Positions 1-64,000 of a stretch of 64,000 nt of DNA are shown here, piece after piece (positions within the stretch are counted from its first letter, which is position 1; the number at the start of each line of letters is the position of its first letter). The notes beneath the pieces are model-generated. The model was not told the origin of the DNA and made no database searches. It saw only the letters and a list, made by a program, of their open reading frames with translations. The translations under genes and the position numbers were made by a program. Source of the DNA: Cellulomonas cellasea (GTDB lineage: Bacteria > Actinomycetota > Actinomycetes > Actinomycetales > Cellulomonadaceae); assembly GCF_006538745.1 (NCBI RefSeq), contig NZ_BJLR01000022.1:62001-126000 (forward strand), given 5' to 3'.

Positions 1-2
1 TC

Positions 3-218
3 ACGCGCATCACGTCGCAGGACAAGAGCGCCCGTGCGGACCACGTGCGCGTGCCCCCGGGCACCCCGGGACTCGCGCGGGCGAGCTGGATCGGGCTGCG
101 TCCGCTCGCGCTGCGCCGCTCGGCGCTGCGTCGCCGCGCCGGTGAGCCCGGGGAGGCGTTCGTCACCTGGTACCGGGACGCCGTGGCGGCCGCCGACGCA
201 CCGCGTGCCCGAGGATGA
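3..218 (+). CDS. C-terminal fragment of an unidentified protein
   Basis: An open frame enters the window from the left and ends at TGA 216-218, leaving about 71 residues. It is rich in Arg and Ala and contains a WIGLRPLALRR stretch and a WYRDAV segment near its end. Its stop lies 4 nt before the ATG of the next gene, so the two are probably co-transcribed. I do not recognise a family from this fragment. The frame is chosen because it is the only one that runs open to the next start with normal third-position GC. Confidence 0.5.
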   Translation, partial: TRITSQDKSARADHVRVPPGTPGLARASWIGLRPLALRRSALRRRAGEPGEAFVTWYRDAVAAADAPRARG

Positions 219-222
219 GGCC

Positions 223-639
223 ATGAGCCACGACGCACCGGACCCGACCCTCCCCCAGCCCGCCGCCCCGCGCGGTGCGGCCACGCCGGGGTGGTACCCC
301 GACGGTGCGACCCCGGGCGTCGAGCGCTGGTGGGACGGGACGGCGTGGGGCGCGCAGACCCGGCCGCTCGAGGGGCTCGCGCGACCGCTGGCTCCCGTCG
401 TGCTGAAGAACACGCGGGCGACCGCGGGGCTGGTGCTCGGCGTGGTCTCGCTGCTCGTCAACCCGTTCCTCGTCACCTCGATCGCCGCGATCGTCGTGTG
501 CGCGCAGGGGCTGGTCCGGGCCGGCCAGCTCACGACCGCGGGGTACGCGCCGGTGGGGCGGACGCAGGCGGTCGTCGGACTCGTGCTCGCCGTCCTCGGG
601 GCCGGCGGGACCGTGGCGCTGAAGGGCCTGCTCTTCTGA
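223..639 (+). CDS. DUF2510 domain membrane protein
   Basis: A 138-aa protein. Residues about 20-48 hold a DUF2510 module, recognisable from GWYPDG followed by RWWDGTAWG. This short aromatic motif is common in actinobacterial membrane proteins and has no defined biochemical role. Two hydrophobic segments follow (roughly residues 66-90 and 112-135), giving a small two-pass membrane protein with a cytoplasmic DUF2510 N-terminus. The ATG at 223 is used because upstream in-frame sequence belongs to the preceding gene in another frame. Function unknown. Confidence 0.8.
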   Translation: MSHDAPDPTLPQPAAPRGAATPGWYPDGATPGVERWWDGTAWGAQTRPLEGLARPLAPVVLKNTRATAGLVLGVVSLLVNPFLVTSIAAIVVCAQGLVRAGQLTTAGYAPVGRTQAVVGLVLAVLGAGGTVALKGLLF

Positions 640-746
640 GCTACGCGCGCCCGGTGACCGATGAGTTCACGCCCCCGACGGAGTCGGAACTGCCGGCGGA
701 CGCGGAGCAGCGCCCTCACCCCGGACCGAACGACAGGAGCACGGCG

Positions 747-1625
747 ATGACCACGACGACCCTCGCGACCCACACCCTCGAGGTCCCGGGCGCGACGCTC
801 ACCTACGACGTCCGCGGTCCCCTCCCGACGGGCGACGGCACCCCGCCGCTGCTGCTGATCGGGCAGCCGATGGACGCGGGCGGCTTCGCCACGCTCGCCT
901 CCTACTTCACCGACCGCACGGTCGTCACCTACGACCCGCGGGGCCTCGGCCGCAGCGTGCGCCACGACGGCAGCACCGAGCACCGGCCCGAGCAGCAGGC
1001 CGAGGACCTGCACCTGCTGGTCGCCGCGCTCGGCGTCGGGCCGGTCGAGCTGTTCGGCAGCAGCGGCGGCGCGATCACGGCCCTCGCGCTCCTGACGGCG
1101 CACCCCGGGGACGTCGTGCGCGTCGTCGCGCACGAGCCCCCCGCGATCACCGTCCTGCCCGACGCCGCGCAGGCGGAGGCCGTGTGGCGCCGCGTCCGCG
1201 ACACGTTCGACGCGAAGGGCTGGGGCTGGGGCATGGCGTCGTTCATCGCCATGACGTCCTGGCAGGGCGAGTTCACGGACGACGTCCTCGCGGAGGCGCC
1301 CGACCCGGCGATGTTCGGCATGCCGGGCGAGGACGACGGCGCCCGCACCGACCCGCTGCTGTCCGGCGCGTCCGACCCGGTCGTCGCCTACCGCCCGGAC
1401 GTCGAGGCGCTCCGCTCGGCGTCGGTGCCGCTCGTGCTCGCCGCGGGCATCGAGAGCAAGGACACGATGACGTGGCGCACCACGGCCGCGCTCGCCGAGA
1501 AGCTCGGCGAGGAGCTCGCGGTGTTCCCGAGCAACCACGGCGGGTTCCTCGGCGACGAGTACGGGATGCCGGGTCAGCCCGAGGCTTTCGCGGCGCGGCT
1601 GCGCGAGGTGCTGGCGGCCGGCTGA
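747..1625 (+). CDS. alpha/beta hydrolase
   Basis: A 292-aa single-domain alpha/beta hydrolase. The nucleophile elbow is GSSGG, so Ser is the predicted nucleophile. DPRGLG is the usual loop after strand 4, and SNHGG near the C-terminus supplies the catalytic His. The family covers esterases, lipases and epoxide or haloalkane hydrolases, and the substrate cannot be deduced here. The ATG is preceded by AGGAG at 735-739, 7 nt upstream, which rejects the longer upstream frame. There is no signal peptide, so it should be cytoplasmic. It converges on the small membrane protein at 1678. Confidence 0.85.
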   Translation: MTTTTLATHTLEVPGATLTYDVRGPLPTGDGTPPLLLIGQPMDAGGFATLASYFTDRTVVTYDPRGLGRSVRHDGSTEHRPEQQAEDLHLLVAALGVGPVELFGSSGGAITALALLTAHPGDVVRVVAHEPPAITVLPDAAQAEAVWRRVRDTFDAKGWGWGMASFIAMTSWQGEFTDDVLAEAPDPAMFGMPGEDDGARTDPLLSGASDPVVAYRPDVEALRSASVPLVLAAGIESKDTMTWRTTAALAEKLGEELAVFPSNHGGFLGDEYGMPGQPEAFAARLREVLAAG

Positions 1626-1681
1626 CGCCGCGGGGTGGTGCGGCCGGGGCCCGACGCGAGGGCGATGCGGCGGGGCGTCAG
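1622..1681. terminator. possible bidirectional terminator between convergent genes
   Basis: CTGACGCC (1622-1629) pairs with GGCGTCAG (1674-1681), enclosing a GC-rich loop that can fold further. The stem contains the TGA stop codons of both convergent genes. There is no U-tract. The long loop makes this a weak call. Confidence 0.3.
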
Positions 1682-2217
1682 GGTGAGCGCCGGTCGCCCC
1701 CGCCCGGGCGGCCCGACGCCGGCGTCGAGGTCGGTGCCGGGGCGCCACCCGGCAGCGTCGCGATGGCGGCGACGAGCAGCACGACGCCGGGCGCCGCGAA
1801 GTACGCCCCGGTCCCGAGCCCGGTCAGCACCGACCAGCCGAGGACGACGACCGCGGCGACCCACGCCGCGATCCCGGCCGCGCCGGGTCGCGCCCGCAGG
1901 AGCAGCACGGGCGCGACCGCGAGCGCCGGGACCCCGACGAGCACGAACGTGAACGGCCCGGAGTCGGCCCACGAGACCGCTGCGACGACGGCTCCCGTGA
2001 CGAGGGTCGCGACGGCGGCCGCCGCCCGGAGCCACGCGGCGGCGTTGCGGCTGCGGTCGACGTCCGTGCCCGCACCCGCCACCCTGCCGCGGTGCTCATC
2101 CCGGCCTGCGGCCGCCGCCCGGTCGCGGACCGCACCCGCCGCCCGGCTGCGATCCGCACCACGGCCCGCGTCCGCCGCCCGGCCGCGGCCCGCGCCCGCT
2201 CTCCGGCTCGTGCCCAC
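1678..2217 (-). CDS. small four-helix membrane protein
   Basis: A 179-aa protein with a hydrophilic Arg/Ala/Gly-rich N-terminal stretch of about 50 residues and then four hydrophobic segments rich in Ala, Val and Leu. The end is a short Pro/Thr/Ser tail. I recognise no family. Two in-frame GTG codons sit near the ribosome binding site. The one at 2215-2217 has GGAGG at 2225-2229 with about 7-8 nt spacing, whereas the upstream GTG overlaps the GGAGG itself, so 2217 is chosen. The N-terminal part is a low-complexity repeat of CGCCCG/CCGCAC-type words. Confidence 0.6.
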   Translation of the reverse strand: MGTSRRAGAGRGRAADAGRGADRSRAAGAVRDRAAAAGRDEHRGRVAGAGTDVDRSRNAAAWLRAAAAVATLVTGAVVAAVSWADSGPFTFVLVGVPALAVAPVLLLRARPGAAGIAAWVAAVVVLGWSVLTGLGTGAYFAAPGVVLLVAAIATLPGGAPAPTSTPASGRPGGGDRRSP

Positions 2218-2346
2218 GCGGCTCACCTCCGTCGACCCCGCGGCGTGCGGGCGGTCGTCTCCCATTCTCCGCGCGCAGCGCCGACCGGCATCTCGCACGC
2301 CCGGCCGTCCGCCGTTGACCCTCGCACGGTGTCAGGGTGTGGACTC

Positions 2347-3204
2347 ATGGGCATGCCCGACGACCACCTGCTGAGCATCGGGGAGTTCTCCCGGCTCTCG
2401 CGCCTCAGCGTCCGCATGCTGCGCTACTACGACGCGCACGGCGTGCTGTCCCCCGCGCGGGTCGACCCGGCGTCGGGCTACCGCACGTACTCGGCGCGCG
2501 CGCTGCGCACCGCGGACTGGGTCCGGACCCTGCGCGACCTCGGGATGGGCGTCGCCGAGCTCACGGCGTGCGCCGGCCTCGTCGACGACCCGGCCGCGGT
2601 CCGCGCGGTGCTCGAGGCGCAGCGGGGCCGGCTCGTGCGGGAGGCCGCCGCGGCGCTGGCCCGGGTCGGCGACGTCGACCGGCTGCTCGCGACCCTCGAC
2701 GTCCCGGCCGCGGCCGTCCCCGTGACGGTGCGCCGGCTCCCGGCCAGGACCGTCGCGTCGCTGCGCGCCACGATCCCCACGTACGCCGACGAGGGCGTGC
2801 TGTGGCAGCGCCTGTACCCGGCGCTCGCGGCTGCCGGCGGCCGGCCGGCCGCGCCGGGCTGGACGGCGGCGGTCCTCCACGACCCCGAGTTCCGTGAGCA
2901 TGACGTGGACGTCGAGGTGCTGTGCGAGGTCGCGTCGCCGTTCGCCTCGACGGACGAGGTCCGGTGCGTCGAGCGGCCCGGCCAGGACGTCGCCGTGGGC
3001 GTGCTGCGCGGCCCGTACGACGCGATCGGGGCGACCGTCGGCGCGGTCGGCGCGTGGGTCGCCGAGCAAGGGCTCGCGTTCGACGGCCCGCTGCTCGACG
3101 TCTACGTCGTCGCGCCCGCGCAGGACCCCGAGCCCGCGCACTGGATCACCGAGGTCTGCGTGCCCGTCACCCCCGCCCGTCCCCCCGCCGACCAGGAGTC
3201 CTGA
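2347..3204 (+). CDS. MerR family regulator with GyrI-like effector domain
   Basis: A 285-aa transcription regulator. Residues about 9-80 are a MerR winged helix (IGEFSRLSRLSVRMLRYYD, then a GYRTYS segment), which binds promoters with long spacers. A helical linker leads to a C-terminal GyrI/AraC-type effector-binding domain (about residues 130-280), the architecture of BmrR-like multidrug sensors. It is immediately followed by a second, free-standing GyrI-like protein, so both may see the same ligand. ATG 2347 or the in-frame ATG 2353 could be the start. A CAGGGT box lies 8 nt before 2347. Confidence 0.85.
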   Translation: MGMPDDHLLSIGEFSRLSRLSVRMLRYYDAHGVLSPARVDPASGYRTYSARALRTADWVRTLRDLGMGVAELTACAGLVDDPAAVRAVLEAQRGRLVREAAAALARVGDVDRLLATLDVPAAAVPVTVRRLPARTVASLRATIPTYADEGVLWQRLYPALAAAGGRPAAPGWTAAVLHDPEFREHDVDVEVLCEVASPFASTDEVRCVERPGQDVAVGVLRGPYDAIGATVGAVGAWVAEQGLAFDGPLLDVYVVAPAQDPEPAHWITEVCVPVTPARPPADQES

Positions 3205-3205
3205 G

Positions 3206-3823
3206 ATGACCACGACGACCGACCCCGACCTCCGCCGCACCCACCCGGGCGTGTGGCGCGCGCCCGACGAGCCCGAGCTCGTCGTCGTCCCGCCGATCCG
3301 CTACCTCATGGTCGACGGGGCCGGCGACCCGTCGGTCGCCCCCGCGTACGCCGAGGCCGTGCAGACGCTGTACGCGGTGAGCTACGGCGTCCGTGCGCTG
3401 GTCAAGGCGTCGGGCGGCACACCGTGGACGGTCATGCCGCTCGAGGGGCTGTGGTGGGCCGACGACCTGACGACGTTCACGAGCGGGCGCCGCGACGACT
3501 GGCTCTGGACGATGCTCATCGCGCAGCACGACGGCGTGACCGCCGAGCTGGTCGCCGACGCGCTCGGCACCGCGACGCGCAAGGGCAAGGCACCCGCCGC
3601 GGAGCGCCTGCGGCTCGAGGTGCTCGACGAGGGCGAGGTCGTCCAGGTGATGCACCACGGGCCCTACTCCGCGGAGGGACCCACGATCGAGCGTCTGCAC
3701 GCGTTCGCCGCCGACGCCGGGCTGGCGCTCCGGGGCAGGCACCACGAGGTGTACCTCGCGGACCCGCGCCGCGTCGCCCCCGAGCGGATGCGGACGATCG
3801 TGCGGCAGCCCGTCGGGCGCTGA
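3206..3823 (+). CDS. GyrI-like small-molecule-binding protein
   Basis: A 205-aa free-standing GyrI-like (SbmC/SOUL-fold related) protein. The N-terminal part contains PIRYLMVDGAGDP, and the C-terminal half contains VMHHGPYSAEGPTIERLHAF followed by a short HHEVYL segment, the conserved blocks of this family. Members bind, and sometimes hydrolyse, hydrophobic or cationic compounds. The ATG lies 1 nt after the stop of the MerR gene, with AGGAG at 3194-3198, so the two genes form an operon. The likely role is ligand binding or detoxification linked to that regulator. Confidence 0.8.
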   Translation: MTTTTDPDLRRTHPGVWRAPDEPELVVVPPIRYLMVDGAGDPSVAPAYAEAVQTLYAVSYGVRALVKASGGTPWTVMPLEGLWWADDLTTFTSGRRDDWLWTMLIAQHDGVTAELVADALGTATRKGKAPAAERLRLEVLDEGEVVQVMHHGPYSAEGPTIERLHAFAADAGLALRGRHHEVYLADPRRVAPERMRTIVRQPVGR

Positions 3824-3868
3824 GCGCCCCCGCTGGGGACGCGCGTCGCCGGGCCACGGGGGCCGCGA

Positions 3869-4471
3869 TCACCCCGCCGCCGCGACCTCCGTCGTCATGA
3901 CGCAGTTCCCCTTGCCCTTGGGGCGCTGGTAGGCGAAGCCGAGCTCCTCATACATCGTCCGCGTGGCGTTGTAGAGGAACGAGGAGGACACCTTCTTGCC
4001 CGGCGGCAGGTCGTGCGGGTACGCCTCGACGAGCCCGCCCCCGGCGCGGGCGATGAGGGCCAGGGCGCCGCGCACCGCGACGGCGGCGACCCCCCGGCGC
4101 CGGTGGTCGCGGTCCACGAACAGGCACGTGATCCGGAAGTCGGGCGCCCGCACCAGGCCCTTCTCCCACTCCTTGCGGTGCTGGATGTTCGGCAGCTCGG
4201 CGACGGGCCCGAACTGCGCCCAGGCGAGCGCACGGTCACCCTCCAGGACCAGAGCGGCGTGGCTCCTGCCGGTCAGGACCAGCTGCCGTTTGAAGTCGCG
4301 GTTCCCGAGCTCCCGGCGCTCCGGCGGGTCGGGGTACAGGTGGAAGTAGGTGCACCAGCACCCGCCCCAGACGCCGTTGTGGCGCTCCGCGAGACCGGCG
4401 AACGCCTCCCAGGTGTCCGCGCCCAACGGCTCGATCCGGTAGCCGTCCACCATCGTCCCCGCGTCGCCCAC
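3869..4471 (-). CDS. GNAT family N-acetyltransferase
   Basis: A 200-aa acetyltransferase-fold protein. The CoA-binding strand-loop is [20 protein letters not shown] (motif A, with the R-R-G-V pyrophosphate loop), and NATRTMYEELGFAYQRPKGK is the usual C-terminal block. The N-terminal GGCWCTYFHLYPD segment is typical of a small actinobacterial GNAT subgroup of unknown substrate. The GTG start at 4471 is supported by TACCGT at 4479-4484, 7 nt upstream (leaderless geometry). An internal ATG six codons downstream is the alternative. Confidence 0.8.
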   Translation of the reverse strand: MGDAGTMVDGYRIEPLGADTWEAFAGLAERHNGVWGGCWCTYFHLYPDPPERRELGNRDFKRQLVLTGRSHAALVLEGDRALAWAQFGPVAELPNIQHRKEWEKGLVRAPDFRITCLFVDRDHRRRGVAAVAVRGALALIARAGGGLVEAYPHDLPPGKKVSSSFLYNATRTMYEELGFAYQRPKGKGNCVMTTEVAAAG

Positions 4472-4478
4472 CCGACCG

Positions 4479-4484
4479 ACGGTA
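4479..4484 (-). promoter_or_regulatory. -10 box, leaderless, for the GNAT gene
   Basis: TACCGT on the minus strand, 7 nt before the GTG start at 4471. No clear -35 is seen. Confidence 0.45.
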
Positions 4485-4525
4485 GGCCGTCCGCGGGACG
4501 GCCGGGAGCCCGCTCCGCCGCCCGA

Positions 4526-5191
4526 TCAGGCGGAGGGTGCGCCCGGCGACACCAGCCCGGTCTCGTACGCGAGCACCACGAGCTGCGACCGGTCGCGGGC
4601 GTCGAGCTTGGTGAGCAGGCGGCTCACGTAGGTGCGGGCGGTCGCGGGGCTCAGGTGGAGCGTCGCCGCGATCTCCGAGTTGGAGCGACCGCGCCCGACC
4701 TCCCGCAGCACCTCGCGCTCGCGCTCGGTGAGCCCCGCGAGCCGCGCACCGTCGTCCGCCCGCGGCGCCACCGCCGCCGCCTGCATCACGCGCCGGGTCA
4801 CTGCGGGGTCGAGCAGCGCGTCGCCCGCCGCGACCGCCCGGACCGCCTGCCGGAGCTCGTCGGGCGCGACGTCCTTGAGCAGGAACCCCGCGGCGCCCGC
4901 GCGGATCGCCTCGAAGACGTGCTCGTCCTCGTCGAACGTCGTGAGCACGAGCACCGCGACACCGGCGAGCGCGGGGTCGGCGACGATCGCGCGCGTCGCC
5001 CCGATCCCGTCGAGGTCGGGCATCCGGACGTCCATGAGCACGACGTCGGGCCGCAGCTCGCGCGCGCGGGCGACCCCCTGGCGGCCGGTCCCGGCGTCGG
5101 CGACGACCGTGATGTCGCCGTCGCGCTCGACGAGCGTGCGCAGCCCGGCGCGCAGGAGCTCCTGGTCGTCGACCAGCACGACCCGGATCAT
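4526..5191 (-). CDS. NarL/FixJ family response regulator
   Basis: A 221-aa response regulator. The receiver domain spans residues 1-120 with D8/D9 acidic pocket, phospho-acceptor D54 (in VVLMDVRMP), T-T-F switch and K in LLKD. A LuxR-type helix-turn-helix follows at residues about 150-215 (LTEREREVLREVGRGRSNSEIAATLHLS). Its start overlaps the stop of the histidine kinase by 4 bp (ATGA at 5188-5191), so it is translated with the kinase. Its targets are unknown. The divergent membrane protein/multicopper oxidase operon is one candidate because of position. Confidence 0.92.
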   Translation of the reverse strand: MIRVVLVDDQELLRAGLRTLVERDGDITVVADAGTGRQGVARARELRPDVVLMDVRMPDLDGIGATRAIVADPALAGVAVLVLTTFDEDEHVFEAIRAGAAGFLLKDVAPDELRQAVRAVAAGDALLDPAVTRRVMQAAAVAPRADDGARLAGLTEREREVLREVGRGRSNSEIAATLHLSPATARTYVSRLLTKLDARDRSQLVVLAYETGLVSPGAPSA

Positions 5192-6471
5192 GCGGTCAGC
5201 CTCGCCGGCAGCCGCGCGTGCACGAGGAAGCCTCCGCCGTCGGCCGCGCCGGACGTCACCGTCCCGCCCAGGAGCGCGGCACGCTCGGCCATCCCGCGCA
5301 GCCCCTGCCCGGCGCCCGCCGCGGCCGGCGTGCGCGTCGCCCCGACGCCGTCGTCCCGCACCACGACGTCGAGCCAGCCGTCCGCGAGCGCAGCGTGGAC
5401 CTCGACGCGCTGCGCGCCGGCGTGCCGCAGGGCGTTCGTCAGCGCCTCCTGCACGATCCGGTAGGCGCCCGCGCCGATCGCGCCGTCGACCGCGTCGTCC
5501 AGCACGTCGAGGTCGACCCGGACGTCGAGCCCCGCCGAGCGCGTCGACCCCGCGAGCGCGGCGAGCCCCGCGAGCCCGACGGTCCCGTGCGCCGGGTCGT
5601 CCGTCGGCGTGCGCAGGAGCCGCACGGTCGAGCGCAGCTCCCGCAGCGTCGAGGACGTGGCGGCGCGGACCTGCTCGAGCGACGCGGCGACGAGCGCGTC
5701 GTCGCACCCGACCGCCTCCGCCGCGACGTTCGCGTGCACGGCGATGACGGAGACGGTGTGCCCGACGGAGTCGTGCAGGTCGCGCGCGATGCGCACCCGC
5801 TGGGCCTGCAGCCGCTGGTCGGCCTCGAGCTCCTGCTCCGCGAGGGACGCGAGCCGCAGCCGCTCCTGGTCGAGGCGGGACCGGCGCCGCACCCGGACGC
5901 TGACCCCGAGCGCGACCGCGGCGACGACGAGCGTGACGTTCGTCAGCAGCTCGTAGCTCAGCAGGTAGGTCGCGGGCAGGCCCTCGGTGATCCGGAAGTA
6001 CGCCGCGACGCCGACGAGCACCCCACCGATGGTCAGGGCCGCGCGCGTGCGGTCGAGCTCGGCCGCGGAGTAGAGCGCGGCCGCCGCCGGCAGCGCCTGC
6101 CCGATCGCCGGGAAGCCGAGCGCGTAGTACGCGAAGATCCCGAGCACCGTGACGAGCAGGACCGTGACGGGCCGGCGGCGCCGCACGAGCAGCACCGCGC
6201 CGAACCCCACCGCGAACACGTACGCGACCACCGACGGGTCGCGCTCGGACCCGAGCCCGGCGCCGACCGTGAGCGCGACGACGAGGACCGTCACGGCGGC
6301 GAGCCCGAGGTCGGCCGCGCGCTCCGAGCCGAGGCGGGTGGGCGCCGTGGCGCGGTCGGCCGCAGGCGCCGACGCCCGGTCGGCCGCGCCCGCCGAGCCG
6401 CCGGTGCCCCGAGGGCCGGGGCGCGCCGGTCCGGCGCCGGTGTCCGACGGCGACGCAGGTGGGACGGCCAT
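5188..6471 (-). CDS. NarL-type sensor histidine kinase
   Basis: A 427-aa membrane kinase. After a 50-residue Pro/Ala-rich N-terminus come about six hydrophobic segments (residues about 60-215), then a HisKA_3 dimerisation helix with RIARDLHDSVGH, whose His is the phosphorylation site. A HATPase domain follows with the N-box ALTNALRHAG and the GAGQGLRGMAERA lid region. The stimulus is not evident, since the membrane part has no extracellular sensor domain. ATG 6471 is chosen because TACGCT (6478-6483) lies 6 nt upstream. The longer open frame is then untranscribed. Confidence 0.9.
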   Translation of the reverse strand: MAVPPASPSDTGAGPARPGPRGTGGSAGAADRASAPAADRATAPTRLGSERAADLGLAAVTVLVVALTVGAGLGSERDPSVVAYVFAVGFGAVLLVRRRRPVTVLLVTVLGIFAYYALGFPAIGQALPAAAALYSAAELDRTRAALTIGGVLVGVAAYFRITEGLPATYLLSYELLTNVTLVVAAVALGVSVRVRRRSRLDQERLRLASLAEQELEADQRLQAQRVRIARDLHDSVGHTVSVIAVHANVAAEAVGCDDALVAASLEQVRAATSSTLRELRSTVRLLRTPTDDPAHGTVGLAGLAALAGSTRSAGLDVRVDLDVLDDAVDGAIGAGAYRIVQEALTNALRHAGAQRVEVHAALADGWLDVVVRDDGVGATRTPAAAGAGQGLRGMAERAALLGGTVTSGAADGGGFLVHARLPARLTA

Positions 6472-6477
6472 ACCCCG

Positions 6478-6483
6478 AGCGTA
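6478..6483 (-). promoter_or_regulatory. -10 box, leaderless, for the 5188-6471 kinase
   Basis: TACGCT on the minus strand, 6 nt before ATG 6471. It shares a 155-bp divergent region with the box at 6614. Confidence 0.5.
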
Positions 6484-6613
6484 GGAAGCCGCCGCCCCCG
6501 GGGACATCCCCGAGCGGGCGACTGCCGGTGTCGCCTCCTGACGACAGCCGGCCACGACAGAGACCGGGGTGCACCGACGACACCCGACGGATTCCCGCGC
6601 GGCCCCCCGTTCC

Positions 6614-6619
6614 TAGCGT
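6614..6619 (+). promoter_or_regulatory. -10 box, leaderless, for the 6627 membrane protein
   Basis: TAGCGT followed by 7 nt and ATG 6627. This puts the transcription start at or next to the start codon. Confidence 0.5.
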
Positions 6620-6626
6620 CGAACGC

Positions 6627-7028
6627 ATGGACACCACGACTCCCCCCACCACCTCCCCGCGCCCGGTCCGGTGGCGCGTCGTCCTCGGCCTCGCCGCCAC
6701 GGTGCTGCTCTGGCCGCTCCTCGGGATCGCCGGTCAGGACGGTCCCGTCTTCGCGCTGACGGTCTTCGCCCTGACCGCCGCGGTGTGGGTCGGCGTGCTC
6801 GGGCTGCGCGACGTGCCGCGTCCCGTCGCGACGGCGACGCTCGCCGGCGTCCTGTACGGCGCGGCGATCGTCACGCTGTCGGTCGTCGTCGGCGGCCGCG
6901 GGGCCGGCGTGACCGGGCCGGTGATCGTGCTCGGCGCCCTGTGGGAGCTCGCGTGGGTCGCGATGCTCGGCGCCGGCGCGGGGCTGCTCGGCCAGGCGAT
7001 CCAGCGCGGGCGGGGGCGGCGGTCGTGA
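6627..7028 (+). CDS. four-helix membrane protein upstream of a multicopper oxidase
   Basis: A 133-aa protein with four predicted membrane segments (about residues 18-35, 41-59, 66-85 and 95-121) and basic termini. I recognise no named family. Its stop overlaps the GTG start of the multicopper oxidase (GTGA at 7025-7028), so the two are translationally coupled. A role as a small membrane partner or anchor for the oxidase is a guess from that coupling alone. The start is fixed by the TAGCGT box 7 nt upstream. Confidence 0.65.
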   Translation: MDTTTPPTTSPRPVRWRVVLGLAATVLLWPLLGIAGQDGPVFALTVFALTAAVWVGVLGLRDVPRPVATATLAGVLYGAAIVTLSVVVGGRGAGVTGPVIVLGALWELAWVAMLGAGAGLLGQAIQRGRGRRS

Positions 7029-8512
7029 GGCGGACGGCCGCCGCGGCCGTGACCGTCGCGGTCGCAGTCGCCCTGGTCGCCGGCTGCGGTGTCCCGGTCT
7101 CGGTCTCGTCGGTCACCGCGCCCGACGACTTCGACACCCCCGTCCCTGTCCCGCCGCTCGCGCCGTCCGAGGTCGCGGCGGACGGCACCCGCACGTTCCG
7201 ACTGACGGCGCAGGAGGGGACGACCCGGTTCCTCGACGGCATCGAGACTCCCACCTGGGGCTTCGACGGCGACCTGCTCGGCCCCACCCTCCGCGCGTCG
7301 CGCGGCGAGCAGGTCGCGGTCGAGGTCCGCAACGAGCTCCCCGAGCCGACGAGCGTCCACTGGCACGGCATGCACCTGCCCGCGGCGATGGACGGCGGCC
7401 CGCACCAGCCGGTCGACCCCGGCGAGGTCTGGCGCCCGACGTGGCGCGTCGACCAGCCCGCCGCGACGCTCTGGTACCACCCGCACCCGCACGGCCGGAC
7501 CGAGGAGCACGTCTACCGCGGCCTCGCCGGGTTCTTCCTGCTCGACGACCCTGCCGCGCCGGACGTCGGCCTCCCGCACGCGTACGGGGTCGACGACGTG
7601 CCGGTCGTCGTCCAGGACCGGAACCTGGACGACGACGGGACGCTCGACCTCGACGGCGGCGAGGTCGGCGTGCTCGGCTCGCTCGTCACCGCCAACGGCG
7701 TGCACGGCGGTCACCTGACGGTCACGACCGAGCGGGTGCGCCTGCGGCTGCTCAACGGCTCGACGGGACGCACGTACGCGTTCGGGTTCACGGACGACCG
7801 GACGTTCCTCCAGGTCGCGTCCGACGGTGGGCTCCTGCCCTCACCGGTCGAGGCGACGCGGGTCCGCCTCTCCCCCGGCGAGCGCGCCGAGATCGTCGTG
7901 ACGATGACGCCGGGCGAGACCGTGCGGCTGCGGTCGTTCCGGCCGGACCTCGGGCGGGTCGCCGCCGGGTTCGCGATGGGCGCCAACGACGAGTTCGACG
8001 TGCTGGAGCTGCGAGCCGCAGACGCGTTGGCGGCGTCGCCCGAGGTCGCGGACGTGCTGACGACGCTCGAACCGCTGCGCGAGGCCGACGCCGACGTGAC
8101 CCGGACGTTCTCGGTCGCCGGGCGCGAGATCAACGGCCGGCGCATGGACATGTCCCGCATCGACGAGACCGTCGAGGTCGGCGCCACCGAGATCTGGGAG
8201 GTCCGCAACGACGACGCCGTCCCGCACAACCTCCACGTCCATGACGTGCAGCTCCGGGTGCTCGACATCGACGGCGGCGCGCCCCCGGCCGCGCTGGGCG
8301 GTCCCAAGGACACGGTGTACCTCGAGCCGCGGCGCACGTACCGGCTGATCATGCGGTTCGAGGACTACACCGACCCGGCCGTGCCGTACATGGTCCACTG
8401 CCACCTGCTGCTGCACGAGGACGAGGGGCTGATGGCGCAGTTCGTGGTCGTGGAGCCCGGAGCCGAGGTCAGGTCCTCGACGCGGGAGAAGTCCGCGCAC
8501 GCCGACCACTGA
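7025..8512 (+). CDS. multicopper oxidase lipoprotein
   Basis: A 495-aa secreted multicopper oxidase. The signal peptide ends in LVAGC, with Cys21 as the predicted lipidation site. The cupredoxin copper motifs are all present: HWHGMHLP (T2/T3), WYHPHPHG (T3), HNLHVHD near residue 400, and HCHLLLHEDEGLM at the C-terminus, carrying the Cys-His electron path and the axial Met of the type 1 site. The domain layout resembles CueO, bilirubin oxidase and spore-coat type enzymes. There is no Met-rich insert of the CueO kind, so the substrate (cuprous ion, phenolics, Mn) is open. It is coupled to the preceding membrane protein and divergent from a two-component system. Confidence 0.9.
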   Translation: MRRTAAAAVTVAVAVALVAGCGVPVSVSSVTAPDDFDTPVPVPPLAPSEVAADGTRTFRLTAQEGTTRFLDGIETPTWGFDGDLLGPTLRASRGEQVAVEVRNELPEPTSVHWHGMHLPAAMDGGPHQPVDPGEVWRPTWRVDQPAATLWYHPHPHGRTEEHVYRGLAGFFLLDDPAAPDVGLPHAYGVDDVPVVVQDRNLDDDGTLDLDGGEVGVLGSLVTANGVHGGHLTVTTERVRLRLLNGSTGRTYAFGFTDDRTFLQVASDGGLLPSPVEATRVRLSPGERAEIVVTMTPGETVRLRSFRPDLGRVAAGFAMGANDEFDVLELRAADALAASPEVADVLTTLEPLREADADVTRTFSVAGREINGRRMDMSRIDETVEVGATEIWEVRNDDAVPHNLHVHDVQLRVLDIDGGAPPAALGGPKDTVYLEPRRTYRLIMRFEDYTDPAVPYMVHCHLLLHEDEGLMAQFVVVEPGAEVRSSTREKSAHADH

Positions 8513-8730
8513 GGCCCGCCGAGGGCCCGGCCGTCCTGCCCGCGCCGCCGGGGGACCTCGCGCAGCTGCCGCACCGCAGCGGCACGCACGTGGGGCGCGG
8601 ACCCCTCCCGTGTCCCCCGCGAGAGCTACCCCCACTGCCCACCCCACGGTGACCCGCCCGCCCCCACCGCCTCCCTACTTTCGAGGCACAGCCCCGGCAC
8701 CCCGCCGCGGCCCGTGGAGAGAGGCCGGTC
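8513..8730 (+). other. intergenic region with probable promoter of the CPBP operon
   Basis: 218 bp without a gene. TACTTT at 8676-8681 is a good -10 box about 50 bp before the GTG at 8731, and GAGAGAGG at 8717-8724 is the ribosome binding site. The first half is C-rich with no clear hairpin after the oxidase gene. Confidence 0.4.
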
Positions 8731-9561
8731 GTGCGCCTGCTGAAGCAGCTCGGAACCGTGTTCGTCATCACCCTGGTCGGCAGCCAGGCCATCGCTGCGG
8801 TCGAGGGGAGCTGGCTCCTGACCCTCCTGCTCGGCGCCCTGACGGCCGGCCTGGCGCTGGCCGGGTACGCGTGGGTGGTCCGGCGGACCGAGCGCCGCGC
8901 ACCGACCGAGGTCGGCAGAGCGGGCGCCGGCTCGGCGACCGGACGGGGCGTGCTGCTGGGGGTGCTGATGTTCGGCGTCGTGATCGCGTGCATCGCGCTC
9001 ACCGGCGGCTACCGGGTCGAGGGCTGGGGCTCCGCGACCGTCGCGCTCGGCCTGATCGGGTTCACCGCCGCGACGGCCGTGACGGAGGAACTCGCGTTCC
9101 GCGGCGTCCTGTTCCGGGTCGTCGAGGAGCGCGCGGGCACGTGGGGCGCCCTGGCGCTGACCGCGGTGCTGTTCGGGGCGATGCACCTGGCGAACCCGGA
9201 CGCGACGGTCTGGGGCGCCGTGGCGATCGCGATCGAGGCCGGCGGGATGCTCGGTGCCGCGTACGCCGCCACGCGCACCCTCTGGCTGCCGATCGGGCTG
9301 CACGCCGGCTGGAACTTCGCCGCTGCGGGGATCTTCGGTACGGAGGTCTCGGGCAGCGACGCCCCGCAGGGCCTGCTCGAGGGGGTCATGTCCGGACCCG
9401 TCCTGCTGTCCGGGGGCGCGTTCGGCCCGGAGGGCAGCCTGTTCGCGGTGCTCGCGGGCGCGGCGCTCACGGTCGTGTTCCTGCGGCTGGCGCGCCGGCG
9501 CGGGCGGATCGTCCCCGCCAGGCGACGCGCGGACCGCACGCCCGTCACGACTAGCGTGTGA
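8731..9561 (+). CDS. CPBP family intramembrane metalloprotease
   Basis: A 276-aa polytopic membrane protein with the three CPBP/Abi (Rce1-like) motifs: VTEELAFRGVLFR (EExxxR), GAMHLAN (second His motif) and GLHAGWNF (third). These residues form the intramembrane glutamate/histidine active site of CAAX-prenyl-protease relatives. About seven hydrophobic segments are visible. The gene overlaps the following histidine kinase by 4 bp (GTGA at 9558-9561), so protease, kinase and regulator form one unit. Involvement in signal sensing or peptide processing is plausible but inferred. Confidence 0.87.
   Translation: MRLLKQLGTVFVITLVGSQAIAAVEGSWLLTLLLGALTAGLALAGYAWVVRRTERRAPTEVGRAGAGSATGRGVLLGVLMFGVVIACIALTGGYRVEGWGSATVALGLIGFTAATAVTEELAFRGVLFRVVEERAGTWGALALTAVLFGAMHLANPDATVWGAVAIAIEAGGMLGAAYAATRTLWLPIGLHAGWNFAAAGIFGTEVSGSDAPQGLLEGVMSGPVLLSGGAFGPEGSLFAVLAGAALTVVFLRLARRRGRIVPARRRADRTPVTTSV
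9552..9557 (+). promoter_or_regulatory. possible internal -10 box for the second histidine kinase
   Basis: TAGCGT inside the end of the CPBP gene, 6 nt before in-frame GTG 9564 and 9 nt before ATG 9567. It could drive a leaderless kinase-regulator transcript apart from the operon. Confidence 0.35.
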
Positions 9562-10730
9562 CGGTGATGGACCGGGAGCGGGTGGCGACGAGGTGGCGGG
9601 GCCTCGCCGTCACGGTCCGCGACCTGCCGCTCGCCGCCCTCGTCGCCGTCGCACCGCTGGTCCCGTCGCTGCAGAACCAGGGCACGCAGCTCGGGGACGT
9701 GCCGCACCGGCCGGTGGACGCGCTGGCCGTCGCCGCCGTCGCCCTGCAGTCGGCGCCGCTCGGGGTCCGCAGGCGCCTGCCGGCCGTCTGCCTCGCGCTC
9801 GTGTCCCTCGGGTTCGCCGTCGACCAGGTCCGCGGCTACCACTCGGTGGCGAGCATCGCCCTGCCGATCGCGTTGGTCAGCACGGCGGCCCACCTCGACC
9901 GGTTCCGGCGGACGACCGCTCTCCTGGCCTCCGCCGCGTACGTCCCGCTCGCCGTCGCGCTCGACCGGAGCGGCGCCCGGGAGCAGGTGAGCGGGTACCT
10001 CACGTTCTACCTGGTCCTCGCGGCGGCCTGGTGCGTCGGCGTGTGGGTGCGGCAGTCCCGCACCGCCGAGGCGGAGCACCGGGCGCACGCCGCCGAGAGC
10101 GCGCGTGCCGCCGAGCGGACCCGCATCGCCCACGAGCTGCACGACGTCGTGACCCACCACGTGACCGCGATGGTCGTCCAGGCGGAGGCCGCGCGGTACC
10201 GGACGGCGGATCCGGCTGCGCTCGACGAGACGCTGACCGCCGTCACCGACACCGGCCGCCGGGCCATCACCGACCTGCGCCACCTGCTCGACGTGCTCGA
10301 CCCGGGCCACGACGCGGTGCGTGACGCGGACTCGCGGGCGCCGGCCGTCGGCGACATCGCCGGTCTCGTCGAGCAGACCCGCCGGGCCGGTCAGCCGGTC
10401 GAGCTCGCCGAGGAGGGCGACCCGCCCGCGAGCGCGGGCAGCGCCGAGGCGACGGCGTACCGCGTGGTCCAGGAGGCTCTGACGAATGCGCTCAAGCACG
10501 CGCACGGCCGCCCCACCACCGTCCACGTCCAGCACAGCGACGAGGCGATCACCGTGGAGGTCCGCACCGACGGCGCCGGCGACCGGTCCCCCGCTGCCCC
10601 GGGCGGCGGACGTGGTCTCGCGGGCCTGCGCCGGCGGGTCGACGTGCTCGGCGGGGAGCTCAGCGCGGGCGGGCAGCCCGGCGGCGCCTTCGTCGTCCGC
10701 GCCCGCATCCCGGCCGGGACGCCGTCGTGA
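9558..10730 (+). CDS. NarL-type sensor histidine kinase
   Basis: A 390-aa kinase with an N-terminal region of about five hydrophobic segments (residues 20-165), a HisKA_3 helix with ERTRIAHELHDVV (H195 predicted phosphosite) and a HATPase domain with VVQEALTNALKHAHG and GGGRGLAGLRRR. The coupled start GTG 9558 overlaps the CPBP stop. GTG 9564 or ATG 9567 are equally possible starts if the internal TAGCGT promoter is used. It overlaps the regulator gene by 4 bp at 10727-10730. This layout (short membrane sensor, NarL regulator) is the common actinobacterial DesK-like class. Confidence 0.9.
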   Translation: MTVMDRERVATRWRGLAVTVRDLPLAALVAVAPLVPSLQNQGTQLGDVPHRPVDALAVAAVALQSAPLGVRRRLPAVCLALVSLGFAVDQVRGYHSVASIALPIALVSTAAHLDRFRRTTALLASAAYVPLAVALDRSGAREQVSGYLTFYLVLAAAWCVGVWVRQSRTAEAEHRAHAAESARAAERTRIAHELHDVVTHHVTAMVVQAEAARYRTADPAALDETLTAVTDTGRRAITDLRHLLDVLDPGHDAVRDADSRAPAVGDIAGLVEQTRRAGQPVELAEEGDPPASAGSAEATAYRVVQEALTNALKHAHGRPTTVHVQHSDEAITVEVRTDGAGDRSPAAPGGGRGLAGLRRRVDVLGGELSAGGQPGGAFVVRARIPAGTPS

Positions 10731-11380
10731 CCGCCCCGATCCGGGTCCTCGTGTGCGACGACCAGGCGCTGGTCCGCACCGGCTTCGCGACGATCATCGG
10801 CGCGCAGCCGGACATGGAGGTCGTCGGTGAGTGCGCCGACGGGCGCGCCGCGGTCGACCTCGCCGGGCGGTTGCAGCCCGACGTCGTGGTGATGGACGTG
10901 CGGATGCCCGTGCTCGACGGCATCGAGGCGACCCGGCTGCTCGCCGGCGCCGGTGTGCCGCAGCCCGTCAAGGTGCTCGTGGTCACCACGTTCAACCTGG
11001 ACGAGTACGTGTACGAGGCACTCCGCGCCGGGGCCAGCGGCTTCCTGCTCAAGGACGCCCCGCCCGCGCAGCTGCTGCACGGCATCCGGACCGTCGCCTC
11101 CGGGGCCGCGCTGCTCGCACCTGAGGTCACGCGCCGGCTCGTCGGCCGGTACGCCGGACGCATCCGGCCGCCGCAGCCCACGGACAGCGCACTCACGCCG
11201 CGCGAGCTCGAGGTGCTGCGTCTCCTGGCCGACGGCCTGTCCAACGGCGAGATCGCCGCGGCCCTGGTGCTCAGTCCGGAGACCGTCAAGACGTACGTCT
11301 CGCGCATCCTCACCAAGCTGGACCTGCGCGACCGGGTCCAGGCGGTGGTCTACGCCTACCGGCGGGGACTGGTGAGCTGA
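10727..11380 (+). CDS. NarL/FixJ family response regulator
   Basis: A 217-aa regulator with a receiver domain (D11/D12 pocket, D57 acceptor in VVVMDVRMP, K in LLKDAP) and a LuxR helix-turn-helix at residues about 148-212 (LTPRELEVLRLLADGLSNGEIAAALVLS). Its GTG start lies within the kinase stop (GTGA). It is a close relative in architecture of the regulator at 4526, so the two systems are paralogous. The gene converges on the SCO1664-family gene, with no convincing terminator in the 76-bp gap. Confidence 0.92.
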   Translation: MTAPIRVLVCDDQALVRTGFATIIGAQPDMEVVGECADGRAAVDLAGRLQPDVVVMDVRMPVLDGIEATRLLAGAGVPQPVKVLVVTTFNLDEYVYEALRAGASGFLLKDAPPAQLLHGIRTVASGAALLAPEVTRRLVGRYAGRIRPPQPTDSALTPRELEVLRLLADGLSNGEIAAALVLSPETVKTYVSRILTKLDLRDRVQAVVYAYRRGLVS

Positions 11381-11456
11381 GGACGCCCGGGCCGCGGCAG
11401 GGACGGTCGGTGACGCTCGGCTGCCGGGTCAGCCCGACAGTCGCGGCAGGCGCCCG

Positions 11457-12230
11457 TCAGAACAACGGCCACGGCACGGCCGGCATGTCGCCACCCGGCG
11501 CGGGGAACCGTCCGGCTCGGATCAGTCGGTCGCAGCGCTCGACGAGGGCGGCGACCTCGTCCTCGGTCACCAGCGCGGAAAGCCGACCGCCCAGCTCCGC
11601 GTCGAGCCCCGCGCGCACGCGCTCGACGCCCGCCACCTCGTCCGCCGACAGCGGCTCCCCCACCCAGCCCCACAGCACGGTCCGGAGCTTGTGCTCCTCG
11701 TGGAACGTGACCCCGTGGTCGACCCCGTACCGGTGCCCGCCGACCATCGGCAGGACGTGCCCGCCCTTGCGGTCGGCGTTGTTCACGAGGACGTCGAACA
11801 CGGCCATGCGCCGCAGCGCCGCGGAGTCCTCGTGGATCACGGCAACCGTCCGCCCGGTCTCGTCCCGCCCCTCGAGCACGGTGCGCCACCCCTGCGCCGG
11901 CACCTCCGCGACCGGCACGACGTCGACCGGGTCCTGCTCGGCGTCCGGCTCCTGCCACAGCTGCACCATCCCGGGCCCGAGCGGCCCGTCCCGGAGCCAG
12001 GTCCGCGGGACGACGTCCCACCCGGTCGCCTCCGAGACGAGGTACGCGGCGACCTCGCGGTGCGCGAGGGTCCCGTCGGGGAAGTCCCACAGCGGGCGCT
12101 CACCGGCGACGGGCTTGTAGACGACCGCGACGTCACCGACCTTGCCGACGAAGGTCGCGTTCGACGCCGCGGTGATCCGACCGACGAGCTCGAGCGTGCC
12201 GCCGTCGAGGTCGACGTCCGGAGCCGTCAC
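11457..12230 (-). CDS. SCO1664 family kinase-like protein
   Basis: A 257-aa protein of the SCO1664 family (TIGR03843), noted for distant resemblance to phosphatidylinositol 3/4-kinases. Visible kinase-like elements are VVYKPVAGERPLWDF (Lys in a nucleotide-binding strand), HREVAAYLVSEATGWDVVP, the putative catalytic loop DVLVNNADRKGGHVL (D...N..DRK.GH) and a VDHGVTFHEE metal-binding-like segment. The substrate is unknown. GTG 12230 overlaps the DUF3090 stop by 4 bp. The preserved linkage of this family with DUF3090 and the MSMEG_4193-type phosphomutase across Actinobacteria argues for one pathway. Confidence 0.85.
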   Translation of the reverse strand: MTAPDVDLDGGTLELVGRITAASNATFVGKVGDVAVVYKPVAGERPLWDFPDGTLAHREVAAYLVSEATGWDVVPRTWLRDGPLGPGMVQLWQEPDAEQDPVDVVPVAEVPAQGWRTVLEGRDETGRTVAVIHEDSAALRRMAVFDVLVNNADRKGGHVLPMVGGHRYGVDHGVTFHEEHKLRTVLWGWVGEPLSADEVAGVERVRAGLDAELGGRLSALVTEDEVAALVERCDRLIRAGRFPAPGGDMPAVPWPLF

Positions 12231-12787
12231 TCGCCGTCGGTCAGCCGGCAGACGTGGCCGTCGGGGTCGACCGGCTCGCCGCAGAGCGGGCAGATCGGCC
12301 TCCCGGCGCGCACGACCCGGCGCGTGCGCTGGACGAACGCGCGCGCGGTGCCGACCGGGATCCGCACGATCAGCATCTCGCTCGGCTCGTCGGCCTCGGC
12401 CTCGGGCTCGTCGACGGCGTCCTCGTCCTGCACGACCTCGACGGGGTAGGCCTCGATGACGACCTGCGCCGTCCGCGGGTCCCACCCCAGGCGCAGGGCA
12501 CCGGCGCGGAACTGCTCCTCGACCGGCTGGTCCAGCGGCTCGTTGTCGACGAGCTCCGCGGGGGCCTCGGGCGGGATGCTCACGCGGTTGCCGTCCTCGG
12601 CCATGAGCCGGTTCAGCATCTCGTCGATCGTGTCCGCGAGGACCGCGGACTGCTCCTTCTCCAGGGCGACGCTCGTCGACCGCGCGCCGTCGCGTGCCTG
12701 CAGGTAGAAGGTCCGTTCGCCCGGGCGCCCGACGGTGCCCACGACGACGCGATCCGGCCAGTCGAACTCGTGGACGAGGGTCCGCAT
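12227..12787 (-). CDS. DUF3090 family protein
   Basis: A 186-aa protein of the DUF3090 family (TIGR03847). The N-terminus contains FDWPDRVVVGTVGRPGERTFYLQA, and the C-terminus carries a compact CPLCGEPVDPDGHVC module, a likely zinc ribbon (C-x2-C...H-x-C). The centre is acidic, with a Glu/Asp-rich segment around residues 120-135. Function unknown. It is flanked by and overlapping or adjacent to the kinase-like and phosphomutase-like members of the same trio. ATG 12787 has TAGACT (12794-12799) 6 nt upstream, so it may also have its own leaderless transcript. Confidence 0.88.
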   Translation of the reverse strand: MRTLVHEFDWPDRVVVGTVGRPGERTFYLQARDGARSTSVALEKEQSAVLADTIDEMLNRLMAEDGNRVSIPPEAPAELVDNEPLDQPVEEQFRAGALRLGWDPRTAQVVIEAYPVEVVQDEDAVDEPEAEADEPSEMLIVRIPVGTARAFVQRTRRVVRAGRPICPLCGEPVDPDGHVCRLTDGE

Positions 12788-12793
12788 GCCCCC

Positions 12794-12799
12794 AGTCTA
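12794..12799 (-). promoter_or_regulatory. -10 box, leaderless, for the DUF3090 gene
   Basis: TAGACT on the minus strand, 6 nt before ATG 12787. It overlaps the TAG stop of the preceding phosphomutase gene. Confidence 0.35.
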
Positions 12800-13516
12800 C
12801 GAGCCGGACGCCCGATCCTGCCGGGCGACGCCGCCCGGCCCCGCGCCGCCGCCGACCGCCGCGTCGGCCACCGGACCGCTCGACCGGAGCCACGCGAGGT
12901 TGCCGAAGTCGGTGTTCGTCGCGACGACGTCCGGCCGGGTCCTGCCGTACCGGACGATCGAGACAGACGCCGGGCCGACGTTGAGCCGCTGGAACAGGTC
13001 GAGGTGCATCCCGAGGGCGTCGGCCAGGACGGCCTTGAGGACGTCGCCGTGGCTCACGGCCGCCCACACCGCGCCGGGGCCGTGCTCGGCCTCGAACGCC
13101 GCGTCGTGCCGCCGGACCGCCGCGACGGCCCGCGCCTGCATCGCCGCGAGCGACTCGCCGCCGGGGAAGGTGACGGCCGCCGGCTGCGTCTGCACGACCG
13201 ACCACAGCGGCTCCTTCGCGAGCTCGCCGAGCGACCGCCCCTGCCACTCGCCGTAGCCGCACTCGGTGAGGGCCTCGTCGAGCCGCACCTCGAGCGCGCC
13301 CGCCTGCCGCTCGAGGACCGCCCGGGCCGTGTCCTGGCAGCGCTCGAGGGGGCTCGACACGAGCCCGACGAGCGGGACGACGCCGAGCCGCTCCCCGGTG
13401 CGCTCCGCCTGCTCGCGACCGACGTCGTCGAGCATCACGCCGGGCAGGCGCCCCGCGAGGACGCCGTCGACGTTCGCCGTGGTGCGACCGTGCCGGACGA
13501 GGATGACGGTGGCCAT
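12797..13516 (-). CDS. histidine phosphatase family protein (MSMEG_4193 family)
   Basis: A 239-aa histidine phosphatase/phosphomutase-fold protein. VRHGRT at residues 7-12 holds the phospho-accepting His and the Arg pocket. SSPLERCQDTA, a Glu near residue 87 (CGYGEWQG) and AVSHGDVLKAV supply the second His. This is the third member of the conserved trio (TIGR03848). The substrate is unknown. If the downstream SCO1664 protein is a kinase, this enzyme could remove or move the phosphate, but that is inference. ATG 13516 follows TAGGCT by 6 nt. Confidence 0.88.
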   Translation of the reverse strand: MATVILVRHGRTTANVDGVLAGRLPGVMLDDVGREQAERTGERLGVVPLVGLVSSPLERCQDTARAVLERQAGALEVRLDEALTECGYGEWQGRSLGELAKEPLWSVVQTQPAAVTFPGGESLAAMQARAVAAVRRHDAAFEAEHGPGAVWAAVSHGDVLKAVLADALGMHLDLFQRLNVGPASVSIVRYGRTRPDVVATNTDFGNLAWLRSSGPVADAAVGGGAGPGGVARQDRASGS

Positions 13517-13522
13517 CCGTGC

Positions 13523-13528
13523 AGCCTA
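13523..13528 (-). promoter_or_regulatory. -10 box, leaderless, for the phosphomutase-DUF3090-SCO1664 operon
   Basis: TAGGCT on the minus strand, 6 nt before ATG 13516, the first gene of the trio. Confidence 0.5.
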
Positions 13529-13589
13529 GGCACAGGCGGGCGGCCCACGTCGGCCTGAGCCGGGCAGCCCGTCGCGGCGGCGCGCCGTC

Positions 13590-13598
13590 TGGTACAAC
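13590..13598 (+). promoter_or_regulatory. extended -10 box upstream of the DUF2252 gene
   Basis: TGGTACAAC at 13590-13598 reads as an extended -10 (TGN-TACAAC). Transcription would start near 13605, giving a short leader that contains GGAGG at 13618-13622. Confidence 0.4.
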
Positions 13599-13630
13599 GA
13601 GACCGGGGCGTGCGAGCGGAGGTGGCCGGC

Positions 13631-15079
13631 GTGACGACGAGCTCCGGACGGCACACCGTGCTCGCCACGGCGGAGAGCGAGGCGTTCAGCTCGCTGCGCA
13701 AGCGACCGACGTCGCGGCAGGAGCGGTTCGCGCTCGGCAAGGGCCTGCGCCAGGAGGTCCCCCGTCGGGCGCTCGCGCACTGGAGCGCGCCCGACGACCG
13801 CCCCGACCCCGTCGAGCTGATCCGGCGCTCGCACGAGGGCCGGCTCGAGGAGCTCGTGCCGATCCGGGTCGCCCGCATGATGGCGTCGCCGTACGGGTTC
13901 CTGCGCGGCGCCGCGGTCGTCATGGCCGAGGACGTCGCGCGCCTGCCCGCCACCGGGATCACCCCCGTGATCTGCGGCGACGCGCACCTCGGGAACTTCG
14001 GCTTCTACGCCTCGCCCGAGGGCGAGCTCGTCATCGACCTCAACGACTTCGACGAGGCCCACCCCGGCGCCTGGGAGTGGGACCTGCGCCGGCTCGTCGC
14101 GAGCATCTGGGTGGCCGGCCGCGAGAACGCGGCGAGCGAGGACCGGTGCGCCGACGCCGTCATGTCGTGCGTCGCGGCCTACCGGTCGGAGGTCACCCTG
14201 CTCGCCGGGCAGCCGCTGCTCATGCGCTCGTACAACCGGCTCGACGTCGAGCGGCTGCGCGAGAGCGCGACCGACACGTCGCTGCGGGCCGAGATCGTGC
14301 GGGCCGCCGGTCGGGCACGGAACCGGACGAGCGACCGCGCGCTCCCCCGGCTCACCCACGAGCACGAGGGCCGGCGGCAGATCGTCGACAAGCCGCCCCT
14401 GGTCACGCGCGTGCCGGAGCCCGACAGCGAGCGCCTCGCGGCCGCGCTCGACGACTACCTCGAGACCCTTGCGCCGCACTGGCGCCGCGTCCTCGGCGGC
14501 TACACGCTCGTCGACCTCGCCCACAAGGTCGTCGGCGTCGGCAGCGTCGGCCTGCGGGCCTACGTGGCGCTGCTCGAGGGCAGCGACCCCGACGACGTGC
14601 TGTTCCTGCAGCTCAAGCAGGCGCGCCGGTCGGTGCTCGCGCCGTTCGTGCACGGCGACTCGGCGTGGCACGCGCACCAGGGCCAGCGGGTCGTGGAGTA
14701 CCAGCAGGCGCTGCAGACGGTCAGCGACCCGCTGCTGGGGTGGACCACGGTGGACGACCGGCAGTACTACGTGCGGCAGTTCCGGAACATGAAGGGCAAC
14801 GTCCCGATCGACGCGATCGACGCGGCGGCGCTGGCCGACTACGCCGGCATCGTCGGGCGCCTGCTGGCCAAGGGGCACGCGCGCACGAGCGGCGCGTCGA
14901 TGATCGCCGGGTACGCCGGCCGGTCGGACCGTCTCGACCGGTCGATGGCCCGCTTCGCCCGGGCCTACGCCGACCAGACGGAGGCCGACCACGCCGCGCT
15001 GGTCCGCGCCGTCCGGCAGGGCGTGCTCCCGGCCGCCGAGGGCGCCGCCGAGCAGGTGGGCAGCGCGTTCCGGCCGTGA
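13631..15079 (+). CDS. DUF2252 family protein
   Basis: A 482-aa cytoplasmic protein of the DUF2252 family, distantly related to aminoglycoside phosphotransferase/kinase folds. Diagnostic blocks are RVARMMASPYGFLRGAA, VICGDAHLGNFGFY (catalytic-loop-like D-x-H-x-x-N), LNDFDEAHPGAWEWDLRRL (metal-binding D-F-D) and VGVGSVGLRAYVALLEG. These suggest an ATP-dependent phosphotransferase, with the substrate unknown. GTG 13631 is chosen because GGAGG at 13618-13622 lies 8 nt upstream. The GTG at 13610 precedes the Shine-Dalgarno and has none of its own. Confidence 0.85.
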   Translation: MTTSSGRHTVLATAESEAFSSLRKRPTSRQERFALGKGLRQEVPRRALAHWSAPDDRPDPVELIRRSHEGRLEELVPIRVARMMASPYGFLRGAAVVMAEDVARLPATGITPVICGDAHLGNFGFYASPEGELVIDLNDFDEAHPGAWEWDLRRLVASIWVAGRENAASEDRCADAVMSCVAAYRSEVTLLAGQPLLMRSYNRLDVERLRESATDTSLRAEIVRAAGRARNRTSDRALPRLTHEHEGRRQIVDKPPLVTRVPEPDSERLAAALDDYLETLAPHWRRVLGGYTLVDLAHKVVGVGSVGLRAYVALLEGSDPDDVLFLQLKQARRSVLAPFVHGDSAWHAHQGQRVVEYQQALQTVSDPLLGWTTVDDRQYYVRQFRNMKGNVPIDAIDAAALADYAGIVGRLLAKGHARTSGASMIAGYAGRSDRLDRSMARFARAYADQTEADHAALVRAVRQGVLPAAEGAAEQVGSAFRP

Positions 15080-15146
15080 CCACGCGCGTCTGAGCCGGTA
15101 CGGGCCCGGTCCGCGCGGGCAGCTCCTCGACGGCTCCGCCAGCGAG

Positions 15147-15165
15147 TGGTAGGACGGACCTACCA
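15147..15165. promoter_or_regulatory. perfect inverted repeat upstream of ggt, candidate operator
   Basis: TGGTAGG-acgga-CCTACCA, a perfect 7-bp inverted repeat with a 5-bp spacer, ends 22 bp before the ggt start codon. Its size and position fit a dimeric repressor site or a short 5'-UTR stem. No regulator gene is adjacent. Confidence 0.5.
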
Positions 15166-15187
15166 GCCTCTCGCCCGAGGAGACCTG

Positions 15188-16978
15188 ATGCGACCGTCCC
15201 GGCAGATCGGCTCGCGTGCGGCGCTCGTCGCCACCGTCGTCCTCGCACTGGGGGTGGGCGTCGCGCCCGCCTCGGCGCACCCGCCATACCCGGGGCACGA
15301 CGACAAGGCGCCGGTCGCCACCGGGTACGGCGGGGCGGTGACCACGGTCGACGCGGACGCGACCCGGGTGGGCCTCGACGTGCTGCGCCGGGGCGGGAAC
15401 GCGGTGGACGCCGCCGTCGCGGCCGCGGCGACGCTCGGCGTGACCGAGCCGTTCTCGGCGGGCATCGGGGGTGGCGGCTTCTTCGTGTACTACGACGCGG
15501 CGACCGGTCAGGTCCACACCATCGACGGGCGTGAGACCGCGCCGGTGGCGATGCAGAGCGACGCGTTCGTCGAGGACGGCGTGCCGATCCCGTTCGCCGA
15601 CGCGGTGACGTCCGGCCTGTCCGTCGGAGTGCCCGGCACTCCCCAGACCTGGGCGACGGCTCTCGACCAGTGGGGTTCCCTGGACCTGCGGCAGGCCCTG
15701 AGCGGGGCCACCGAGGTGGCGCGCCGGGGATTCGTCGTGGACCAGACGTTCGCGGACCAGACCGCGGCGAACGTCGCGCGGTTCTCCGCCTTCCGGTCGT
15801 CGGCGGACCTCTTCCTGCGGCGCGGCGCACCCCCCGCGGTCGGCTCGGTCTTCCGCAATCACGACCTCGCCCACACCTACGACGTGCTCGCCCATCGCGG
15901 GGTCGACGCGTTCTACACCGGCAGGCTCGCCCGGGAGATCGTCCGCACGGTCCAGAGGCCGCCGGTCCGCCGGCACAGCCCGCTCGTCGTCCGCCCGGGG
16001 CTCCTCGAGCCGGGTGACCTCGCGTCCTACGAGGCACCCCTGCGTGCACCCACGCTCGTGTCCTACCGCGGGCTCGACGTGTACGGCATGGCGCCACCGT
16101 CATCCGGCGGCTCGACCGTCGGCGAGGCCCTGAACATCCTCGAGTCGCGTCCCGGCGGACCGTTCGACACGACCCAGACCCTGCACGGCTACCTCGAGGC
16201 GAGCGCGCTGGCGTTCGCCGACCGCAACCGGTACGTCGGCGACCCGGCGTTCGTCGACGTACCCCTGGAGCAGCTGCTCTCGGACGGGTTCGCGGCCGAG
16301 CGCGCGTGCCTGATCGACCCGGCCTCCGCCCTGGTCAAGCCGGTGTCGCCCGGCGTGCCGGACGGCGACTACGCCTCCTGCGAGCCGGCGTCGGTCGGGA
16401 CGGAGGTGTCGGACGGTGAGTCCACGACGCACCTGACCACGGCGGACCGCTGGGGCAACGTGGTGGCGTACACCCTGACCATCGAGTCGCTCGGCGGCAA
16501 CGGGATCGTGGTGCCGGGCCGCGGGTTCCTGCTCAACAACGAGCTGACCGACTTCACCTTCACCGACACGCAGGGCGGCGACGACCCGAACCTGCCCGGC
16601 CCCGGCAAGCGGCCGCGCAGCTCGATGGCACCGACCATCGTCCTGGCTGACGGCAGCCCGTTCCTGGCGCTCGGCTCCCCCGGCGGGTCGACGATCATCA
16701 CGACGGTGCTGCAGATCCTCGTGAACCGCCTGGAGCTCGGGATGGACCTGCCGGCCGCCGTCGCAGCGCCGCGCGCAACCCAGCGCAACACCGCCGCGGT
16801 CCAGGCCGAGCCCGGCTTCGACCGGACGGCGCTCCAGGCCCTCGGTCACGTGTTCACCGACAACCCGGAGATCGGTGCGGCCACCGCGATCGAGTTCCTC
16901 CCCGGCGGTGCACTGCTCGCGGTGGCCGAGCCTGCTCGTCGGGGCGGGGGCAGCGCGGCGGTCGTGCACAGGGGCTGA
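15188..16978 (+). CDS. ggt: secreted gamma-glutamyltransferase
   Basis: A 596-aa Ntn-hydrolase. A signal peptide of about 34 residues ends in ASA before HPPYPG. The proenzyme has the conserved GGNAVDAAVAAAATLGVTEP block, an R in IDGRETAP (glutamate binding), the autoprocessing site STTHLTTAD with nucleophile T413, and PGKRPRSSMAPTIV near the C-terminus. Cleavage at T413 would give large and small subunits. It transfers or hydrolyses gamma-glutamyl groups (glutathione, poly-gamma-glutamate) outside the membrane. PPSSGG before the processing site is also typical. The ATG follows GAGGAGA. An inverted repeat just upstream may be an operator. Confidence 0.93.
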   Translation: MRPSRQIGSRAALVATVVLALGVGVAPASAHPPYPGHDDKAPVATGYGGAVTTVDADATRVGLDVLRRGGNAVDAAVAAAATLGVTEPFSAGIGGGGFFVYYDAATGQVHTIDGRETAPVAMQSDAFVEDGVPIPFADAVTSGLSVGVPGTPQTWATALDQWGSLDLRQALSGATEVARRGFVVDQTFADQTAANVARFSAFRSSADLFLRRGAPPAVGSVFRNHDLAHTYDVLAHRGVDAFYTGRLAREIVRTVQRPPVRRHSPLVVRPGLLEPGDLASYEAPLRAPTLVSYRGLDVYGMAPPSSGGSTVGEALNILESRPGGPFDTTQTLHGYLEASALAFADRNRYVGDPAFVDVPLEQLLSDGFAAERACLIDPASALVKPVSPGVPDGDYASCEPASVGTEVSDGESTTHLTTADRWGNVVAYTLTIESLGGNGIVVPGRGFLLNNELTDFTFTDTQGGDDPNLPGPGKRPRSSMAPTIVLADGSPFLALGSPGGSTIITTVLQILVNRLELGMDLPAAVAAPRATQRNTAAVQAEPGFDRTALQALGHVFTDNPEIGAATAIEFLPGGALLAVAEPARRGGGSAAVVHRG

Positions 16979-17101
16979 CACACCGAGCGCCCGTCCCGGA
17001 CGTCGCGGCGCACGGTCCCCGGGCACAGGAAGGGCCGCCACCCCCGGCGAGAGGGATGACGGCCTTCGAGTGCCGGGGCAGCCTTGCGGCGCTCGCAGCA
17101 G

Positions 17102-17466
17102 TGGAGGTGGCGGGAATCGAACCCGCGTCCGATGACGAAAAACCAGGACTTCTCCGGGCGCAGCTTGCTGCGCTTTTTCTCAGCCCTCGCGATCTAGCAA
17201 GCATGTCGCGAGCGGGCTCAGTCGTCTAAGAGTCCCCCCAGCACCGACGACGAATGCTGGGAGCAGTGGCTCTCTAGATGACGCCAGCTACCGAGTCGAG
17301 AGCACTCTCGGGCTGACGGACTTCGTAACTAGCTCAGGCGGCGAGTTCGAAGTCGGTGCGCGATGTATTGGCACCTATGGGTTTGCACGGATCGTTTACG
17401 AGATAACCGTGCGTCCTCGGCCCGCTTCTCCTGGCTCGACGATCACCGTCGAAACCGATCACCCCC
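17102..17466 (-). ncRNA. ssrA: transfer-messenger RNA (tmRNA)
   Basis: A one-piece tmRNA of about 365 nt. The 5' end GGGGGUG (17460-17466) pairs with CACCUCC (17103-17109) as the acceptor stem, followed by discriminator A at 17102. CCA is not encoded. The T-arm GCGGG-UUCGAUU-CCCGC is intact and the 5' domain carries the GGUUUCGAC tRNA-like core. The tag reading frame, read on the minus strand from 17372 to stop UGA 17336-17334, encodes ANTSRTDFELAA with resume codon GCC. The tag rescues stalled ribosomes together with SmpB, encoded 13 kb away at 30189. A GATAAC -10 box lies 7 nt upstream of the 5' end. Confidence 0.95.
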
Positions 17467-17709
17467 GTGTTGAGTTATCAACTGCCCGCCCTCCCCCGGA
17501 GGGGCCGGCGTGCGTCGCTCATCGTACGTCACAACACGCGGACCCGTCCCGTTCATTCCCGTTGACCTGCGTCGACGACGCGAGCGGAGTCGCCAGTCGG
17601 ACGAGCGTCCACCATGTGACCCTCCGCCGGGTCCCGCCGCGCGCGGTCGGCCCGCAGGCGGCACCATACGCACAGACATTCCGGACCCGACCCCGACGAG
17701 GTGGACCTG
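17467..17709. other. divergent intergenic region between ssrA and the DUF6328-like gene
   Basis: 243 bp. It holds the ssrA promoter, a CCCCCGGAGGGG-type palindromic word near 17494, and further right the ribosome binding site GAGG (17698-17701) of the membrane protein gene. Short open frames here lack ribosome binding sites and family resemblance. Confidence 0.5.
17474..17479 (-). promoter_or_regulatory. -10 box of ssrA
   Basis: GATAAC on the minus strand, 7 nt before the mapped tmRNA 5' end. There is no consensus -35 at 17 bp spacing. Confidence 0.5.
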
Positions 17710-18237
17710 GTGACCCAGCACGAGCTCGAGCTGCACAACGACCGTCGCGAGACCCGCACCGAGCGGATGGACCGCAACTGGAACGAGCTGCTCCAGGAGC
17801 TGCGGGTGACGCAGACGGGCGTGCAGATCCTCACGGGCTTCCTGCTCACCGTGCCGTTCCAGCAGCGGTTCGGGGACCTCGACGAGTTCCAGCGCGCGGT
17901 CTACCTCGTGCTCGTGGCGCTCGCGCTCGTCACGACCGGACTCATCACGGCTCCCGTCAGCCTGCACCGGATCCTGTTCCGCAAGGGCCTCAAGCCGGAG
18001 CTCGTCGAGTGGGGCGACCGGCTCGCCCGCGCCGGGCTGGCGTTCCTCGCGCTCGTGCTGACCGGCGCGGCGCTCCTGCTGTTCGACTTCGTCGTGGACC
18101 GCACGGCGGGGTACGTCGCGGGCGGCGCGACGCTCGTGTTCCTCGGCGTGATCTGGCTCGTCGTCCCGCTGCTCGAGGCGCGCAAGGCGCAGGGGTCGGA
18201 CGACCCTGACGAGCGCGGTGCGGGCATCGACGACTGA
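17710..18237 (+). CDS. DUF6328-like four-helix membrane protein
   Basis: A 175-aa protein with a charged N-terminal helix (TQHELELHNDRRETRTERMDR) followed by LLQELRVTQTGVQILTGFLLTVPF and four membrane segments. The RVTQTGVQILTGFLL block is the signature of a widespread actinobacterial membrane family annotated as DUF6328, with no known function. GTG 17710 is preferred over GTG 17701 because GAGG at 17698-17701 then has 8-nt spacing. The C-terminus is acidic and cytoplasmic. Confidence 0.78.
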   Translation: MTQHELELHNDRRETRTERMDRNWNELLQELRVTQTGVQILTGFLLTVPFQQRFGDLDEFQRAVYLVLVALALVTTGLITAPVSLHRILFRKGLKPELVEWGDRLARAGLAFLALVLTGAALLLFDFVVDRTAGYVAGGATLVFLGVIWLVVPLLEARKAQGSDDPDERGAGIDD

Positions 18238-18301
18238 CGCGCCCCGCACGGGGAGCGACGACCCCGGCGCGACAGCCGAGGGGCGCTCCGCACCGACGAC
18301 G

Positions 18302-19009
18302 TCACCGCGGCACGCGGCGCGCGAGCTCCTCGACGAGCAGCGGCACGAGCTCCGGGTCGCTCAGCACCCGGAAGTGCCCGGGCGTCGCGAGCTGCACGTT
18401 GTGCGCGCCGACGAGCTCGCTGCCGCCGGGGATGTGCGGGTCGAACCGGGTGTAGACGCTCGTGATGCGGTGGTTCGGGACCTGCTGCGCCTGCAGCGCG
18501 GTCAGCACCTCGTCGGTCGGCAGGAACGTCCGGACGCTGCGCAGCGGGATCCAGCGCGCGTACGGCGAGCCGGCGAACGGGGTGTTGATCGCGACCATCC
18601 CGGCGACGCGGTCCCCCACGTCGGGGCGGCCCATGACGGTCTTGCCGATGAGCCCGCCCTTGCTGTGCGCCACGATCACGACGTCACGGAGGTCCTCGGC
18701 GAGGATCTGCTCGGCGACCAGGTCCGCGGCGGCCGGGATCGCGCCGGCGTTGAAGCCGAGCTGGTCGACGACGTGCACCGCGTGGCCGCGGTCGTGCAGC
18801 GCGCGGGCGAGCGGGTGCATGAACTTCCACGTCTCGTACACGCCCGGCAGCAGGAGCACGTCCGGCTCGACGCGCGGCTCCGGGTGCAGCCAGTCGTCGG
18901 CGCTCGCGCGGCGCACGAGCCCGGCAACTTGCCACCACGACACGTAGGCGTAGTCGGCGGCCCACCATGCGCCCTTGCGGAGGACGCCCAGCACCGACGA
19001 CGGGCTCAC
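18302..19009 (-). CDS. lipase-like alpha/beta hydrolase
   Basis: A 235-aa alpha/beta hydrolase. PDVLLLPGVYETWKFMHPLARAL is the oxyanion-hole strand, VVIVAHSKGGLIGK is the nucleophile elbow (AHSKGG, Ser nucleophile) and PGHFRVL holds the catalytic His. The pattern resembles triacylglycerol-lipase or acetyltransferase-type hydrolases (PGAP1/LipA-like). It is the last gene of a four-gene unit. GTG 19009 overlaps the stop of the preceding hydrolase (GTGA at 19006-19009). The N-terminal Trp-rich stretch is not a signal peptide. Substrate unknown. Confidence 0.8.
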   Translation of the reverse strand: MSPSSVLGVLRKGAWWAADYAYVSWWQVAGLVRRASADDWLHPEPRVEPDVLLLPGVYETWKFMHPLARALHDRGHAVHVVDQLGFNAGAIPAAADLVAEQILAEDLRDVVIVAHSKGGLIGKTVMGRPDVGDRVAGMVAINTPFAGSPYARWIPLRSVRTFLPTDEVLTALQAQQVPNHRITSVYTRFDPHIPGGSELVGAHNVQLATPGHFRVLSDPELVPLLVEELARRVPR

Positions 19010-19881
19010 GGTGCCTCCCCCGTGCACAGCTCGGCGACCGCCTCGGGGTGCGTGTACATCGCGACGTGCCCGGCGCCGGCGATCTCCGCACTGCGCCCGC
19101 GTGGGGCGGCCGCCGCCAGCTCGTCCTGCCAGCGCCGCGTGCAGATCGGGTCCTTCTCGCCGCGCACGAACAGCAGCTCGTCGGTCACCTGCGCGGCGGC
19201 GTCCTCGGTCGCGTAGCCGAGCATCGGCCGGAGCATCGCCGTGTACCAGCGGGGGCCCGCACGCAGGTAGTCGGAGGTGATGATCGCGTTCGCCCGCACC
19301 GGCTCGTGCAGGCCGTCGCGCGCGAGCCGCAGCGCCTGGCGCACGGGGTTGCGCGCGGCGCTGTCGATCACGGTGCCGATGCACACGCCGCGCCCGGCGG
19401 CACCGGGCGCCTGCCGCATGGCCTCGACGACCACCTGGGCGCCCATCGAGTGCCCGACGAGCACGGGCCGGTCCAGGTCCGCGGCGCGCAGGTAGTCGCG
19501 CAGGGTCACGGCCATGCTCTCGACCGACGGGCGCTGGTTGAGCCGGGGCGAACGACCGAACCCGGGCAGATCGGGGATCAGCACGCGGTGCTCGCCCCCC
19601 AGGAGGTCGGCGAGCGGTGCGAAGTACCGGCCGGAGACACCGATCCCGTGCACGAGCACGAGGGTCGGGCCGGGGGCGTCCGGGTCCCCGAGCTCGGTCG
19701 CGACGACCTCGGCCGCGCCCCCGAGCGTGACCGTCGTCCGGCGGGGGGTGGTCGACACCCGCGGGGCCCCGCGGTGCAGCGCGCGTGCGTCATCACCGGC
19801 GAGCAGCGCGTCCGCACGCTCGAGGGCGTCGGTGCCGGTGGAGTCGACCGGCTCGTCCGCGGCCGTCCGCAGGCCCGTCAC
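19006..19881 (-). CDS. alpha/beta hydrolase
   Basis: A 291-aa alpha/beta hydrolase with a 60-residue charged N-terminal extension. LVLVHGIGVSGRYF forms the oxyanion loop, DLPGFGRSPR follows, VLVGHSMGAQVVVE holds nucleophile Ser, and IAGAGHVAMYTHPEAV supplies the catalytic His. FVRGEKDPIC likely carries the acid Asp. Its GTG start overlaps the recQ stop by 4 bp and its own stop overlaps the next hydrolase start. The joint placement with a lipase-like paralog suggests related substrates, which are unknown. Confidence 0.85.
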   Translation of the reverse strand: MTGLRTAADEPVDSTGTDALERADALLAGDDARALHRGAPRVSTTPRRTTVTLGGAAEVVATELGDPDAPGPTLVLVHGIGVSGRYFAPLADLLGGEHRVLIPDLPGFGRSPRLNQRPSVESMAVTLRDYLRAADLDRPVLVGHSMGAQVVVEAMRQAPGAAGRGVCIGTVIDSAARNPVRQALRLARDGLHEPVRANAIITSDYLRAGPRWYTAMLRPMLGYATEDAAAQVTDELLFVRGEKDPICTRRWQDELAAAAPRGRSAEIAGAGHVAMYTHPEAVAELCTGEAP

Positions 19882-21623
19882 GCGGCTCCCGCCTCGGCGA
19901 CGGGCGGCTCGGACATCGCGTCACCCACGACGGCGGCACCGGACGGCCCGGGCACGACCGTGAGGATCCCCGAGTCGAGCGCGATCGTGGTGTCGAGCGT
20001 GACGTACCCGCGCTCGTCGAAGAGCACGGTCACGCGCTCGGCCTCCACGACCGACACGACGCCGGTCCCGAACTCGGTGTGCTCGACGTGCTCCCCCGTG
20101 CGCAGCCGGGACTCGGCGACGTCGAGCGACGTGCCCTGCTCGCAGTTGTCGCACCGGCCGCACTGCTCGGGGTGCGCCTCGCCGAGCAGCTCGAGGAGCA
20201 GGCGACGCCGGCAGTCGGTCGCGTCCGCGTAGGTGCGGACGAGCTCGACGCGCGTGGTGTCGATCTCCTGGAGCCGCTCGCGCCGCTCGGTCACGGCCTT
20301 GAGCGCCCTGGCCGGGGTGAGGTCGCCCGCACGCAGCAGGTCGCCGTCCGGGTGGACGGCCTCGACTCCGAGCAGCGCCCCGAGCACGCGCGAGAGCGTC
20401 CGGCTGGTGAGCCCGGTCCGCTCGACGAGCTCGTCGCGCGTGGCCGGCTCCTTCGCGAGCTCGCGCAGCACCTTGCGGACCGTCTCGGGCTTCGGACCGC
20501 CGCCCGAGCGCAGGTAGTGGTTGAGCCCGAAGTCGTCGGGCCGTGTGAACAGCACCGCGGTCGCGGGCTCCTCGTCGCGCCCCGCGCGCCCGACCTCCTG
20601 GTAGTACGCGTCGAGCGACGGCGACGGGCCCGCGTGCACGACGAAGCGCACGTCGAGCCGGTCGACGCCCATCCCGAACGCGCTGGTCGCGACGACGAGG
20701 TCGGCGTCGCCGCGCAGGAACGCGTCCTGGGCGGCGGAGCGGTCGGCCGCCCGGAGCCCCGCGTGGTAGACCAGCGCGGGCCTGCCGGCGTCCGCGAGGG
20801 CGGCCGCGAGCGCCTCGACGTGCGTGCGGGTCCGCCCGTAGACGATGCCCGAACCCTCCTGCTCGAGCACCCAGGCGACGACCCGCTGGTCGCGCTCGGG
20901 CTCGGTCGCGGCGTGGTGCGCGCCGAGCCAGATGTTGGGCCGGTCGGCGTCGTGCACGAGCACGCGCGGCTCGTGCATCGCGAGGCGCTCGACGATCTCG
21001 TCGCGCACGTGCGGCGACGCGGTCGCGGTCATCGCGAGGACCCGCGGGCGACCGAGGCGCTCGACGGCCGCGCCGATCTGCAGGTAGTCGGGTCGGAAGT
21101 CGTGACCCCACTCCGCGACGCAGTGCGCCTCGTCGACGACCACGAGCCCGACGTCGGCGGTCACGAGCTGGTCGATCACCGCCGAGCGGACCAGCTGCTC
21201 GGGGGCGAGCAGCAGCACGTCGAGCTCGCCCGCGGCGGCGAGCTCGAGCGCCTGGCGCTGCTGGCGCGCGGTGCGGGCGGAGCTCACGGCCTCGGCGCGC
21301 AGCCCGGCCTCGCGCAGCGCGGTGACCTGGTCGCGCTGCAGGGCGAGGAGCGGGGAGACGACGACGGTGAGCCGGCCGGTGAGGAGCGTCGAGATCGCGT
21401 AGACCGCGGTCTTGCCGGCGCCGGACCGGGCGACGAGCAGGGTGTCGCGCTCGCGCAGCCCGTCGAGCGCGTCGCGCTGGGACTCCCGCAGCCGCGCGTC
21501 CGCGCCGAGCACCCGCTGCACCGCCGCGTCGAGCTGCGCGGACGGCGTGGGCAGCGGCGTGACGGCGGCGTGGGTGTCGTCCGTCGCGTCGTCGCGGGTG
21601 CTGGCCCCGGTATGCCCGCTCAT
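19878..21623 (-). CDS. recQ: RecQ family ATP-dependent DNA helicase
   Basis: A 581-aa superfamily 2 helicase, 3'-5' on DNA. Motif 0/I region: SQRDAL, then ARSGAGKTAVY (Walker A). DEAHCVAEWGHDFRPDY is the DEAH box plus aromatic-rich loop, MTATAS is motif III, YHAGL and ATSAFGMGVDRLDV lead to the arginine finger motif YYQEVGRAGRD (VI). A RecQ zinc-binding domain follows, with CRRRLLLELLGE and CGRCDNC. No HRDC domain is present. The last about 80 residues (LRTGEHVEHTEFGTGVVSVVE) form a small beta-rich CarD-like/Tudor-like tail found on actinobacterial RecQs. Start ATG 21623 overlaps the aldehyde dehydrogenase stop. Confidence 0.93.
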   Translation of the reverse strand: MSGHTGASTRDDATDDTHAAVTPLPTPSAQLDAAVQRVLGADARLRESQRDALDGLRERDTLLVARSGAGKTAVYAISTLLTGRLTVVVSPLLALQRDQVTALREAGLRAEAVSSARTARQQRQALELAAAGELDVLLLAPEQLVRSAVIDQLVTADVGLVVVDEAHCVAEWGHDFRPDYLQIGAAVERLGRPRVLAMTATASPHVRDEIVERLAMHEPRVLVHDADRPNIWLGAHHAATEPERDQRVVAWVLEQEGSGIVYGRTRTHVEALAAALADAGRPALVYHAGLRAADRSAAQDAFLRGDADLVVATSAFGMGVDRLDVRFVVHAGPSPSLDAYYQEVGRAGRDEEPATAVLFTRPDDFGLNHYLRSGGGPKPETVRKVLRELAKEPATRDELVERTGLTSRTLSRVLGALLGVEAVHPDGDLLRAGDLTPARALKAVTERRERLQEIDTTRVELVRTYADATDCRRRLLLELLGEAHPEQCGRCDNCEQGTSLDVAESRLRTGEHVEHTEFGTGVVSVVEAERVTVLFDERGYVTLDTTIALDSGILTVVPGPSGAAVVGDAMSEPPVAEAGAA

Positions 21624-23110
21624 GCGACGACCGCGGGCTCGAGGTGCACGGCCTTGAGCACGGTCATCGCCGCGAGCAGGTCGGGCCCGTACCCGGCGCC
21701 GGCCCCGCTGTCGCGGCGCGGGTCGGCCGAGCCGCCGGGTGCGCCCCCGAAGACCGCGTTGATCTTGACCGTGCCGACCTCGAGCTCCTCGGCGGCGAGC
21801 AGCGCGTGGTCGAGGCGCGGCGTCAGGACCGTCGCCGCGAGCCCGTACCGGCCCTCGTTGGCCAGCGCGAGACCCGTGTCGAAGTCGGGCACCCGGGTGA
21901 TCGCCGCGACCGGGCCGAACGTCTCCTCGGTCATGACGTCCATGTCCACGGTGCACCCCTCGAGCACGGTCGGCGGGTAGAACGCGCCCGGCCCGTCGAG
22001 CCGCAGGCCGCCGGTGCGCAGCTCCGCCCCCGAGCGGACCGCCGCGTCGACGTGCGCCTCGACGACCGCGAGCTGCTGGGCGTCGACGAGCGGGCCCAGG
22101 TCGGTGGCGTCGTCGTCGGGCGCCCCGACCTTCATGCCCTCGGCGATCGCGACGAGCTCGGTGACGACGGCGTCCGCGACGTCCTCGTGCAGGTAGACGC
22201 GCTCGACCGAGGTGCAGAGCTGGCCCGTGTTGACGAACGCGCCGATGCTGATCTGCTGCGCGGCCCACGCCGGGTCGACGCCTGCGTCGACCACGATCGG
22301 GTCCTTGCCGCCGTTCTCCCGCAGGACGCGTGCGCCCCGCGCCCCCGCGACGGCCGCGATGCGGCGCCCGGTCGCGGAGCTGCCGACCTGCGCGACGAGG
22401 GCGACGCGCGGGTCGGCGACGATCGCCTGCCCGGTCTCCCCGTCGCCGTTGACGACGTTGAGCACGCCCGCGGGCAGGGCCTCGGCGATGGTGCGGCCGA
22501 GCTCCCACCCGGGCAGCGCGCTGCGCTCGGACGGCTTGTGGACGACCGTGTTGCCGGTCACGAGCGCCGCCGCGATGAGCCCGGCGGCGGCAGGGTACGG
22601 GTCGTTCCAGGGCGTGATGACCGCGACGACGCCGTGGGGCTCGCGGCGCACGACATCGACCGCGGTGGTCGATCCGGCCAGCGTGCGCCCCGTCGCGCCG
22701 AGGCCCGTCGTGGCGGCCTCCTCGAGGATCTCGGCAGCGACGAGCGCCGAGCCCGTCGACTGGCCGAGCAGGCGCCCGGTGCTCGCGGTCAGCGCCGCGC
22801 CGAGCTCGTCCGCAGCCGCGCGGACCGCCGCGGCGGCCGTTCGCAGCGCGGCGGCACGGTCCCCCGGCGACGTCCGGCGCCACGCCGTGCGGGCGCGGTC
22901 CGCGGCGGCCACGGCGGCGTCGACCTCGTCGGGCGTCGCGGGCACGAGCACGAGGCTCGGCTCGCCCGTCACCGGGCTCACCCGCCCGACCTCACGCTCC
23001 CCCGTGCCCGTCACGTGCTCGCCGTCGACGTAGTGGGTGGCGAGGCGCGGGGTCGACGACCCGGCGGCGGTCGTGGCGTCGGCGGCGGGTGCGGGCGAGG
23101 TCAGGGTCAC
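21620..23110 (-). CDS. aldehyde dehydrogenase family protein
   Basis: A 496-aa NAD(P)-dependent aldehyde dehydrogenase. ITPWNDPYP and the KPSE motif bind the cofactor, LRENGGKDP holds the general-base Glu, GQLCTS the nucleophilic Cys, and EETFGPVA the second Glu. It oxidises an aldehyde to the acid. The closest look-alikes are succinate-semialdehyde or benzaldehyde-type enzymes, but the substrate is not readable. GTG 23110 has GGAG 6 nt upstream and is preferred to the in-frame start at 23215, which would add 35 residues absent from the family. First gene of a coupled operon with recQ and two hydrolases. Confidence 0.88.
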   Translation of the reverse strand: MTLTSPAPAADATTAAGSSTPRLATHYVDGEHVTGTGEREVGRVSPVTGEPSLVLVPATPDEVDAAVAAADRARTAWRRTSPGDRAAALRTAAAAVRAAADELGAALTASTGRLLGQSTGSALVAAEILEEAATTGLGATGRTLAGSTTAVDVVRREPHGVVAVITPWNDPYPAAAGLIAAALVTGNTVVHKPSERSALPGWELGRTIAEALPAGVLNVVNGDGETGQAIVADPRVALVAQVGSSATGRRIAAVAGARGARVLRENGGKDPIVVDAGVDPAWAAQQISIGAFVNTGQLCTSVERVYLHEDVADAVVTELVAIAEGMKVGAPDDDATDLGPLVDAQQLAVVEAHVDAAVRSGAELRTGGLRLDGPGAFYPPTVLEGCTVDMDVMTEETFGPVAAITRVPDFDTGLALANEGRYGLAATVLTPRLDHALLAAEELEVGTVKINAVFGGAPGGSADPRRDSGAGAGYGPDLLAAMTVLKAVHLEPAVVA

Positions 23111-23248
23111 GGAGGGCTCCGATCGGGCTCGGTGGGCGCGGACCCGGCTCGTGTCCCGACCGGTCCGTGCGGTGCTGCTCGCACGAGCGTCGCCGAGACG
23201 GCCCTGCTCCGCCACCGGTGCGACCCGGACGGGCGGCGCCGCGGTCCG

Positions 23249-24304
23249 TCAGCCCGCGGCGAGCACGTCCGCGAGCGCGAACCGCACCGGCTCCTCGAGC
23301 TGGGAGTACGTGCACGACGCCGGGTCGCGGTCGGTGCGCCAGCGCCGGAACTGCGTCGTGTGCCGGAACCGGTCGCCCTCGAGGTGGTCGTACGCGACCT
23401 CGACCACCCGCTCGGGCCGCAGCGGCACGAACGACAGGTCCTTGCCGCTGTTCCACCGGCTCGTCTCGCCCTTGCGCGGGGTGCGCCCGGTCGGCTCGCC
23501 GCCCCACGGGTGCGTCGCGAGGTCCGTCACGAGCGGCGCGAGCTCGGTCACGAGCTCCCGGCGGCGCGCCATGGTGAACGACGCCGCGACCCCGACGGAC
23601 GCCAGGACGCCGTCGGGCCGGTAGAGCCCGAGCAGCAGCGACCCGAGCGCGTCGTCGCCCGACGTGTGCGGGCGGTACCCGGCGACGACGCAGTCGGCGG
23701 TGCGCTCGTGCTTGATCTTCTGCATGACGCGCTTGCCCGGCTCGTAGACGGTGTCCGGACCCTTCGCGACGACGCCGTCGAGCCCCGCGCCCTCGAACTG
23801 CTGGAACCAGTCCTGCGCGACGGCGGCGTCGTCGGTCGACGGCGTGACGTACACCGGCCCGCTCCCGCGCACGAGCCCCTCGAGGACCCGGCGCCGCTCG
23901 ACGTACGGGCGGCTGGTCAGGTCGTCGTCACCCAGCGCGAGCACGTCGAAGAGCACCAGCATCGCGGGCGTCTCCTTCGCGAGGAGCTGCACCCGCGACG
24001 CGGCGGGGTGCACGCGCTGCTGGAGCGCGTCCCAGTCGAGCCCGCCGGTCGTCGCGGACGGCACGACGATCTCGCCGTCGACCACGCACCGCTCCGGCAG
24101 GTGATCGAGCGCGTACTGCACGACCTCGGGGAAGTACCGCTGCATCGGCTTGGTGTTGCGGCTGCCGATCTCGACCTCGTCGCCGTCGCGGAACACGATC
24201 GCGCGGAAGCCGTCCCACTTGGGCTCGTACCACCGGCCCGCGGGGATCGTCGGCACGGACTTCGCGAGCATCGGGTCCACGGGCGGCATCACGGGCAGGC
24301 GCAT
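23249..24304 (-). CDS. ligC: ATP-dependent DNA ligase, LigC type
   Basis: A 351-aa ligase. EPKWDGFRAI holds the adenylation Lys (K-x-D-G), GSRNTKP motif III-like, VVDGEIVVP motif, LDGVVAKGPDTVY motif IV, and KIKHERTADCVVAGYR motif V. The C-terminal half is the OB-fold (GVAASFTMARRREL...RWNSGKDLSFVPLRPERVVEVAYD). It is a stand-alone LigC, not the multidomain LigD, and matches the mycobacterial LigC architecture involved in backup end joining or repair. ATG 24304 has CACACT 6 nt upstream. It lies upstream of the aldehyde dehydrogenase-recQ unit, so DNA repair functions are neighbours here. Confidence 0.9.
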   Translation of the reverse strand: MRLPVMPPVDPMLAKSVPTIPAGRWYEPKWDGFRAIVFRDGDEVEIGSRNTKPMQRYFPEVVQYALDHLPERCVVDGEIVVPSATTGGLDWDALQQRVHPAASRVQLLAKETPAMLVLFDVLALGDDDLTSRPYVERRRVLEGLVRGSGPVYVTPSTDDAAVAQDWFQQFEGAGLDGVVAKGPDTVYEPGKRVMQKIKHERTADCVVAGYRPHTSGDDALGSLLLGLYRPDGVLASVGVAASFTMARRRELVTELAPLVTDLATHPWGGEPTGRTPRKGETSRWNSGKDLSFVPLRPERVVEVAYDHLEGDRFRHTTQFRRWRTDRDPASCTYSQLEEPVRFALADVLAAG

Positions 24305-24431
24305 GCCGTCAGTGTGGCCCGCGCACCCGGGGGCGGCCAGCGTCGCGGCCGCGGGCCCGGGCCGGACGTCGCGAGCGACCCGGGCGGGCGCGCACCAGCC
24401 GGACGGCGAGCACGGGTCGGACGGCGTCGCC

Positions 24432-24468
24432 CCGCGGCGGGCCGGGTCAGGAACCCGGCCCGCCGCGG
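24432..24468 (-). terminator. intrinsic-type hairpin after the LPMO gene
   Basis: A 16-bp perfect stem (24432-24447 with 24453-24468) and a 5-nt loop, 21 nt after the LPMO stop. There is no U-tract, as is common in actinobacteria. Confidence 0.7.
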
Positions 24469-24488
24469 AGCAGGACGTGCCCGACGCG

Positions 24489-25301
24489 TCAGGCGACCGT
24501 CGTCCGCGCGGTCCGCACCGCCGTCGTCGCGCACGCCCCGAGGTCCTTCCACACGCCCCAGTCGCTCGCGCGCGGCGCCTCGCCCTGCGTCCACCACTGC
24601 GCCTGCCAGGTGCGGCCGGCGTAGGAGACGCGTGCGCCGCCCGTGTAGACCGCCGCGGCGGACCACGGCGTCGCGGCGCAGGTACCGGGGTCGGTCGGCG
24701 TCGGGGTCGGCGTGGGCGTCGGGCTCGTCGGCGTCGGGCTGGGCGTCGGTGTCGGGCTGGGCGTCGTCGTGCCGCCGCCGACCTGCAGGTCGACGCAGCT
24801 GTAGAACGCCATCGCGGTGTTCGAGACGTTCCACCGCGCGAGCACCGTGTGCCGCCCGGTCGGCAGGTCCGTGAGCGTGTGGCTGATCGTCGCGGACGGC
24901 TGCGCACCGCCCTGGTCGAACGTGCGGTGCAGCACGCCGTCGACGAAGTACTCCCACGTGCTCGTGTTGTGCGCGGCGGTGAGCTTCCACTGGAACGTGA
25001 CCGAGCGCCCGACGGACGTCACGGGCCACGGCTTGCTCGCGTCGTCGAGCACGGCGAACTGCGCGTTGCCGCCGCTGCAGCGCATCGAGCCCTTGGGCGC
25101 CTCGACGCTCTGCGGCTCGTACCGCACCTGCCCGCAGTCGAAGGGCGCGGCGCCCGTCCTGCAGTGGTCCTGCCGGCTCGGGGGTGACGTGACCCAGCCG
25201 TGCGCGCCGGCGCTCGTCGCGAGCCCGACGGGGACGGCCAGCGCCCCCACCAGCCCGCCGACGAGGACGGCGCGCACACAACGTTCGCGGAATCGCTTCA
25301 T
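24489..25301 (-). CDS. lytic polysaccharide monooxygenase AA10 with CBM5/12
   Basis: A 270-aa secreted copper enzyme. The signal peptide (residues 1-33) ends AGA, exposing His34 as mature His1. With His111 (in TAAHNTSTWEYF) it forms the histidine brace. The AA10 domain runs to about residue 175 (HGWVTSPPSRQ, ARWNVSNTAMAFYSCVDL with the axial aromatic region). A Pro/Thr linker (about 25 residues) precedes a C-terminal CBM5/12 chitin-binding module (WSAAAVYTGGARVSYAGRTWQAQWWT). The module pairing and short AA10 core favour chitin oxidation. A strong hairpin follows the gene, and an imperfect palindrome overlaps the likely -10 box upstream. Confidence 0.93.
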   Translation of the reverse strand: MKRFRERCVRAVLVGGLVGALAVPVGLATSAGAHGWVTSPPSRQDHCRTGAAPFDCGQVRYEPQSVEAPKGSMRCSGGNAQFAVLDDASKPWPVTSVGRSVTFQWKLTAAHNTSTWEYFVDGVLHRTFDQGGAQPSATISHTLTDLPTGRHTVLARWNVSNTAMAFYSCVDLQVGGGTTTPSPTPTPSPTPTSPTPTPTPTPTDPGTCAATPWSAAAVYTGGARVSYAGRTWQAQWWTQGEAPRASDWGVWKDLGACATTAVRTARTTVA

Positions 25302-25341
25302 CGGGACTCTCGCTCTCTGCTCGGGGGTCGAACCAGGATGA

Positions 25342-26382
<1,041 letters not shown>

Positions 26383-26388
26383 CGCACC

Positions 26389-26422
26389 GCGGGGGCGGCC
26401 CGGGTGACCGGGCCGCCTCCGC
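26389..26422 (+). terminator. terminator hairpin after the perhydrolase-type gene
   Basis: A 15-bp stem (26389-26403 with 26408-26422, one G-U pair) with a 4-nt loop, 7 nt after the stop. No U-tract. Confidence 0.7.
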
Positions 26423-26432
26423 GTCGGCCACC

Positions 26433-26438
26433 TACGAT
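26433..26438 (+). promoter_or_regulatory. -10 box of the leader ORF-ohrR unit
   Basis: TACGAT, 9 nt before the leader ATG at 26448. This places transcription start at or very near that codon. Confidence 0.4.
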
Positions 26439-26447
26439 GGAGACGAC

Positions 26448-26531
26448 ATGACCACCACCCTGCCCTCCGGGGCGATCCCGTCGCGGCTCAGCCGCCTGCG
26501 CGACGTCCCGTCCGGCACGGTGGGGTCGTGA
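26448..26531 (+). CDS. 27-aa leader ORF coupled to the OhrR-like regulator
   Basis: A 27-codon open frame starting ATG 26448 right after a TACGAT -10 box. It ends in a TGA that overlaps the GTG start of the regulator (GTGA at 26528-26531). The peptide begins MTTTLPSGAIPSRLSRL and has no Cys or obvious attenuation codons. The precise overlap suggests a translated leader that couples initiation of the regulator. It could instead be an artefact if the regulator starts at GTG 26558. Confidence 0.4.
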   Translation: MTTTLPSGAIPSRLSRLRDVPSGTVGS

Positions 26532-27085
26532 GCGCGACCACGGGGGGTGGGCGAGCAGTGAGCGACGACGCCACGACGCACAGCACACGCACGCGCCGGT
26601 CACGGGCCGACGGCGCACGACCGGACGCACCGCCGCCCGGGGCCGACGAGGACGTGCCGGGCGCACTCGAGGCGATGATCTGCTTCGACATCTACTCCGC
26701 GTCGCGCAACCTCACCTCGGTCTACCGGCCGCTGCTCGACGCGCTCGGCCTCACCTACCCGCAGTACCTCGTGATGCGCGTGCTGTGGTGCCAGGGCGAG
26801 CGCACCGTCCGCGAGCTCGTCGACGAGATCCAGCTCGACTACGGGACCCTCTCGCCCCTGCTCAAGCGGCTCGAGGCCGCCGGCCTGGTCGACCGCCGCC
26901 GCCGCGCCGACGACGAGCGCTCGGTCCTGGTCTCGCTCACCGCCAAGGGCGCCGAGCTGCAGGAGCGCAGCACGCAGGTGCCCGACGCGATCGGCGCGGC
27001 CCTCGACCTCACGCCCGAGGAGTCCGCGGACCTGCGCCGGCTGCTGCACAAGGTCAGCGCGAACACGCTGCGCGCCGCGCACTGA
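26528..27085 (+). CDS. ohrR: MarR family regulator, OhrR-like
   Basis: A 185-aa MarR-type winged-helix regulator. After a Pro/Arg-rich 45-residue N-terminus comes ICFDIYSASRNLTSVYRPLLDALGLTYPQYLVMRVLW, which matches the OhrR family including its single reactive Cys (C52 counted from GTG 26528). LDYGTLSPLLKRLEAAGLVDRRR is the recognition helix and wing. OhrR proteins repress organic-hydroperoxide resistance genes and release DNA when the Cys is oxidised. No ohr gene is next to it. The downstream DoxX gene or a distant ohr may be the target. GTG 26558 is an alternative start that would drop ten non-conserved residues. Confidence 0.82.
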   Translation: MSATTGGGRAVSDDATTHSTRTRRSRADGARPDAPPPGADEDVPGALEAMICFDIYSASRNLTSVYRPLLDALGLTYPQYLVMRVLWCQGERTVRELVDEIQLDYGTLSPLLKRLEAAGLVDRRRRADDERSVLVSLTAKGAELQERSTQVPDAIGAALDLTPEESADLRRLLHKVSANTLRAAH

Positions 27086-27280
27086 CCGCGGGCACCGGGG
27101 GCGGGGGCGCGAGCGCACCGGCGGGCGGGCTCTCCCCCGACCCTGACGGTCGCCGCCGCCTCACCGCGGCGCCTGCCCGCGTGAGTCGCGCAGGCCGCGA
27201 TCACGGGCGCGCCCGCAGTCGGCACGCGAGCAGTCGGCCACCTACCGTGGCCTGGCCACCCCGTCGACGAAGGGCCGGAC
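27086..27280 (+). other. intergenic region between ohrR and the DoxX gene
   Basis: 195 bp, strongly G/C-rich. TACCGT at 27243-27248 is a candidate -10 for the DoxX gene (about 33-nt leader). I see no OhrR-type AT-rich operator and no convincing hairpin. Confidence 0.4.
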
Positions 27281-27781
27281 ATGGCCGCGCACCCCGCCCG
27301 CACCCACGACGCTCACGGGGGCCCACCCGCCTGGGCCGCGCAGCCGGCGTCGACCCGCACGCGCCCCCGGACCGCGGGCCGCCTCGCGCTCGGGGCGTTC
27401 CTCGCGTTCGCCGGGATCAGCCATCTCACGACGGCCCGCGAGGAGTTCCGGGCCCAGGTGCCGACGTGGGTCCCGCTCGACCCGGACACCGTCGTCGTGG
27501 CGTCGGGCGTCGTCGAGGTCGCGCTCGGGGCGGCGCTGATCGCGGTCGGCGGCCGGCACCGGGCGGTGGTCGGGTGGGTCGTCGCCGCGTTCTTCGTCGC
27601 CATCTTCCCCGGCAACATCTCCCAGCTCGTGACGCGCACGGACGCGTTCGGCCTCGACTCCGACGCCGCGCGGGCGGTGCGGCTGCTCTTCCAGCCGCTG
27701 CTCGTGGTCTGGGCGCTGTGGTCGACGGGTGCGTGGCGTGCGTGGCGTGAGCACCGCGCGAAGGCGTCCGCCGCGCGCTGA
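27281..27781 (+). CDS. DoxX-like membrane protein
   Basis: A 166-aa protein with a disordered N-terminus (about 30 residues) and four membrane segments. LALGAFLAFAGISHL and FPGNISQLVTRTDAFGLDS fit the DoxX/DUF417-like group. Mycobacterial DoxX works with superoxide dismutase and a thiosulfate transferase in thiol-redox control, but other members are uncharacterised. Neighbouring an OhrR-like regulator, a redox role is plausible and unproven. ATG 27281 follows a TACCGT box by 32 nt. Confidence 0.75.
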   Translation: MAAHPARTHDAHGGPPAWAAQPASTRTRPRTAGRLALGAFLAFAGISHLTTAREEFRAQVPTWVPLDPDTVVVASGVVEVALGAALIAVGGRHRAVVGWVVAAFFVAIFPGNISQLVTRTDAFGLDSDAARAVRLLFQPLLVVWALWSTGAWRAWREHRAKASAAR

Positions 27782-27795
27782 CCGGATCGCCGTCT

Positions 27796-27817
27796 CCGGC
27801 GCCGGCGCCGGCGCCGG
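27796..27817. repeat. GGCGCC simple repeat, self-complementary
   Basis: A 22-bp perfect palindrome made of repeated CCGGCG units just after the DoxX gene. It may act as a terminator hairpin or simply be a replication-slippage tract. Confidence 0.45.
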
Positions 27818-27940
27818 CGGACACGACAACCGCCGGGGCCGTCGCACACGAGACCTGCCCGTGCCGGTGCACGCCGGACGCGCGCGTGCGACGGTGGGAC
27901 GGACCGGCCTGCACGGCGGACGACGACGCGAAGGACCCCC

Positions 27941-30064
27941 GTGGCGAACCGACTCGCAGCGAGCACGAGCCCCTACCTCCAGCAGCACCGCGACAACCCC
28001 GTCGACTGGTACGAGTGGGGCGACGAGGCGTTCGCGGAGGCGCGCCGGCGCGACGTGCCCCTGCTGATCTCCGTCGGGTACGCCGCGTGCCACTGGTGCC
28101 ACGTCATGGCCCACGAGTCCTTCGAGGACGAGGCGACGGCGCTGCTGATGAACCGAGGCTTCGTCGCCGTCAAGGTCGACCGCGAGGAGCGCCCCGACGT
28201 CGACGCCGTGTACATGTCGGCCACGCAGGCGATGACCGGCCAGGGCGGCTGGCCCATGACGGTCTTCGCGACGCCCGACGGCGAGCCGTTCTTCTGCGGC
28301 ACGTACTACCCGCCGCGCCCGGTGGGCGGCATGCCGTCGTTCCCGCAGGTGCTCCAGGCGATCGGGCAGGCGTGGACCGAGCAGCGCCACGACATCGAGC
28401 ACAACGCCACTGCGTTGCGCGACGCGCTCGCCTCCGCGACGCCCGCGGGCGCCGGGGTCCCGGCCGCGCTCGCGCACGAGACCCTCGAGGGGAGGACGGC
28501 GACGGCGCTCGACGCGCTGGCGACCCAGTACGACGCGCGGTCCGGCGGCTTCGGCGGCGCACCGAAGTTCCCGCCGTCGATGGTGCTCGAGTGGCTCCTG
28601 CGCCGGCACGCCCGCACGGGCGACGAGCGTGCTCTCGCGATGGCCGAGGGCACCCTCGAGGCGATGGCGCGTGGCGGCATGGCGGACCAGCTCGGCGGCG
28701 GCTTCGCGCGGTACTCGGTCGACGCGACGTGGACGGTGCCGCACTTCGAGAAGATGCTCGACGACAACGCCGAGCTGCTGCGCGTCTACGCGCACTGGTG
28801 GCGCGCGACGGGCTCGGAGCTCGCGCGGCGGGTCGTCGAGGGCGCCGCCGGGTGGCTGCTGCGCGAGATGCGCACGCCCGAGGGCGGGTTCGCGGCGTCG
28901 CTCGACGCGGACACCCAGGGCGTCGAGGGTCTGACGTACGTGTGGACGCCGCAGGACCTCGTCGACGTCCTCGGGGCGGAGGACGGCGCGTGGGCCGCGG
29001 AGCTGTTCGGCGTCACGCCGGAGGGCACGTTCGAGCACGGGACGTCGGTCCTCGAGCTGCGCACCGACCCCGCGCCGGGCGAGCGCGGCCGGTTCGACGA
29101 CGTGCGCGCGCGTCTCCTCGAGGCCCGGGACCAGCGCCCGCAGCCCGGTCGGGACGACAAGGTCGTCGCGGCGTGGAACGGGCTCGCGATCGCGGGCCTC
29201 GCCGACGCCGGTGCGCTGCTCGACCGGCCCGAGTGGGTCGACGCCGCGACGCGCGCCGCCGAGCTGCTGTGGTCGCTGCACGTCCGCGAGGGCGCGACCG
29301 GCCCGCGCCTGGCCCGCACGTCGCGCGACGGCGTCGTCGGCCGCTCCCCCGGTGTGCTCGCCGACTACGCCGACGTCGCCGAGGGCTACCTCACGCTGTT
29401 CTCCGCGACCGGCGACCCGGTCTGGTTCGAGCGTGCCGGCGCACTGCTCGGGACGGTGCTCGCGCACTTCCGGGACGACGCGGGCAGCTTCTGGGACACC
29501 GCCGACGACGAGACCGACGCCGTGCTGGCGCGGCTGCAGCGTCCGCAGGAGATCGCGGACGGCCCGTCACCGTCGGGACCGTCGGCCGCGGCCGGCGCGC
29601 TCCTGACCTATGCCGCGCTGAGCGGCTCCGCCGAGCACCGCGAGGCCGCCGAGCACGCGCTCGACCGTCCGCTGGCCGTCTCCGGACGCTTCCCGCGCGC
29701 GACGGGCTGGCCGCTCGCGCTCGCCGAGGCGGTGCTCGACGGCCCGCGCGAGGTCGCCGTCGTCGGGCACCCGGACGACCCGGCGACACATGCGCTCGTC
29801 ACGGCGGCCCGCGCGGGGCTCGCACCGGGGGCGATCGTGGCCGTGGGCGGCGGCGACTCCGCCTTCCCAGCGCAGGCTGGGACGCCGGGGTCGCCTGAGG
29901 GGGACGATGCGGCCGCGGCGGGCGAGCACACCGTCCCGTTGCTGCGCGACCGCACCCTGCGGGACGGGCGCCCCACGGCGTACGTGTGCCGCGGCTTCGT
30001 GTGCGACCTGCCGGTCACCGACGCCGAGGCGCTGCGCCGCTCGCTGGGCGCGCGACCCGCCTGA
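27941..30064 (+). CDS. DUF255 thioredoxin-domain protein (YyaL/SPATA20 family)
   Basis: A 707-aa protein. The N-terminal about 165 residues are a DUF255 thioredoxin-like domain: [22 protein letters not shown], then CHWCHVM (C-x2-C redox motif) and [24 protein letters not shown]. The rest is an (alpha/alpha)6-barrel-like region with [41 protein letters not shown] and [13 protein letters not shown], typical of the family. The cellular function is not established. GTG 27941 starts the conserved N-terminus directly. The gene converges on smpB with only a weak hairpin between. Confidence 0.9.
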
Positions 30065-30065
30065 G

Positions 30066-30085
30066 CGGGGTTGGAGCCGACCCCG
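30066..30085. terminator. weak hairpin between the DUF255 gene and smpB
   Basis: CGGGGT (30066-30071) and ACCCCG (30080-30085) pair across an 8-nt loop between two convergent genes. Confidence 0.3.
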
Positions 30086-30188
30086 GCGGGAGGCGTGGCG
30101 GGCGAGCGAGCGCCTGCGCCCGACGGCTGCCGCCGGGCGCGTCCCCGCGGGCCAGACCGTCCTGCGCCCGGGCGTCGCCCCGGCCGAC

Positions 30189-30659
30189 TCAGCGGTCGCG
30201 CTTCTCCCGCACCGCGCGCTGGGCCTCGAGGTTGTCCTGCCGCTCGCGCAGCGCCTGGCGCTTGTCGTACTCCTTCTTGCCGCGCGCGAGCGCGATCTCG
30301 ACCTTCGCGCGCCCGTCGAGGAAGTACAGCGCGAGCGGGACGATCGTCTGGCCCTTCTCGCGCGTCTTCGACGAGAGCCGGTCGATCTCGGTGCGGTGCA
30401 GCAGGAGCTTGCGCTTGCGCCGCGGCGCGTGGTTGGTCCACGTGCCCTGCGTGTACTCGGGGATGTGCACGCCCTCGAGCCACGCCTCGCCGTCGGTGAT
30501 CTCGCACCAGCCGTCGATCAGCGAGGCGCGCCCGGCGCGCAGCGCCTTGACCTCGGTCCCGCTGAGCACGAGCCCCGCCTCGAAGACGTCCTCGATCAGG
30601 TAGTCGTGGCGCGCCTTCTTGTTGGACGCGACGAGCTTGCGCCCCGTGTCCTTCGCCAT
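30189..30659 (-). CDS. smpB: SsrA-binding protein SmpB
   Basis: A 156-aa protein that binds tmRNA and places it in stalled ribosomes. Blocks: [36 protein letters not shown], the W[15 protein letters not shown] segment and a basic C-terminal tail ([11 protein letters not shown]). ATG 30659 is chosen over a GTG seven codons upstream because it gives the canonical MAKDTGRK start with AGAGGG 8 nt upstream. A TAGGCT box at 30708-30713 could be its own promoter. It lies at the end of the prfB-ftsE-ftsX-M23 cluster. The tmRNA gene is separate, at 17.1 kb. Confidence 0.97.
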
Positions 30660-30801
30660 GACGGCAACCCTCTCGCTCACGGACGTCGGCGGATTCGCCG
30701 GTCGTCGAGCCTACCCCGCGAGCCGGGATCCGCCCGCAGGGATTACCGCGACCACCCGGGCGCGCCGGCCGACCGACGAGCCCGCCGGACGCCCGCCGGC
30801 G

Positions 30802-32178
30802 TCACATGCCGAGCAGCGGCCGCGGATTCGTGGTGCCGCCGTCGACGTACACCTCGAAGTGCAGGTGGCACGCGGCGGACGTGCCGGTGTTGCCCGCGTA
30901 CCCGATGAGGTCGCCCGCGCCGACCTGGTCCCCGGCGCCGACGACGAAGCGGGTCATGTGGTTGTAGCTCGACATGAGCGAGTTCCCGTTGACGAGCCCG
31001 TGGTCGATCATCACCTGGTTGCCGAAGCCGAACCGGTACTGCGCCCACTGCACGGTCCCGGCGCGGCCCGCGTACAGCGGGGTGCCGCAGTAGGTCCGCA
31101 GGTCGATGCCGGCGTGCAGGCGCACGTAGCCGAGCGTCGGGTGCAGGCGCATACCGTAGTCGGACGTCACGTACGCGGGGTTGATGGACGTCGGGTTGCT
31201 GAACAGCCCGCGGCCGACCGGGCCGGCCTGCGCGGGCGGCGCCGCGGGGGCGGGCTTCCCGGCGGCCTTCGCGGCGGCGGCTGCTGCCTCGGCGGCGGCC
31301 TTCGCGGCGGCTTTCTGCTGCGCGGCGATGCTCGCGAGCTCGGCGGAGATCGCCGCGGCCTCGGCGTCCATCCGCTGCTGCTCGGCCTGCGCGGCCGCCT
31401 TCTGCGACTCGATGGTCGCCTTCTTGGCGGCCTGCTGGACGATGAGCTGCTCGACCTCGGCCTTGCGCGCCGCGGCCTCGTCCCGCGCGGCGTCGGCCTC
31501 GACGACCTTCTGGTCGGCCTCGGCCTTGAGCTCGGTGATGCGGGTGCGCACGGCCGTGAGGCGGGCCTGGCTGTTGCGGTTCTGCGCCTCGATGGCGCGC
31601 AGCTCGTCGAGCGCCTGCGTCTGGGTGCGCAGCGCCGTCGTCACGAGCCCGTACTGCGCGATGAAGTCCTCGGTGCTCTCCGCGTCGAGCACGATGTCCA
31701 TGCTCGACGTGCCGGTGCCGCCCTTGTACGCCTCGCGGGCCATCTGGCCGATCGCGACGCGGATCTTCTGCCCGCGCTCGGTGTCGGCCGCCATCGTCGT
31801 GCCGATCGTGGCCTCCTGCTCCTCGGCGTCGACGAGCCGGGCCGCGATGAGCTCGGCCTCGCGCTCGGTGCGCTGGAGCGTCTCCTCGGCGGTCGCGAGC
31901 TCGGCCTGCGCGACGGGCAGGCGCTGCTCGACGACCTGCAGGTCGAGCACGGCCTGCGCGAGCTCGGCGTTGATGCCCTCGAGGGACGCGGCGACGCGCT
32001 CGCGGGCGGCCTTGTTCTCGGCGGCCTTCTGCTCGGCGGCGCGGCGCTGGTCGGAGAGCGGGTCGGCGAACGCGGAGCCGTGCACGGCGGCGAGCACCCC
32101 GAGCAGGCCGGCGACACCGGCGGCGACCACGCGGGTCGCGAACCGGCGCCGGTGGCGGGCGTGCTGCAGCTCTGTCAT
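30802..32178 (-). CDS. M23 (LytM) peptidase with coiled coil, FtsEX partner
   Basis: A 458-aa exported cell-wall hydrolase. A signal sequence (about residues 12-38, ending AFA) is followed by about 270 residues of coiled coil rich in Ala, Glu, Gln and Arg, with a short non-coil hinge near residue 150 (GGTGTSSMDIVLDAEST). An Ala/Pro linker leads to the C-terminal LytM domain with zinc/catalytic motifs HAGIDL and HLHFEV. The layout matches EnvC and the coiled-coil peptidases activated by FtsEX, including the mycobacterial RipC arrangement. Its start is 1 nt from the ftsX stop, so it is almost certainly the FtsEX-controlled peptidoglycan hydrolase of septation. Confidence 0.9.
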   Translation of the reverse strand: MTELQHARHRRRFATRVVAAGVAGLLGVLAAVHGSAFADPLSDQRRAAEQKAAENKAARERVAASLEGINAELAQAVLDLQVVEQRLPVAQAELATAEETLQRTEREAELIAARLVDAEEQEATIGTTMAADTERGQKIRVAIGQMAREAYKGGTGTSSMDIVLDAESTEDFIAQYGLVTTALRTQTQALDELRAIEAQNRNSQARLTAVRTRITELKAEADQKVVEADAARDEAAARKAEVEQLIVQQAAKKATIESQKAAAQAEQQRMDAEAAAISAELASIAAQQKAAAKAAAEAAAAAAKAAGKPAPAAPPAQAGPVGRGLFSNPTSINPAYVTSDYGMRLHPTLGYVRLHAGIDLRTYCGTPLYAGRAGTVQWAQYRFGFGNQVMIDHGLVNGNSLMSSYNHMTRFVVGAGDQVGAGDLIGYAGNTGTSAACHLHFEVYVDGGTTNPRPLLGM

Positions 32179-32179
32179 G

Positions 32180-33094
32180 TCACACCCTCGTGTAGCGGCT
32201 GAGCGTCACGACGGACGAGATCGCGGCGAGACCGATCGCGATCGCGACGAGGAACGGGGTCACGAACCACACGTCCGCCGTCGAGACGTACGGGATCCAC
32301 TCGACCGACGCACCGAGCCAGTCCGTCACCAGATACTTCACGCCCACCCACAGCCCTGCCACCGCAAGCGCGGCGCCGATGGTCGCGGCGATGGCGCCCT
32401 CGAGCATGAACGGGAGCTGGATGAACAGGTTCGAGGCGCCGACGAGGCGCATGATCCCCGTCTCGCGGCGACGGCTCATCGCCGAGAGCCGGATGGTCGT
32501 GGTGATGAGCAGCACGGCCGCGAGCAGCATGACAGCGGCGAGGCCGGCCGAGAGCAGCGTCGCCCGGTTCAGCACCAGGAACAGCTTGTCGAACAGCGCG
32601 CGCTGGTCCTGGACCTCCTCGACGCCCTGCCGGCCGGTCAGCACGTCCGCGACGACCTGGTACTTCTCCGGGTCCGCGAGCTTGATCCGGTAGGAGGTGT
32701 TCATGTCGTCGACGGTCGTCTCCGCCGCCCACCACTGGTCCGAGAACTGCTTCTCGAACGCCGCGAACGCCTCCTCCTTCGACTCGAAGTAGATCTTCTC
32801 GACGTACGGGTCGATGTCCGGGGAGTCGAGCGCCTCCTGGATCGCGGCCTTCTGCTCCTCGGTGACCTCGCCCGCGGCGCACGTCGGCTCCGGCGAGTCA
32901 CGGGGGCACAGGAAGACCGACACCTCGACCTTGTCGTACCAGTCGCCCTTCATCGCGTTGATCTGCAGCTGCAGGAGCGCGGCGGCGCCGACGAACGTCA
33001 GCGACACGAACGTCACGAGGACGACCGAGATGGACATCGACAGGTTCCGGCGCAGGCCGATGCCGATCTCGGAGAGGATGAACTGCAGTCTCAC
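32180..33094 (-). CDS. ftsX: cell division protein FtsX
   Basis: A 304-aa membrane protein with the FtsX topology: N-terminal cytoplasmic amphipathic segment, TM1 (about residues 22-45), a roughly 120-residue extracellular loop with a Cys pair (VFLCPRD...TCAAGE), then three C-terminal TM helices. The loop contacts the peptidoglycan hydrolase and transmits ATP-driven motion of FtsE. It is 12 nt downstream of ftsE and 1 nt upstream of the M23 peptidase, forming the division-hydrolase module. RETGIMRLVGAS is the conserved cytoplasmic coupling motif of the FtsX/MacB fold. Confidence 0.97.
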   Translation of the reverse strand: MRLQFILSEIGIGLRRNLSMSISVVLVTFVSLTFVGAAALLQLQINAMKGDWYDKVEVSVFLCPRDSPEPTCAAGEVTEEQKAAIQEALDSPDIDPYVEKIYFESKEEAFAAFEKQFSDQWWAAETTVDDMNTSYRIKLADPEKYQVVADVLTGRQGVEEVQDQRALFDKLFLVLNRATLLSAGLAAVMLLAAVLLITTTIRLSAMSRRRETGIMRLVGASNLFIQLPFMLEGAIAATIGAALAVAGLWVGVKYLVTDWLGASVEWIPYVSTADVWFVTPFLVAIAIGLAAISSVVTLSRYTRV

Positions 33095-33106
33095 GGGGGT
33101 GCCCTC

Positions 33107-33796
33107 TCAGCGCGCCGAGCCGTACACACCGCGCGACTGGTCACGGACCAGCTCGCCGGAGGACAGCTCGATCACGCGCTTGCGCATCTGGTCGACGATC
33201 TCGTCGTCGTGCGTCGCCATGACCACGGTCGTGCCGGTCCGGTTGATCCGGTCGAGCAGCCGCATGATCCCGAGCGACGTGGTCGGGTCGAGGTTCCCCG
33301 TCGGCTCGTCGGCCAGCAGGATCGACGGCCGGTTGACGAACGCGCGGGCGATCGCGACGCGCTGCTGCTCACCGCCCGAGAGCTCGTGCGGGCGGCGCTT
33401 CTCCTTGCCCGCGAGGCCGACCATCTCGAGCGTGTCGGGGACCGTCGTGAGGATGTGGTGGCGCGGCTTGCCGATCACCTGGAGCGCGAACGCGACGTTC
33501 TCGAAGACCGTCTTGTTGGGCAGCAGGCGGAAGTCCTGGAACACCGCACCGATCTGGCGGCGCAGGTGTGGGACCTTCCACGACGAGAGCGTCGTGAGGT
33601 CCTTGCCGGCGACGAAGACCTTGCCGGCGGACGGGCGCTCCTCGCGCAGCACGAGCCGCAGGAAGGTCGACTTGCCCGACCCGGAGGCCCCGACGAGGAA
33701 GACGAACTCCCCGCGCTCGACCTCGAGGTCGACCGCGTCGAGGGCAGGCCTCGCGCCGCGCGCGTAGACCTTGGTGACGTTCTCGAATCGGATCAC
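33107..33796 (-). CDS. ftsE: cell division ATP-binding protein FtsE
   Basis: A 229-aa ABC ATPase. Walker [11 protein letters not shown]-loop VFQDFRLLP, signature [14 protein letters not shown], Walker [13 protein letters not shown] and H-loop MATHD are all intact. It pairs with FtsX at the septum. It begins with GTG 33796 ([11 protein letters not shown]). A TACGGT box on the minus strand (33850-33855) about 54 nt upstream is a candidate promoter. Three 10-bp repeats containing GGTACGT lie further upstream in the gap after prfB. Confidence 0.97.
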
Positions 33797-34068
33797 GGCT
33801 CGGGGCCAGTCTCGGGGGCAGGGATGGGGTGCGTGCTCTGGCCTCGTCCACCGTAGGCAGGCCCGGCGGCCGTTCGGCCCCAGACACGCCGCCGCCCCGG
33901 TGCCCCATCGAGCGCACCGGGGAACGTCACCCGGCGCGCGCGCCCGGTACGTCCCGGTACGTGCAGGTACGTCACAGCGATGAGCCCATCCCCCTGTTCG
34001 TGCTCCCCTGCCCGGTCGAGGTCGTCCCTCTTGTCGACCGGCGCACGCCCGTTCTGAGCAGTTCGCCC
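33797..34068 (-). other. prfB-ftsE intergenic region with promoter and triple repeat
   Basis: 272 bp. TACGGT (33850-33855, minus) is a candidate ftsE -10 box. Three consecutive 10-bp units, CCCGGTACGT, CCCGGTACGT and GCAGGTACGT, occupy 33943-33972. No coding potential is seen. Confidence 0.5.
33943..33972. repeat. three tandem 10-bp GGTACGT repeats
   Basis: Units of exactly 10 bp, one helical turn, sharing GGTACGT (two identical, one with GCA for CCC). Same-face spacing is what a cooperatively binding regulator would need. Confidence 0.6.
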
Positions 34069-35184
34069 CTACGCGTCGGGCTGCTGCCCCCGGCGCCAGC
34101 GGATGCCGGCCTCGAGGAACCCGTCGATGTCGCCGTCGAACACCGCGGAGGTGTTGCCGACCTCGTACTCCGTCCGCAGGTCCTTGACCATCTGGTACGG
34201 GTGCAGCACGTAGGAGCGCATCTGCTCGCCCCAGCTCGCCTTGATGTCGCCGGCGAGGGCCTTCTTCGCGGCGTTCTCCTCGGCCTGGCGCACCAGGAGG
34301 AGGCGCGACTGCAGGACGCGCAGCGCGGCGGCGCGGTTCTGGATCTGCGACTTCTCGTTCTGCATGGACACGACGATTCCGGTGGGGATGTGCGTCATGC
34401 GGACCGCCGAGTCGGTGGTGTTGACGGACTGACCGCCCGGGCCCGACGAGCGGAACACGTCGACCTTGATCTCCGCCTCGGGGATCTCGACCGAGTCGGT
34501 CTGCTCGATGAGCGGGATGACCTCGACGGCCGCGAAGGACGTCTGGCGGCGGCCCTGGTTGTCGAACGGCGAGATGCGCACGAGGCGGTGCGTGCCGGCC
34601 TCGACGGACAGGTGCCCGAACGCGTACGGCACCTTCACCTCGAACGTCGCGGACTTGAGGCCCGCCTCCTCGGCGTACGACGTGTCGAGCACCGTCGTCG
34701 GGTAGCTGTGGCGCTCGGCCCAGCGCAGGTACATGCGCATGAGCATCTCGGCGAAGTCGGCGGCGTCGACGCCACCGGCCCCGGCGCGGATCGTGACGAC
34801 GGCCTCACGCTGGTCGTACTCCCCCGCGAGCAGCGTGCGGACCTCGAGCTCCCCGAGGTCCTTGCGGATCCCGAGCAGCTCGGCCTCGGCCTCGGCGAGG
34901 GTGTCGGCGTCGCCGCCGTCCTCGGTCGCCATCTCGACGAGCGTCTCGAGGTCGTTGATGCGCCCGCGCAGCTTCTGCACGCGGTCGAGCTCGGCCTGCG
35001 CGACCGACAGCGCGGACGTGACCTTCTGCGCGGCGTCCGGGTCGTCCCACAGGTCCGGGGCCGACGCCTTCTCGGACAGGTCGGCGATCTTGGCCCGCAG
35101 CGCCGTCGGGTCGCTCACGGCCTGGATGGAGTCGAGCGTCGTACGCAGGTCGCGGAGCTCAGCGGGGAAGTCGGTGGTGGCCAC
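34069..35184 (-). CDS. prfB: peptide chain release factor 2
   Basis: A 371-aa class I release factor that terminates at UGA and UAA. The codon-recognition tripeptide SPF is present in [14 protein letters not shown], and the catalytic GGQ in [25 protein letters not shown]. The N-terminal helical domain (residues about 1-110) and the acidic linker are normal. The frame is uninterrupted near codon 25, so the autoregulatory +1 frameshift of many RF2 genes is absent. GTG 35184 is supported by TAACCT 8 nt upstream. It heads the prfB-ftsE-ftsX order typical of actinobacteria. Confidence 0.97.
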
Positions 35185-35192
35185 GGGTGTCG

Positions 35193-35198
35193 AGGTTA
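35193..35198 (-). promoter_or_regulatory. -10 box, leaderless, for prfB
   Basis: TAACCT on the minus strand, 8 nt before GTG 35184. Confidence 0.45.
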
Positions 35199-35236
35199 CC
35201 CGCTCGGTGCGCACGGACCACGCGCGGGGCACGCAC

Positions 35237-35728
35237 TCACCACGCGCGCGCGATCGACTCGGCCTCGAGCACGATGCCGTCGGACCACGGGGCCGTGACC
35301 CAGCTGACGAGCGCGGGGCGCACCAGGGCGCGGAGCCGGACCTGCGCCGACCGGCCGTCGACGGCCGTCGCGTCGACGAGCTCGAGGCGCACGAACCGGT
35401 CGCTGATCTCGGGGTTCTCCGCGAGGTAGCCCCGGGCCGCGCCCTCGACCGCCCGGTCGGTCAGCAGGATCTGCCCGCCCGACGTCGTCCCGCCCGGGCC
35501 GCTCGGCTGGAAGTAGGCACCCGTCGAGAGCGCGTCGGCCGCCTCGAGGGCGGTCGCGTCGGCGGTCGCGAGCAGCCGCTTGCGGTCGAGGTGCACCCCG
35601 GTCGCCGAGACGACGACGGTGACCAGGAGCAGCGCGACGACGACCAGCCCGAGCGTGAGGACCGTCGTCTGCCCGTCGTCGGCACCGGCCCGCCCGAGCC
35701 ACGACCTCCGCCGCGCCCGGGCCGTCAC
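35237..35728 (-). CDS. TadG-like pilus assembly protein
   Basis: A 163-aa protein. [38 protein letters not shown] is the Tad/TadE-G N-terminal helix (D-G-Q-T motif, then a membrane segment and D/R-rich exit). [14 protein letters not shown] follows as in Flp-pilus minor components. The extracellular part is about 100 residues. It is the last gene of the Tad operon, with GTG 35728 overlapping the stop of the preceding TadE-like gene. It probably acts as a minor pseudopilin-like subunit. Confidence 0.8.
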
Positions 35729-36204
35729 GACGACGCCCGGAACGTGTCGACGGCGGCGACGTGGTGCCCGACGACCGGGACGGACAGCGGGACGACGGAC
35801 TGCACGAACGGCGGGACGAACGGCAGCGCCACGTCCACGGCGACGGACGTTGCGACGTCGCTGCCCGGCGCGAGGCACGGGCGGCTCGAGCAGCTGAGGG
35901 TCAGCGCCGCGGCGGGCTCGACCTCGTCGAACCCCTGGTCGCGCAGCGCGAGGCCGACGGACGCGAGCGCGCGCTGCTGCCCGAGCGACGCGTCGGCCGC
36001 CCGGACGTAGCTGCGGGCGGCCTCGCGCGCCGCACCCTCGGCGGCGAACGTCGCGGCCTGCACGCGGCCCAGCACGAGCACGAGGTAGAGCACGGGCAGG
36101 AGCAGCACGAGCGTCAGCGCCAGGAACTCGACGACGGCGCTGCCCTCGTCGGACGACGCCGGTGCGGCTGCGTCCGCCGGCACGCCCGCGGCTCCGCGGC
36201 TCAC
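35725..36204 (-). CDS. TadE-like minor pilin
   Basis: A 159-aa protein with DEGSAVVEFLALTLVLLLPVLYLVLVLGRVQAATFAAEGAAREAAR, the TadE signature (G-S-A-V-V-E-F hydrophobic helix followed by an amphipathic region). Two Cys (LSCSSRPC) may form a disulfide in the extracellular part. Start GTG 36204 overlaps the preceding gene's stop by 4 bp, and its stop overlaps the TadG-like start. It is expected to be a Flp-pilus minor component. Confidence 0.85.
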   Translation of the reverse strand: MSRGAAGVPADAAAPASSDEGSAVVEFLALTLVLLLPVLYLVLVLGRVQAATFAAEGAAREAARSYVRAADASLGQQRALASVGLALRDQGFDEVEPAAALTLSCSSRPCLAPGSDVATSVAVDVALPFVPPFVQSVVPLSVPVVGHHVAAVDTFRASS

Positions 36205-36656
36205 GGCGCCGCGTCCTCGGCGAGCGCGTGACCCGTGACCGTGAGCGCCCCGCCCGGCCCGAGCAGCCCCGCGACGGGCAGCGGCGCCGTCACCGTCACC
36301 TCGACGACGTCGAGCCCGTCGAGCCGTGTCCGGGCGGCCGAGACGTCCTGCGCGTAGCCGGCGGACAGGCTGCTCTCGATGAGCGCCCGGGTACGGGCGA
36401 CACCGTCCTGCGGCGCGCGGTCCGCGAGCGCCGCGTACCGGGCGCCCTCGGCCGCGCAGTCGACGAGCGTGCTGCGCACGTGCTGGACGAGCGCGATCTG
36501 GACGACACCGGCGAAGAGCAGCGTGATGAGACCACCGACCAGCGCGAAGTCGACCGCTGCGGAGCCACGCTCGCGACCGCCCACCGCGTCGCACCCGACC
36601 GCGCGCTGCGCGAGGTGCTGCGCCGCGCGACGCATCCCGATCCCCGGCCCCGTCAC
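36201..36656 (-). CDS. TadE-like minor pilin
   Basis: A 151-aa TadE-like protein: ERGSAAVDFALVGGLITLLFAGVVQIALVQHVRSTLVDCAAEGARYAA. Asp replaces the usual Glu of the V-E-F motif (AAVDF). The ectodomain is about 95 residues. It begins at GTG 36656, 4 nt after the flp-like stop. ATG 36635 is an alternative start. Paralogous to the next gene, as is usual for Tad loci with two TadE proteins. Confidence 0.83.
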   Translation of the reverse strand: MTGPGIGMRRAAQHLAQRAVGCDAVGGRERGSAAVDFALVGGLITLLFAGVVQIALVQHVRSTLVDCAAEGARYAALADRAPQDGVARTRALIESSLSAGYAQDVSAARTRLDGLDVVEVTVTAPLPVAGLLGPGGALTVTGHALAEDAAP

Positions 36657-36660
36657 GGCG

Positions 36661-36951
36661 TCAGTTGCCCGGGCCCTGCACGCTCGACAGCGAGTCCTCG
36701 AAGACCTCGGCGAGCCGGGGTCCGGCGACCGCCCACAGCGTCACGACGAGCCCCGCGGTCATGAGGGTCACGAGCACCCAGCCCGGCACGTCGCCGCGCT
36801 CGTGCCCGCCCGTCACGAACCGCGACCGGAGCCGCCGCAGGACGCCCGTCCCCCGCTGCGCCGCCGCGCGCCCGGTGGGCGTGGCCCGACCCTCAGCGCG
36901 GGTCGCTCCGGGTCGGGTGGTCGTCCGGTCGAGCATTCGGCTCGGTCTCAT
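36661..36951 (-). CDS. Flp-like small pilin candidate
   Basis: A 96-aa protein with a 55-residue Arg/Thr-rich N-terminus, then GDVPGWVLVTLMTAGLVVTLWAVAGPRLAEVF, a single membrane helix at residues about 65-85 and a short acidic tail. Its place between tadC and tadE is where the flp pilin gene normally sits. It lacks the Flp/TadV processing signature with Glu at +5 of the helix, so it is a non-canonical pilin candidate. A strong ribosome binding site (GGAGGAG) precedes ATG 36951, which implies high translation as expected of a major subunit. Confidence 0.65.
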   Translation of the reverse strand: MRPSRMLDRTTTRPGATRAEGRATPTGRAAAQRGTGVLRRLRSRFVTGGHERGDVPGWVLVTLMTAGLVVTLWAVAGPRLAEVFEDSLSSVQGPGN

Positions 36952-37010
36952 GGTTCTCCTCCAGGGTGCGCCGGCGCGGGACCGGGGTGGCACGGGCACG
37001 TCGGCGCGGC

Positions 37011-37943
37011 TCATCGGCCGACGTTCAGGACGGTCATGCTCGGGAACACCGCGAACAGCACGGTCACGGGCAGGATGAGGAAGACGACCGGGACCATCAT
37101 CAGGACCTCCTTGCGCCCGCCGGACTCCATGAGGACGCGCCGCCCGTGCTCGCGGACGTCCTGCGCCTGCGCGCGGAGCACCTCGGCGAGGGGCGTGCCG
37201 CGCTCGACGGCCACCGCGACCCCGTCGGCGAACCGCGCGAGCGCGGGCAGCCCGGTGCGGTGCGCGAGCCGTTCGAGCGCGACGGTCAGCGGCGTGCCGG
37301 AGCGGGCGTCGGCGAGCGTCCGGGCGAGCTCGCCCGAGAGCTCGCCGCGCGTCGTCCGCACCACGCGCTCGAGCGCTCCGACCGCGCCCTCGCCCGCGCT
37401 CACCGACAGCGCCAGGAGCTCGGCGACGGTCGGCAGCTCGGCGAGCAGCCGCGTCTCCCGCGCGGCGACCTGACGCGAGAGCTGGTAGTCCCGGCCCAGG
37501 GCGCCCGTGGCACCGGCCAGCACCACGAGGACGACGAGCGGCGCGAGCGGCGCACCCCGCGTCGCGGCGAGCAGCAGCGCGACGAACAGCCCGCCCGCGA
37601 GCCCGAGCACGCCCCACACGACCTGGCCGGCGCGGAACTCCTCGACCGACTCCCGCCGACCGGCACGCTCCAGGCGCCGCCGGACGTCGGCCGTGGGGGA
37701 CCCGAACCGCGCGACCACCCGGACGCCGTCGGCCATCACGGGCGCGATGAGTCGCTCGAGCGTCGGGAAGGGCGTGCGGACGACCGGCGCGCGCAGGAGC
37801 GTCGACGAGGAGCGCCGCGGGCGCAGGTACGGCGCGAGCCGGTCGTCGAGCCGGACCCGCCGCGCAGCGAGCCGCGACCACACGAGCGCCGCACCGCCGC
37901 CGCCGAGCAGCCCGATCCACGCCCCCAGCAGCGCCCCGCTCAC
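37011..37943 (-). CDS. tadC: TadC-like type II secretion F family protein
   Basis: A 310-aa inner-membrane platform protein. Predicted TM segments are at the N-terminus, around residues 115-150, and at the C-terminus (EVLMMVPVVFLILPVTVLFAVFPSMTVL). The T2SF cytoplasmic domain includes ELPTVAELLALSVSAGEGAVGALERV and GTPLAEVLRAQAQDVREHGRRVLMESGGRKEVL, typical of TadC. It starts at GTG 37943, overlapping the tadB stop by 4 bp. With TadB it forms the platform on which the TadA ATPase drives pilus assembly. Confidence 0.9.
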   Translation of the reverse strand: MSGALLGAWIGLLGGGGAALVWSRLAARRVRLDDRLAPYLRPRRSSSTLLRAPVVRTPFPTLERLIAPVMADGVRVVARFGSPTADVRRRLERAGRRESVEEFRAGQVVWGVLGLAGGLFVALLLAATRGAPLAPLVVLVVLAGATGALGRDYQLSRQVAARETRLLAELPTVAELLALSVSAGEGAVGALERVVRTTRGELSGELARTLADARSGTPLTVALERLAHRTGLPALARFADGVAVAVERGTPLAEVLRAQAQDVREHGRRVLMESGGRKEVLMMVPVVFLILPVTVLFAVFPSMTVLNVGR

Positions 37944-38800
37944 CGCAGCACCCGCGGGTCCTCGGGCAGGCGCCCGATGCGCACCATGACGGCGTACGCG
38001 ACGACCGAGCAGGCCGCACCGACCAGCAGCACGAGCCCCCCGGTCACCGAGTTGTACGCGTGCGCGGCCTCGGGTCGCGTGCCCAGGAGCGCGAGGATCA
38101 GCCACGGGGCCGCGACCGCGAGCCGGGCCGCGTACACCGTCCAGCTCTGCCGCGCCTCGAGCTCGCCGCGGGTGCGGGCGTCCTCCCGCAGGAAGCCGGA
38201 GAGCGTCCGCAGCAGCCGGCCGAGGTCCGTCCCGCCCACGTCGCGCGTGATCCGCAGGGCCTCCACGATCCGGTCGGCCACCGGGTCCGCGAGCCGGACC
38301 TTGAGCGCGTCGAGGCACTCGCCGAAGCGGCCGGTCGCGCGGTAGTCCTCGGCGAACGCCGCGAACGGCTCGCGCAGCTCGACCGGGCCGCGGTCGCCGA
38401 GCTGGCCGAGCGCCTCCGGCAACGAGAGCCCTGCGCGGATGCCCGAGCCCAGGTGGTCGACGATCTCCGGCCACACGTCGCGCAGCTGCGTGCGCCGCCG
38501 TCGGGCCCTCCCCCGGACGAGCGCCGACGGCGCCGCGCAGGCCATGACCGCGAAGCACGCCGCGATCGCGGGTGCGCGGGTCAGGGCCGAGCCCACGACG
38601 AGCACGACGACGCCCAGCGCGGCGCTCGTCGCCGCGAGCGCCCCGGGCGTCACCTGACCGGCACCCGCCTGCACCAGCAGGTCCTGCGTCCGCGCCTGCC
38701 AGCCGTCGCTGCGCCGCGTCCGGCGCACGGGCGCGGACCACAGGGACCACCACACGCAGCACAGCCCGGCGCCGAGCACGAGACCCAGGACGACTCCCAC
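37940..38800 (-). CDS. tadB: TadB-like type II secretion F family protein
   Basis: A 286-aa platform protein with an N-terminal TM helix, a pair around residues 55-90, the T2SF domain (RDVWPEIVDHLGSGIRAGLSLPEALGQLGDRGP, ALRITRDVGGTDLGRLLRTLSGFLRED) and two C-terminal TM helices. The gene begins 9 nt after the tadA stop and overlaps tadC. The pairing of TadB with TadC is standard for Flp pilus systems. Confidence 0.9.
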   Translation of the reverse strand: MGVVLGLVLGAGLCCVWWSLWSAPVRRTRRSDGWQARTQDLLVQAGAGQVTPGALAATSAALGVVVLVVGSALTRAPAIAACFAVMACAAPSALVRGRARRRRTQLRDVWPEIVDHLGSGIRAGLSLPEALGQLGDRGPVELREPFAAFAEDYRATGRFGECLDALKVRLADPVADRIVEALRITRDVGGTDLGRLLRTLSGFLREDARTRGELEARQSWTVYAARLAVAAPWLILALLGTRPEAAHAYNSVTGGLVLLVGAACSVVAYAVMVRIGRLPEDPRVLR

Positions 38801-38809
38801 GGCGCGGCC

Positions 38810-40036
38810 TCAGCGCCCGGCGCGCAGCAGCGCGGGCAGGTCGATCCCGGCGCGCGCGAACCGCTCGGCGTGCGGCGGGTACCCCTCGCCGCGCACGAGT
38901 GTCTCGCCCTGGCGGTGGAACAGGTCCGCGAGCTCGACGACCCCGTTCTCGACGCGCCCCGGGACGCCGACCACCTCGAGCACCCGGCGGCGTCCGCGCG
39001 CGTCGAGGCCGAGGTGGACCACGACGTCGATCGAGCCGGCGACCGTCGGCACGACGAACCGGTCGGACACGTTCTCCCCGGCGAGGAGCGGGAGCGTGCA
39101 CAGCTTCGTGATGGCCTCGCGCGCCGAGTTGGCGTGCAACGTGCACATGCCGGGAACGCCGGCGTTGAGGGCCACGAGCAGGTCGAGCGCCTCGGCCTCG
39201 CGCACCTCGCCGACCACGATCCGGTCGGGGCGCATGCGCAGCGCCTCCTTCACCAGGCGGCGCAGCGGGATCTCGCCGGTCCCCTCGAGGCTGGGCTGCC
39301 GGCACTGCAGCCCGACGACGTCGCGGTGCAGGAGACGCAGCTCGAAGACCTCCTCGCACGTGACGATCCGCTCGCGCGCCGGGATCGAGCCCGCGAGCGC
39401 GCCGAGCATCGTCGTCTTGCCGGCCTGCGTGGACCCGGCGACGAGCACGTTGAGGCCGACCCGGACCGCGGCGTCGAGGAAGCTCGCCGCCGCGGGGGTC
39501 AGCGAGCCCAGCGTCACCATGTCGTCGAGGTCACGGGCCCGGGCGACGTACTTGCGGATGTTCACGGCCCAGTGCCGGCGGGTGACGTCGGGGATGACGA
39601 CGTGCAGGCGCTCGCCCCCGGGCAGGCTCGCGTCGACGAACGGGCTCGACAGGTCGAGCCGGCGGCCCGACGTCTTGAGCATCTGCTCGACGAGGTCGCG
39701 GACCTGCCCCTCGGTCAGGATCGTGGTCGTGAGCTCCGGCTCGCCGCGGCGCGCCACGAAGACCTGCTCCGGGGCGTTGATCCAGATCTCCTCGACCTCG
39801 GGGTCGTCGAGGTAGCGCTGCAGCGGCCCGAGCCCCGCGACCGCGTCGAGCACGGCCTTGAGCGCGGCCGGCGGGTCGGGCAGCACCGGGACCGACCCGA
39901 GCAGGCTGCGCTCGTCGTAGTCCGCCAGGACGTCGGCGACGAGTGCCTGGACGCCGCGCCGGTCGCGCAGCGGGTCGAGCCCGCGGCGACGGATGAGCGC
40001 GCGCACCTCGGTCTCGAGGATCTCGACCCCGTCCAC
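38810..40036 (-). CDS. tadA: TadA/CpaF family secretion ATPase
   Basis: A 408-aa hexameric ATPase. The N-terminal helical domain carries EVRALIRRRGLDPL and DEVEEIWINAPEQVFVARRGE-like blocks. The C-terminal core has Walker A AGSTQAGKTT, the Asp box with TCEEVFELRL, Walker B RIVVGEVREAEALDLL and the His box GVPGMCTLHANSAREAI. It powers Flp pilus assembly through TadB/TadC. GTG 40036 follows a G-rich Shine-Dalgarno and lies about 35 nt downstream of a TATTGT -10 box. The further-upstream in-frame ATG 40093 sits before that box. Confidence 0.93.
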   Translation of the reverse strand: MDGVEILETEVRALIRRRGLDPLRDRRGVQALVADVLADYDERSLLGSVPVLPDPPAALKAVLDAVAGLGPLQRYLDDPEVEEIWINAPEQVFVARRGEPELTTTILTEGQVRDLVEQMLKTSGRRLDLSSPFVDASLPGGERLHVVIPDVTRRHWAVNIRKYVARARDLDDMVTLGSLTPAAASFLDAAVRVGLNVLVAGSTQAGKTTMLGALAGSIPARERIVTCEEVFELRLLHRDVVGLQCRQPSLEGTGEIPLRRLVKEALRMRPDRIVVGEVREAEALDLLVALNAGVPGMCTLHANSAREAITKLCTLPLLAGENVSDRFVVPTVAGSIDVVVHLGLDARGRRRVLEVVGVPGRVENGVVELADLFHRQGETLVRGEGYPPHAERFARAGIDLPALLRAGR

Positions 40037-40071
40037 GCTGCCCCCTGCCGTCGCCGCACTGCGCCGACCCG

Positions 40072-40077
40072 ACAATA
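40072..40077 (-). promoter_or_regulatory. -10 box of the Tad operon
   Basis: TATTGT on the minus strand, giving a leader of about 29 nt with AGGGGG before GTG 40036. No good -35. Confidence 0.4.
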
Positions 40078-40184
40078 GGGAGGATCCGGACATCGCGTGC
40101 CCGGTTGTCCACACCCCGGATCCGCCACCGCCCGGCTCTCAGGGGCGACAGGACGCCGAGGAGCCCCGCCCCCGCCCGGCCCGC

Positions 40185-40190
40185 TAGCGT
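40185..40190 (+). promoter_or_regulatory. -10 box, leaderless, for aldose 1-epimerase
   Basis: TAGCGT, 6 nt before GTG 40197. Confidence 0.5.
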
Positions 40191-40196
40191 GGGAAC

Positions 40197-41108
40197 GTGA
40201 ACATCCCAGCTCCGTCCGGACGTCAGTACCACCTCGCGCGCGGTGACCAGCACGCCACGATCGCGGAGGTGGGCGCCAGCATCCGCGAGTACTCGGTGGG
40301 TGGCCGCGACGTCGCGCTCCCGTTCGACAAGGAGCAGATCGCGCCCGCGTACTCGGGCGCCGTCCTCGCGCCGTGGCCCAACCGCCTGACCGACGGGCAG
40401 TACACGTTCGACGGCGTCGAGCACCAGGTCCCCGTGAACGAGCCGGGCCGCATGACCGCGCTGCACGGCCTCGTCTCGCACGCGCGCTTCACGCCGAGCA
40501 GCCCCGTCTCGGACACGTCGGTGACGCTCGAGCACGAGGTCGTCCCGACGCTCGGCTACCCGTTCCCGGTCCGCGTGCGCGCGACGTACGCGCTGACCGA
40601 CGAAGGGCTGGAGGTGCTGGTCACCGCGACGAACCTCGGGCAGCACGCCGCGCCGTACGGCGTCGGGTTCCACCCGTGGCTCTCCCCCGGCGACGCCGCG
40701 GTGGACGACTGCACGATCCAGGTCGACGCCGCGACGCGCGTGCTCGTCGACGACCGCCTCCTGCCCACCGGCACCGCGCCGCTCGGCGCCGACGACGACA
40801 TGCGCACGCCCCGCCCGCTCGCCGGCTTCGCGCTCGACGACGCGTTCGTGGAGGTCGTCCGCGACGACGACGGCCTCGCCTGGATCAAGCTGGCCTCACC
40901 CGACGGGCGCACGTCCGCGGTCTGGATGGACGACACGATGGACACCTGGCAGGTCTGCACGGGCAACGACATCCCCGGGATCATGCGCCGCGGCGTCGCG
41001 TGCGAGCCCATGAGCTGCATCGCGGACGCGTTCCGCACCGGCGAGCGCCTGGTGCGCCTCGAGCCGGGCGCGAGCCACACGGTGCGCTGGGGCATGCGCC
41101 TGCTCTAG
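40197..41108 (+). CDS. aldose 1-epimerase family protein
   Basis: A 303-aa galactose-mutarotase-fold enzyme that interconverts alpha and beta anomers of aldoses. Recognisable blocks are the early GGRDV strand, APWPNRLTDGQYTFDG, ALHGLV with the conserved His, and GVGFHPWL with the second His. A Glu near residue 268 (ACEPMSCIADAF) is the likely catalytic base. There is no signal peptide. GTG 40197 is supported by TAGCGT 6 nt upstream. It converges on a YtfQ-like galactofuranose-binding protein gene, consistent with galactose handling, and shares its terminator. Confidence 0.9.
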   Translation: MNIPAPSGRQYHLARGDQHATIAEVGASIREYSVGGRDVALPFDKEQIAPAYSGAVLAPWPNRLTDGQYTFDGVEHQVPVNEPGRMTALHGLVSHARFTPSSPVSDTSVTLEHEVVPTLGYPFPVRVRATYALTDEGLEVLVTATNLGQHAAPYGVGFHPWLSPGDAAVDDCTIQVDAATRVLVDDRLLPTGTAPLGADDDMRTPRPLAGFALDDAFVEVVRDDDGLAWIKLASPDGRTSAVWMDDTMDTWQVCTGNDIPGIMRRGVACEPMSCIADAFRTGERLVRLEPGASHTVRWGMRLL

Positions 41109-41171
41109 GCGCGCAGCCGTGCAGCACCGGCTGCGGAGACGGCCGGGGACGACGCCCGCATGTGGCGCGCT

Positions 41172-41202
41172 GCGGGGGGTCGCCGGGCAGGCGACCCCCC
41201 GC
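41172..41202. terminator. bidirectional terminator between epimerase and sugar-binding genes
   Basis: A perfect 13-bp stem (41172-41184 with 41190-41202) and loop GGGCA, between two convergent genes. No U-tract on either side. Confidence 0.75.
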
Positions 41203-41233
41203 TCCCCCGGACCTCGGTACGAGCGTGTCGATC

Positions 41234-42247
41234 TCAGAAGCCGAGGCCCGTGTCGAGCGCGGCCTGGCCCTGCTCGGGCGAGGCGAAGGTGTCGCTCTCG
41301 ACGGTGATGATCGCCTGGACCGGTTCGCCCGCGAGCACCTGGTCGACGACGTCGACCACGATGTCGCCGAAGAACGGGTTGTACTGGGCGACGAAGCTCA
41401 AGTCTCCCGCAGCCAGGGCCTGGAGCGCGCCGGTCGTGCCGTCGATCGTGGCGATCTTGACGTCGGTGCCCGGGTCGAGGCCGGCGGCGGCCACGGCCTG
41501 GGCGGCGCCGATTCCCATCTCGTCGTTCTGGGCGAAGATGAACTGGATGTCGTTGTCGTGGGCCTGGAGGACAGCCTCGACGACGGCCCTGGCCTCGTCG
41601 GTCTTCCAGTTGGCCGTCTGCGCACCGACCTTGGTCAGGCCCGGCGCGGTGCTGACGATGGCGTCGAAGCCCTCGTTGCGCTCCTGGACGACCGACAGCC
41701 CGGGGACACCCTCGAGCACGAAGTAGTTCCCTCCCTCGACGAACGTCTCGACGGCCCACAGGCCCACCGCGAGCGCGACCTTGAAGTTGTCGGGCGCGAT
41801 GCGGGCGGCGTAGAGGTCTTCACTGGCGTCGACCCCGCGGTCGACCAGGATGACCGGGATCTCCGCCTCCTGGGCGCGCGCGAGCGAACCCTCCCAGCCC
41901 GAGGCCTCCGTGGCGGTGAGGAGGATGACGTCCACCCCGTCGGCGACGAACGTGGCGAACGCGTCCAGCTGCGACGCCTGGTCGCTGGGGCTCGCGGCGG
42001 GCGCGTACCGGAGCTCGAAGCCCGCCCCCGGGGTGAACGCGTCCCGGACCGCCTGCTCGTTGGCGTTGCGCCAGCCGCCCTCGGGACCGACGGCCACGAA
42101 GCCGACCGTCGTCATGCCGTCGTCGCGGGGGTCGCTGCCCACGTCCTCGCCCGCGACGTCACCGCCGGCGCAGCCGGCGAGACCCAGCAGGACCGCCCCC
42201 GCAGCGACCATGCCGAGCGCTCCCGAGATCCGCTTCGTGCCTGCCAC
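41234..42247 (-). CDS. YtfQ-like sugar ABC substrate-binding lipoprotein
   Basis: A 337-aa type I periplasmic-binding-protein fold with a lipoprotein signal (LAGC, Cys26). Blocks match galactofuranose-binding YtfQ: GPEGGWRNANEQ, DVILLTATEASGWEGSL, EIPVILVDRGVDAS, the hinge FAQNDEMGIGAAQAV, IATIDGTTGALQAL and a C-terminal LDTGLGF. No permease or ATPase gene is in the window, so the transporter partner is distant or missing. A perfect LacI-type palindrome and an AT-rich stretch lie upstream. The start is the lipoprotein-compatible ATG/GTG at 42247. Confidence 0.88.
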   Translation of the reverse strand: MAGTKRISGALGMVAAGAVLLGLAGCAGGDVAGEDVGSDPRDDGMTTVGFVAVGPEGGWRNANEQAVRDAFTPGAGFELRYAPAASPSDQASQLDAFATFVADGVDVILLTATEASGWEGSLARAQEAEIPVILVDRGVDASEDLYAARIAPDNFKVALAVGLWAVETFVEGGNYFVLEGVPGLSVVQERNEGFDAIVSTAPGLTKVGAQTANWKTDEARAVVEAVLQAHDNDIQFIFAQNDEMGIGAAQAVAAAGLDPGTDVKIATIDGTTGALQALAAGDLSFVAQYNPFFGDIVVDVVDQVLAGEPVQAIITVESDTFASPEQGQAALDTGLGF

Positions 42248-42584
42248 ATCTCCTCCTTGAGATCACCCGGCGTGCCCACGCCCGGTGTAGTCCGCGAGGC
42301 GGTGATCACCCCGCGCGCACGAGAGTGTGAGCGCTCACACACCGATCTCAGGAGACAAAAGCGTTTAACCTCGCAAATAACTCAGAGCATGAGATTCCGG
42401 ACACGCGGCAGGGCATACCCCCGAGGGACCGAGGCTCGACCTGTTGCGCTCGGCGCCGCGACCCGGCACACCACGCGGCCCGTCAGCGGCTCCAGCGCCG
42501 CTCGATCCACCGCCCGGTGCACTCAGGGCGAGGGGCGACGCGGCTCAGTGCGAGCGGCGCGACCGCGTCGCACGACGGCGGACG
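42248..42584. other. regulatory region upstream of the YtfQ-like gene
   Basis: 337 bp. It contains GGTGATCACC (42301-42310), the perfect palindrome at 42325-42340, and an unusually AT-rich tract (about 42350-42400) with ACAAAAGCGTTTAA, itself a degenerate LacI-type half palindrome. The right end lies downstream of the VanY-type gene, and no hairpin is obvious there. Confidence 0.55.
42325..42340. promoter_or_regulatory. LacI-family operator
   Basis: GTGTGAGCGCTCACAC, a perfect 16-bp palindrome with central CG, 78 bp before the YtfQ-like start. The core GAGCGCTC is typical of LacI-family carbohydrate regulators. No LacI gene is in the window. Confidence 0.75.
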
Positions 42585-44399
42585 TCAGCCGTAGAACTCG
42601 CCGTCCTCCTGGACGCCCTTCGTGTACTCCCAGTGCCAGCGCTCGTACGGGCCGCTGCCGCCCGGGCGGGCCCACGCGGGGTTGTCCCAGCCGAAGGACG
42701 GGGCGTTCTCGTTGAGCCACGTCCACTTGGCGCCCGTGGTCTCCGAGGAGCACAGGTCGACCGCGAGGCCCCAGCCGTGGTTGCTCTTGCCGGGGGCCGC
42801 CGCGAGGCCGCCCTTCTGGGCCTTGACCGACCGCTGCTGCGCGAGCGTCCGGTAGCCGCTCGACAGGCACATGTCGACGCCGAAGCGCGCGATGAACGCC
42901 TGGTTGAGGACCGCGAGCGACACGGCAGCGTCGGCGCGCAGCTGGGTCTTGCCCTCCCAGAGCGTGCACAGGTCCTCGGTCGCGAGCAGGCCGTTGGCGC
43001 CGGCCGCACGGGTCGCGCCGTCGCAGCCCGCGAGCGGCTCGCGCTCCTCGCTGCGGCTCGCAGAGAGCTCGGAGCGCATCGGGCTCGCGTCCGCGGACAC
43101 GAGCGACGCCGGGGGAAGCCCCGAGGCGGTCGACGCGGTGAGCGCCTCGACGGTGTCGGGCAGCTCGGCCTCGACGACCGCGGGGTCCCCGAAGTCTCCG
43201 CCGCCCGGGAGCGCGTTCTCGACGACCGGCACGACGACGGTGACGCCGAGCAGCGCGGCGACGACGCCGGTCCGGGCGGCCCAGGTGCCGCCGCGCGGGC
43301 CGTGCGCGATGCCCCTCGCGGGCGCGCTCGCCGCGGAGCGCTTCACGCGGGCCGGGCCGGGCTCGGACGAGCGCGCGGCGCGGCGCGACCGGACGGGGAC
43401 GACGTGCGCGTCGGACGCCGCCGGGGCGTCGTGCGCGGACGGCTCGTCGAGCGTCGCGGGGATCACGTGGGTCGTGTCGGCGTCCGGGGTGCGCGGGACG
43501 ACGCGGGTCTCCTCGACCGCCGGCGTGCGCGGCACGACGCCGGTCTCGTCGGCGGCCGGCGTGCGCGGGACGACGTGCGTCTCGCGGAGCGCGCCGTCGC
43601 GCTGCGGAGCTGCCGGGGCCTCGGGCGCGCTCCCACGGCGCACCACGCGGGTCTCCTCGACGGCAGGGCGACCGGCGACGCGGGCCTGCTCGACGGCGGC
43701 CAGGCCGGCGGCGCGGACCTCCTCGATCGCGGCACGGCCGGGGACGCGGGTGTCCTCGACCGCGGGACGGCCGGCGGCGGGAGGCGCCTCGACGGCGGGA
43801 CGGCGGGCGGCCCGGGTCGCGCCACCGGCAGACGCACGCGGCGCTGCGGGGGCGTCCCCGACGCTCGACCAGCGGGTGACGCGGGTCTCGTCGGCGGCAG
43901 CGGTCCGAGGGGCCACGCGGGTCTCGTCGGCGGCAGCGGTCCGAGGCGCCACGCGGGTCTCGTCGACGGCGCGGATCTCGCGCAGGCTCGCCCGGGAGGC
44001 GACGCGGGTCGGACCCGCCTGGGGTGCCGCACCCGCGGGGGGCACCGGGCCGCCGCGGGTCTCCGTGACCGGGCCGGCGGGGCCGCGGTGCAGGACGCGT
44101 GCCGTGTCCGGGGACGTGGCCCGCGCGAGGAGTCGCGGCTCGTCGGCGACCGTCCCGCGCGGGACGGCGAGCGTCGCGACAGGTGCGGCCTGGCCCCACG
44201 TCTCGCCGGCGCGGACCGCGGGCTCGGTGCCGCGCGGGGTGCGTGTGGGCTCCGGCGCGAGGGACGGCACGGGGGCGGCTGCCGCCGCAGCGGCGAGGGC
44301 GGCCTGGCGGGCCTTCTCGGCCTCACGGAGCTGACGACGCGAGACGGGGGCCGCGGGAGCGGGCTCGAGCGGGTCGGACCCCACGGAACCTCCGCTCAC
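42585..44399 (-). CDS. VanY/D-Ala-D-Ala carboxypeptidase-domain protein with repetitive cytoplasmic tail
   Basis: A 604-aa protein. Residues 1-365 are cytoplasmic, disordered and repetitive, with 12-residue units such as DETRVAPRTAAA (two near-identical at residues about 150-173) and ETRVVPRTPAVE (about 273-315). One TM helix (about 372-392) is followed by a linker and a C-terminal LAS-type peptidase domain with SSGYRTLAQQ, SNHGWGLAVDL (metal ligands H and D) and WHWEY (third ligand H). It should trim peptidoglycan stem peptides outside the cell. The tail's ETRV threonines look like kinase or FHA targets. It has its own promoter (TTGGAT-N17-TATGGT). Confidence 0.85.
   Translation of the reverse strand: MSGGSVGSDPLEPAPAAPVSRRQLREAEKARQAALAAAAAAAPVPSLAPEPTRTPRGTEPAVRAGETWGQAAPVATLAVPRGTVADEPRLLARATSPDTARVLHRGPAGPVTETRGGPVPPAGAAPQAGPTRVASRASLREIRAVDETRVAPRTAAADETRVAPRTAAADETRVTRWSSVGDAPAAPRASAGGATRAARRPAVEAPPAAGRPAVEDTRVPGRAAIEEVRAAGLAAVEQARVAGRPAVEETRVVRRGSAPEAPAAPQRDGALRETHVVPRTPAADETGVVPRTPAVEETRVVPRTPDADTTHVIPATLDEPSAHDAPAASDAHVVPVRSRRAARSSEPGPARVKRSAASAPARGIAHGPRGGTWAARTGVVAALLGVTVVVPVVENALPGGGDFGDPAVVEAELPDTVEALTASTASGLPPASLVSADASPMRSELSASRSEEREPLAGCDGATRAAGANGLLATEDLCTLWEGKTQLRADAAVSLAVLNQAFIARFGVDMCLSSGYRTLAQQRSVKAQKGGLAAAPGKSNHGWGLAVDLCSSETTGAKWTWLNENAPSFGWDNPAWARPGGSGPYERWHWEYTKGVQEDGEFYG
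43881..43952 (-). repeat. two tandem 36-bp repeats inside the VanY-type gene
   Basis: Units 43881-43916 and 43917-43952 differ at one base and encode the 12-residue unit DETRVAPRTAAA twice. A partial third copy begins at 43953. More diverged copies lie at about 43455-43580. Confidence 0.85.
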
Positions 44400-44472
44400 G
44401 ACTGGTCGGGACAGGACGACTGCCAGGTGACCGCACGGCCGGACGACATCCGGCTGCAGGGTGCGTCACGAA

Positions 44473-44501
44473 ACCATAACGGACGGTCAGGGACGATCCA
44501 A
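44473..44501 (-). promoter_or_regulatory. promoter of the VanY-type gene
   Basis: TTGGAT (44496-44501), 17 bp, TATGGT (44473-44478) on the minus strand. The leader is about 67 nt. Confidence 0.6.
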
Positions 44502-44583
44502 CCCCGTTGGACGGGCGTCCAGGAGCCGTCCGGGACGCCCGCCGCGGGTGAACAACGCACGAACAACGCGTGCACCACCCCGG

Positions 44584-45624
44584 TCAGAGCTGCTGGCGCT
44601 GCATCGCGTCACGGACCTCGCCCACGAGCTCCTCGAGGATGTCCTCGAGGAACACCACACCGACGGCGCGGCCGTCGATGTCCACCCGCGCGAGGTGCGA
44701 ACCCGACCGCTGCATGGCGCCGAGCGCCGTCTCGACCTCGTCGTCGGGGCCGACGACCGCGAGCGCCCGCACCCGCCACGCCGGGACCGCCATGGTGCGG
44801 TTCGTCGCGTCGGCGTACAGGACGTCCTTGAGGTGCAGGTAGCCGCTGATCACGCCGTTCTGGCTCCCGACGGGGAACCGGCTGTAGCCCGTGCGAGCCA
44901 CGAGGCGCTCGATCTCGTCGGGCGTCGCGCCCTCGGGGGCCATGACGAGGTCGTCGACGGGGATCATGACCTCGGCGGCGGTCTTGTCGGAGAACTCGAT
45001 CGCGCCGGACAGCAGCCCCTGGGAGTCGTCGAGCAGACCCTCGGCCTGCGAGCGCTCGACGATGGACTGGACCTCCTCGGCGGTGAACGCGGAGGCGACC
45101 TCGTCCTTGGGCTCGACGCCGAACGCCCGCAGGACGTGGTTCGCGAGCCAGTTGAGCGCGTGGATGAGCGGGCGCACGACCCGGCCGAGCCACACGAGCG
45201 GCGGCCCGAACCACAGCACGGCCTTGTCGGGGCTCGACACCGCAAGGTTCTTGGGGACCATCTCGCCGAGGACGACGTGCAGGTACACGACGATCAGCAG
45301 CGCGACGACGAACGCGATCGGGTGCGCGAGGTCGGTGCTGACGCCGAGCGCGTGCAGCGGGTCCTCGATGAGGTGCGCGATCGCGGGCTCGGCGACGACG
45401 CCGAGGCTCGTCGAGCACACGGTCACGCCGAGCTGCGCGCACGCGAGCATGAGCGAGACGTGCTCCATGGCCCACAGGACCGTCTTGGCGCGCCGGTCCC
45501 CGGCGGCGGCGAGCGGCTCGATCGCGCTGCGGCGCGCGGAGAGGATGGCGAACTCGGCGCCGACGAAGAAGGCGTTGCCGGCGAGCAGCAGGACGCCGAG
45601 GAGGAGTGCGACCTCGGAGCTCAT
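44584..45624 (-). CDS. CNNM/CBS-domain membrane protein without CorC domain
   Basis: A 346-aa protein. The CNNM (DUF21) transmembrane domain has about four segments, with the conserved LGVTVCSTSLG and LGEMVPKNLAV. A CBS pair follows (PVDDLVMAPEGATPDEIERLV and DDEVETALGAMQRSG). The chain ends after FLEDILEELVGEVRDAMQRQQL, so the C-terminal CorC_HlyC domain of the family is absent. CNNM proteins are linked to Mg2+ or other cation efflux. Its start overlaps the stop of the longer paralog, so the two probably form a heteromer. Confidence 0.88.
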   Translation of the reverse strand: MSSEVALLLGVLLLAGNAFFVGAEFAILSARRSAIEPLAAAGDRRAKTVLWAMEHVSLMLACAQLGVTVCSTSLGVVAEPAIAHLIEDPLHALGVSTDLAHPIAFVVALLIVVYLHVVLGEMVPKNLAVSSPDKAVLWFGPPLVWLGRVVRPLIHALNWLANHVLRAFGVEPKDEVASAFTAEEVQSIVERSQAEGLLDDSQGLLSGAIEFSDKTAAEVMIPVDDLVMAPEGATPDEIERLVARTGYSRFPVGSQNGVISGYLHLKDVLYADATNRTMAVPAWRVRALAVVGPDDEVETALGAMQRSGSHLARVDIDGRAVGVVFLEDILEELVGEVRDAMQRQQL

Positions 45625-46985
45625 GCGCGCTCACCCCCGCGTGCGCCGGACGTGCGCGGGGCGTCGTCGCTCTCGTCGTCGGGCTCGTCGGGCGCGGCCT
45701 GCACGACGAGACGCTCGACCCGCCGGCCCTGCATCTGCTCGACGCGCAGCCGGACGCCGTCGACGACGACCTCGTCACCGACCTGCGGCACGCGGCCGAG
45801 CACGGCCATGACGAGCCCGCCGAGCGTCTCGTAGGGGCCGTCGTCGGGCACGGTCAGGCCGGTCACCTCGGTGAGCTCGTCGGGGCGCAGCAGCCCGGGC
45901 AGCGCCCAGGAGCCGTCGATGCGCCGGGCGCTCGTCGCGCGCCGGCGGTCGTGCTCGTCGGCGACGTCCCCGACGAGCTCCTCGATGACGTCCTCGAGCG
46001 TCACGACGCCGGAGGTGCCGCCGTACTCGTCGACCACGACGGCCATCTGCAGCCCGAGGTCGCGCAGCTCGACGAGCAGCGGGCCGAGCCGGACGGTCTC
46101 GGGGACGCGCGGGGTCTCGACCATGAGCGCGGCGACGGGGACCTCGGGGCGCCGGTCGAACGGCACGCCGATCGCGCGGCGCAGGTGGACGACGCCCACG
46201 ATGTCGTCGCGGCTCTCGCCGATCACGGGGAACCGCGAGTGACCCGTCTCGCGCGCACGGGTCATGACGTCGGCCGCGGTGTGCTCGCGGCGCAGCACGA
46301 CCATGCGCTGGCGGTCGGTCATGACGTCGACGGCGGTGAGCTCCTCGAAGTCGATCGAGTTGGTCAGCAGCGTCGCGGTCGACTCGTCGAGCGTCCCGAC
46401 GGCCGCGGACCGACGCACGAGCGACGCGAGCTCCTGCGGCGACCGCCCGCCCGAGAGCTCCTCGCGCGGCTCGACGCCGACGCGGCGCAGGAGCGCGTTG
46501 GCGCTGCCGTTGAAGAACGCGATGACGGGGCGCAGCGCCGTCGTGAACGCCCGCTGCAAGGGCGCGACGGCGCGCGCGGTGCCGAGCGGGTGGCTCAACG
46601 CGAAGTTCTTGGGGACGAGCTCGCCGAACAGCATCGAGAAGCCGTTGACCAGGATGATCGCGAGGAGCACGGACACCGCTCCCCCGACGGCCGCTCCGAG
46701 GAACGAGTCGGCGAGCACGCCGCCGAACATCCGGCCGACCGCGGGCTGCGTCGTGTAGCCGAGCAGGATGGTCGTCACGGTGATGCCGACCTGCGCTCCG
46801 GAGAGCTCGGTCGAGAGCCGGCGCAGGGCCTTGACGACGGACTGCCCGCGCTTGTCGTCGGGCCGGGTGTCCTTCTCGACGAGGCCCGGGTCGAGGGTCA
46901 CGAGCGCGAACTCGCTCGCGACGAACACGGCGGTGCCGGCGGTCAGGAGGACGCCGAGGCCGACGAGGAGCCACTCGGTCAGCAC
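45621..46985 (-). CDS. CNNM/CBS/CorC-domain membrane protein (hemolysin C/CorC family)
   Basis: A 454-aa full-length member: CNNM transmembrane domain (residues about 1-180, with VGITVTTILLGYTTQP and FGELVPKNFALSHP), CBS pair (about 200-330), VVVDEYGGTSGVVTLEDVIEELVG, and a CorC_HlyC domain (SWALPGLLRPDELTEVTG...YETLGGLVMAVLGRVPQVGDEVVVDG). It is expected to take part in divalent-cation transport. GTG 46985 has GGGAGG 5 nt upstream. First gene of a two-gene operon with a truncated paralog, overlapping by 4 bp at 45621-45624. Confidence 0.9.
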   Translation of the reverse strand: MLTEWLLVGLGVLLTAGTAVFVASEFALVTLDPGLVEKDTRPDDKRGQSVVKALRRLSTELSGAQVGITVTTILLGYTTQPAVGRMFGGVLADSFLGAAVGGAVSVLLAIILVNGFSMLFGELVPKNFALSHPLGTARAVAPLQRAFTTALRPVIAFFNGSANALLRRVGVEPREELSGGRSPQELASLVRRSAAVGTLDESTATLLTNSIDFEELTAVDVMTDRQRMVVLRREHTAADVMTRARETGHSRFPVIGESRDDIVGVVHLRRAIGVPFDRRPEVPVAALMVETPRVPETVRLGPLLVELRDLGLQMAVVVDEYGGTSGVVTLEDVIEELVGDVADEHDRRRATSARRIDGSWALPGLLRPDELTEVTGLTVPDDGPYETLGGLVMAVLGRVPQVGDEVVVDGVRLRVEQMQGRRVERLVVQAAPDEPDDESDDAPRTSGARGGERA

Positions 46986-47281
46986 GCGGACCTCCCGGCG
47001 GCGGGGACGCTGCTGTCACCGACGGGACGGCGCACGGCCGACGGACCGCACGGCACGGCGGCGGTCGTCAGGGCACGGGGGACGAGGGCAGTGGAGGGGC
47101 CGGCATGGTCGCACCCGGGCTCGGAGGCCCGGGCAGGACGCCGGCAGCTACTTGAGCTGCTCATGGTCGGACCATCGTACGGAACGTCGGACCGCGCGGC
47201 ATCCGGCGTGCGCCCGCGGCACAGGATCGGCACGGGCGGCGGGTGCGTCGCGGGCCGACGGGCCTGTGCCACCCTGGGCGC
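46986..47281. other. divergent region between CNNM operon and OmpR-type regulator
   Basis: 296 bp. TACGAT on the minus strand (47174-47179) is a possible -10 for the CNNM operon, and CACCCT ends 6 nt before the regulator ATG. No ORF with codon bias is seen. Confidence 0.35.
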
Positions 47282-48058
47282 ATGGCGATCTCGAGCACCC
47301 CCGGCGCCGGCGGCCCGGCGCAGACCACCGGCGCGACCACGACCGTCCTCGTCGTCGAGGACGAGCCCGCCATCGCGCAGGCGATCAGCCAGCGCCTGTC
47401 CGCGGAGGGCTGGCGCGTCGAGACGGTCGGCGACGGCCACGCGGGCGTCGAGGCCGCGGCCCGGCTGCAGCCCGACGTCGTCGTGCTCGACGTGATGCTG
47501 CCCGGCATCGACGGCCTCGAGGTGTGCCGGCGCGTGCAGGCCGAGCGACCCGTGCCCGTCCTCATGCTCACGGCGCGCGACGACGAGACCGACATGCTCA
47601 TCGGCCTGGGCGTCGGCGCGGACGACTACATGACCAAGCCGTTCTCGATGCGCGAGCTCGTCGCCCGCACCAAGGCGCTGCTGCGGCGCACCGAGCGCGC
47701 GGCGCAGGCGGCCGCGCTGCAGGCGACCCAGCCCGACGCGATCCCGCCCCTCACGGTCGGGGACGTCGTCGTCGACCGCGCGCAGCGCCGCGTGCACCGG
47801 GCCGGCGAGGAGGTCCACCTCACGCCCACCGAGTTCGACCTGCTGCTGACCCTCGCGGCGACGCCGCGCACCGTCCTGACCCGCGAGCGCCTGCTCGCGG
47901 AGGTCTGGGACTGGGTCGACGCGAGCGGCACCCGCACGGTCGACTCGCATGTCAAGGCGCTGCGGCGCAAGCTCGGCGCGGACCTGATCCGCACGGTGCA
48001 CGGCGTCGGCTACGCGTTCGAGCCGGCGACGGCACCCTCGGCGTCACCGGCCCCGTGA
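47282..48058 (+). CDS. OmpR/PhoB family response regulator
   Basis: A 258-aa regulator. Receiver domain with E/D pocket (VVEDEPAIAQAI), phospho-acceptor D70 (VVVLDVMLPG), T in MLTARDDE and K in MTKPFSMREL. The C-terminal winged helix carries EEVHLTPTEFDLLLTLA and SGTRTVDSHVKALRRKLG. The ATG is preceded by CACCCT at leaderless distance. It overlaps the histidine kinase gene by 4 bp. A downstream ABC transporter gene pair is a plausible target. Confidence 0.93.
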   Translation: MAISSTPGAGGPAQTTGATTTVLVVEDEPAIAQAISQRLSAEGWRVETVGDGHAGVEAAARLQPDVVVLDVMLPGIDGLEVCRRVQAERPVPVLMLTARDDETDMLIGLGVGADDYMTKPFSMRELVARTKALLRRTERAAQAAALQATQPDAIPPLTVGDVVVDRAQRRVHRAGEEVHLTPTEFDLLLTLAATPRTVLTRERLLAEVWDWVDASGTRTVDSHVKALRRKLGADLIRTVHGVGYAFEPATAPSASPAP

Positions 48059-49131
48059 ACGCGGGGGTCCCCCGGCACTCGCGCGCGGACGGGCGCCGGC
48101 CGCTGCTCCCGGACGTGCGCCCGCTCGACAGCTTCCGCTCGATCAAGATCAAGCTCGGCATCCTCGTCGCGGCGACCGTGACCCTCGCGGCGTTCGTCAC
48201 GTGGCTGGGCCTGCACAACTCGCTCGGCCCGAGCCGGACGCTCCCGCTGGCCGTCGCGTTCTCGCTCGTCGTCACGCAGGTCCTCGCGCGCGGCATGACG
48301 TCGCCCCTGCGCGAGATGACCGCGGCGGCGCGCGCGATGGCGAGCGGCGACTACTCCCAGCGCGTGCAGGCCACGAGCCACGACGAGGTCGGCCAGCTCG
48401 CGGCGGCGTTCAACACGATGGCCGAGGACCTCGAGTCGGCGGACACGCTGCGCCGCGAGCTCGTCGCGAACGTCTCGCACGAGCTCCGCACCCCGGTCAC
48501 GGCGCTGCAGGCGCAGCTCGAGAACATCGTCGACGGCGTGAGCGAGGCCGACCCCGCGACGATGCGCGCGGCGCTCGCCCAGACCGAGCGGCTCGGGCGG
48601 CTCGTCGCGTACCTGCTCGACCTCTCGCGGGTCGAGGCCGGCGCGGTGGGCCTCGACATCACCGACCTCCCGCTGCGCGAGTTCCTGCAGGAGGCGGCCG
48701 ACGAGGCCGCGCTCGTCGGCGCCGAGCGCGGGCTGCGCTTCCCCGTCGTCGTCGAGCCGCCCGACCTGACGGTGCCCGCCGACCGCGAGCGCCTGCACCA
48801 GGTCGTGGCGAACCTCCTGCACAACGCGGTGCGGCACTCCCCGACCGGCGAGGAGGTGCGGCTCGAGGCGCGCCGCTCGGGCGGTGACGTGCGCATCGAC
48901 GTCGTCGACCACGGCCCCGGCATCGCCCGCGACCAGCGCCAGCACGTCTTCGAGCGGTTCGTGCGGGGCAACACCCCGGCGATCACGGGCCAGAGCTCGA
49001 CGGGCGGGACGGGCCTCGGCCTCGCGATCGTGCGGTGGGCCGTGGACCTGCACGGCGGCTCGATCGCGGTCGCGGACACGGGCGCCGGCGCGGGCTGCAC
49101 GATGCGCGTCACGCTCCCCGCTCGCCGCTGA
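48055..49131 (+). CDS. HAMP-containing sensor histidine kinase
   Basis: A 358-aa kinase with two N-terminal membrane segments but almost no extracellular loop between them (KIKLGILVAATVTLAAFVTWLGLHNSLG, then LPLAVAFSLVVTQVLA), so sensing is intramembrane or cytoplasmic. A HAMP segment leads to HisKA with LVANVSHELRTPVTAL (H142) and an HATPase domain with NLLHNAVRHS, DHGPGIA and GTGLGLAIV. GTG 48055 overlaps the regulator stop (GTGA). Typical of intramembrane-sensing kinases near ABC transporters. Confidence 0.92.
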   Translation: MNAGVPRHSRADGRRPLLPDVRPLDSFRSIKIKLGILVAATVTLAAFVTWLGLHNSLGPSRTLPLAVAFSLVVTQVLARGMTSPLREMTAAARAMASGDYSQRVQATSHDEVGQLAAAFNTMAEDLESADTLRRELVANVSHELRTPVTALQAQLENIVDGVSEADPATMRAALAQTERLGRLVAYLLDLSRVEAGAVGLDITDLPLREFLQEAADEAALVGAERGLRFPVVVEPPDLTVPADRERLHQVVANLLHNAVRHSPTGEEVRLEARRSGGDVRIDVVDHGPGIARDQRQHVFERFVRGNTPAITGQSSTGGTGLGLAIVRWAVDLHGGSIAVADTGAGAGCTMRVTLPARR

Positions 49132-49187
49132 CGCGACCCCGCGCGCGGGACACGCCCGGGCGCTCGTGCCCCGGGCGGCGCGCTCAG

Positions 49188-49193
49188 TAGGGT
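49188..49193 (+). promoter_or_regulatory. -10 box, leaderless, for the ABC transporter genes
   Basis: TAGGGT, 6 nt before ATG 49200. Confidence 0.5.
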
Positions 49194-49199
49194 GCCGCC

Positions 49200-50210
49200 A
49201 TGAGCCCGACCGCAGTCGAGGACGGCATCAGCGTCCGCAACCTGTCCAAGTCGTTCGGAGCCGTGCGGGCGGTCGACGACCTGTCCTTCGACGTGCGCCC
49301 GGGGCGCGTCACGGGGTTCCTGGGCCCGAACGGCGCGGGGAAGACGACGACGCTGCGCATGCTGCTCGGGCTCGTCGAGCCGACGTCGGGCACCGCGACG
49401 ATCAGCGGGCGCCGCTACGCGGACATCGAGCGCCCGCAGCGCGTCGTGGGCGCTGCGCTCGAGGCCGCGAGCTTCCACCCCGGCCGCACGGCGCTGGACC
49501 ACCTGCGCGTCTACGCACCGCAGGCGGGCGTGGCGGACGCGCGCGCGCACGAGGTGCTCGGCCTCGTCGGGCTCTCGGACGCGGCGCGTCGGCGCGTCGG
49601 CGGCTTCTCTCTCGGCATGCGCCAGCGGCTCGCGCTCGCGACGACCCTGCTCGCCGACCCGCGTGTGCTGCTCCTCGACGAGCCGGCGAACGGGCTCGAC
49701 CCCGAGGGCATCCGGTGGCTGCGCGTCTTCCTGCGCGCGCTCGCCGCCGAGGGCCGCACGGTGCTGGTCTCGAGCCACGTGCTCTCCGAGGTCGAGCAGA
49801 CGGTCGACGACGTCGTGATCATCGCGCGCGGCCGGCTCGTGCACGCCTCGACGCTCGCGGACCTCGAACGGCTCGCGGCGCCCGGCGTGCGGGTGACGTC
49901 GCCCGACGTGGCCGGGCTGCACGCGCTCGTCGAGCGGCAGGGCTGGGCGCTCGCGCCCCTCGCTCCGGCCGGCGACGGCGTCCCGGGCGCGCTCGCCCCC
50001 GCGGGTGCCGCGACGGCCGCGACGCTCGAGCTGCGCGACGTCGACGCCGCGACGGTGGGCGCCGCCGCGTTCCGTGCCGGCCTCGAGCTGCACGCGCTCG
50101 CGCCGCGGGACACCGGCCTCGAGTCGATCTTCCTGGGCCTGACCGGCGGCGGGACCCCGCCACCGCCCGCGGCCGCCGCCCCCACGACCCCCGCCGGAGG
50201 TGCCCGATGA
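49200..50210 (+). CDS. ABC transporter ATP-binding protein
   Basis: A 336-aa ABC-2-type ATPase. Walker A FLGPNGAGKTT, signature SLGMRQRLALATTL, Walker B VLLLDEPANGLDPEG and H-loop VSSHVLSEVE are intact. The C-terminal about 110 residues (after residue 230) are an Ala/Gly/Pro-rich regulatory tail ending GLESIFLGLTGGG. It overlaps the permease start by 4 bp. The close position behind a HAMP two-component system suggests drug or peptide efflux, a guess based on similar arrangements. The start is fixed by TAGGGT 6 nt upstream. Confidence 0.92.
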   Translation: MSPTAVEDGISVRNLSKSFGAVRAVDDLSFDVRPGRVTGFLGPNGAGKTTTLRMLLGLVEPTSGTATISGRRYADIERPQRVVGAALEAASFHPGRTALDHLRVYAPQAGVADARAHEVLGLVGLSDAARRRVGGFSLGMRQRLALATTLLADPRVLLLDEPANGLDPEGIRWLRVFLRALAAEGRTVLVSSHVLSEVEQTVDDVVIIARGRLVHASTLADLERLAAPGVRVTSPDVAGLHALVERQGWALAPLAPAGDGVPGALAPAGAATAATLELRDVDAATVGAAAFRAGLELHALAPRDTGLESIFLGLTGGGTPPPPAAAAPTTPAGGAR

Positions 50211-51025
50211 GGGCCGCGCTCGTCACCGAGTACCGCAAGATCGTCACGACGCGGCTCTGGTGGGTCCTGCTGCTCGTGATGGTCGGCTACATGATGTTCA
50301 TCGCCGGGTTCATGGCGTGGGCCTTCACGCAGGGCGGGGGCATGGGCGGCCCGACCCCGGGCGGCGGCGGCGAGCAGCCCGACCTCACCCCGGAGGCGGT
50401 CGTGCGCACCGTCTACACGATCGCCGTGACGTTCGGCTACGTGTTCCCGGTCGTGGTGGGGGCGCTGTCGGTGACGACCGAGTTCCGGCACCAGACGATC
50501 ACGCCGACGCTGCTCGCGGAGCCGCGGCGGGGCGTGGTCCTCGTGGCGAAGCTCGTCGCGGGCCTCGTGATCGGCGTCGTGTTCGGGACCGTCGCGACGC
50601 TCGTGACGGCCGGCACGGGTGCGGGGGTACTCGCCGCGCTCGGGGAGCCGACTTTCCTCGGCGAGGCGGAGACGTGGCGCACGCTCGCGCTCTCGGCGCT
50701 GGCGCTCGCGATGTGGTCCGTCGTCGGCGTGGCCCTCGGGACGGTGCTGACGAACCAGGTCGCGGCGATCGTCGTGCTCATCGCGTTCACGCAGTTCGTC
50801 GAGCCGGTGCTGCGTGTCGTCCTGGCGCTGACCTCGTGGGGCAAGGACATCGCGTCGTACCTCCCCGGGGCGGCCGGCGAGGCGGTCTCGGGCGGGTCCT
50901 TCTACGCCGAGGCCGGCATGGCGTCGCTGCTCGACTGGTGGCAGGGCCTGCTCGTGCTCGTCGCGTACGCGGTGGTCCTCGTGGTGGTCGGGCGCGCGAC
51001 GACGTTCCGGCGCGACATCACATGA
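50207..51025 (+). CDS. ABC-2 type transporter permease
   Basis: A 272-aa membrane protein with about six TM segments: an N-terminal one after KIVTTRLWW, a Gly/Pro-rich extracellular loop (MGGPTPGGGGEQPD), then VFPVVVGALSVTTEFRHQTI (the E-x-x-x-x-T coupling region) and several C-terminal helices. ATG 50207 has GGAGG at 50196-50200 and overlaps the ATPase stop. It forms the membrane half of the exporter encoded with 49200-50210. Confidence 0.9.
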   Translation: MRAALVTEYRKIVTTRLWWVLLLVMVGYMMFIAGFMAWAFTQGGGMGGPTPGGGGEQPDLTPEAVVRTVYTIAVTFGYVFPVVVGALSVTTEFRHQTITPTLLAEPRRGVVLVAKLVAGLVIGVVFGTVATLVTAGTGAGVLAALGEPTFLGEAETWRTLALSALALAMWSVVGVALGTVLTNQVAAIVVLIAFTQFVEPVLRVVLALTSWGKDIASYLPGAAGEAVSGGSFYAEAGMASLLDWWQGLLVLVAYAVVLVVVGRATTFRRDIT

Positions 51026-51239
51026 CCTTGCCGACCCGGCGCGCACCGGGTCTTGGGGCCCGGGAGGCAGCCCCGTGACCCCCGGTTGACCACCGCGGAC
51101 CGACTTGACGGAAGTGCCGAGGGAAGCGCTCTCCCAGCCGGTGCGGAGTGCTCGTCCGGGAGCGCGCTGACGTAGGGTTGTCGTCAAACAGATCCGGCGA
51201 TGACGCGGCGCGGCCGCGGCGGAAGTGGGCGATCCTCGC
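51026..51239 (+). other. intergenic region upstream of the 2-oxoglutarate decarboxylase gene
   Basis: 214 bp. TAGGGT at 51173-51178 is a candidate -10 box, about 60 nt before the GTG start. TTGACG at 51105-51110 is too far from it to be its -35. GGGAAGCGCTCTCCC (51121-51135) is a near-palindrome. No clear terminator follows the permease gene. Confidence 0.4.
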
Positions 51240-54200
51240 GTGTCCCAGAAGGCAGAGCCAGTCTCGAGCAAGGCCGATTTCGGCGCCAACGAGTGGCTCG
51301 TCGACGAGCTGTACGAGCAGTACCTCAAGGACAAGAACGCGGTCGACCCCGCGTGGTGGGAGTTCTTCGAGGGCTACAAGCCGGGCGAGGGCGGTGACGG
51401 CAGCGGCGCCGGAGCACCCGCCGCGCCCGCGACGACGCCCGTGCCCGCGGCTCCCCCGGTGACGCCCGCCGGCACGGGCAACGGGCAGCCGGTGGCCCCC
51501 ACGCAGCCCGCCCCCGCACCCGCCGCCGCGGCGCCCGCCCAGGCCGCACCGGCGCCCGCGAGCTCCGGCGACGCGGACGCGATCCCCGAGCCCGCCGAGC
51601 CCGTGGCGACGATCCCGCCCGTCGCGACCGCGCAGCCCGCGACCGCGCCCTACGCGGAGGTCGCCACCGCGACCCGCAGCGTCGCCGCCGACGCCGCCGA
51701 GCCGACCGACGAGATCCAGAAGCTCCGCGGCCCCGCGGCACGCGTCGTGACGAACATGGAGGCGAGCCTCGAGGTCCCGACCGCGACGTCGGTGCGCGCC
51801 GTGCCGGCCAAGCTCATGGTCGACAACCGCATCGTCATCAACAACCATCTCGCGCGCGGCCGCGGCGGCAAGATCTCCTTCACCCACATCATCGGGTTCG
51901 CGCTCGTCGAGGCGCTCAAGGACATGCCGGCCATGAACGCCGGCTACAGCCTGCTCGACGGCAAGCCCGCGGTCACGACCCCGGCGCACGTGAACCTCGG
52001 CCTCGCGATCGACCTCGCCAAGCCCGACGGCACGCGCCAGCTGCTCGTCCCGAGCATCAAGAAGGCCGAGACGCTCGACTTCGCGCAGTTCTGGAGCGCG
52101 TACGAGGATGTCGTGCGCCGCGCCCGCGGCAACAAGCTCACGGTCGACGACTTCGCGGGCACCACGATCTCGCTGACCAACCCGGGCACGATCGGCACCG
52201 TGCACTCGGTGCCGCGGCTCATGGCCGGCCAGGGCACGATCGTCGGCGTCGGCGCGATGGACTTCCCCGCCGAGTTCGCCGGGACGTCCGAGGACCAGCT
52301 CAACCGCATGGGCATCTCCAAGGTGCTCACGCTCACCTCGACGTACGACCACCGCATCATCCAGGGCGCGCAGTCGGGCGACTTCCTGCGGATCCTCGCG
52401 AACAAGCTGCTCGGCCAGGACGACTTCTACGACCGGATCTTCCGGTCGCTGCGCGTGCCGTACGAGCCCGTCCGCTGGGTCCGCGACTCGCCGTCGGACC
52501 CCGACACCGAGGCCACGAAGCCCGCGCGCATCGCCGAGCTCATCCACTCCTACCGCTCGCGCGGCCACCTCATGGCCGACACCGACCCGCTCGCCTACCG
52601 CCAGCGCAAGCACCCCGACCTGGACATCCAGAACCACGGGCTCACGCTGTGGGACCTCGACCGGACGTTCCCGACCGCCGGCTTCACCGGCAAGCCCCGG
52701 GCGAAGCTCCGCGAGATCCTCGGCCTGCTGCGCGACTCGTACTGCCGCTCGATCGGCATCGAGTACATGCACCTGCAGGACCCGCGCCAGCGCCGCTGGC
52801 TGCAGGAGCGCCTCGAGTCCGGATACGCCCGCACGCCGCGCGAGGACCAGCTCCGCATCCTGCGCCGCCTCAACGCCGCCGAGGCGTTCGAGACGTTCCT
52901 GCAGACCAAGTTCGTCGGCCAGAAGCGGTTCTCGCTCGAGGGCGGCGAGGCCGTCATCCCGCTGCTCGACGCGATCCTGTCGAAGGCCGCGGACAACGGG
53001 CTCGACGAGGTCGGCATCGGGATGGCGCACCGCGGGCGGCTCAACGTCCTCGCGAACATCGCCGGCAAGTCGTACGGCCAGATCTTCAGCGAGTTCGAGG
53101 GCAACCAGGACCCCAAGTCCGTCCAGGGCTCCGGCGACGTGAAGTACCACCTCGGCACCGAGGGCACGTTCACCGCGGAGTCGGGCGCGACGACCCAGGT
53201 GTACCTCGCGGCGAACCCGTCGCACCTCGAGGCGGTCGACCCGGTGCTCGAGGGCATCGTGCGGGCCAAGCAGGACCGCATCGACCTCGGCGGCGACGGC
53301 TTCTCGGTGCTCCCGATCCTCATCCACGGCGACGCGGCGTTCGCGGGCCAGGGTGTCGTGTGGGAGACGCTCAACCTCGCGCAGCTGCGCGGCTACCGCA
53401 CCGGCGGCACCGTGCACGTCATCATCAACAACCAGGTCGGGTTCACGACCGGCCCCTCGTCGTCGCGCTCGTCGCAGTACGCGACCGACATCGCGAAGGG
53501 CCTGCAGGTCCCGATCCTGCACGTGAACGGCGACGACCCCGAGGCCTGCGTGCGCGTCGCGGAGCTCGCGTTCGAGTACCGCGAGCAGTTCGACCGCGAC
53601 GTCATCATCGACATGGTCTGCTACCGCCGGCGCGGCCACAACGAGGGCGACGACCCGTCGATGACGCAGCCGCTTATGTACAACCTCATCGAGGCGAAGC
53701 GCTCGGTGCGCAAGCTCTACACCGAGACGCTCGTCGCGCGCGGCGACATCACGCTCGAGGAGGCCGAGCATGTCCTCAAGGACTACCAGGCCCAGCTCGA
53801 GCGCGTGTTCACCGAGACCCGCGAGGGCGGCTACACCCCGCCGCCGTCGAGCGAGCCCGTCGCGGGTCTGGAGCGGCCCGAGTCGCAGCTCGAGGACGCC
53901 GGGATGATGGTCGGCTGGAAGACCGCGGTCGCCCCCGCGGTGCTCGAGCGCATCGGCCGTGCGCACGTGCGCCCGCCCGAGGGGTTCACCGTCCACCCGA
54001 AGCTCGCGCAGCTCCTGACCAAGCGCGAGCAGATGTCCCGCGACGGCAACATCGACTGGGGCTACGGGGAGCTGCTCGCCTTCGGGTCGCTGCTCATCGA
54101 GGGCACCCCGGTGCGCCTTGCGGGCCAGGACTCGCGCCGCGGCACGTTCGTCCAGCGCCACGCGGTCATGCACGACCGCGAGACCGGCGCCGAGTGGACG

Positions 54201-55073
54201 CCGCTGCTGTACCTGTCGGCGGACCAGGCGAAGTTCTGGTGCTACGACTCCTCGCTCAGCGAGTACGCGGCGCTCGGCTTCGAGTACGGCTATTCGGTCG
54301 AGCGGCCCGACGCGCTCGTGCTCTGGGAGGCGCAGTTCGGCGACTTCGTCAACGGCGCGCAGACCGTGATCGACGAGTTCATCACCTCGGCCGAGCAGAA
54401 GTGGGGCCAGCGCTCGTCGGTCGTGCTGCTGCTCCCCCACGGCTACGAGGGCCAGGGCCCCGACCACTCGTCGGGCCGCATCGAGCGGTTCCTGCAGATG
54501 TGCGCCGAGGAGAACATCACGGTCGCGCAGCCGTCGACGCCCGCGTCGCACTTCCACCTGCTGCGCCGCCAGGCGTACATGCGCCCGCGCCGCCCGCTCG
54601 TGGTCTTCACGCCCAAGTCGATGCTGCGCCTCAAGGCCGCGTCGTCGTCGGTCGAGGACTTCACGAACGGCACGTTCCGCCCGGTCATCGGCGACGACCT
54701 CGCCGCGGCCAAGGCGAACCAGGTCGACCGCGTGCTGCTGTGCTCGGGCAAGGTCTACTGGGACCTGCTCGCCCACCGCGTCACGTCGGGCGACGAGCGC
54801 ACGGCCATCGTCCGGCTCGAGCAGCTCTACCCGCTCGACGCCGACGGGCTGCACGAGGCGCTCGCGCCGTACGGCGACGCCGAGCTCGTGTGGGTCCAGG
54901 ACGAGCCCGAGAACCAGGGTCCGTGGTCGCACATCTCGATGAACGCGCCCCAGCTGCTGGGCCGCACCCTTCGGGTCGCGTCGCGCGCCGCCTCGGCGTC
55001 GCCCGCGGCCGGCTCGGCGAAGAAGCACCAGGCCGAGCAGGCGCGGCTCATCGAGACGGCGTTCGCCCGCTGA
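51240..55073 (+). CDS. kgd: multifunctional 2-oxoglutarate decarboxylase/dehydrogenase E1 with E2 domain
   Basis: A 1277-aa TCA-cycle enzyme (SucA/Kgd). Residues 1-45 hold the E1 N-terminal motif [28 protein letters not shown]. An Ala/Pro linker runs to about residue 150. Residues about 155-400 are the E2 succinyltransferase catalytic domain ([17 protein letters not shown], the DHR active-site motif in [15 protein letters not shown]). Then comes the TPP-binding E1: [40 protein letters not shown], and [15 protein letters not shown]. It lacks a lipoyl domain, as in mycobacterial Kgd. GTG 51240 gives the conserved [13 protein letters not shown] start. The GTG at 51225 is the alternative. A 15-bp hairpin follows. 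Confidence 0.96.
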
Positions 55074-55108
55074 CCTGAGCCGACCGCCCGGCCTCACGCC
55101 GGAACGAC

Positions 55109-55142
55109 GGACGCCGCGCTCCCGCCCGGGGGCGCGGCGTCC
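55109..55142. terminator. bidirectional terminator between kgd and the GlxA-type gene
   Basis: An 11-bp perfect stem (55109-55119 with 55132-55142) extended by a G-U pair and an inner CCC/GGG stem, between convergent genes. Confidence 0.7.
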
Positions 55143-55174
55143 GGCGTCTGCGGGGCGGGTGCCGGAGCGTTCCC

Positions 55175-56152
55175 TCAGACGCGCACCTCGTCCGCCGCGG
55201 CCCGCGGCGCGGGGTTGGCGAACGTCCGCCGGTAGGCCTGCGGGCTCGTGTCGAGCGCCCGCGCGAAGTGGTGCCGCAGCACCGACGCGCTGCCGAACCC
55301 GCAGCGGCGGGCGATCTCCTCGATGCTCGCGTCGGTACGCTCGAGCATCTCCTGCGCGCGCGAGAGCCGCTGGCGCGTGACCCAGGCGGCTGGCGTGGTG
55401 CCGGTCTCGGCGCGGAACCGGCGGGCGAACGTGCGCTCGGACATCAGGGCCCGCGCGGCCAGCTCGGGCACCGCGAGCTCGGCGTCGAGGTGCTCGACCA
55501 TCCACGCGAGCAGGGGTGCGAGGGTGTCGGCGTCGCACGGCAGCGGGGTGTCGACGTACTGCGCCTGGCCGCCGTCGCGGTGCGGCGGCACGACCATGCG
55601 CCGAGCGATGGCCGCGGCGGGGGCGGTCCCGAGCTCGCGACGCACGAGGTGCAGGCACGCGTCGATGCCCGCGGCGGTGCCGGCGCTGGTGATGATCCCG
55701 TCGTCCTCGACGTAGAGCACGGCGGGGTCCACCTGGGCGAGCGGGTACTCGCGCGCGAGCTGGTCGGTGTACATCCAGTGCGTCGTGCAGCGACGGCCGT
55801 CGAGCAGCCCGGCCTCGGCGAGCCCGAACGCGCCGCTGCAGACGCTCAGCACCCAGGCACCGCGGGCGTGCGCGGCGCGCAGGGCCTCCCCGACGGCCGG
55901 GGGCAGCGCGGCGGGCGAGCCGTACGCGGGCAGCACCACGAGGTCGACGCCCTCGGTCGCGTCGAGCCCGCGCTCGACCATGATCCCCAGCCCGAGCTTC
56001 GTCGGGACGAGCCCGGGCTCGACGCCGCAGATCGTGAAGTCGAACACCGGGCCGCCGGTGTCGCGGCGGTCGATCCCGAAGACCTCGCACACGACGCCGA
56101 GCTCGAACGGGGCGACCCCCGGCAGGACGATCGCGGTCACGGAGCGCAGCAT
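55175..56152 (-). CDS. GlxA family transcriptional regulator
   Basis: A 325-aa regulator with an N-terminal DJ-1/PfpI amidotransferase-like domain (residues about 1-180: VVLPAYGS, LSVCSGAFGLAEAGLLDGRRCTTHW, with the elbow Cys in SVCSG) and a C-terminal AraC-type double helix-turn-helix (about 210-315: LAARALMSERTFARRFRAETGTTPAAW, EEIARRCGFGSASVLRHHFARAL). GlxA-type proteins regulate catabolic operons in response to small metabolites. ATG 56152 starts the conserved domain, with CATACT 6 nt upstream. The longer frame would add 32 non-conserved residues. Confidence 0.9.
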   Translation of the reverse strand: MLRSVTAIVLPGVAPFELGVVCEVFGIDRRDTGGPVFDFTICGVEPGLVPTKLGLGIMVERGLDATEGVDLVVLPAYGSPAALPPAVGEALRAAHARGAWVLSVCSGAFGLAEAGLLDGRRCTTHWMYTDQLAREYPLAQVDPAVLYVEDDGIITSAGTAAGIDACLHLVRRELGTAPAAAIARRMVVPPHRDGGQAQYVDTPLPCDADTLAPLLAWMVEHLDAELAVPELAARALMSERTFARRFRAETGTTPAAWVTRQRLSRAQEMLERTDASIEEIARRCGFGSASVLRHHFARALDTSPQAYRRTFANPAPRAAADEVRV

Positions 56153-56246
56153 GCGCCCAGTATGGCCACGGGCTTGGCAGAACTTCAACGACCACCGTCG
56201 GTCCTGCCACTGTCGGCAGGAACACGGCTGTCGCAGACTTTCTGCC

Positions 56247-56387
56247 ATGAGCCTCTTCCTGATCGTCCTCGCCGTCGCCCTCCTCGTCTGGTGGGTCGCC
56301 CGCCTCGTCGCCGTCGTCCGCGAGGACGGCTACGGCCTGCGTCCCCCGCCTCGCTCGCACGAGCACGACCACCCCGTCCGCGCCTGA
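56247..56387 (+). CDS. 46-aa single-pass membrane protein
   Basis: A small ORF starting ATG 56247 with one membrane helix (SLFLIVLAVALLVWWVARLVAVV, residues 2-22), then a polar tail ending in HEHDHP, which is rich in His and Pro. CAGACT lies 7 nt before the ATG (leaderless-like). Codon third positions are almost all G or C, as in real genes here. Small proteins of this type (short helix, GYGLRPPPRSH) recur in related actinobacteria. Function unknown. Divergent from the GlxA-type regulator. Confidence 0.6.
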   Translation: MSLFLIVLAVALLVWWVARLVAVVREDGYGLRPPPRSHEHDHPVRA

Positions 56388-56530
56388 CCACCTCCACCCG
56401 CACGGGTGATCCGGCGCGCCTGCGGATGACCGCTCGCACACGCGTACGGCCTGAGACACTGTTGGCCGGACTGTGCCGAGGACCGGGGGAACACTCCCGT
56501 GCCCGCGGACGCGCGAGACGGGTGGGAGTG

Positions 56531-57136
56531 ATGACTGTGGGCGAGCTGCCGGTGCGCCTGGCGGTGATCGGCGACGAGCTCGCCGCGGGCGTCGGCGACC
56601 CCAAGGGCCTCGGCTGGGTCGGTCGCGTCGCCGGCCGCACGCGCACCGCCTCGCCCCTCGGCGTCTTCACGCTCGCGGTGCCGGGCGAGACCACCACGGC
56701 GCTCGGCGCCCGGTGGGAGGAGGAGGTCGCGCGCCGGTTCACCCCGGACGCCGACAACCGCCTCGTGATCGCGCTCGGGCGGGCCGACGCCGGCGCCGGG
56801 CTCTCGCTCGCCCGCAGCCGGCTCAACCTCGCCAACATCCTCGACGTCGCCGAGCAGCGCCGCGTCCCCGCGTTCGTCGTCGGGCCACCGCCCGGCCGGG
56901 CCGTCGACGGCGACGCGCTCTCCGACCTCTCCGCGGCGTACGGCGACGTCGCGATGCGCCGGCGGGTGCCCTACGTCGACACCTACGAGCCCCTCGCCGC
57001 GCACGAGCAGTGGCTCGGGGACCTCGCCGCCGGCGACGGCCTGCTGCCCGGCCAGGCCGGCTACGGGCTCATGGCCTGGCTGGTGCTGCACACCGGGTGG
57101 CACACCTGGCTCGGGCTGCCCGACGACGCGGCCTGA
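56531..57136 (+). CDS. SGNH/GDSL-like protein with degenerate catalytic residues
   Basis: A 201-aa SGNH-fold protein. Block I is present as VIGDELAAGVGD, but the nucleophile Ser is Glu (E16). The block III GxND position reads GRADAG, and the terminal D-x-x-H block reads DGLLPG with no His. The fold signature PAFVVGPPP is intact. All three catalytic positions are thus substituted, so it is probably a binding or structural pseudo-enzyme. ATG 56531 or GTG 56537 (with GGGAG 8 nt upstream) may start it. Preceded by the 46-aa membrane protein, converging on pilT. Confidence 0.72.
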   Translation: MTVGELPVRLAVIGDELAAGVGDPKGLGWVGRVAGRTRTASPLGVFTLAVPGETTTALGARWEEEVARRFTPDADNRLVIALGRADAGAGLSLARSRLNLANILDVAEQRRVPAFVVGPPPGRAVDGDALSDLSAAYGDVAMRRRVPYVDTYEPLAAHEQWLGDLAAGDGLLPGQAGYGLMAWLVLHTGWHTWLGLPDDAA

Positions 57137-57161
57137 CGCCGCCCGACGCCACTCCGCACAG

Positions 57162-57204
57162 CACGACGGCAGGCCCGCGCCGCAGCGCCGACCTGCCGTC
57201 CGTG
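57162..57204. terminator. terminator hairpin between the SGNH-like gene and pilT
   Basis: GACGGCAGG (57165-57173) pairs with CCTGCCGTC (57192-57200), extended past a one-base bulge by CAC/GTG. The 18-nt loop can fold internally. Confidence 0.5.
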
Positions 57205-57223
57205 CCGAGCCCGCGGTGCGCCG

Positions 57224-58309
57224 CTAGGAGACCAGGCCCGCCGCGCGCAGCTCGACCGTGAGGTCCTGCGGGTTGGACGCGACCGAGCACGCCTCCTCGT
57301 AGGTCACGACGTCGTCGCGGATGAGCTGGAACAGGTGCTGGTCGAACGTCTGCATCTTGTAGTACTCGCCGTCGCGGATCAGGTCGAGCAGCGGCGGCGC
57401 GTTCTGCGGGTCGACGATCGCGTCGGCGGTCCGGCCCGTGTTGACCATGACCTCGATCGCGGCGCACCGCCCCGTGCCGTTCGCCCGGCGGACGAGCCGC
57501 TGCGACACGATCCCGCGCAGCGCCTGCGCGAGCGCCACGCGCACCTGCTTCTGCTCGTGCGGCGGGAAGAAGTCGACGATGCGGTTGATCGTCTCGCCCG
57601 CGTCGATCGTGTGCAGCGTCGAGAGCACCAGGTGCCCTGTCTCGGCCGCGGAGAGCGCCGCGCGGACCGTCTCGACGTCGCGCATCTCGCCGACGAGGAT
57701 CACGTCGGGGTCCTGGCGCATCGCCGCACGCAGCGCCGCGGTGAAGTCGGCGGTGTCCTGGCCGACCTCGCGCTGGGAGATGATCGCCTTCTTGTCCTGG
57801 TGCAGGATCTCGATCGGGTCCTCGATCGTGACGATGTTGACCTCGCGGTACACGTTGATGAGGTCGACCATCGACGCGAGCGTCGTCGTCTTGCCCGAGC
57901 CCGTCGGGCCGGTCACGAGCACGAGCCCGCGCGGCTCGAGCGCGAGCTCACCCACGACCTCGGGGAGCCCGAGCTCGCCGAGCGACTGCGCTCCGACGGC
58001 GACCCGCCGGAAGACCATGCCGAACGTGCCGCGCGCCTGGTAGGCGTTGACGCGGAACCGCCCGACGCCCGGCACGGAGTACGCGAAGTCCGCCTCGTGC
58101 GTGTGCCGGAACGACTCGACGAGCTCCTCGGGCACGACCTCGGCGACCATGTGCTCGGTGTCGCGCGGCTTGAGGTCGGGGACCTGCAGCTTGCGCAGCC
58201 GGCCGTCGACCCGGATGCGCGGTGCGGAGCCGACCTTGACGTGCAGGTCGGAGCCGCCCGTGCTCGCAAGGGCGTGCAGGAACGGGATGACCGACAGGGG
58301 CTCACTCAC
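57224..58309 (-). CDS. pilT: PilT-like type IV pilus retraction ATPase
   Basis: A 361-aa AAA-like secretion ATPase. N-terminal PAS-like domain with GGSDLHVKVG, Walker A GPTGSGKTTTLA, Asp box VTIEDPIEI, Walker B DPDVILVGEMRD, His box GHLVLSTLHT and the C-terminal RxxR-containing helices. It is the retraction-type (PilT) rather than the extension-type (PilB) by its length and GSDLH start. No other type IV pilus genes are nearby, and the Tad operon is a separate system 20 kb away. GTG 58309 begins the conserved N-terminus. Confidence 0.94.
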   Translation of the reverse strand: MSEPLSVIPFLHALASTGGSDLHVKVGSAPRIRVDGRLRKLQVPDLKPRDTEHMVAEVVPEELVESFRHTHEADFAYSVPGVGRFRVNAYQARGTFGMVFRRVAVGAQSLGELGLPEVVGELALEPRGLVLVTGPTGSGKTTTLASMVDLINVYREVNIVTIEDPIEILHQDKKAIISQREVGQDTADFTAALRAAMRQDPDVILVGEMRDVETVRAALSAAETGHLVLSTLHTIDAGETINRIVDFFPPHEQKQVRVALAQALRGIVSQRLVRRANGTGRCAAIEVMVNTGRTADAIVDPQNAPPLLDLIRDGEYYKMQTFDQHLFQLIRDDVVTYEEACSVASNPQDLTVELRAAGLVS

Positions 58310-58507
58310 GTCCGTCCTATCGGGACCCGGACGCGCGCACTTGAACGTTCCGCCGGGCGGTTTCCGCGCAGGGGCCCACCCCGGCGCCGCACCGGGCGGG
58401 TGTCGGTGCAGGTCGGGACGGACGGCGCACCGACGCACCCCTCCGCTGTGGGACCATGGACGCGAATCCGGCGCACAGCACGCGCGCCAGAACACGAGGA
58501 GACACCG
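58310..58507. other. divergent region between pilT and the bL37 gene
   Basis: 198 bp. On the plus strand the ribosome binding site AGGAG (58497-58501) serves the bL37 gene. GATAGG lies a few nt before the pilT GTG on the minus strand. No ORF with support is seen. Confidence 0.4.
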
Positions 58508-58582
58508 ATGAGCAAGCGCGGACGCAAGCGCCGTGCCCGCAAGGGCAGCGCAGCGAACCACGGCAACCGTCCCAACGCCTGA
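58508..58582 (+). CDS. ribosomal protein bL37
   Basis: A 24-aa highly basic peptide (MSKRGRKRRARKGSAANHG then NRPNA) matching actinobacterial/mycobacterial bL37, a small 50S subunit protein seen in mycobacterial ribosome structures. It is too short for routine gene calling. AGGAG at 58497-58501 lies 6 nt before ATG 58508, and a perfect 16-bp hairpin follows (58609-58644), so it forms a complete monocistronic unit between pilT and rsrA. The K-R-G-R-K start and N-H-G-x-R-P-N end are the conserved parts. Confidence 0.88.
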   Translation: MSKRGRKRRARKGSAANHGNRPNA

Positions 58583-58608
58583 GGCGTTGGCGATCGGTCG
58601 CTGACATG

Positions 58609-58644
58609 ACGAGGGGCCCGGTGCACGCGCACCGGGCCCCTCGT
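58609..58644. terminator. terminator hairpin between bL37 and rsrA
   Basis: A 16-bp perfect stem (58609-58624 with 58629-58644) and 4-nt loop. It is followed on the plus strand by CCTGTCTCT. It can serve both convergent genes. Confidence 0.8.
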
Positions 58645-58669
58645 CCTGTCTCTGGCGGTCTGTGGCGGG

Positions 58670-58963
58670 TCAGCCCTCGGCTGGCTGCGTCCGCGCGACG
58701 GTCAGCCGCTCGTGGATGCGCAGGCGCAGGTCCGCGGGCGCCTCCTCCTGGCAGCAGCGCTTGACGAGCTTCTTGACCACGGCCTCGACGTCGTACTCGC
58801 CGAGGCATGGCTCGCACTCCTCGAGGTGCGCGCGGATGCGCTCTGCGTCGGGGGCGTCGAGCTCGGAGTCGAGGTACTCGAACAGCCGCCCGAGCGCCTC
58901 GTCGCAGTCCGTCCCGCACGCGTTCGCCACGGGTGCGCCCGGACCGGGCTCCAGCGTGCTCAT
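58670..58963 (-). CDS. rsrA: RsrA-type zinc anti-sigma factor
   Basis: A 97-aa redox-sensing anti-sigma factor. Cys20, His46, Cys50 and Cys53 reproduce the spacing of the RsrA zinc site (C11-H37-C41-C44 in Streptomyces). Cys16 and the KRCC pair near residue 70 are the other conserved cysteines. When oxidised it forms a disulfide, loses zinc and frees the sigma factor. The ATG overlaps the sigR stop by 4 bp, so sigma and anti-sigma are co-translated. A terminator hairpin lies at its end. Confidence 0.95.
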
Positions 58964-59580
58964 CGCGTCCCCTCCGGCGTCGTCGTCCCGACCAGCCCGC
59001 GCTCGCGTGCGTAGTCCTGCAGCATCTCGCGCAGCTGGGCCCGGCCGCGGTGCAGCCGGGACATGACCGTCCCGATCGGCGTGCCCATGATCTCGGCGAT
59101 CTCCTTGTACGCGAAGCCCTCGACGTCCGCGAGGTACACCGCGATGCGGAAGTCCTCGGGGATCCGCGCGAGGGCGTCCTTGACGTCGGAGTCCGGCAGG
59201 TGGTCGAGCGCCTCGGCCTCGGCCGAGCGGAGCCCGCTCGACGTGTGCGACTCGGCGCGCGCGATCTGCCAGTCCTCGATCTCCTCGGCCGCCGACTGCT
59301 GCGGCTCGCGCTGCTTCTTGCGGTACGTGTTGATGAAGGTGTTGGTGAGGATCCGGTACAGCCAGGCCTTGAGGTTCGTGCCCGGGCGGTACTGGTGGAA
59401 CGCCGCGAACGCCTTCGCGAACGTCTCCTGAACCAGGTCCTCGGCGTCGGCGGGGTTGCGGGTCATGCGCAGCGCGGCACCGTAGAGCTGGTCGAGGTAC
59501 ACGAGAGCCTCCGCCTCGAACCTGTCGGTGCGGGCGGCGTCGTCCTCGGCCTCGGGGGCGCGGTTCGTGTCCTCGGTCAT
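58960..59580 (-). CDS. sigR: ECF sigma factor SigR/SigH
   Basis: A 206-aa ECF sigma factor for disulfide stress and mycothiol homeostasis. Region 2 holds [49 protein letters not shown], the linker carries [10 protein letters not shown], and region 4 has [44 protein letters not shown] 59580 (TAGGCT 8 nt upstream) gives the short, housekeeping form. The frame stays open to ATG 59763, adding 61 residues (starting MTCSTEC), and a SigR-consensus promoter ends 7 nt before that ATG. A long, stress-induced isoform like SigR' is therefore predicted. Followed by rsrA. Confidence 0.96.
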
Positions 59581-59588
59581 CAGCGACG

Positions 59589-59594
59589 AGCCTA
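59589..59594 (-). promoter_or_regulatory. housekeeping-type -10 box for the short SigR
   Basis: TAGGCT on the minus strand, 8 nt before ATG 59580. Confidence 0.5.
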
Positions 59595-59770
59595 GTGCCG
59601 CGGGGACGGGCAGACCCGCCAGGGGGGTCGCGGCGTCCAGCGACACCCGCACCGAGCGGGCGGTCCGGGTGCGGGGGGCCTCCCCCGTGGGGCTGCCGAC
59701 GACGCCGGCGGGCGGTGGGCTCGTGTCGAGCACGACGCTCGGGCACTCGGTGGAGCAGGTCATGACAGTC

Positions 59771-59800
59771 GTCAACGCGGGGAGGCGCGCGTCGATTCCC
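59771..59800 (-). promoter_or_regulatory. SigR-dependent promoter for the long SigR isoform
   Basis: GGGAAT (59795-59800), exactly 18 bp, GTTGAC (59771-59776) on the minus strand, matching GGAAT-N18-GTT. Seven nt later comes in-frame ATG 59763. A leaderless, autoregulated long transcript is predicted. Confidence 0.75.
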
Positions 59801-59825
59801 GGGCGCGGAGCCGCAGGTCCAGGAC

Positions 59826-59831
59826 TAGCGT
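59826..59831 (+). promoter_or_regulatory. -10 box, leaderless, for ferritin
   Basis: TAGCGT, 6 nt before ATG 59838. Its left end is 26 bp from the -35 of the divergent SigR promoter. Confidence 0.5.
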
Positions 59832-59837
59832 GGCGCC

Positions 59838-60371
59838 ATGACGGACTCGAGGTTCCTCCAGCTGCTCCGCGCCCAGATCGGTCACGAGTTTGACGCGCAC
59901 CAGCAGTACGTGGCGATCGCCGTCTGGTTCGACGGGCAGGACCTGCCCCAGCTCGCGCGCCACTACTACCGCCAGGCGGTCGAGGAGCGGAACCACGCGC
60001 TGATGATCGTGCAGTACCTGCTCGACCGGGACCTCGACGTCGCGATCCCCGCGGGCAGCCCGGTCCGAAACGACTTCACGACGGTCATCGACCCGATCGC
60101 CCTCGCGCTCGCGCAGGAGACGCAGGTCACCGAGCAGATCGAGGCGATCTTCCGCGCGGCCCGCGAGGAGGGCGACGCGCTCGGCGAGCAGTTCCTGCTG
60201 TGGTTCCTCAAGGAGCAGGTCGAGGAGGTCGCGTCCGCGCGGACGCTGCTGACGGTCGCGACCCGCGCGCGGGACAACCTCTTCGACCTCGAGAACTACG
60301 TGGCCCGCGAGCAGATCGGCGACGGCGGAGAGTCGTCCGACGCCCCCGCCGCCGCGGGTGGCGCGCTGTGA
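59838..60371 (+). CDS. ferritin
   Basis: A 177-aa ferritin-like protein that oxidises and stores iron. Ferroxidase residues fall at the canonical positions: E17, E50 and H53 ([11 protein letters not shown]), with E94-region and Q127-type residues in [12 protein letters not shown] and LKEQVEEV. The four-helix bundle length fits 24-mer ferritins (FtnA/BfrB) rather than haem bacterioferritin, since no Met52-type haem ligand is seen. It is divergent from sigR, whose stress promoter lies 25 bp from its own, so oxidative stress could affect both. Confidence 0.88.
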
Positions 60372-60447
60372 GCCGCCGCGCTCGGGCGTGCGCCGCCTGA
60401 CCCCCGTCCCCGTCCCGACCCGAGTCCGCCGACCCAGGAGGTCCCCG

Positions 60448-60978
60448 ATGCTGCTCCGCCGGTTCGCCCGTCCCCTGTTCGCGTCGTCGTTCGTCCAGCA
60501 GGGGGTCGACGCCGTCCGCAACCCCGCCGCGCACGTCGAGGTCGCGCGGGGGGCGCTCGAGCGCGTCACCGCGTCGGTCCCCCGCGGCAAGGTCCCCGCG
60601 CTCGACCGCTACCGCGAGCCCACGCCCGGGCAGCTCACGACGCTCGTGCGCGTGCACGGCGCCGCGACGGCCCTCGCCGGGCTGGCGTTCGCGCTCGGCC
60701 GCGCGCCGCGCACGTCGGCCCTGCTGCTCGCCGCGCTGACCGCTCCCCTGGCCGCCGCCGACCTCCCGGCGAAGAAGGGCGCGCACGTCGGGAGCCCCGA
60801 CGCCGCGCGTGAGCGGCGCGCGCACCTGCTGCGCACGCTGTCCGCGACCGGCGGGGCGCTGCTCGCCGCCGCGGACTACGCCGGGCGCCCCGGGGTCTCG
60901 TGGCGTCTCGCGCGCTTCCGCGACGACCACGCGCACGTGCCGGCGGCGATCGCGGCGAAGGTGCCCGGGCGGGACTGA
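60448..60978 (+). CDS. DoxX family membrane protein
   Basis: A 176-aa protein with about four hydrophobic segments. FARPLFASSFVQQGVDAVRNPAAH is the DoxX N-terminal block, and LVRVHGAATALAGLAFALGR and AADLPAKKGAHVGSPDAARERRAHLLRTLSATGGALLAA complete the family pattern. A strong AGGAGG (60436-60441) precedes ATG 60448. It sits between ferritin and aroA, 76 bp after ferritin, perhaps in one transcript. DoxX proteins are linked to thiol-redox control in mycobacteria, which fits the SigR neighbourhood but is unproven. Confidence 0.85.
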   Translation: MLLRRFARPLFASSFVQQGVDAVRNPAAHVEVARGALERVTASVPRGKVPALDRYREPTPGQLTTLVRVHGAATALAGLAFALGRAPRTSALLLAALTAPLAAADLPAKKGAHVGSPDAARERRAHLLRTLSATGGALLAAADYAGRPGVSWRLARFRDDHAHVPAAIAAKVPGRD

Positions 60979-61122
60979 GCCCGAAGGTCCGGGGCGCGCG
61001 GCACCCGCACCGTCGGCCCGGCCCGGCCCGCACGCGCGCTCCGGTCGAACGGCCGCGGGCGCGCCGCGCGGCCGCGACGGACCGCGCCGTGAGCAGGCGA
61101 GACTCCGCGACGGGCCTGCCGA

Positions 61123-61128
61123 TAACCT
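61123..61128 (+). promoter_or_regulatory. -10 box, leaderless, for aroA
   Basis: TAACCT, 6 nt before ATG 61135. Confidence 0.5.
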
Positions 61129-61134
61129 GGCGGC

Positions 61135-62454
61135 ATGACGACCGACGCGCTGACCGACCGGCCCGACGCCGAGCACGCCGCCGCCCTGTGGCCGGCCCCG
61201 CAGGCGCCCGGCCCGCTCGACGCGACCGTCGAGGTCCCCGGCTCGAAGTCGCTCATGAACCGCTACCTCGTGCTCGCGGCCCTCGCGGACTCCCCGAGCC
61301 GCCTGCGCGGCGCGCTGCGGTCGCGCGACACGTTGCTCATGGCCGCGGCCCTGCGCGCGCTCGGCATCGGCGTCGAGGACGCCCCGGGGACGACGTCCGA
61401 CTGGGTCGTGACTCCCGGCTCCCTGAGCGGCGGCTCCGACGTCGACTGCGGGCTCGCGGGCACGGTCATGCGCTTCCTGCCGGCGGTCGCGGCGCTCGCC
61501 GAGGGTCCGGTCCGCTTCGACGGCGACCCGCACGCGCGCGTGCGCCCGATGGGACCGGTGCTGCGGGCGCTGCGCGCGCTCGAGGTCCCCGTCGACGAGC
61601 ACGGCGAGCCCGGGCACCTGCCGTTCACCGTCACGGGCCGCGGGCGCGTGCGGGGCGGGCACGTCGACGTTGACGCGTCTGGGTCGAGCCAGTTCGTCTC
61701 GGGCCTGCTGCTCGCGGCCGCACGCTTCGAGCAGGGGCTGACGCTGCGCCACACCGGCCCGACGCTGCCGAGCCTGCCGCACATCGAGATGACGGTCGAC
61801 GTCCTGCGGGCGGCCGGTGTCACGGTCGACGACTCCCGCCCGACGATCTGGCGGGTCGAGCCGGGCACGATCGCGGGGCGCGACGTGCGCGTCGAGCCGG
61901 ACCTGTCGAACGCCGCACCGTTCCTGTGCGCCGCGATGATCGCGGGCGGGACGGTCCGGGTGCCGGGCTGGCCCGCGCAGACGACGCAGCCGGGCGGGCT
62001 GCTGCCCGGGATCCTCGAGCGCATGGGCGCCACGACACGGCTCGACGGCGACGTGCTCGCGGTCACGGGCACGGGACGGATCCATGGCCTCGACCTCGAC
62101 CTGCACGCCGCGGGCGAGCTCACGCCGACGATCGCCGCGCTCGCCGCCCTGGCCGACTCCCCGACGCGCATCCGCGGCGTCGCGCACCTGCGCGGCCACG
62201 AGACCGACCGGCTCGCGGCCCTCTCGACCGAGATCACGCGCCTCGGCGGCCAGGCGGAGCAGACGTCGGACGGGCTCGTCATCACGCCCCGCCCGCTCAC
62301 GGGCGGGACGGTGCGCACGTACGCCGACCACCGCATGGCCACCGCGGGCGCACTGCTCGGGCTCGCCGTGCCGGGCGTGCGGGTCGAGGACGTCGCGACG
62401 ACCGCGAAGACCATCCCCGACTTCGTCGGGCTGTGGTCGGGCATGCTCGGATGA
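61135..62454 (+). CDS. aroA: 3-phosphoshikimate 1-carboxyvinyltransferase (EPSP synthase)
   Basis: A 439-aa shikimate-pathway enzyme that joins shikimate-3-phosphate and [19 protein letters not shown] binds the substrate, [16 protein letters not shown] is the actinobacterial form of the G-x-A-G-T-x-x-R motif, [14 protein letters not shown]-type and [13 protein letters not shown] blocks follow, and [17 protein letters not shown] holds the D-H-R motif. It lacks an N-terminal extension beyond 20 residues. TAACCT lies 6 nt upstream. It is followed by rsgA (37 nt) and hisN, an order conserved in actinobacteria near sigR. Confidence 0.97.
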
Positions 62455-62491
62455 CCGCCGCCGCACGAGCCCACGGACGAGGCGCCTGACC

Positions 62492-63598
62492 GTGCCGCGT
62501 CGCCCGCTCGACGAGTCCGACGTCCGCATCCGCCCCGGACGCCGCGGCTCGCGCCCCCGTACCAAGACCCGCCCCGAGCACGCCGACTCCGAGGTCGCCC
62601 TGGTCACGGGCGTCGACCGCGGCCGGTACACCGTGCTGGCGGACGCGGGTGGGCCCGACGAACGCCCCGTGACGGCGATGAAGGCCCGCGAGCTCGGGCG
62701 TGAGCGAGTGGTCCCCGGCGACCGCGTCGACCTCGTCGGCGACACCTCGGGCGCCGAGGGGTCGCTCGCGCGTATCGTCCGGATCGTCGAGCGCACGACC
62801 GTGCTGCGCCGCACCGCCGACGACTCCGACCCCGTCGAGCGCGTGATCGTCGCGAACGCCGACCAGCTCGTCATCGTCACCGCGCTCGCCGACCCCGAGC
62901 CGCGCACGCGCATGATCGACCGCTGCGTCGTCGCCGCGTACGACGCCGGGATGGACGCGCTGCTCGCGCTCACCAAGGCCGACCTGGCCGACCCCGCGCC
63001 CCTCGTCGCGCTGTACGAGCCGATCGGCGTCCGGGTCGTCGTCACCAGCGTCGGTCCGGACGGCATCGTCGGGCTCGACGAGGTGCACCGCGCGCTCGCG
63101 GGGCGCGCGTCCGTGCTCGTCGGGCACTCCGGGGTCGGGAAGTCGACGCTCGTGAACGCGCTCGTGCCGGGGGCCTACCGCGCGACCGGCGTCGTCAACG
63201 ACGTCACGGGCCGCGGGCGGCACACCTCGTCGTCCGCGATAGCGCTGCGCGTGCGGGTCCCCGAGCTCGAGGGCGACGCCCCGACGTGGGTCATCGACAC
63301 GCCCGGCGTGCGGTCCTTCGGGCTCGCGCACGTCGACCCGTCGCGGCTGCTGAGCGCGTTCGCCGACCTGGCGGCGGTCGGCGAGGAGTGCCCGCGCGGC
63401 TGCACGCACACCGCGGACGCGCCCGACTGCGCGCTCGACGAGTGGGTCGCCGACGCCCCCGACGCCGAGGTCCGGGCAGCACGGGCGGCCCGCGTCGAGT
63501 CGTTCCGCCGGCTGCTCGCGAGCCGGACCGGCGCGGCCGACCCCGAGGCTCCCCCGGTCTCCGCGGCGCCCGACACGCCGACCACGCCGGACGCCTGA
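62492..63598 (+). CDS. rsgA: ribosome small subunit-dependent GTPase RsgA
   Basis: A 368-aa circularly permuted GTPase that checks late 30S assembly. N-terminal OB-fold (residues about 25-110, basic start RPGRRGSRPRTKTRP), then G4 as LTKADL, G5 region, G1 GHSGVGKSTLVN, a switch with GRGRHTSS and G3 DTPGVRSFGL. The C-terminal zinc site is C-PRG-C-T-H-x6-C. The last about 25 residues are Pro/Thr/Ala-rich and not conserved. GTG 62492 begins the conserved basic N-terminus. Confidence 0.96.
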   Translation: MPRRPLDESDVRIRPGRRGSRPRTKTRPEHADSEVALVTGVDRGRYTVLADAGGPDERPVTAMKARELGRERVVPGDRVDLVGDTSGAEGSLARIVRIVERTTVLRRTADDSDPVERVIVANADQLVIVTALADPEPRTRMIDRCVVAAYDAGMDALLALTKADLADPAPLVALYEPIGVRVVVTSVGPDGIVGLDEVHRALAGRASVLVGHSGVGKSTLVNALVPGAYRATGVVNDVTGRGRHTSSSAIALRVRVPELEGDAPTWVIDTPGVRSFGLAHVDPSRLLSAFADLAAVGEECPRGCTHTADAPDCALDEWVADAPDAEVRAARAARVESFRRLLASRTGAADPEAPPVSAAPDTPTTPDA

Positions 63599-63634
63599 GG
63601 CCGGGCGCTCCCCCCGGGGCACGTCGTGCGCCGC

Positions 63635-63640
63635 TAGGTT
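63635..63640 (+). promoter_or_regulatory. -10 box, leaderless, for hisN
   Basis: TAGGTT, 7 nt before ATG 63648. Confidence 0.5.
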
Positions 63641-63647
63641 GTCCGGC

Positions 63648-64000
63648 ATGAGCCTGCGCCCCGGGTACGCCGACGACCTGCGACTCGCCCACGTCATCGC
63701 CGACCAGGTCGACTCCGTGACGATGGCGCGCTACAAGGCCCTGGACCTGCGCGTCGAGACCAAGCCCGACCTCACGCCGGTCACCGACGCCGACCGCACC
63801 GCCGAGGAGATCGTGCGCGGCCAGCTCAGCCGGGCCCGGTCACGCGACGCCGTGCAGGGCGAGGAGATGGCCGACACGGGCCACGGGCCGCGCCGCTGGG
63901 TCATCGACCCGATCGACGGCACCAAGAACTTCGTGCGCGGCGTCCCGGTGTGGGCCACGCTCATCGCGCTCATCGACGGCGACGAGGTCGTCCTCGGGGT
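63648..64000 (+). CDS. hisN: inositol-monophosphatase-like histidinol-phosphatase (partial)
   Basis: The first 117 codons of a gene that runs past the window end. VTDADRTAEEIVR, GEEM (metal Glu) and RWVIDPIDGTKNFVRGVPVWATLIALI are the inositol-monophosphatase motifs, with the D-P-I-D-G-T core binding magnesium. The place after aroA-rsgA and the close match of the N-terminus to actinobacterial HisN point to histidinol-phosphate phosphatase, the penultimate step of histidine synthesis. TAGGTT lies 7 nt upstream of ATG 63648. Confidence 0.9.
   Translation, partial: MSLRPGYADDLRLAHVIADQVDSVTMARYKALDLRVETKPDLTPVTDADRTAEEIVRGQLSRARSRDAVQGEEMADTGHGPRRWVIDPIDGTKNFVRGVPVWATLIALIDGDEVVLG

Follow-up and report, generated by a model that had tools for sequence, protein, structure and literature searches.

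Two promoters, each with a predicted leaderless start, for the SigR isoforms of Cellulomonas and related Actinobacteria

We analyzed the sigR-rsrA locus of the soil-type actinobacterium Cellulomonas cellasea, which encodes an oxidative-stress sigma factor with its anti-sigma factor and lies on the minus strand of a 64,000-nucleotide stretch of DNA (the window). Our analysis makes it quite likely that sigR-rsrA is read from two promoters, each of them giving an mRNA whose 5' end lies at a start codon, so that the promoter decides which SigR isoform is made. A transcript from p1, a promoter of the housekeeping type, would begin at or 1 to 2 nt before ATG 59580 and yield short SigR, a basal amount of which would be maintained and held by RsrA. 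Thiol stress would free SigR from RsrA and p2 would then fire, giving a transcript that begins with ATG 59763, or a few nt ahead of it, and encodes SigR', with 61 extra residues. As the short ATG has no Shine-Dalgarno (SD) sequence beyond AGG, it should be poorly used inside the p2 transcript, which would make almost only SigR'; hence the choice of promoter would decide the isoform. By analogy with Streptomyces, SigR' is probably short-lived, letting the response shut off. The exact transcript ends, the induction, and the isoform ratio are predictions from the sequence.

Layout of the sigR-rsrA locus

Short SigR (58960..59580, minus strand) runs from ATG 59580 to TGA 58960 and has 206 aa; in profile searches it is a SigH_actino protein (TIGR02947), with 355.8 bits against a cut-off of 251.55. 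Directly downstream is an rsrA-like anti-sigma gene (58670..58963, minus strand), whose product matches antisig_RsrA (TIGR03988; 90.8 bits against a cut-off of 62.5) and carries the HxxxCxxC zinc motif of the RsrA family as HLEECEPC. The rsrA start overlaps the sigR stop as ATGA, and the GGAGGGG upstream of it is a Shine-Dalgarno sequence (SD match GGAGG).

Above the short start, the sigR frame has no stop from ATG 59763 to the sigR TGA at 58962-58960. The frame thus holds a 61-codon N-terminal extension of SigR' (59581..59763, minus strand), assigned from the open frame and its coding-type substitutions and opening with the long-form start codon ATG (59761..59763, minus strand). Upstream lies p2, a putative SigR-type autoregulatory promoter reading GGGAAT-N18-GTT (59774..59800, minus strand; GGGAAT at 59800-59795, GTT at 59776-59774), which is identified from its sequence and from the conservation of the box in the family. 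The presumptive -10 element of p1, TAGGCT (59594-59589, minus strand), falls within the coding frame of the extension, where it contributes to a CTA codon, and is separated by 8 nt from ATG 59580. The open frame of 61 codons, the p2 box, and the position of TAGGCT had all been described in an earlier note on this DNA, and the sequence agrees with each; the gap between GTT and ATG 59763, put there at 7 nt, is in fact 10 nt (59773-59764). TTG 59775 was also considered as the long-form start and rejected, since it overlaps the GTT of the p2 box and should therefore not be transcribed from p2.

A divergent ferritin-like gene (Pfam Ferritin, ATG 59838, plus strand) begins only 74 bp from the long sigR start. 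A TAGCGT ends 6 nt above its ATG (59826-59840), and this gene may be leaderless too.

Promoters and start codons across the family

To place the locus in its family, the SigR protein was matched against 150 family genomes drawn from a larger group, of which 144 matched and 6 did not. The loci of 142 of the 144 matching genomes, that of the source genome included, were examined (G056 and G128 were left out), having been gathered in two sets of 30 and 112. The regions above sigR were scanned for GGAA[T/C]-N18/19-GTT; if a locus held more than one box, preference went to a box with an open frame and a nearby start, and starts at less than 6 nt were ignored. Both rules favor the result, the effect of box choice being small given 0.9 chance boxes per 142 loci. 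To obtain this background, the upstream regions were resampled 20 times with a first-order Markov model, as opposed to an exact dinucleotide shuffle.

Of the 142 loci, 138 carry the box above sigR, as compared with a mean of 0.9 loci (maximum 3) of 142 in the resampled regions and none on the opposite strand. In the 4.73-Mb source genome, GGGAAT-N16..19-GTT occurs 17 times and a reversed control pattern does not occur. From the box to the gene, the sigR frame is open in all 138 loci; 136 of them have an in-frame ATG or GTG at a distance of 8, 9, or 10 nt downstream of GTT, and the starts of the two exceptions were counted at 24 and 6 nt. When start codons in any frame are considered, one lies exactly 9 nt after GTT in 110/138 loci, and other offsets mostly account for fewer than 15 loci each, the largest being 28 (offset 0), 27 (offset 14), 21 (offsets 10 and 16), and 15 (offset 17). 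In the genus-weighted logo of the long start, position -1 is C or T in 90% and position +1 is A or G. As placed from the spacing of the box, the SigR' transcript would start at or within a few nucleotides of ATG 59763.

No box was found within the scanned stretch of four loci (L203, L205, L229, and L230). Two of these have very long extensions, and their box may lie above the scanned stretch. L230, with 64% identity and from a genome 65% complete, lacks p1 as well as the box.

The short start is even more uniform. TANNNT-N8-ATG is found there in 141 of the 142 family loci, with TAGGCT in 134. When the spacing k between TANNNT and ATG was varied from 0 to 30, k = 8 was found in 141 loci and every other k in at most 6. 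The TA and T of the -10 element are invariant in the genus-weighted logo of the short start by construction, with the inner GGC free to vary; a pyrimidine (C or T) occupies position -2 in about 99%, position -1 is G (93%) or A (7%) and not C, and the -35 signal of p1 is weak. Thus, the design put forward in the earlier note, a SigR-dependent promoter for the long form and a separate one for the short form, both leaderless, holds by sequence across the family sample, with promoter and start at fixed distances, and so beyond the genus for which it was proposed. The stop codons in the upstream region of relatives that the note had named as evidence against it do not occur in the sigR frame of any locus with a box.

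Read in the long-form frame, the -10 bases mostly encode Leu-Gly-Ser or Ile-Gly-Ser. Among 133 distinct extensions, the codon holding TA, whose presence is fixed by a locus selection that drops just one of 142, is CTA in 115, ATA in 10, and GTA and TTA in 4 each. In the remainder of these genes, CTA accounts for 11 of 2,825 Leu codons and ATA for 3 of 1,056 Ile codons. The placement of such rare codons at the -10 element points to a constraint at the DNA level, as expected of a promoter. These data bear on the reading in which SigR is mainly or solely the long form, the short ATG being an internal Met without a role. While the continuous frame and the well-conserved long start are in line with it, this reading leaves unaccounted for a -10-like element held exactly 8 nt above the short ATG and mostly spelled with a codon rare in the rest of the gene, and the TIGR02947 match begins at residue 12 of the short form, with none in the extension. 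We consider it extremely unlikely that only the long form matters.

A second reading takes the AGG of TAGGCT for a weak ribosome-binding site in one long transcript, which starts at p2 or at a promoter farther upstream and gives both isoforms. To compare start types more broadly, we used a wider set of 103 distinct loci, which is biased to the nearest relatives of SigR and overlaps the family set. Most of its loci with the short start of the Cellulomonas type do have AGG 10 nt from the ATG, as a 3-nt SD match, in most cases this AGG, is found in 71 of 83. However, AGG is lost in some relatives where TA, T, and the 8-nt spacing stay, both inside the family sample (TACGCT, TAGTCT, TAGCAT, and TACTCT) and outside it (TACCCT, TACTGT, TATCGT, and TACTCT), and on this ground TAGGCT was rejected as a ribosome-binding site. 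Longer SD sequences are also evidently available to the operon, since, in raw match counts from the wider set, an SD match of at least 4 nt is found for rsrA in 77/81 loci versus 7/83 for short sigR. A single long transcript with a weak ribosome-binding site is thus very improbable.

On the preferred reading, each transcript very probably begins at its own start codon, and the isoform is set by which promoter is used. In Mycobacterium tuberculosis, TANNNT is the common -10 element, leaderless mRNAs make up about a quarter of those mapped, and transcription starts prefer a pyrimidine-purine step, according to the available text of PMC3898074; the pyrimidine-purine step at both sigR starts matches this preference.

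We also asked whether p1 might be controlled by WblC/WhiB7, as in Streptomyces. An AT-rich stretch above p1 is absent on average: the 30 nt above the -35 region have a mean A+T content of 24% over 141 loci, the highest locus reaching 57%, and the source locus is likewise G+C-rich above p1. This kind of control was rejected.

Within the wider set, 83 loci are of the leaderless type, 16 have an SD sequence with a GTN start (SD-GTN type), 4 are of neither type, and none is of both. By record titles, the leaderless type occurs in Micrococcales, Nocardioidaceae, Kineosporiaceae, and others, and the SD-GTN type occurs in Streptosporangiales (14) and in one of three Streptomycetaceae records; of the remaining two Streptomycetaceae records, one is of neither kind and the other is leaderless with a doubtful name. 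The latter, L078, is titled Streptomyces sp. NP160, and the region upstream of its sigR resembles that of a Quadrisphaera record (L070), so the name may be wrong. A quick gene tree, in which 8 of 93 inner branches are well supported, has three label changes between start types.

A closer look at the Streptosporangiales shows that, some 40 codons upstream of the AEDLVQ anchor, seven loci (L087, L088, L091, L096, L100, L104, and L116) carry a sequence of the GGGGTG or GAGGTG type and, after it, GGT-NNN-GTN in frame with sigR. The GTN is GTA (in Actinomadura), GTT, GTC, or GTG, apparently at the place of the Streptomyces GTC start. As judged from these sequences, noncanonical short SigR starts may reach beyond Streptomyces.

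The N-terminal extension of SigR'

To establish whether the extension is translated, substitutions were analyzed in 30 pairs, picked greedily from 85 within-genus pairs with similarities of 0.75 to 0.998. The dN/dS ratio of the extension is 0.59 when it is read in the sigR frame, as against 1.15 and 1.23 when the frame is shifted, which bears out the coding conservation that had been anticipated for it in close relatives, and the differences at codon positions 1, 2, and 3 number 134, 129, and 195. Over 55 codons of the extension, the source differs from its nearest relative by 10 synonymous and 8 nonsynonymous changes; for the sigR core, where 120 codons were compared, nonsynonymous differences range from 0 to 9.5 per pair. 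Purifying selection on the extension thus appears to be present but weak. Gap lengths are multiples of three in just 4 of 8 cases, a count that the unguided nucleotide alignment may blur. Across the family, the extension evolves fast and, from position 6 on, has a high content of Ala, Pro, and Gly.

It could be argued that there is a single protein, always translated from ATG 59580, and that what lies upstream is an ordinary leader of the p2 mRNA whose frame, in DNA so rich in G+C, is open by chance. Of the two shifted frames, one is indeed open as well in 108 of the 138 loci, which makes an open frame weak evidence by itself at such a G+C content, and the length of the extension varies widely, from 20 to 99 codons (median 46; 136 loci). 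Yet the start stays in frame despite these large differences in length and keeps to its place 8 to 10 nt after the box, the substitution pattern is of the coding type in the sigR frame only, and the SD match before the short ATG is shorter than 4 nt in 76 of 83 loci. Chance openness was rejected on the spacing, the 138 open frames of 138, and the substitution pattern taken together, not on openness alone, and we regard a single protein as highly unlikely. On the two-isoform reading, which we favor, the extension would be part of SigR'.

The extension of the source locus opens with MTCSTEC, as the earlier note had observed, including what it presented as a two-Cys feature. Among 133 distinct extensions, 83 have a Cys within residues 2 to 5 (55 at residue 3, 25 at residue 4, and 3 at residue 5), encoded by TGC in 53 and TGT in 30. 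The Cys at residue 3 is therefore one that is widely conserved, but a Cys at position 7 is found in only 2 of the 133, and the second Cys of MTCSTEC was dropped as a member of a conserved pair. From position 6 on, Cys accounts for just 13 of 5,801 residues of the extensions, and a Cys in the short form is present in just 1 of 133. The early Cys is not universal, being absent from 6 of 24 genera and in the minority in some others. We hypothesize that it acts in thiol sensing or in the turnover of SigR', and its conservation at the N terminus makes for a concrete hypothesis of SigR' control.

Other SigR-type boxes and comparison with known systems

Among 16 other SigR-type boxes examined in the source genome, four (L001, L005, L235, and L008) have a start codon 9 to 10 nt downstream that opens a Pfam-matched gene. 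The matches are to Oxidored_FMN (GTG at 9 nt, with another GTG at 3), F420H2_quin_red (ATG at 9), DSBA (GTG at 10), and STAS (ATG at 9). Leaderless SigR-dependent transcripts may thus not be confined to sigR. No such gene start was established for the remaining 12 boxes, the majority, which speaks against the two-promoter model. In the Streptomyces system, the unstable long form is degraded by Clp, and Clp protease genes belong to the SigR regulon. In the flanks fetched from the source genome, a GGAA-type box was not found above clpC or the two clpP pairs, and these flanks lend no support to a feedback of this kind; an off-consensus GGGAC...GTT lies above one clpP. A ClpB-like gene has GGAAT-N18-GTT about 70 nt above it if GTG 1222 is its start (L241:1125-1150) and, going by this box, is a likely SigR target.

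Among the titles listed by literature searches, none deals with leaderless SigR isoforms or with SigR in Cellulomonas, and an earlier mention is possible in two Mol Microbiol papers, of 2009 and 2012, that are likely to treat conservation in actinomycetes. By its title, the 2009 report (Mol Microbiol 73:815) is said to describe an unstable isoform "in actinomycetes."

A SigR with two promoters and two isoforms is already known from Streptomyces; the predicted dual leaderless wiring is a different build, which would replace the SD sequence and GTC start. In the accessible parts of two papers on Streptomyces coelicolor, sigR-rsrA has the promoters sigRp1 and sigRp2, the upstream one being SigR dependent and giving an in-frame, N-terminally extended SigR' (PMC5472188, PMC4921905), with an extension of 55 or 58 residues, differing between the two papers. 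The Streptomyces SigR' has a half-life of about 10 min (PMC4921905). As in S. coelicolor, the Cellulomonas locus has a downstream promoter for the short form, an upstream, predicted SigR-dependent promoter for the long form, and rsrA directly downstream with its own ribosome-binding site. The earlier note was right to cite SigR' of Streptomyces as the precedent, but the mechanism there differs, as translation of short SigR relies on an extended SD sequence (AGGAGGTG) and on a GTC start that IF3 restrains (PMC5472188). The Cellulomonas short form, unlike this, has an ATG 8 nt below the -10 element, with no GTC start. Whereas Streptomyces sigRp1 carries an AT-rich WblC site, there is no such stretch above the Cellulomonas p1. 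In the Streptacidiphilus relative L093, the first in-frame ATG lies 42 nt below the box.

The mycobacterial SigH-RshA system is orthologous. As given in the portions of PMC4803200 that are available, its SigH promoter consensus is GGAAYR-N17-18-GTT and 3 of 25 newly mapped starts lie within 5 bp of the initiation codon; a dual leaderless sigH is not described in those portions. The sigH-rshA operon of Corynebacterium glutamicum is also orthologous and has several promoters, but is leadered. In sigH, starts were mapped 22, 89, and 93 nt above the start codon; all three come from promoters of the SigA type, and a fourth of this type lies farther upstream. Transcription of rshA is separate, and the available part of the source describes no autoregulated long form (PMC3489674).

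If transcripts confirm the model, sigR would provide an isoform switch without any ribosome-binding site, needing no more than a pair of promoters, each at a fixed distance from its own start codon, and the mechanism would be readable directly from the sequence. The -10 element of p1, embedded in the frame that encodes SigR', would be a clean case of a promoter and a protein sharing bases. Leaderless mRNAs are disfavored by IF3 in Escherichia coli. It is a tentative and rather doubtful proposal that a leaderless short SigR, set against an SD sequence on rsrA, serves as an alternative to the IF3-sensitive GTC start in keeping SigR below RsrA, with the Cys at residue 3 or 4 in addition making the stability or activity of SigR' sensitive to thiols. 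Both designs of the short start would hold SigR synthesis low relative to that of SD-driven RsrA and so may be equivalent solutions. Seen against the SD-GTC design, the Cellulomonas locus suggests that there are two ways of balancing SigR and RsrA among actinobacteria.
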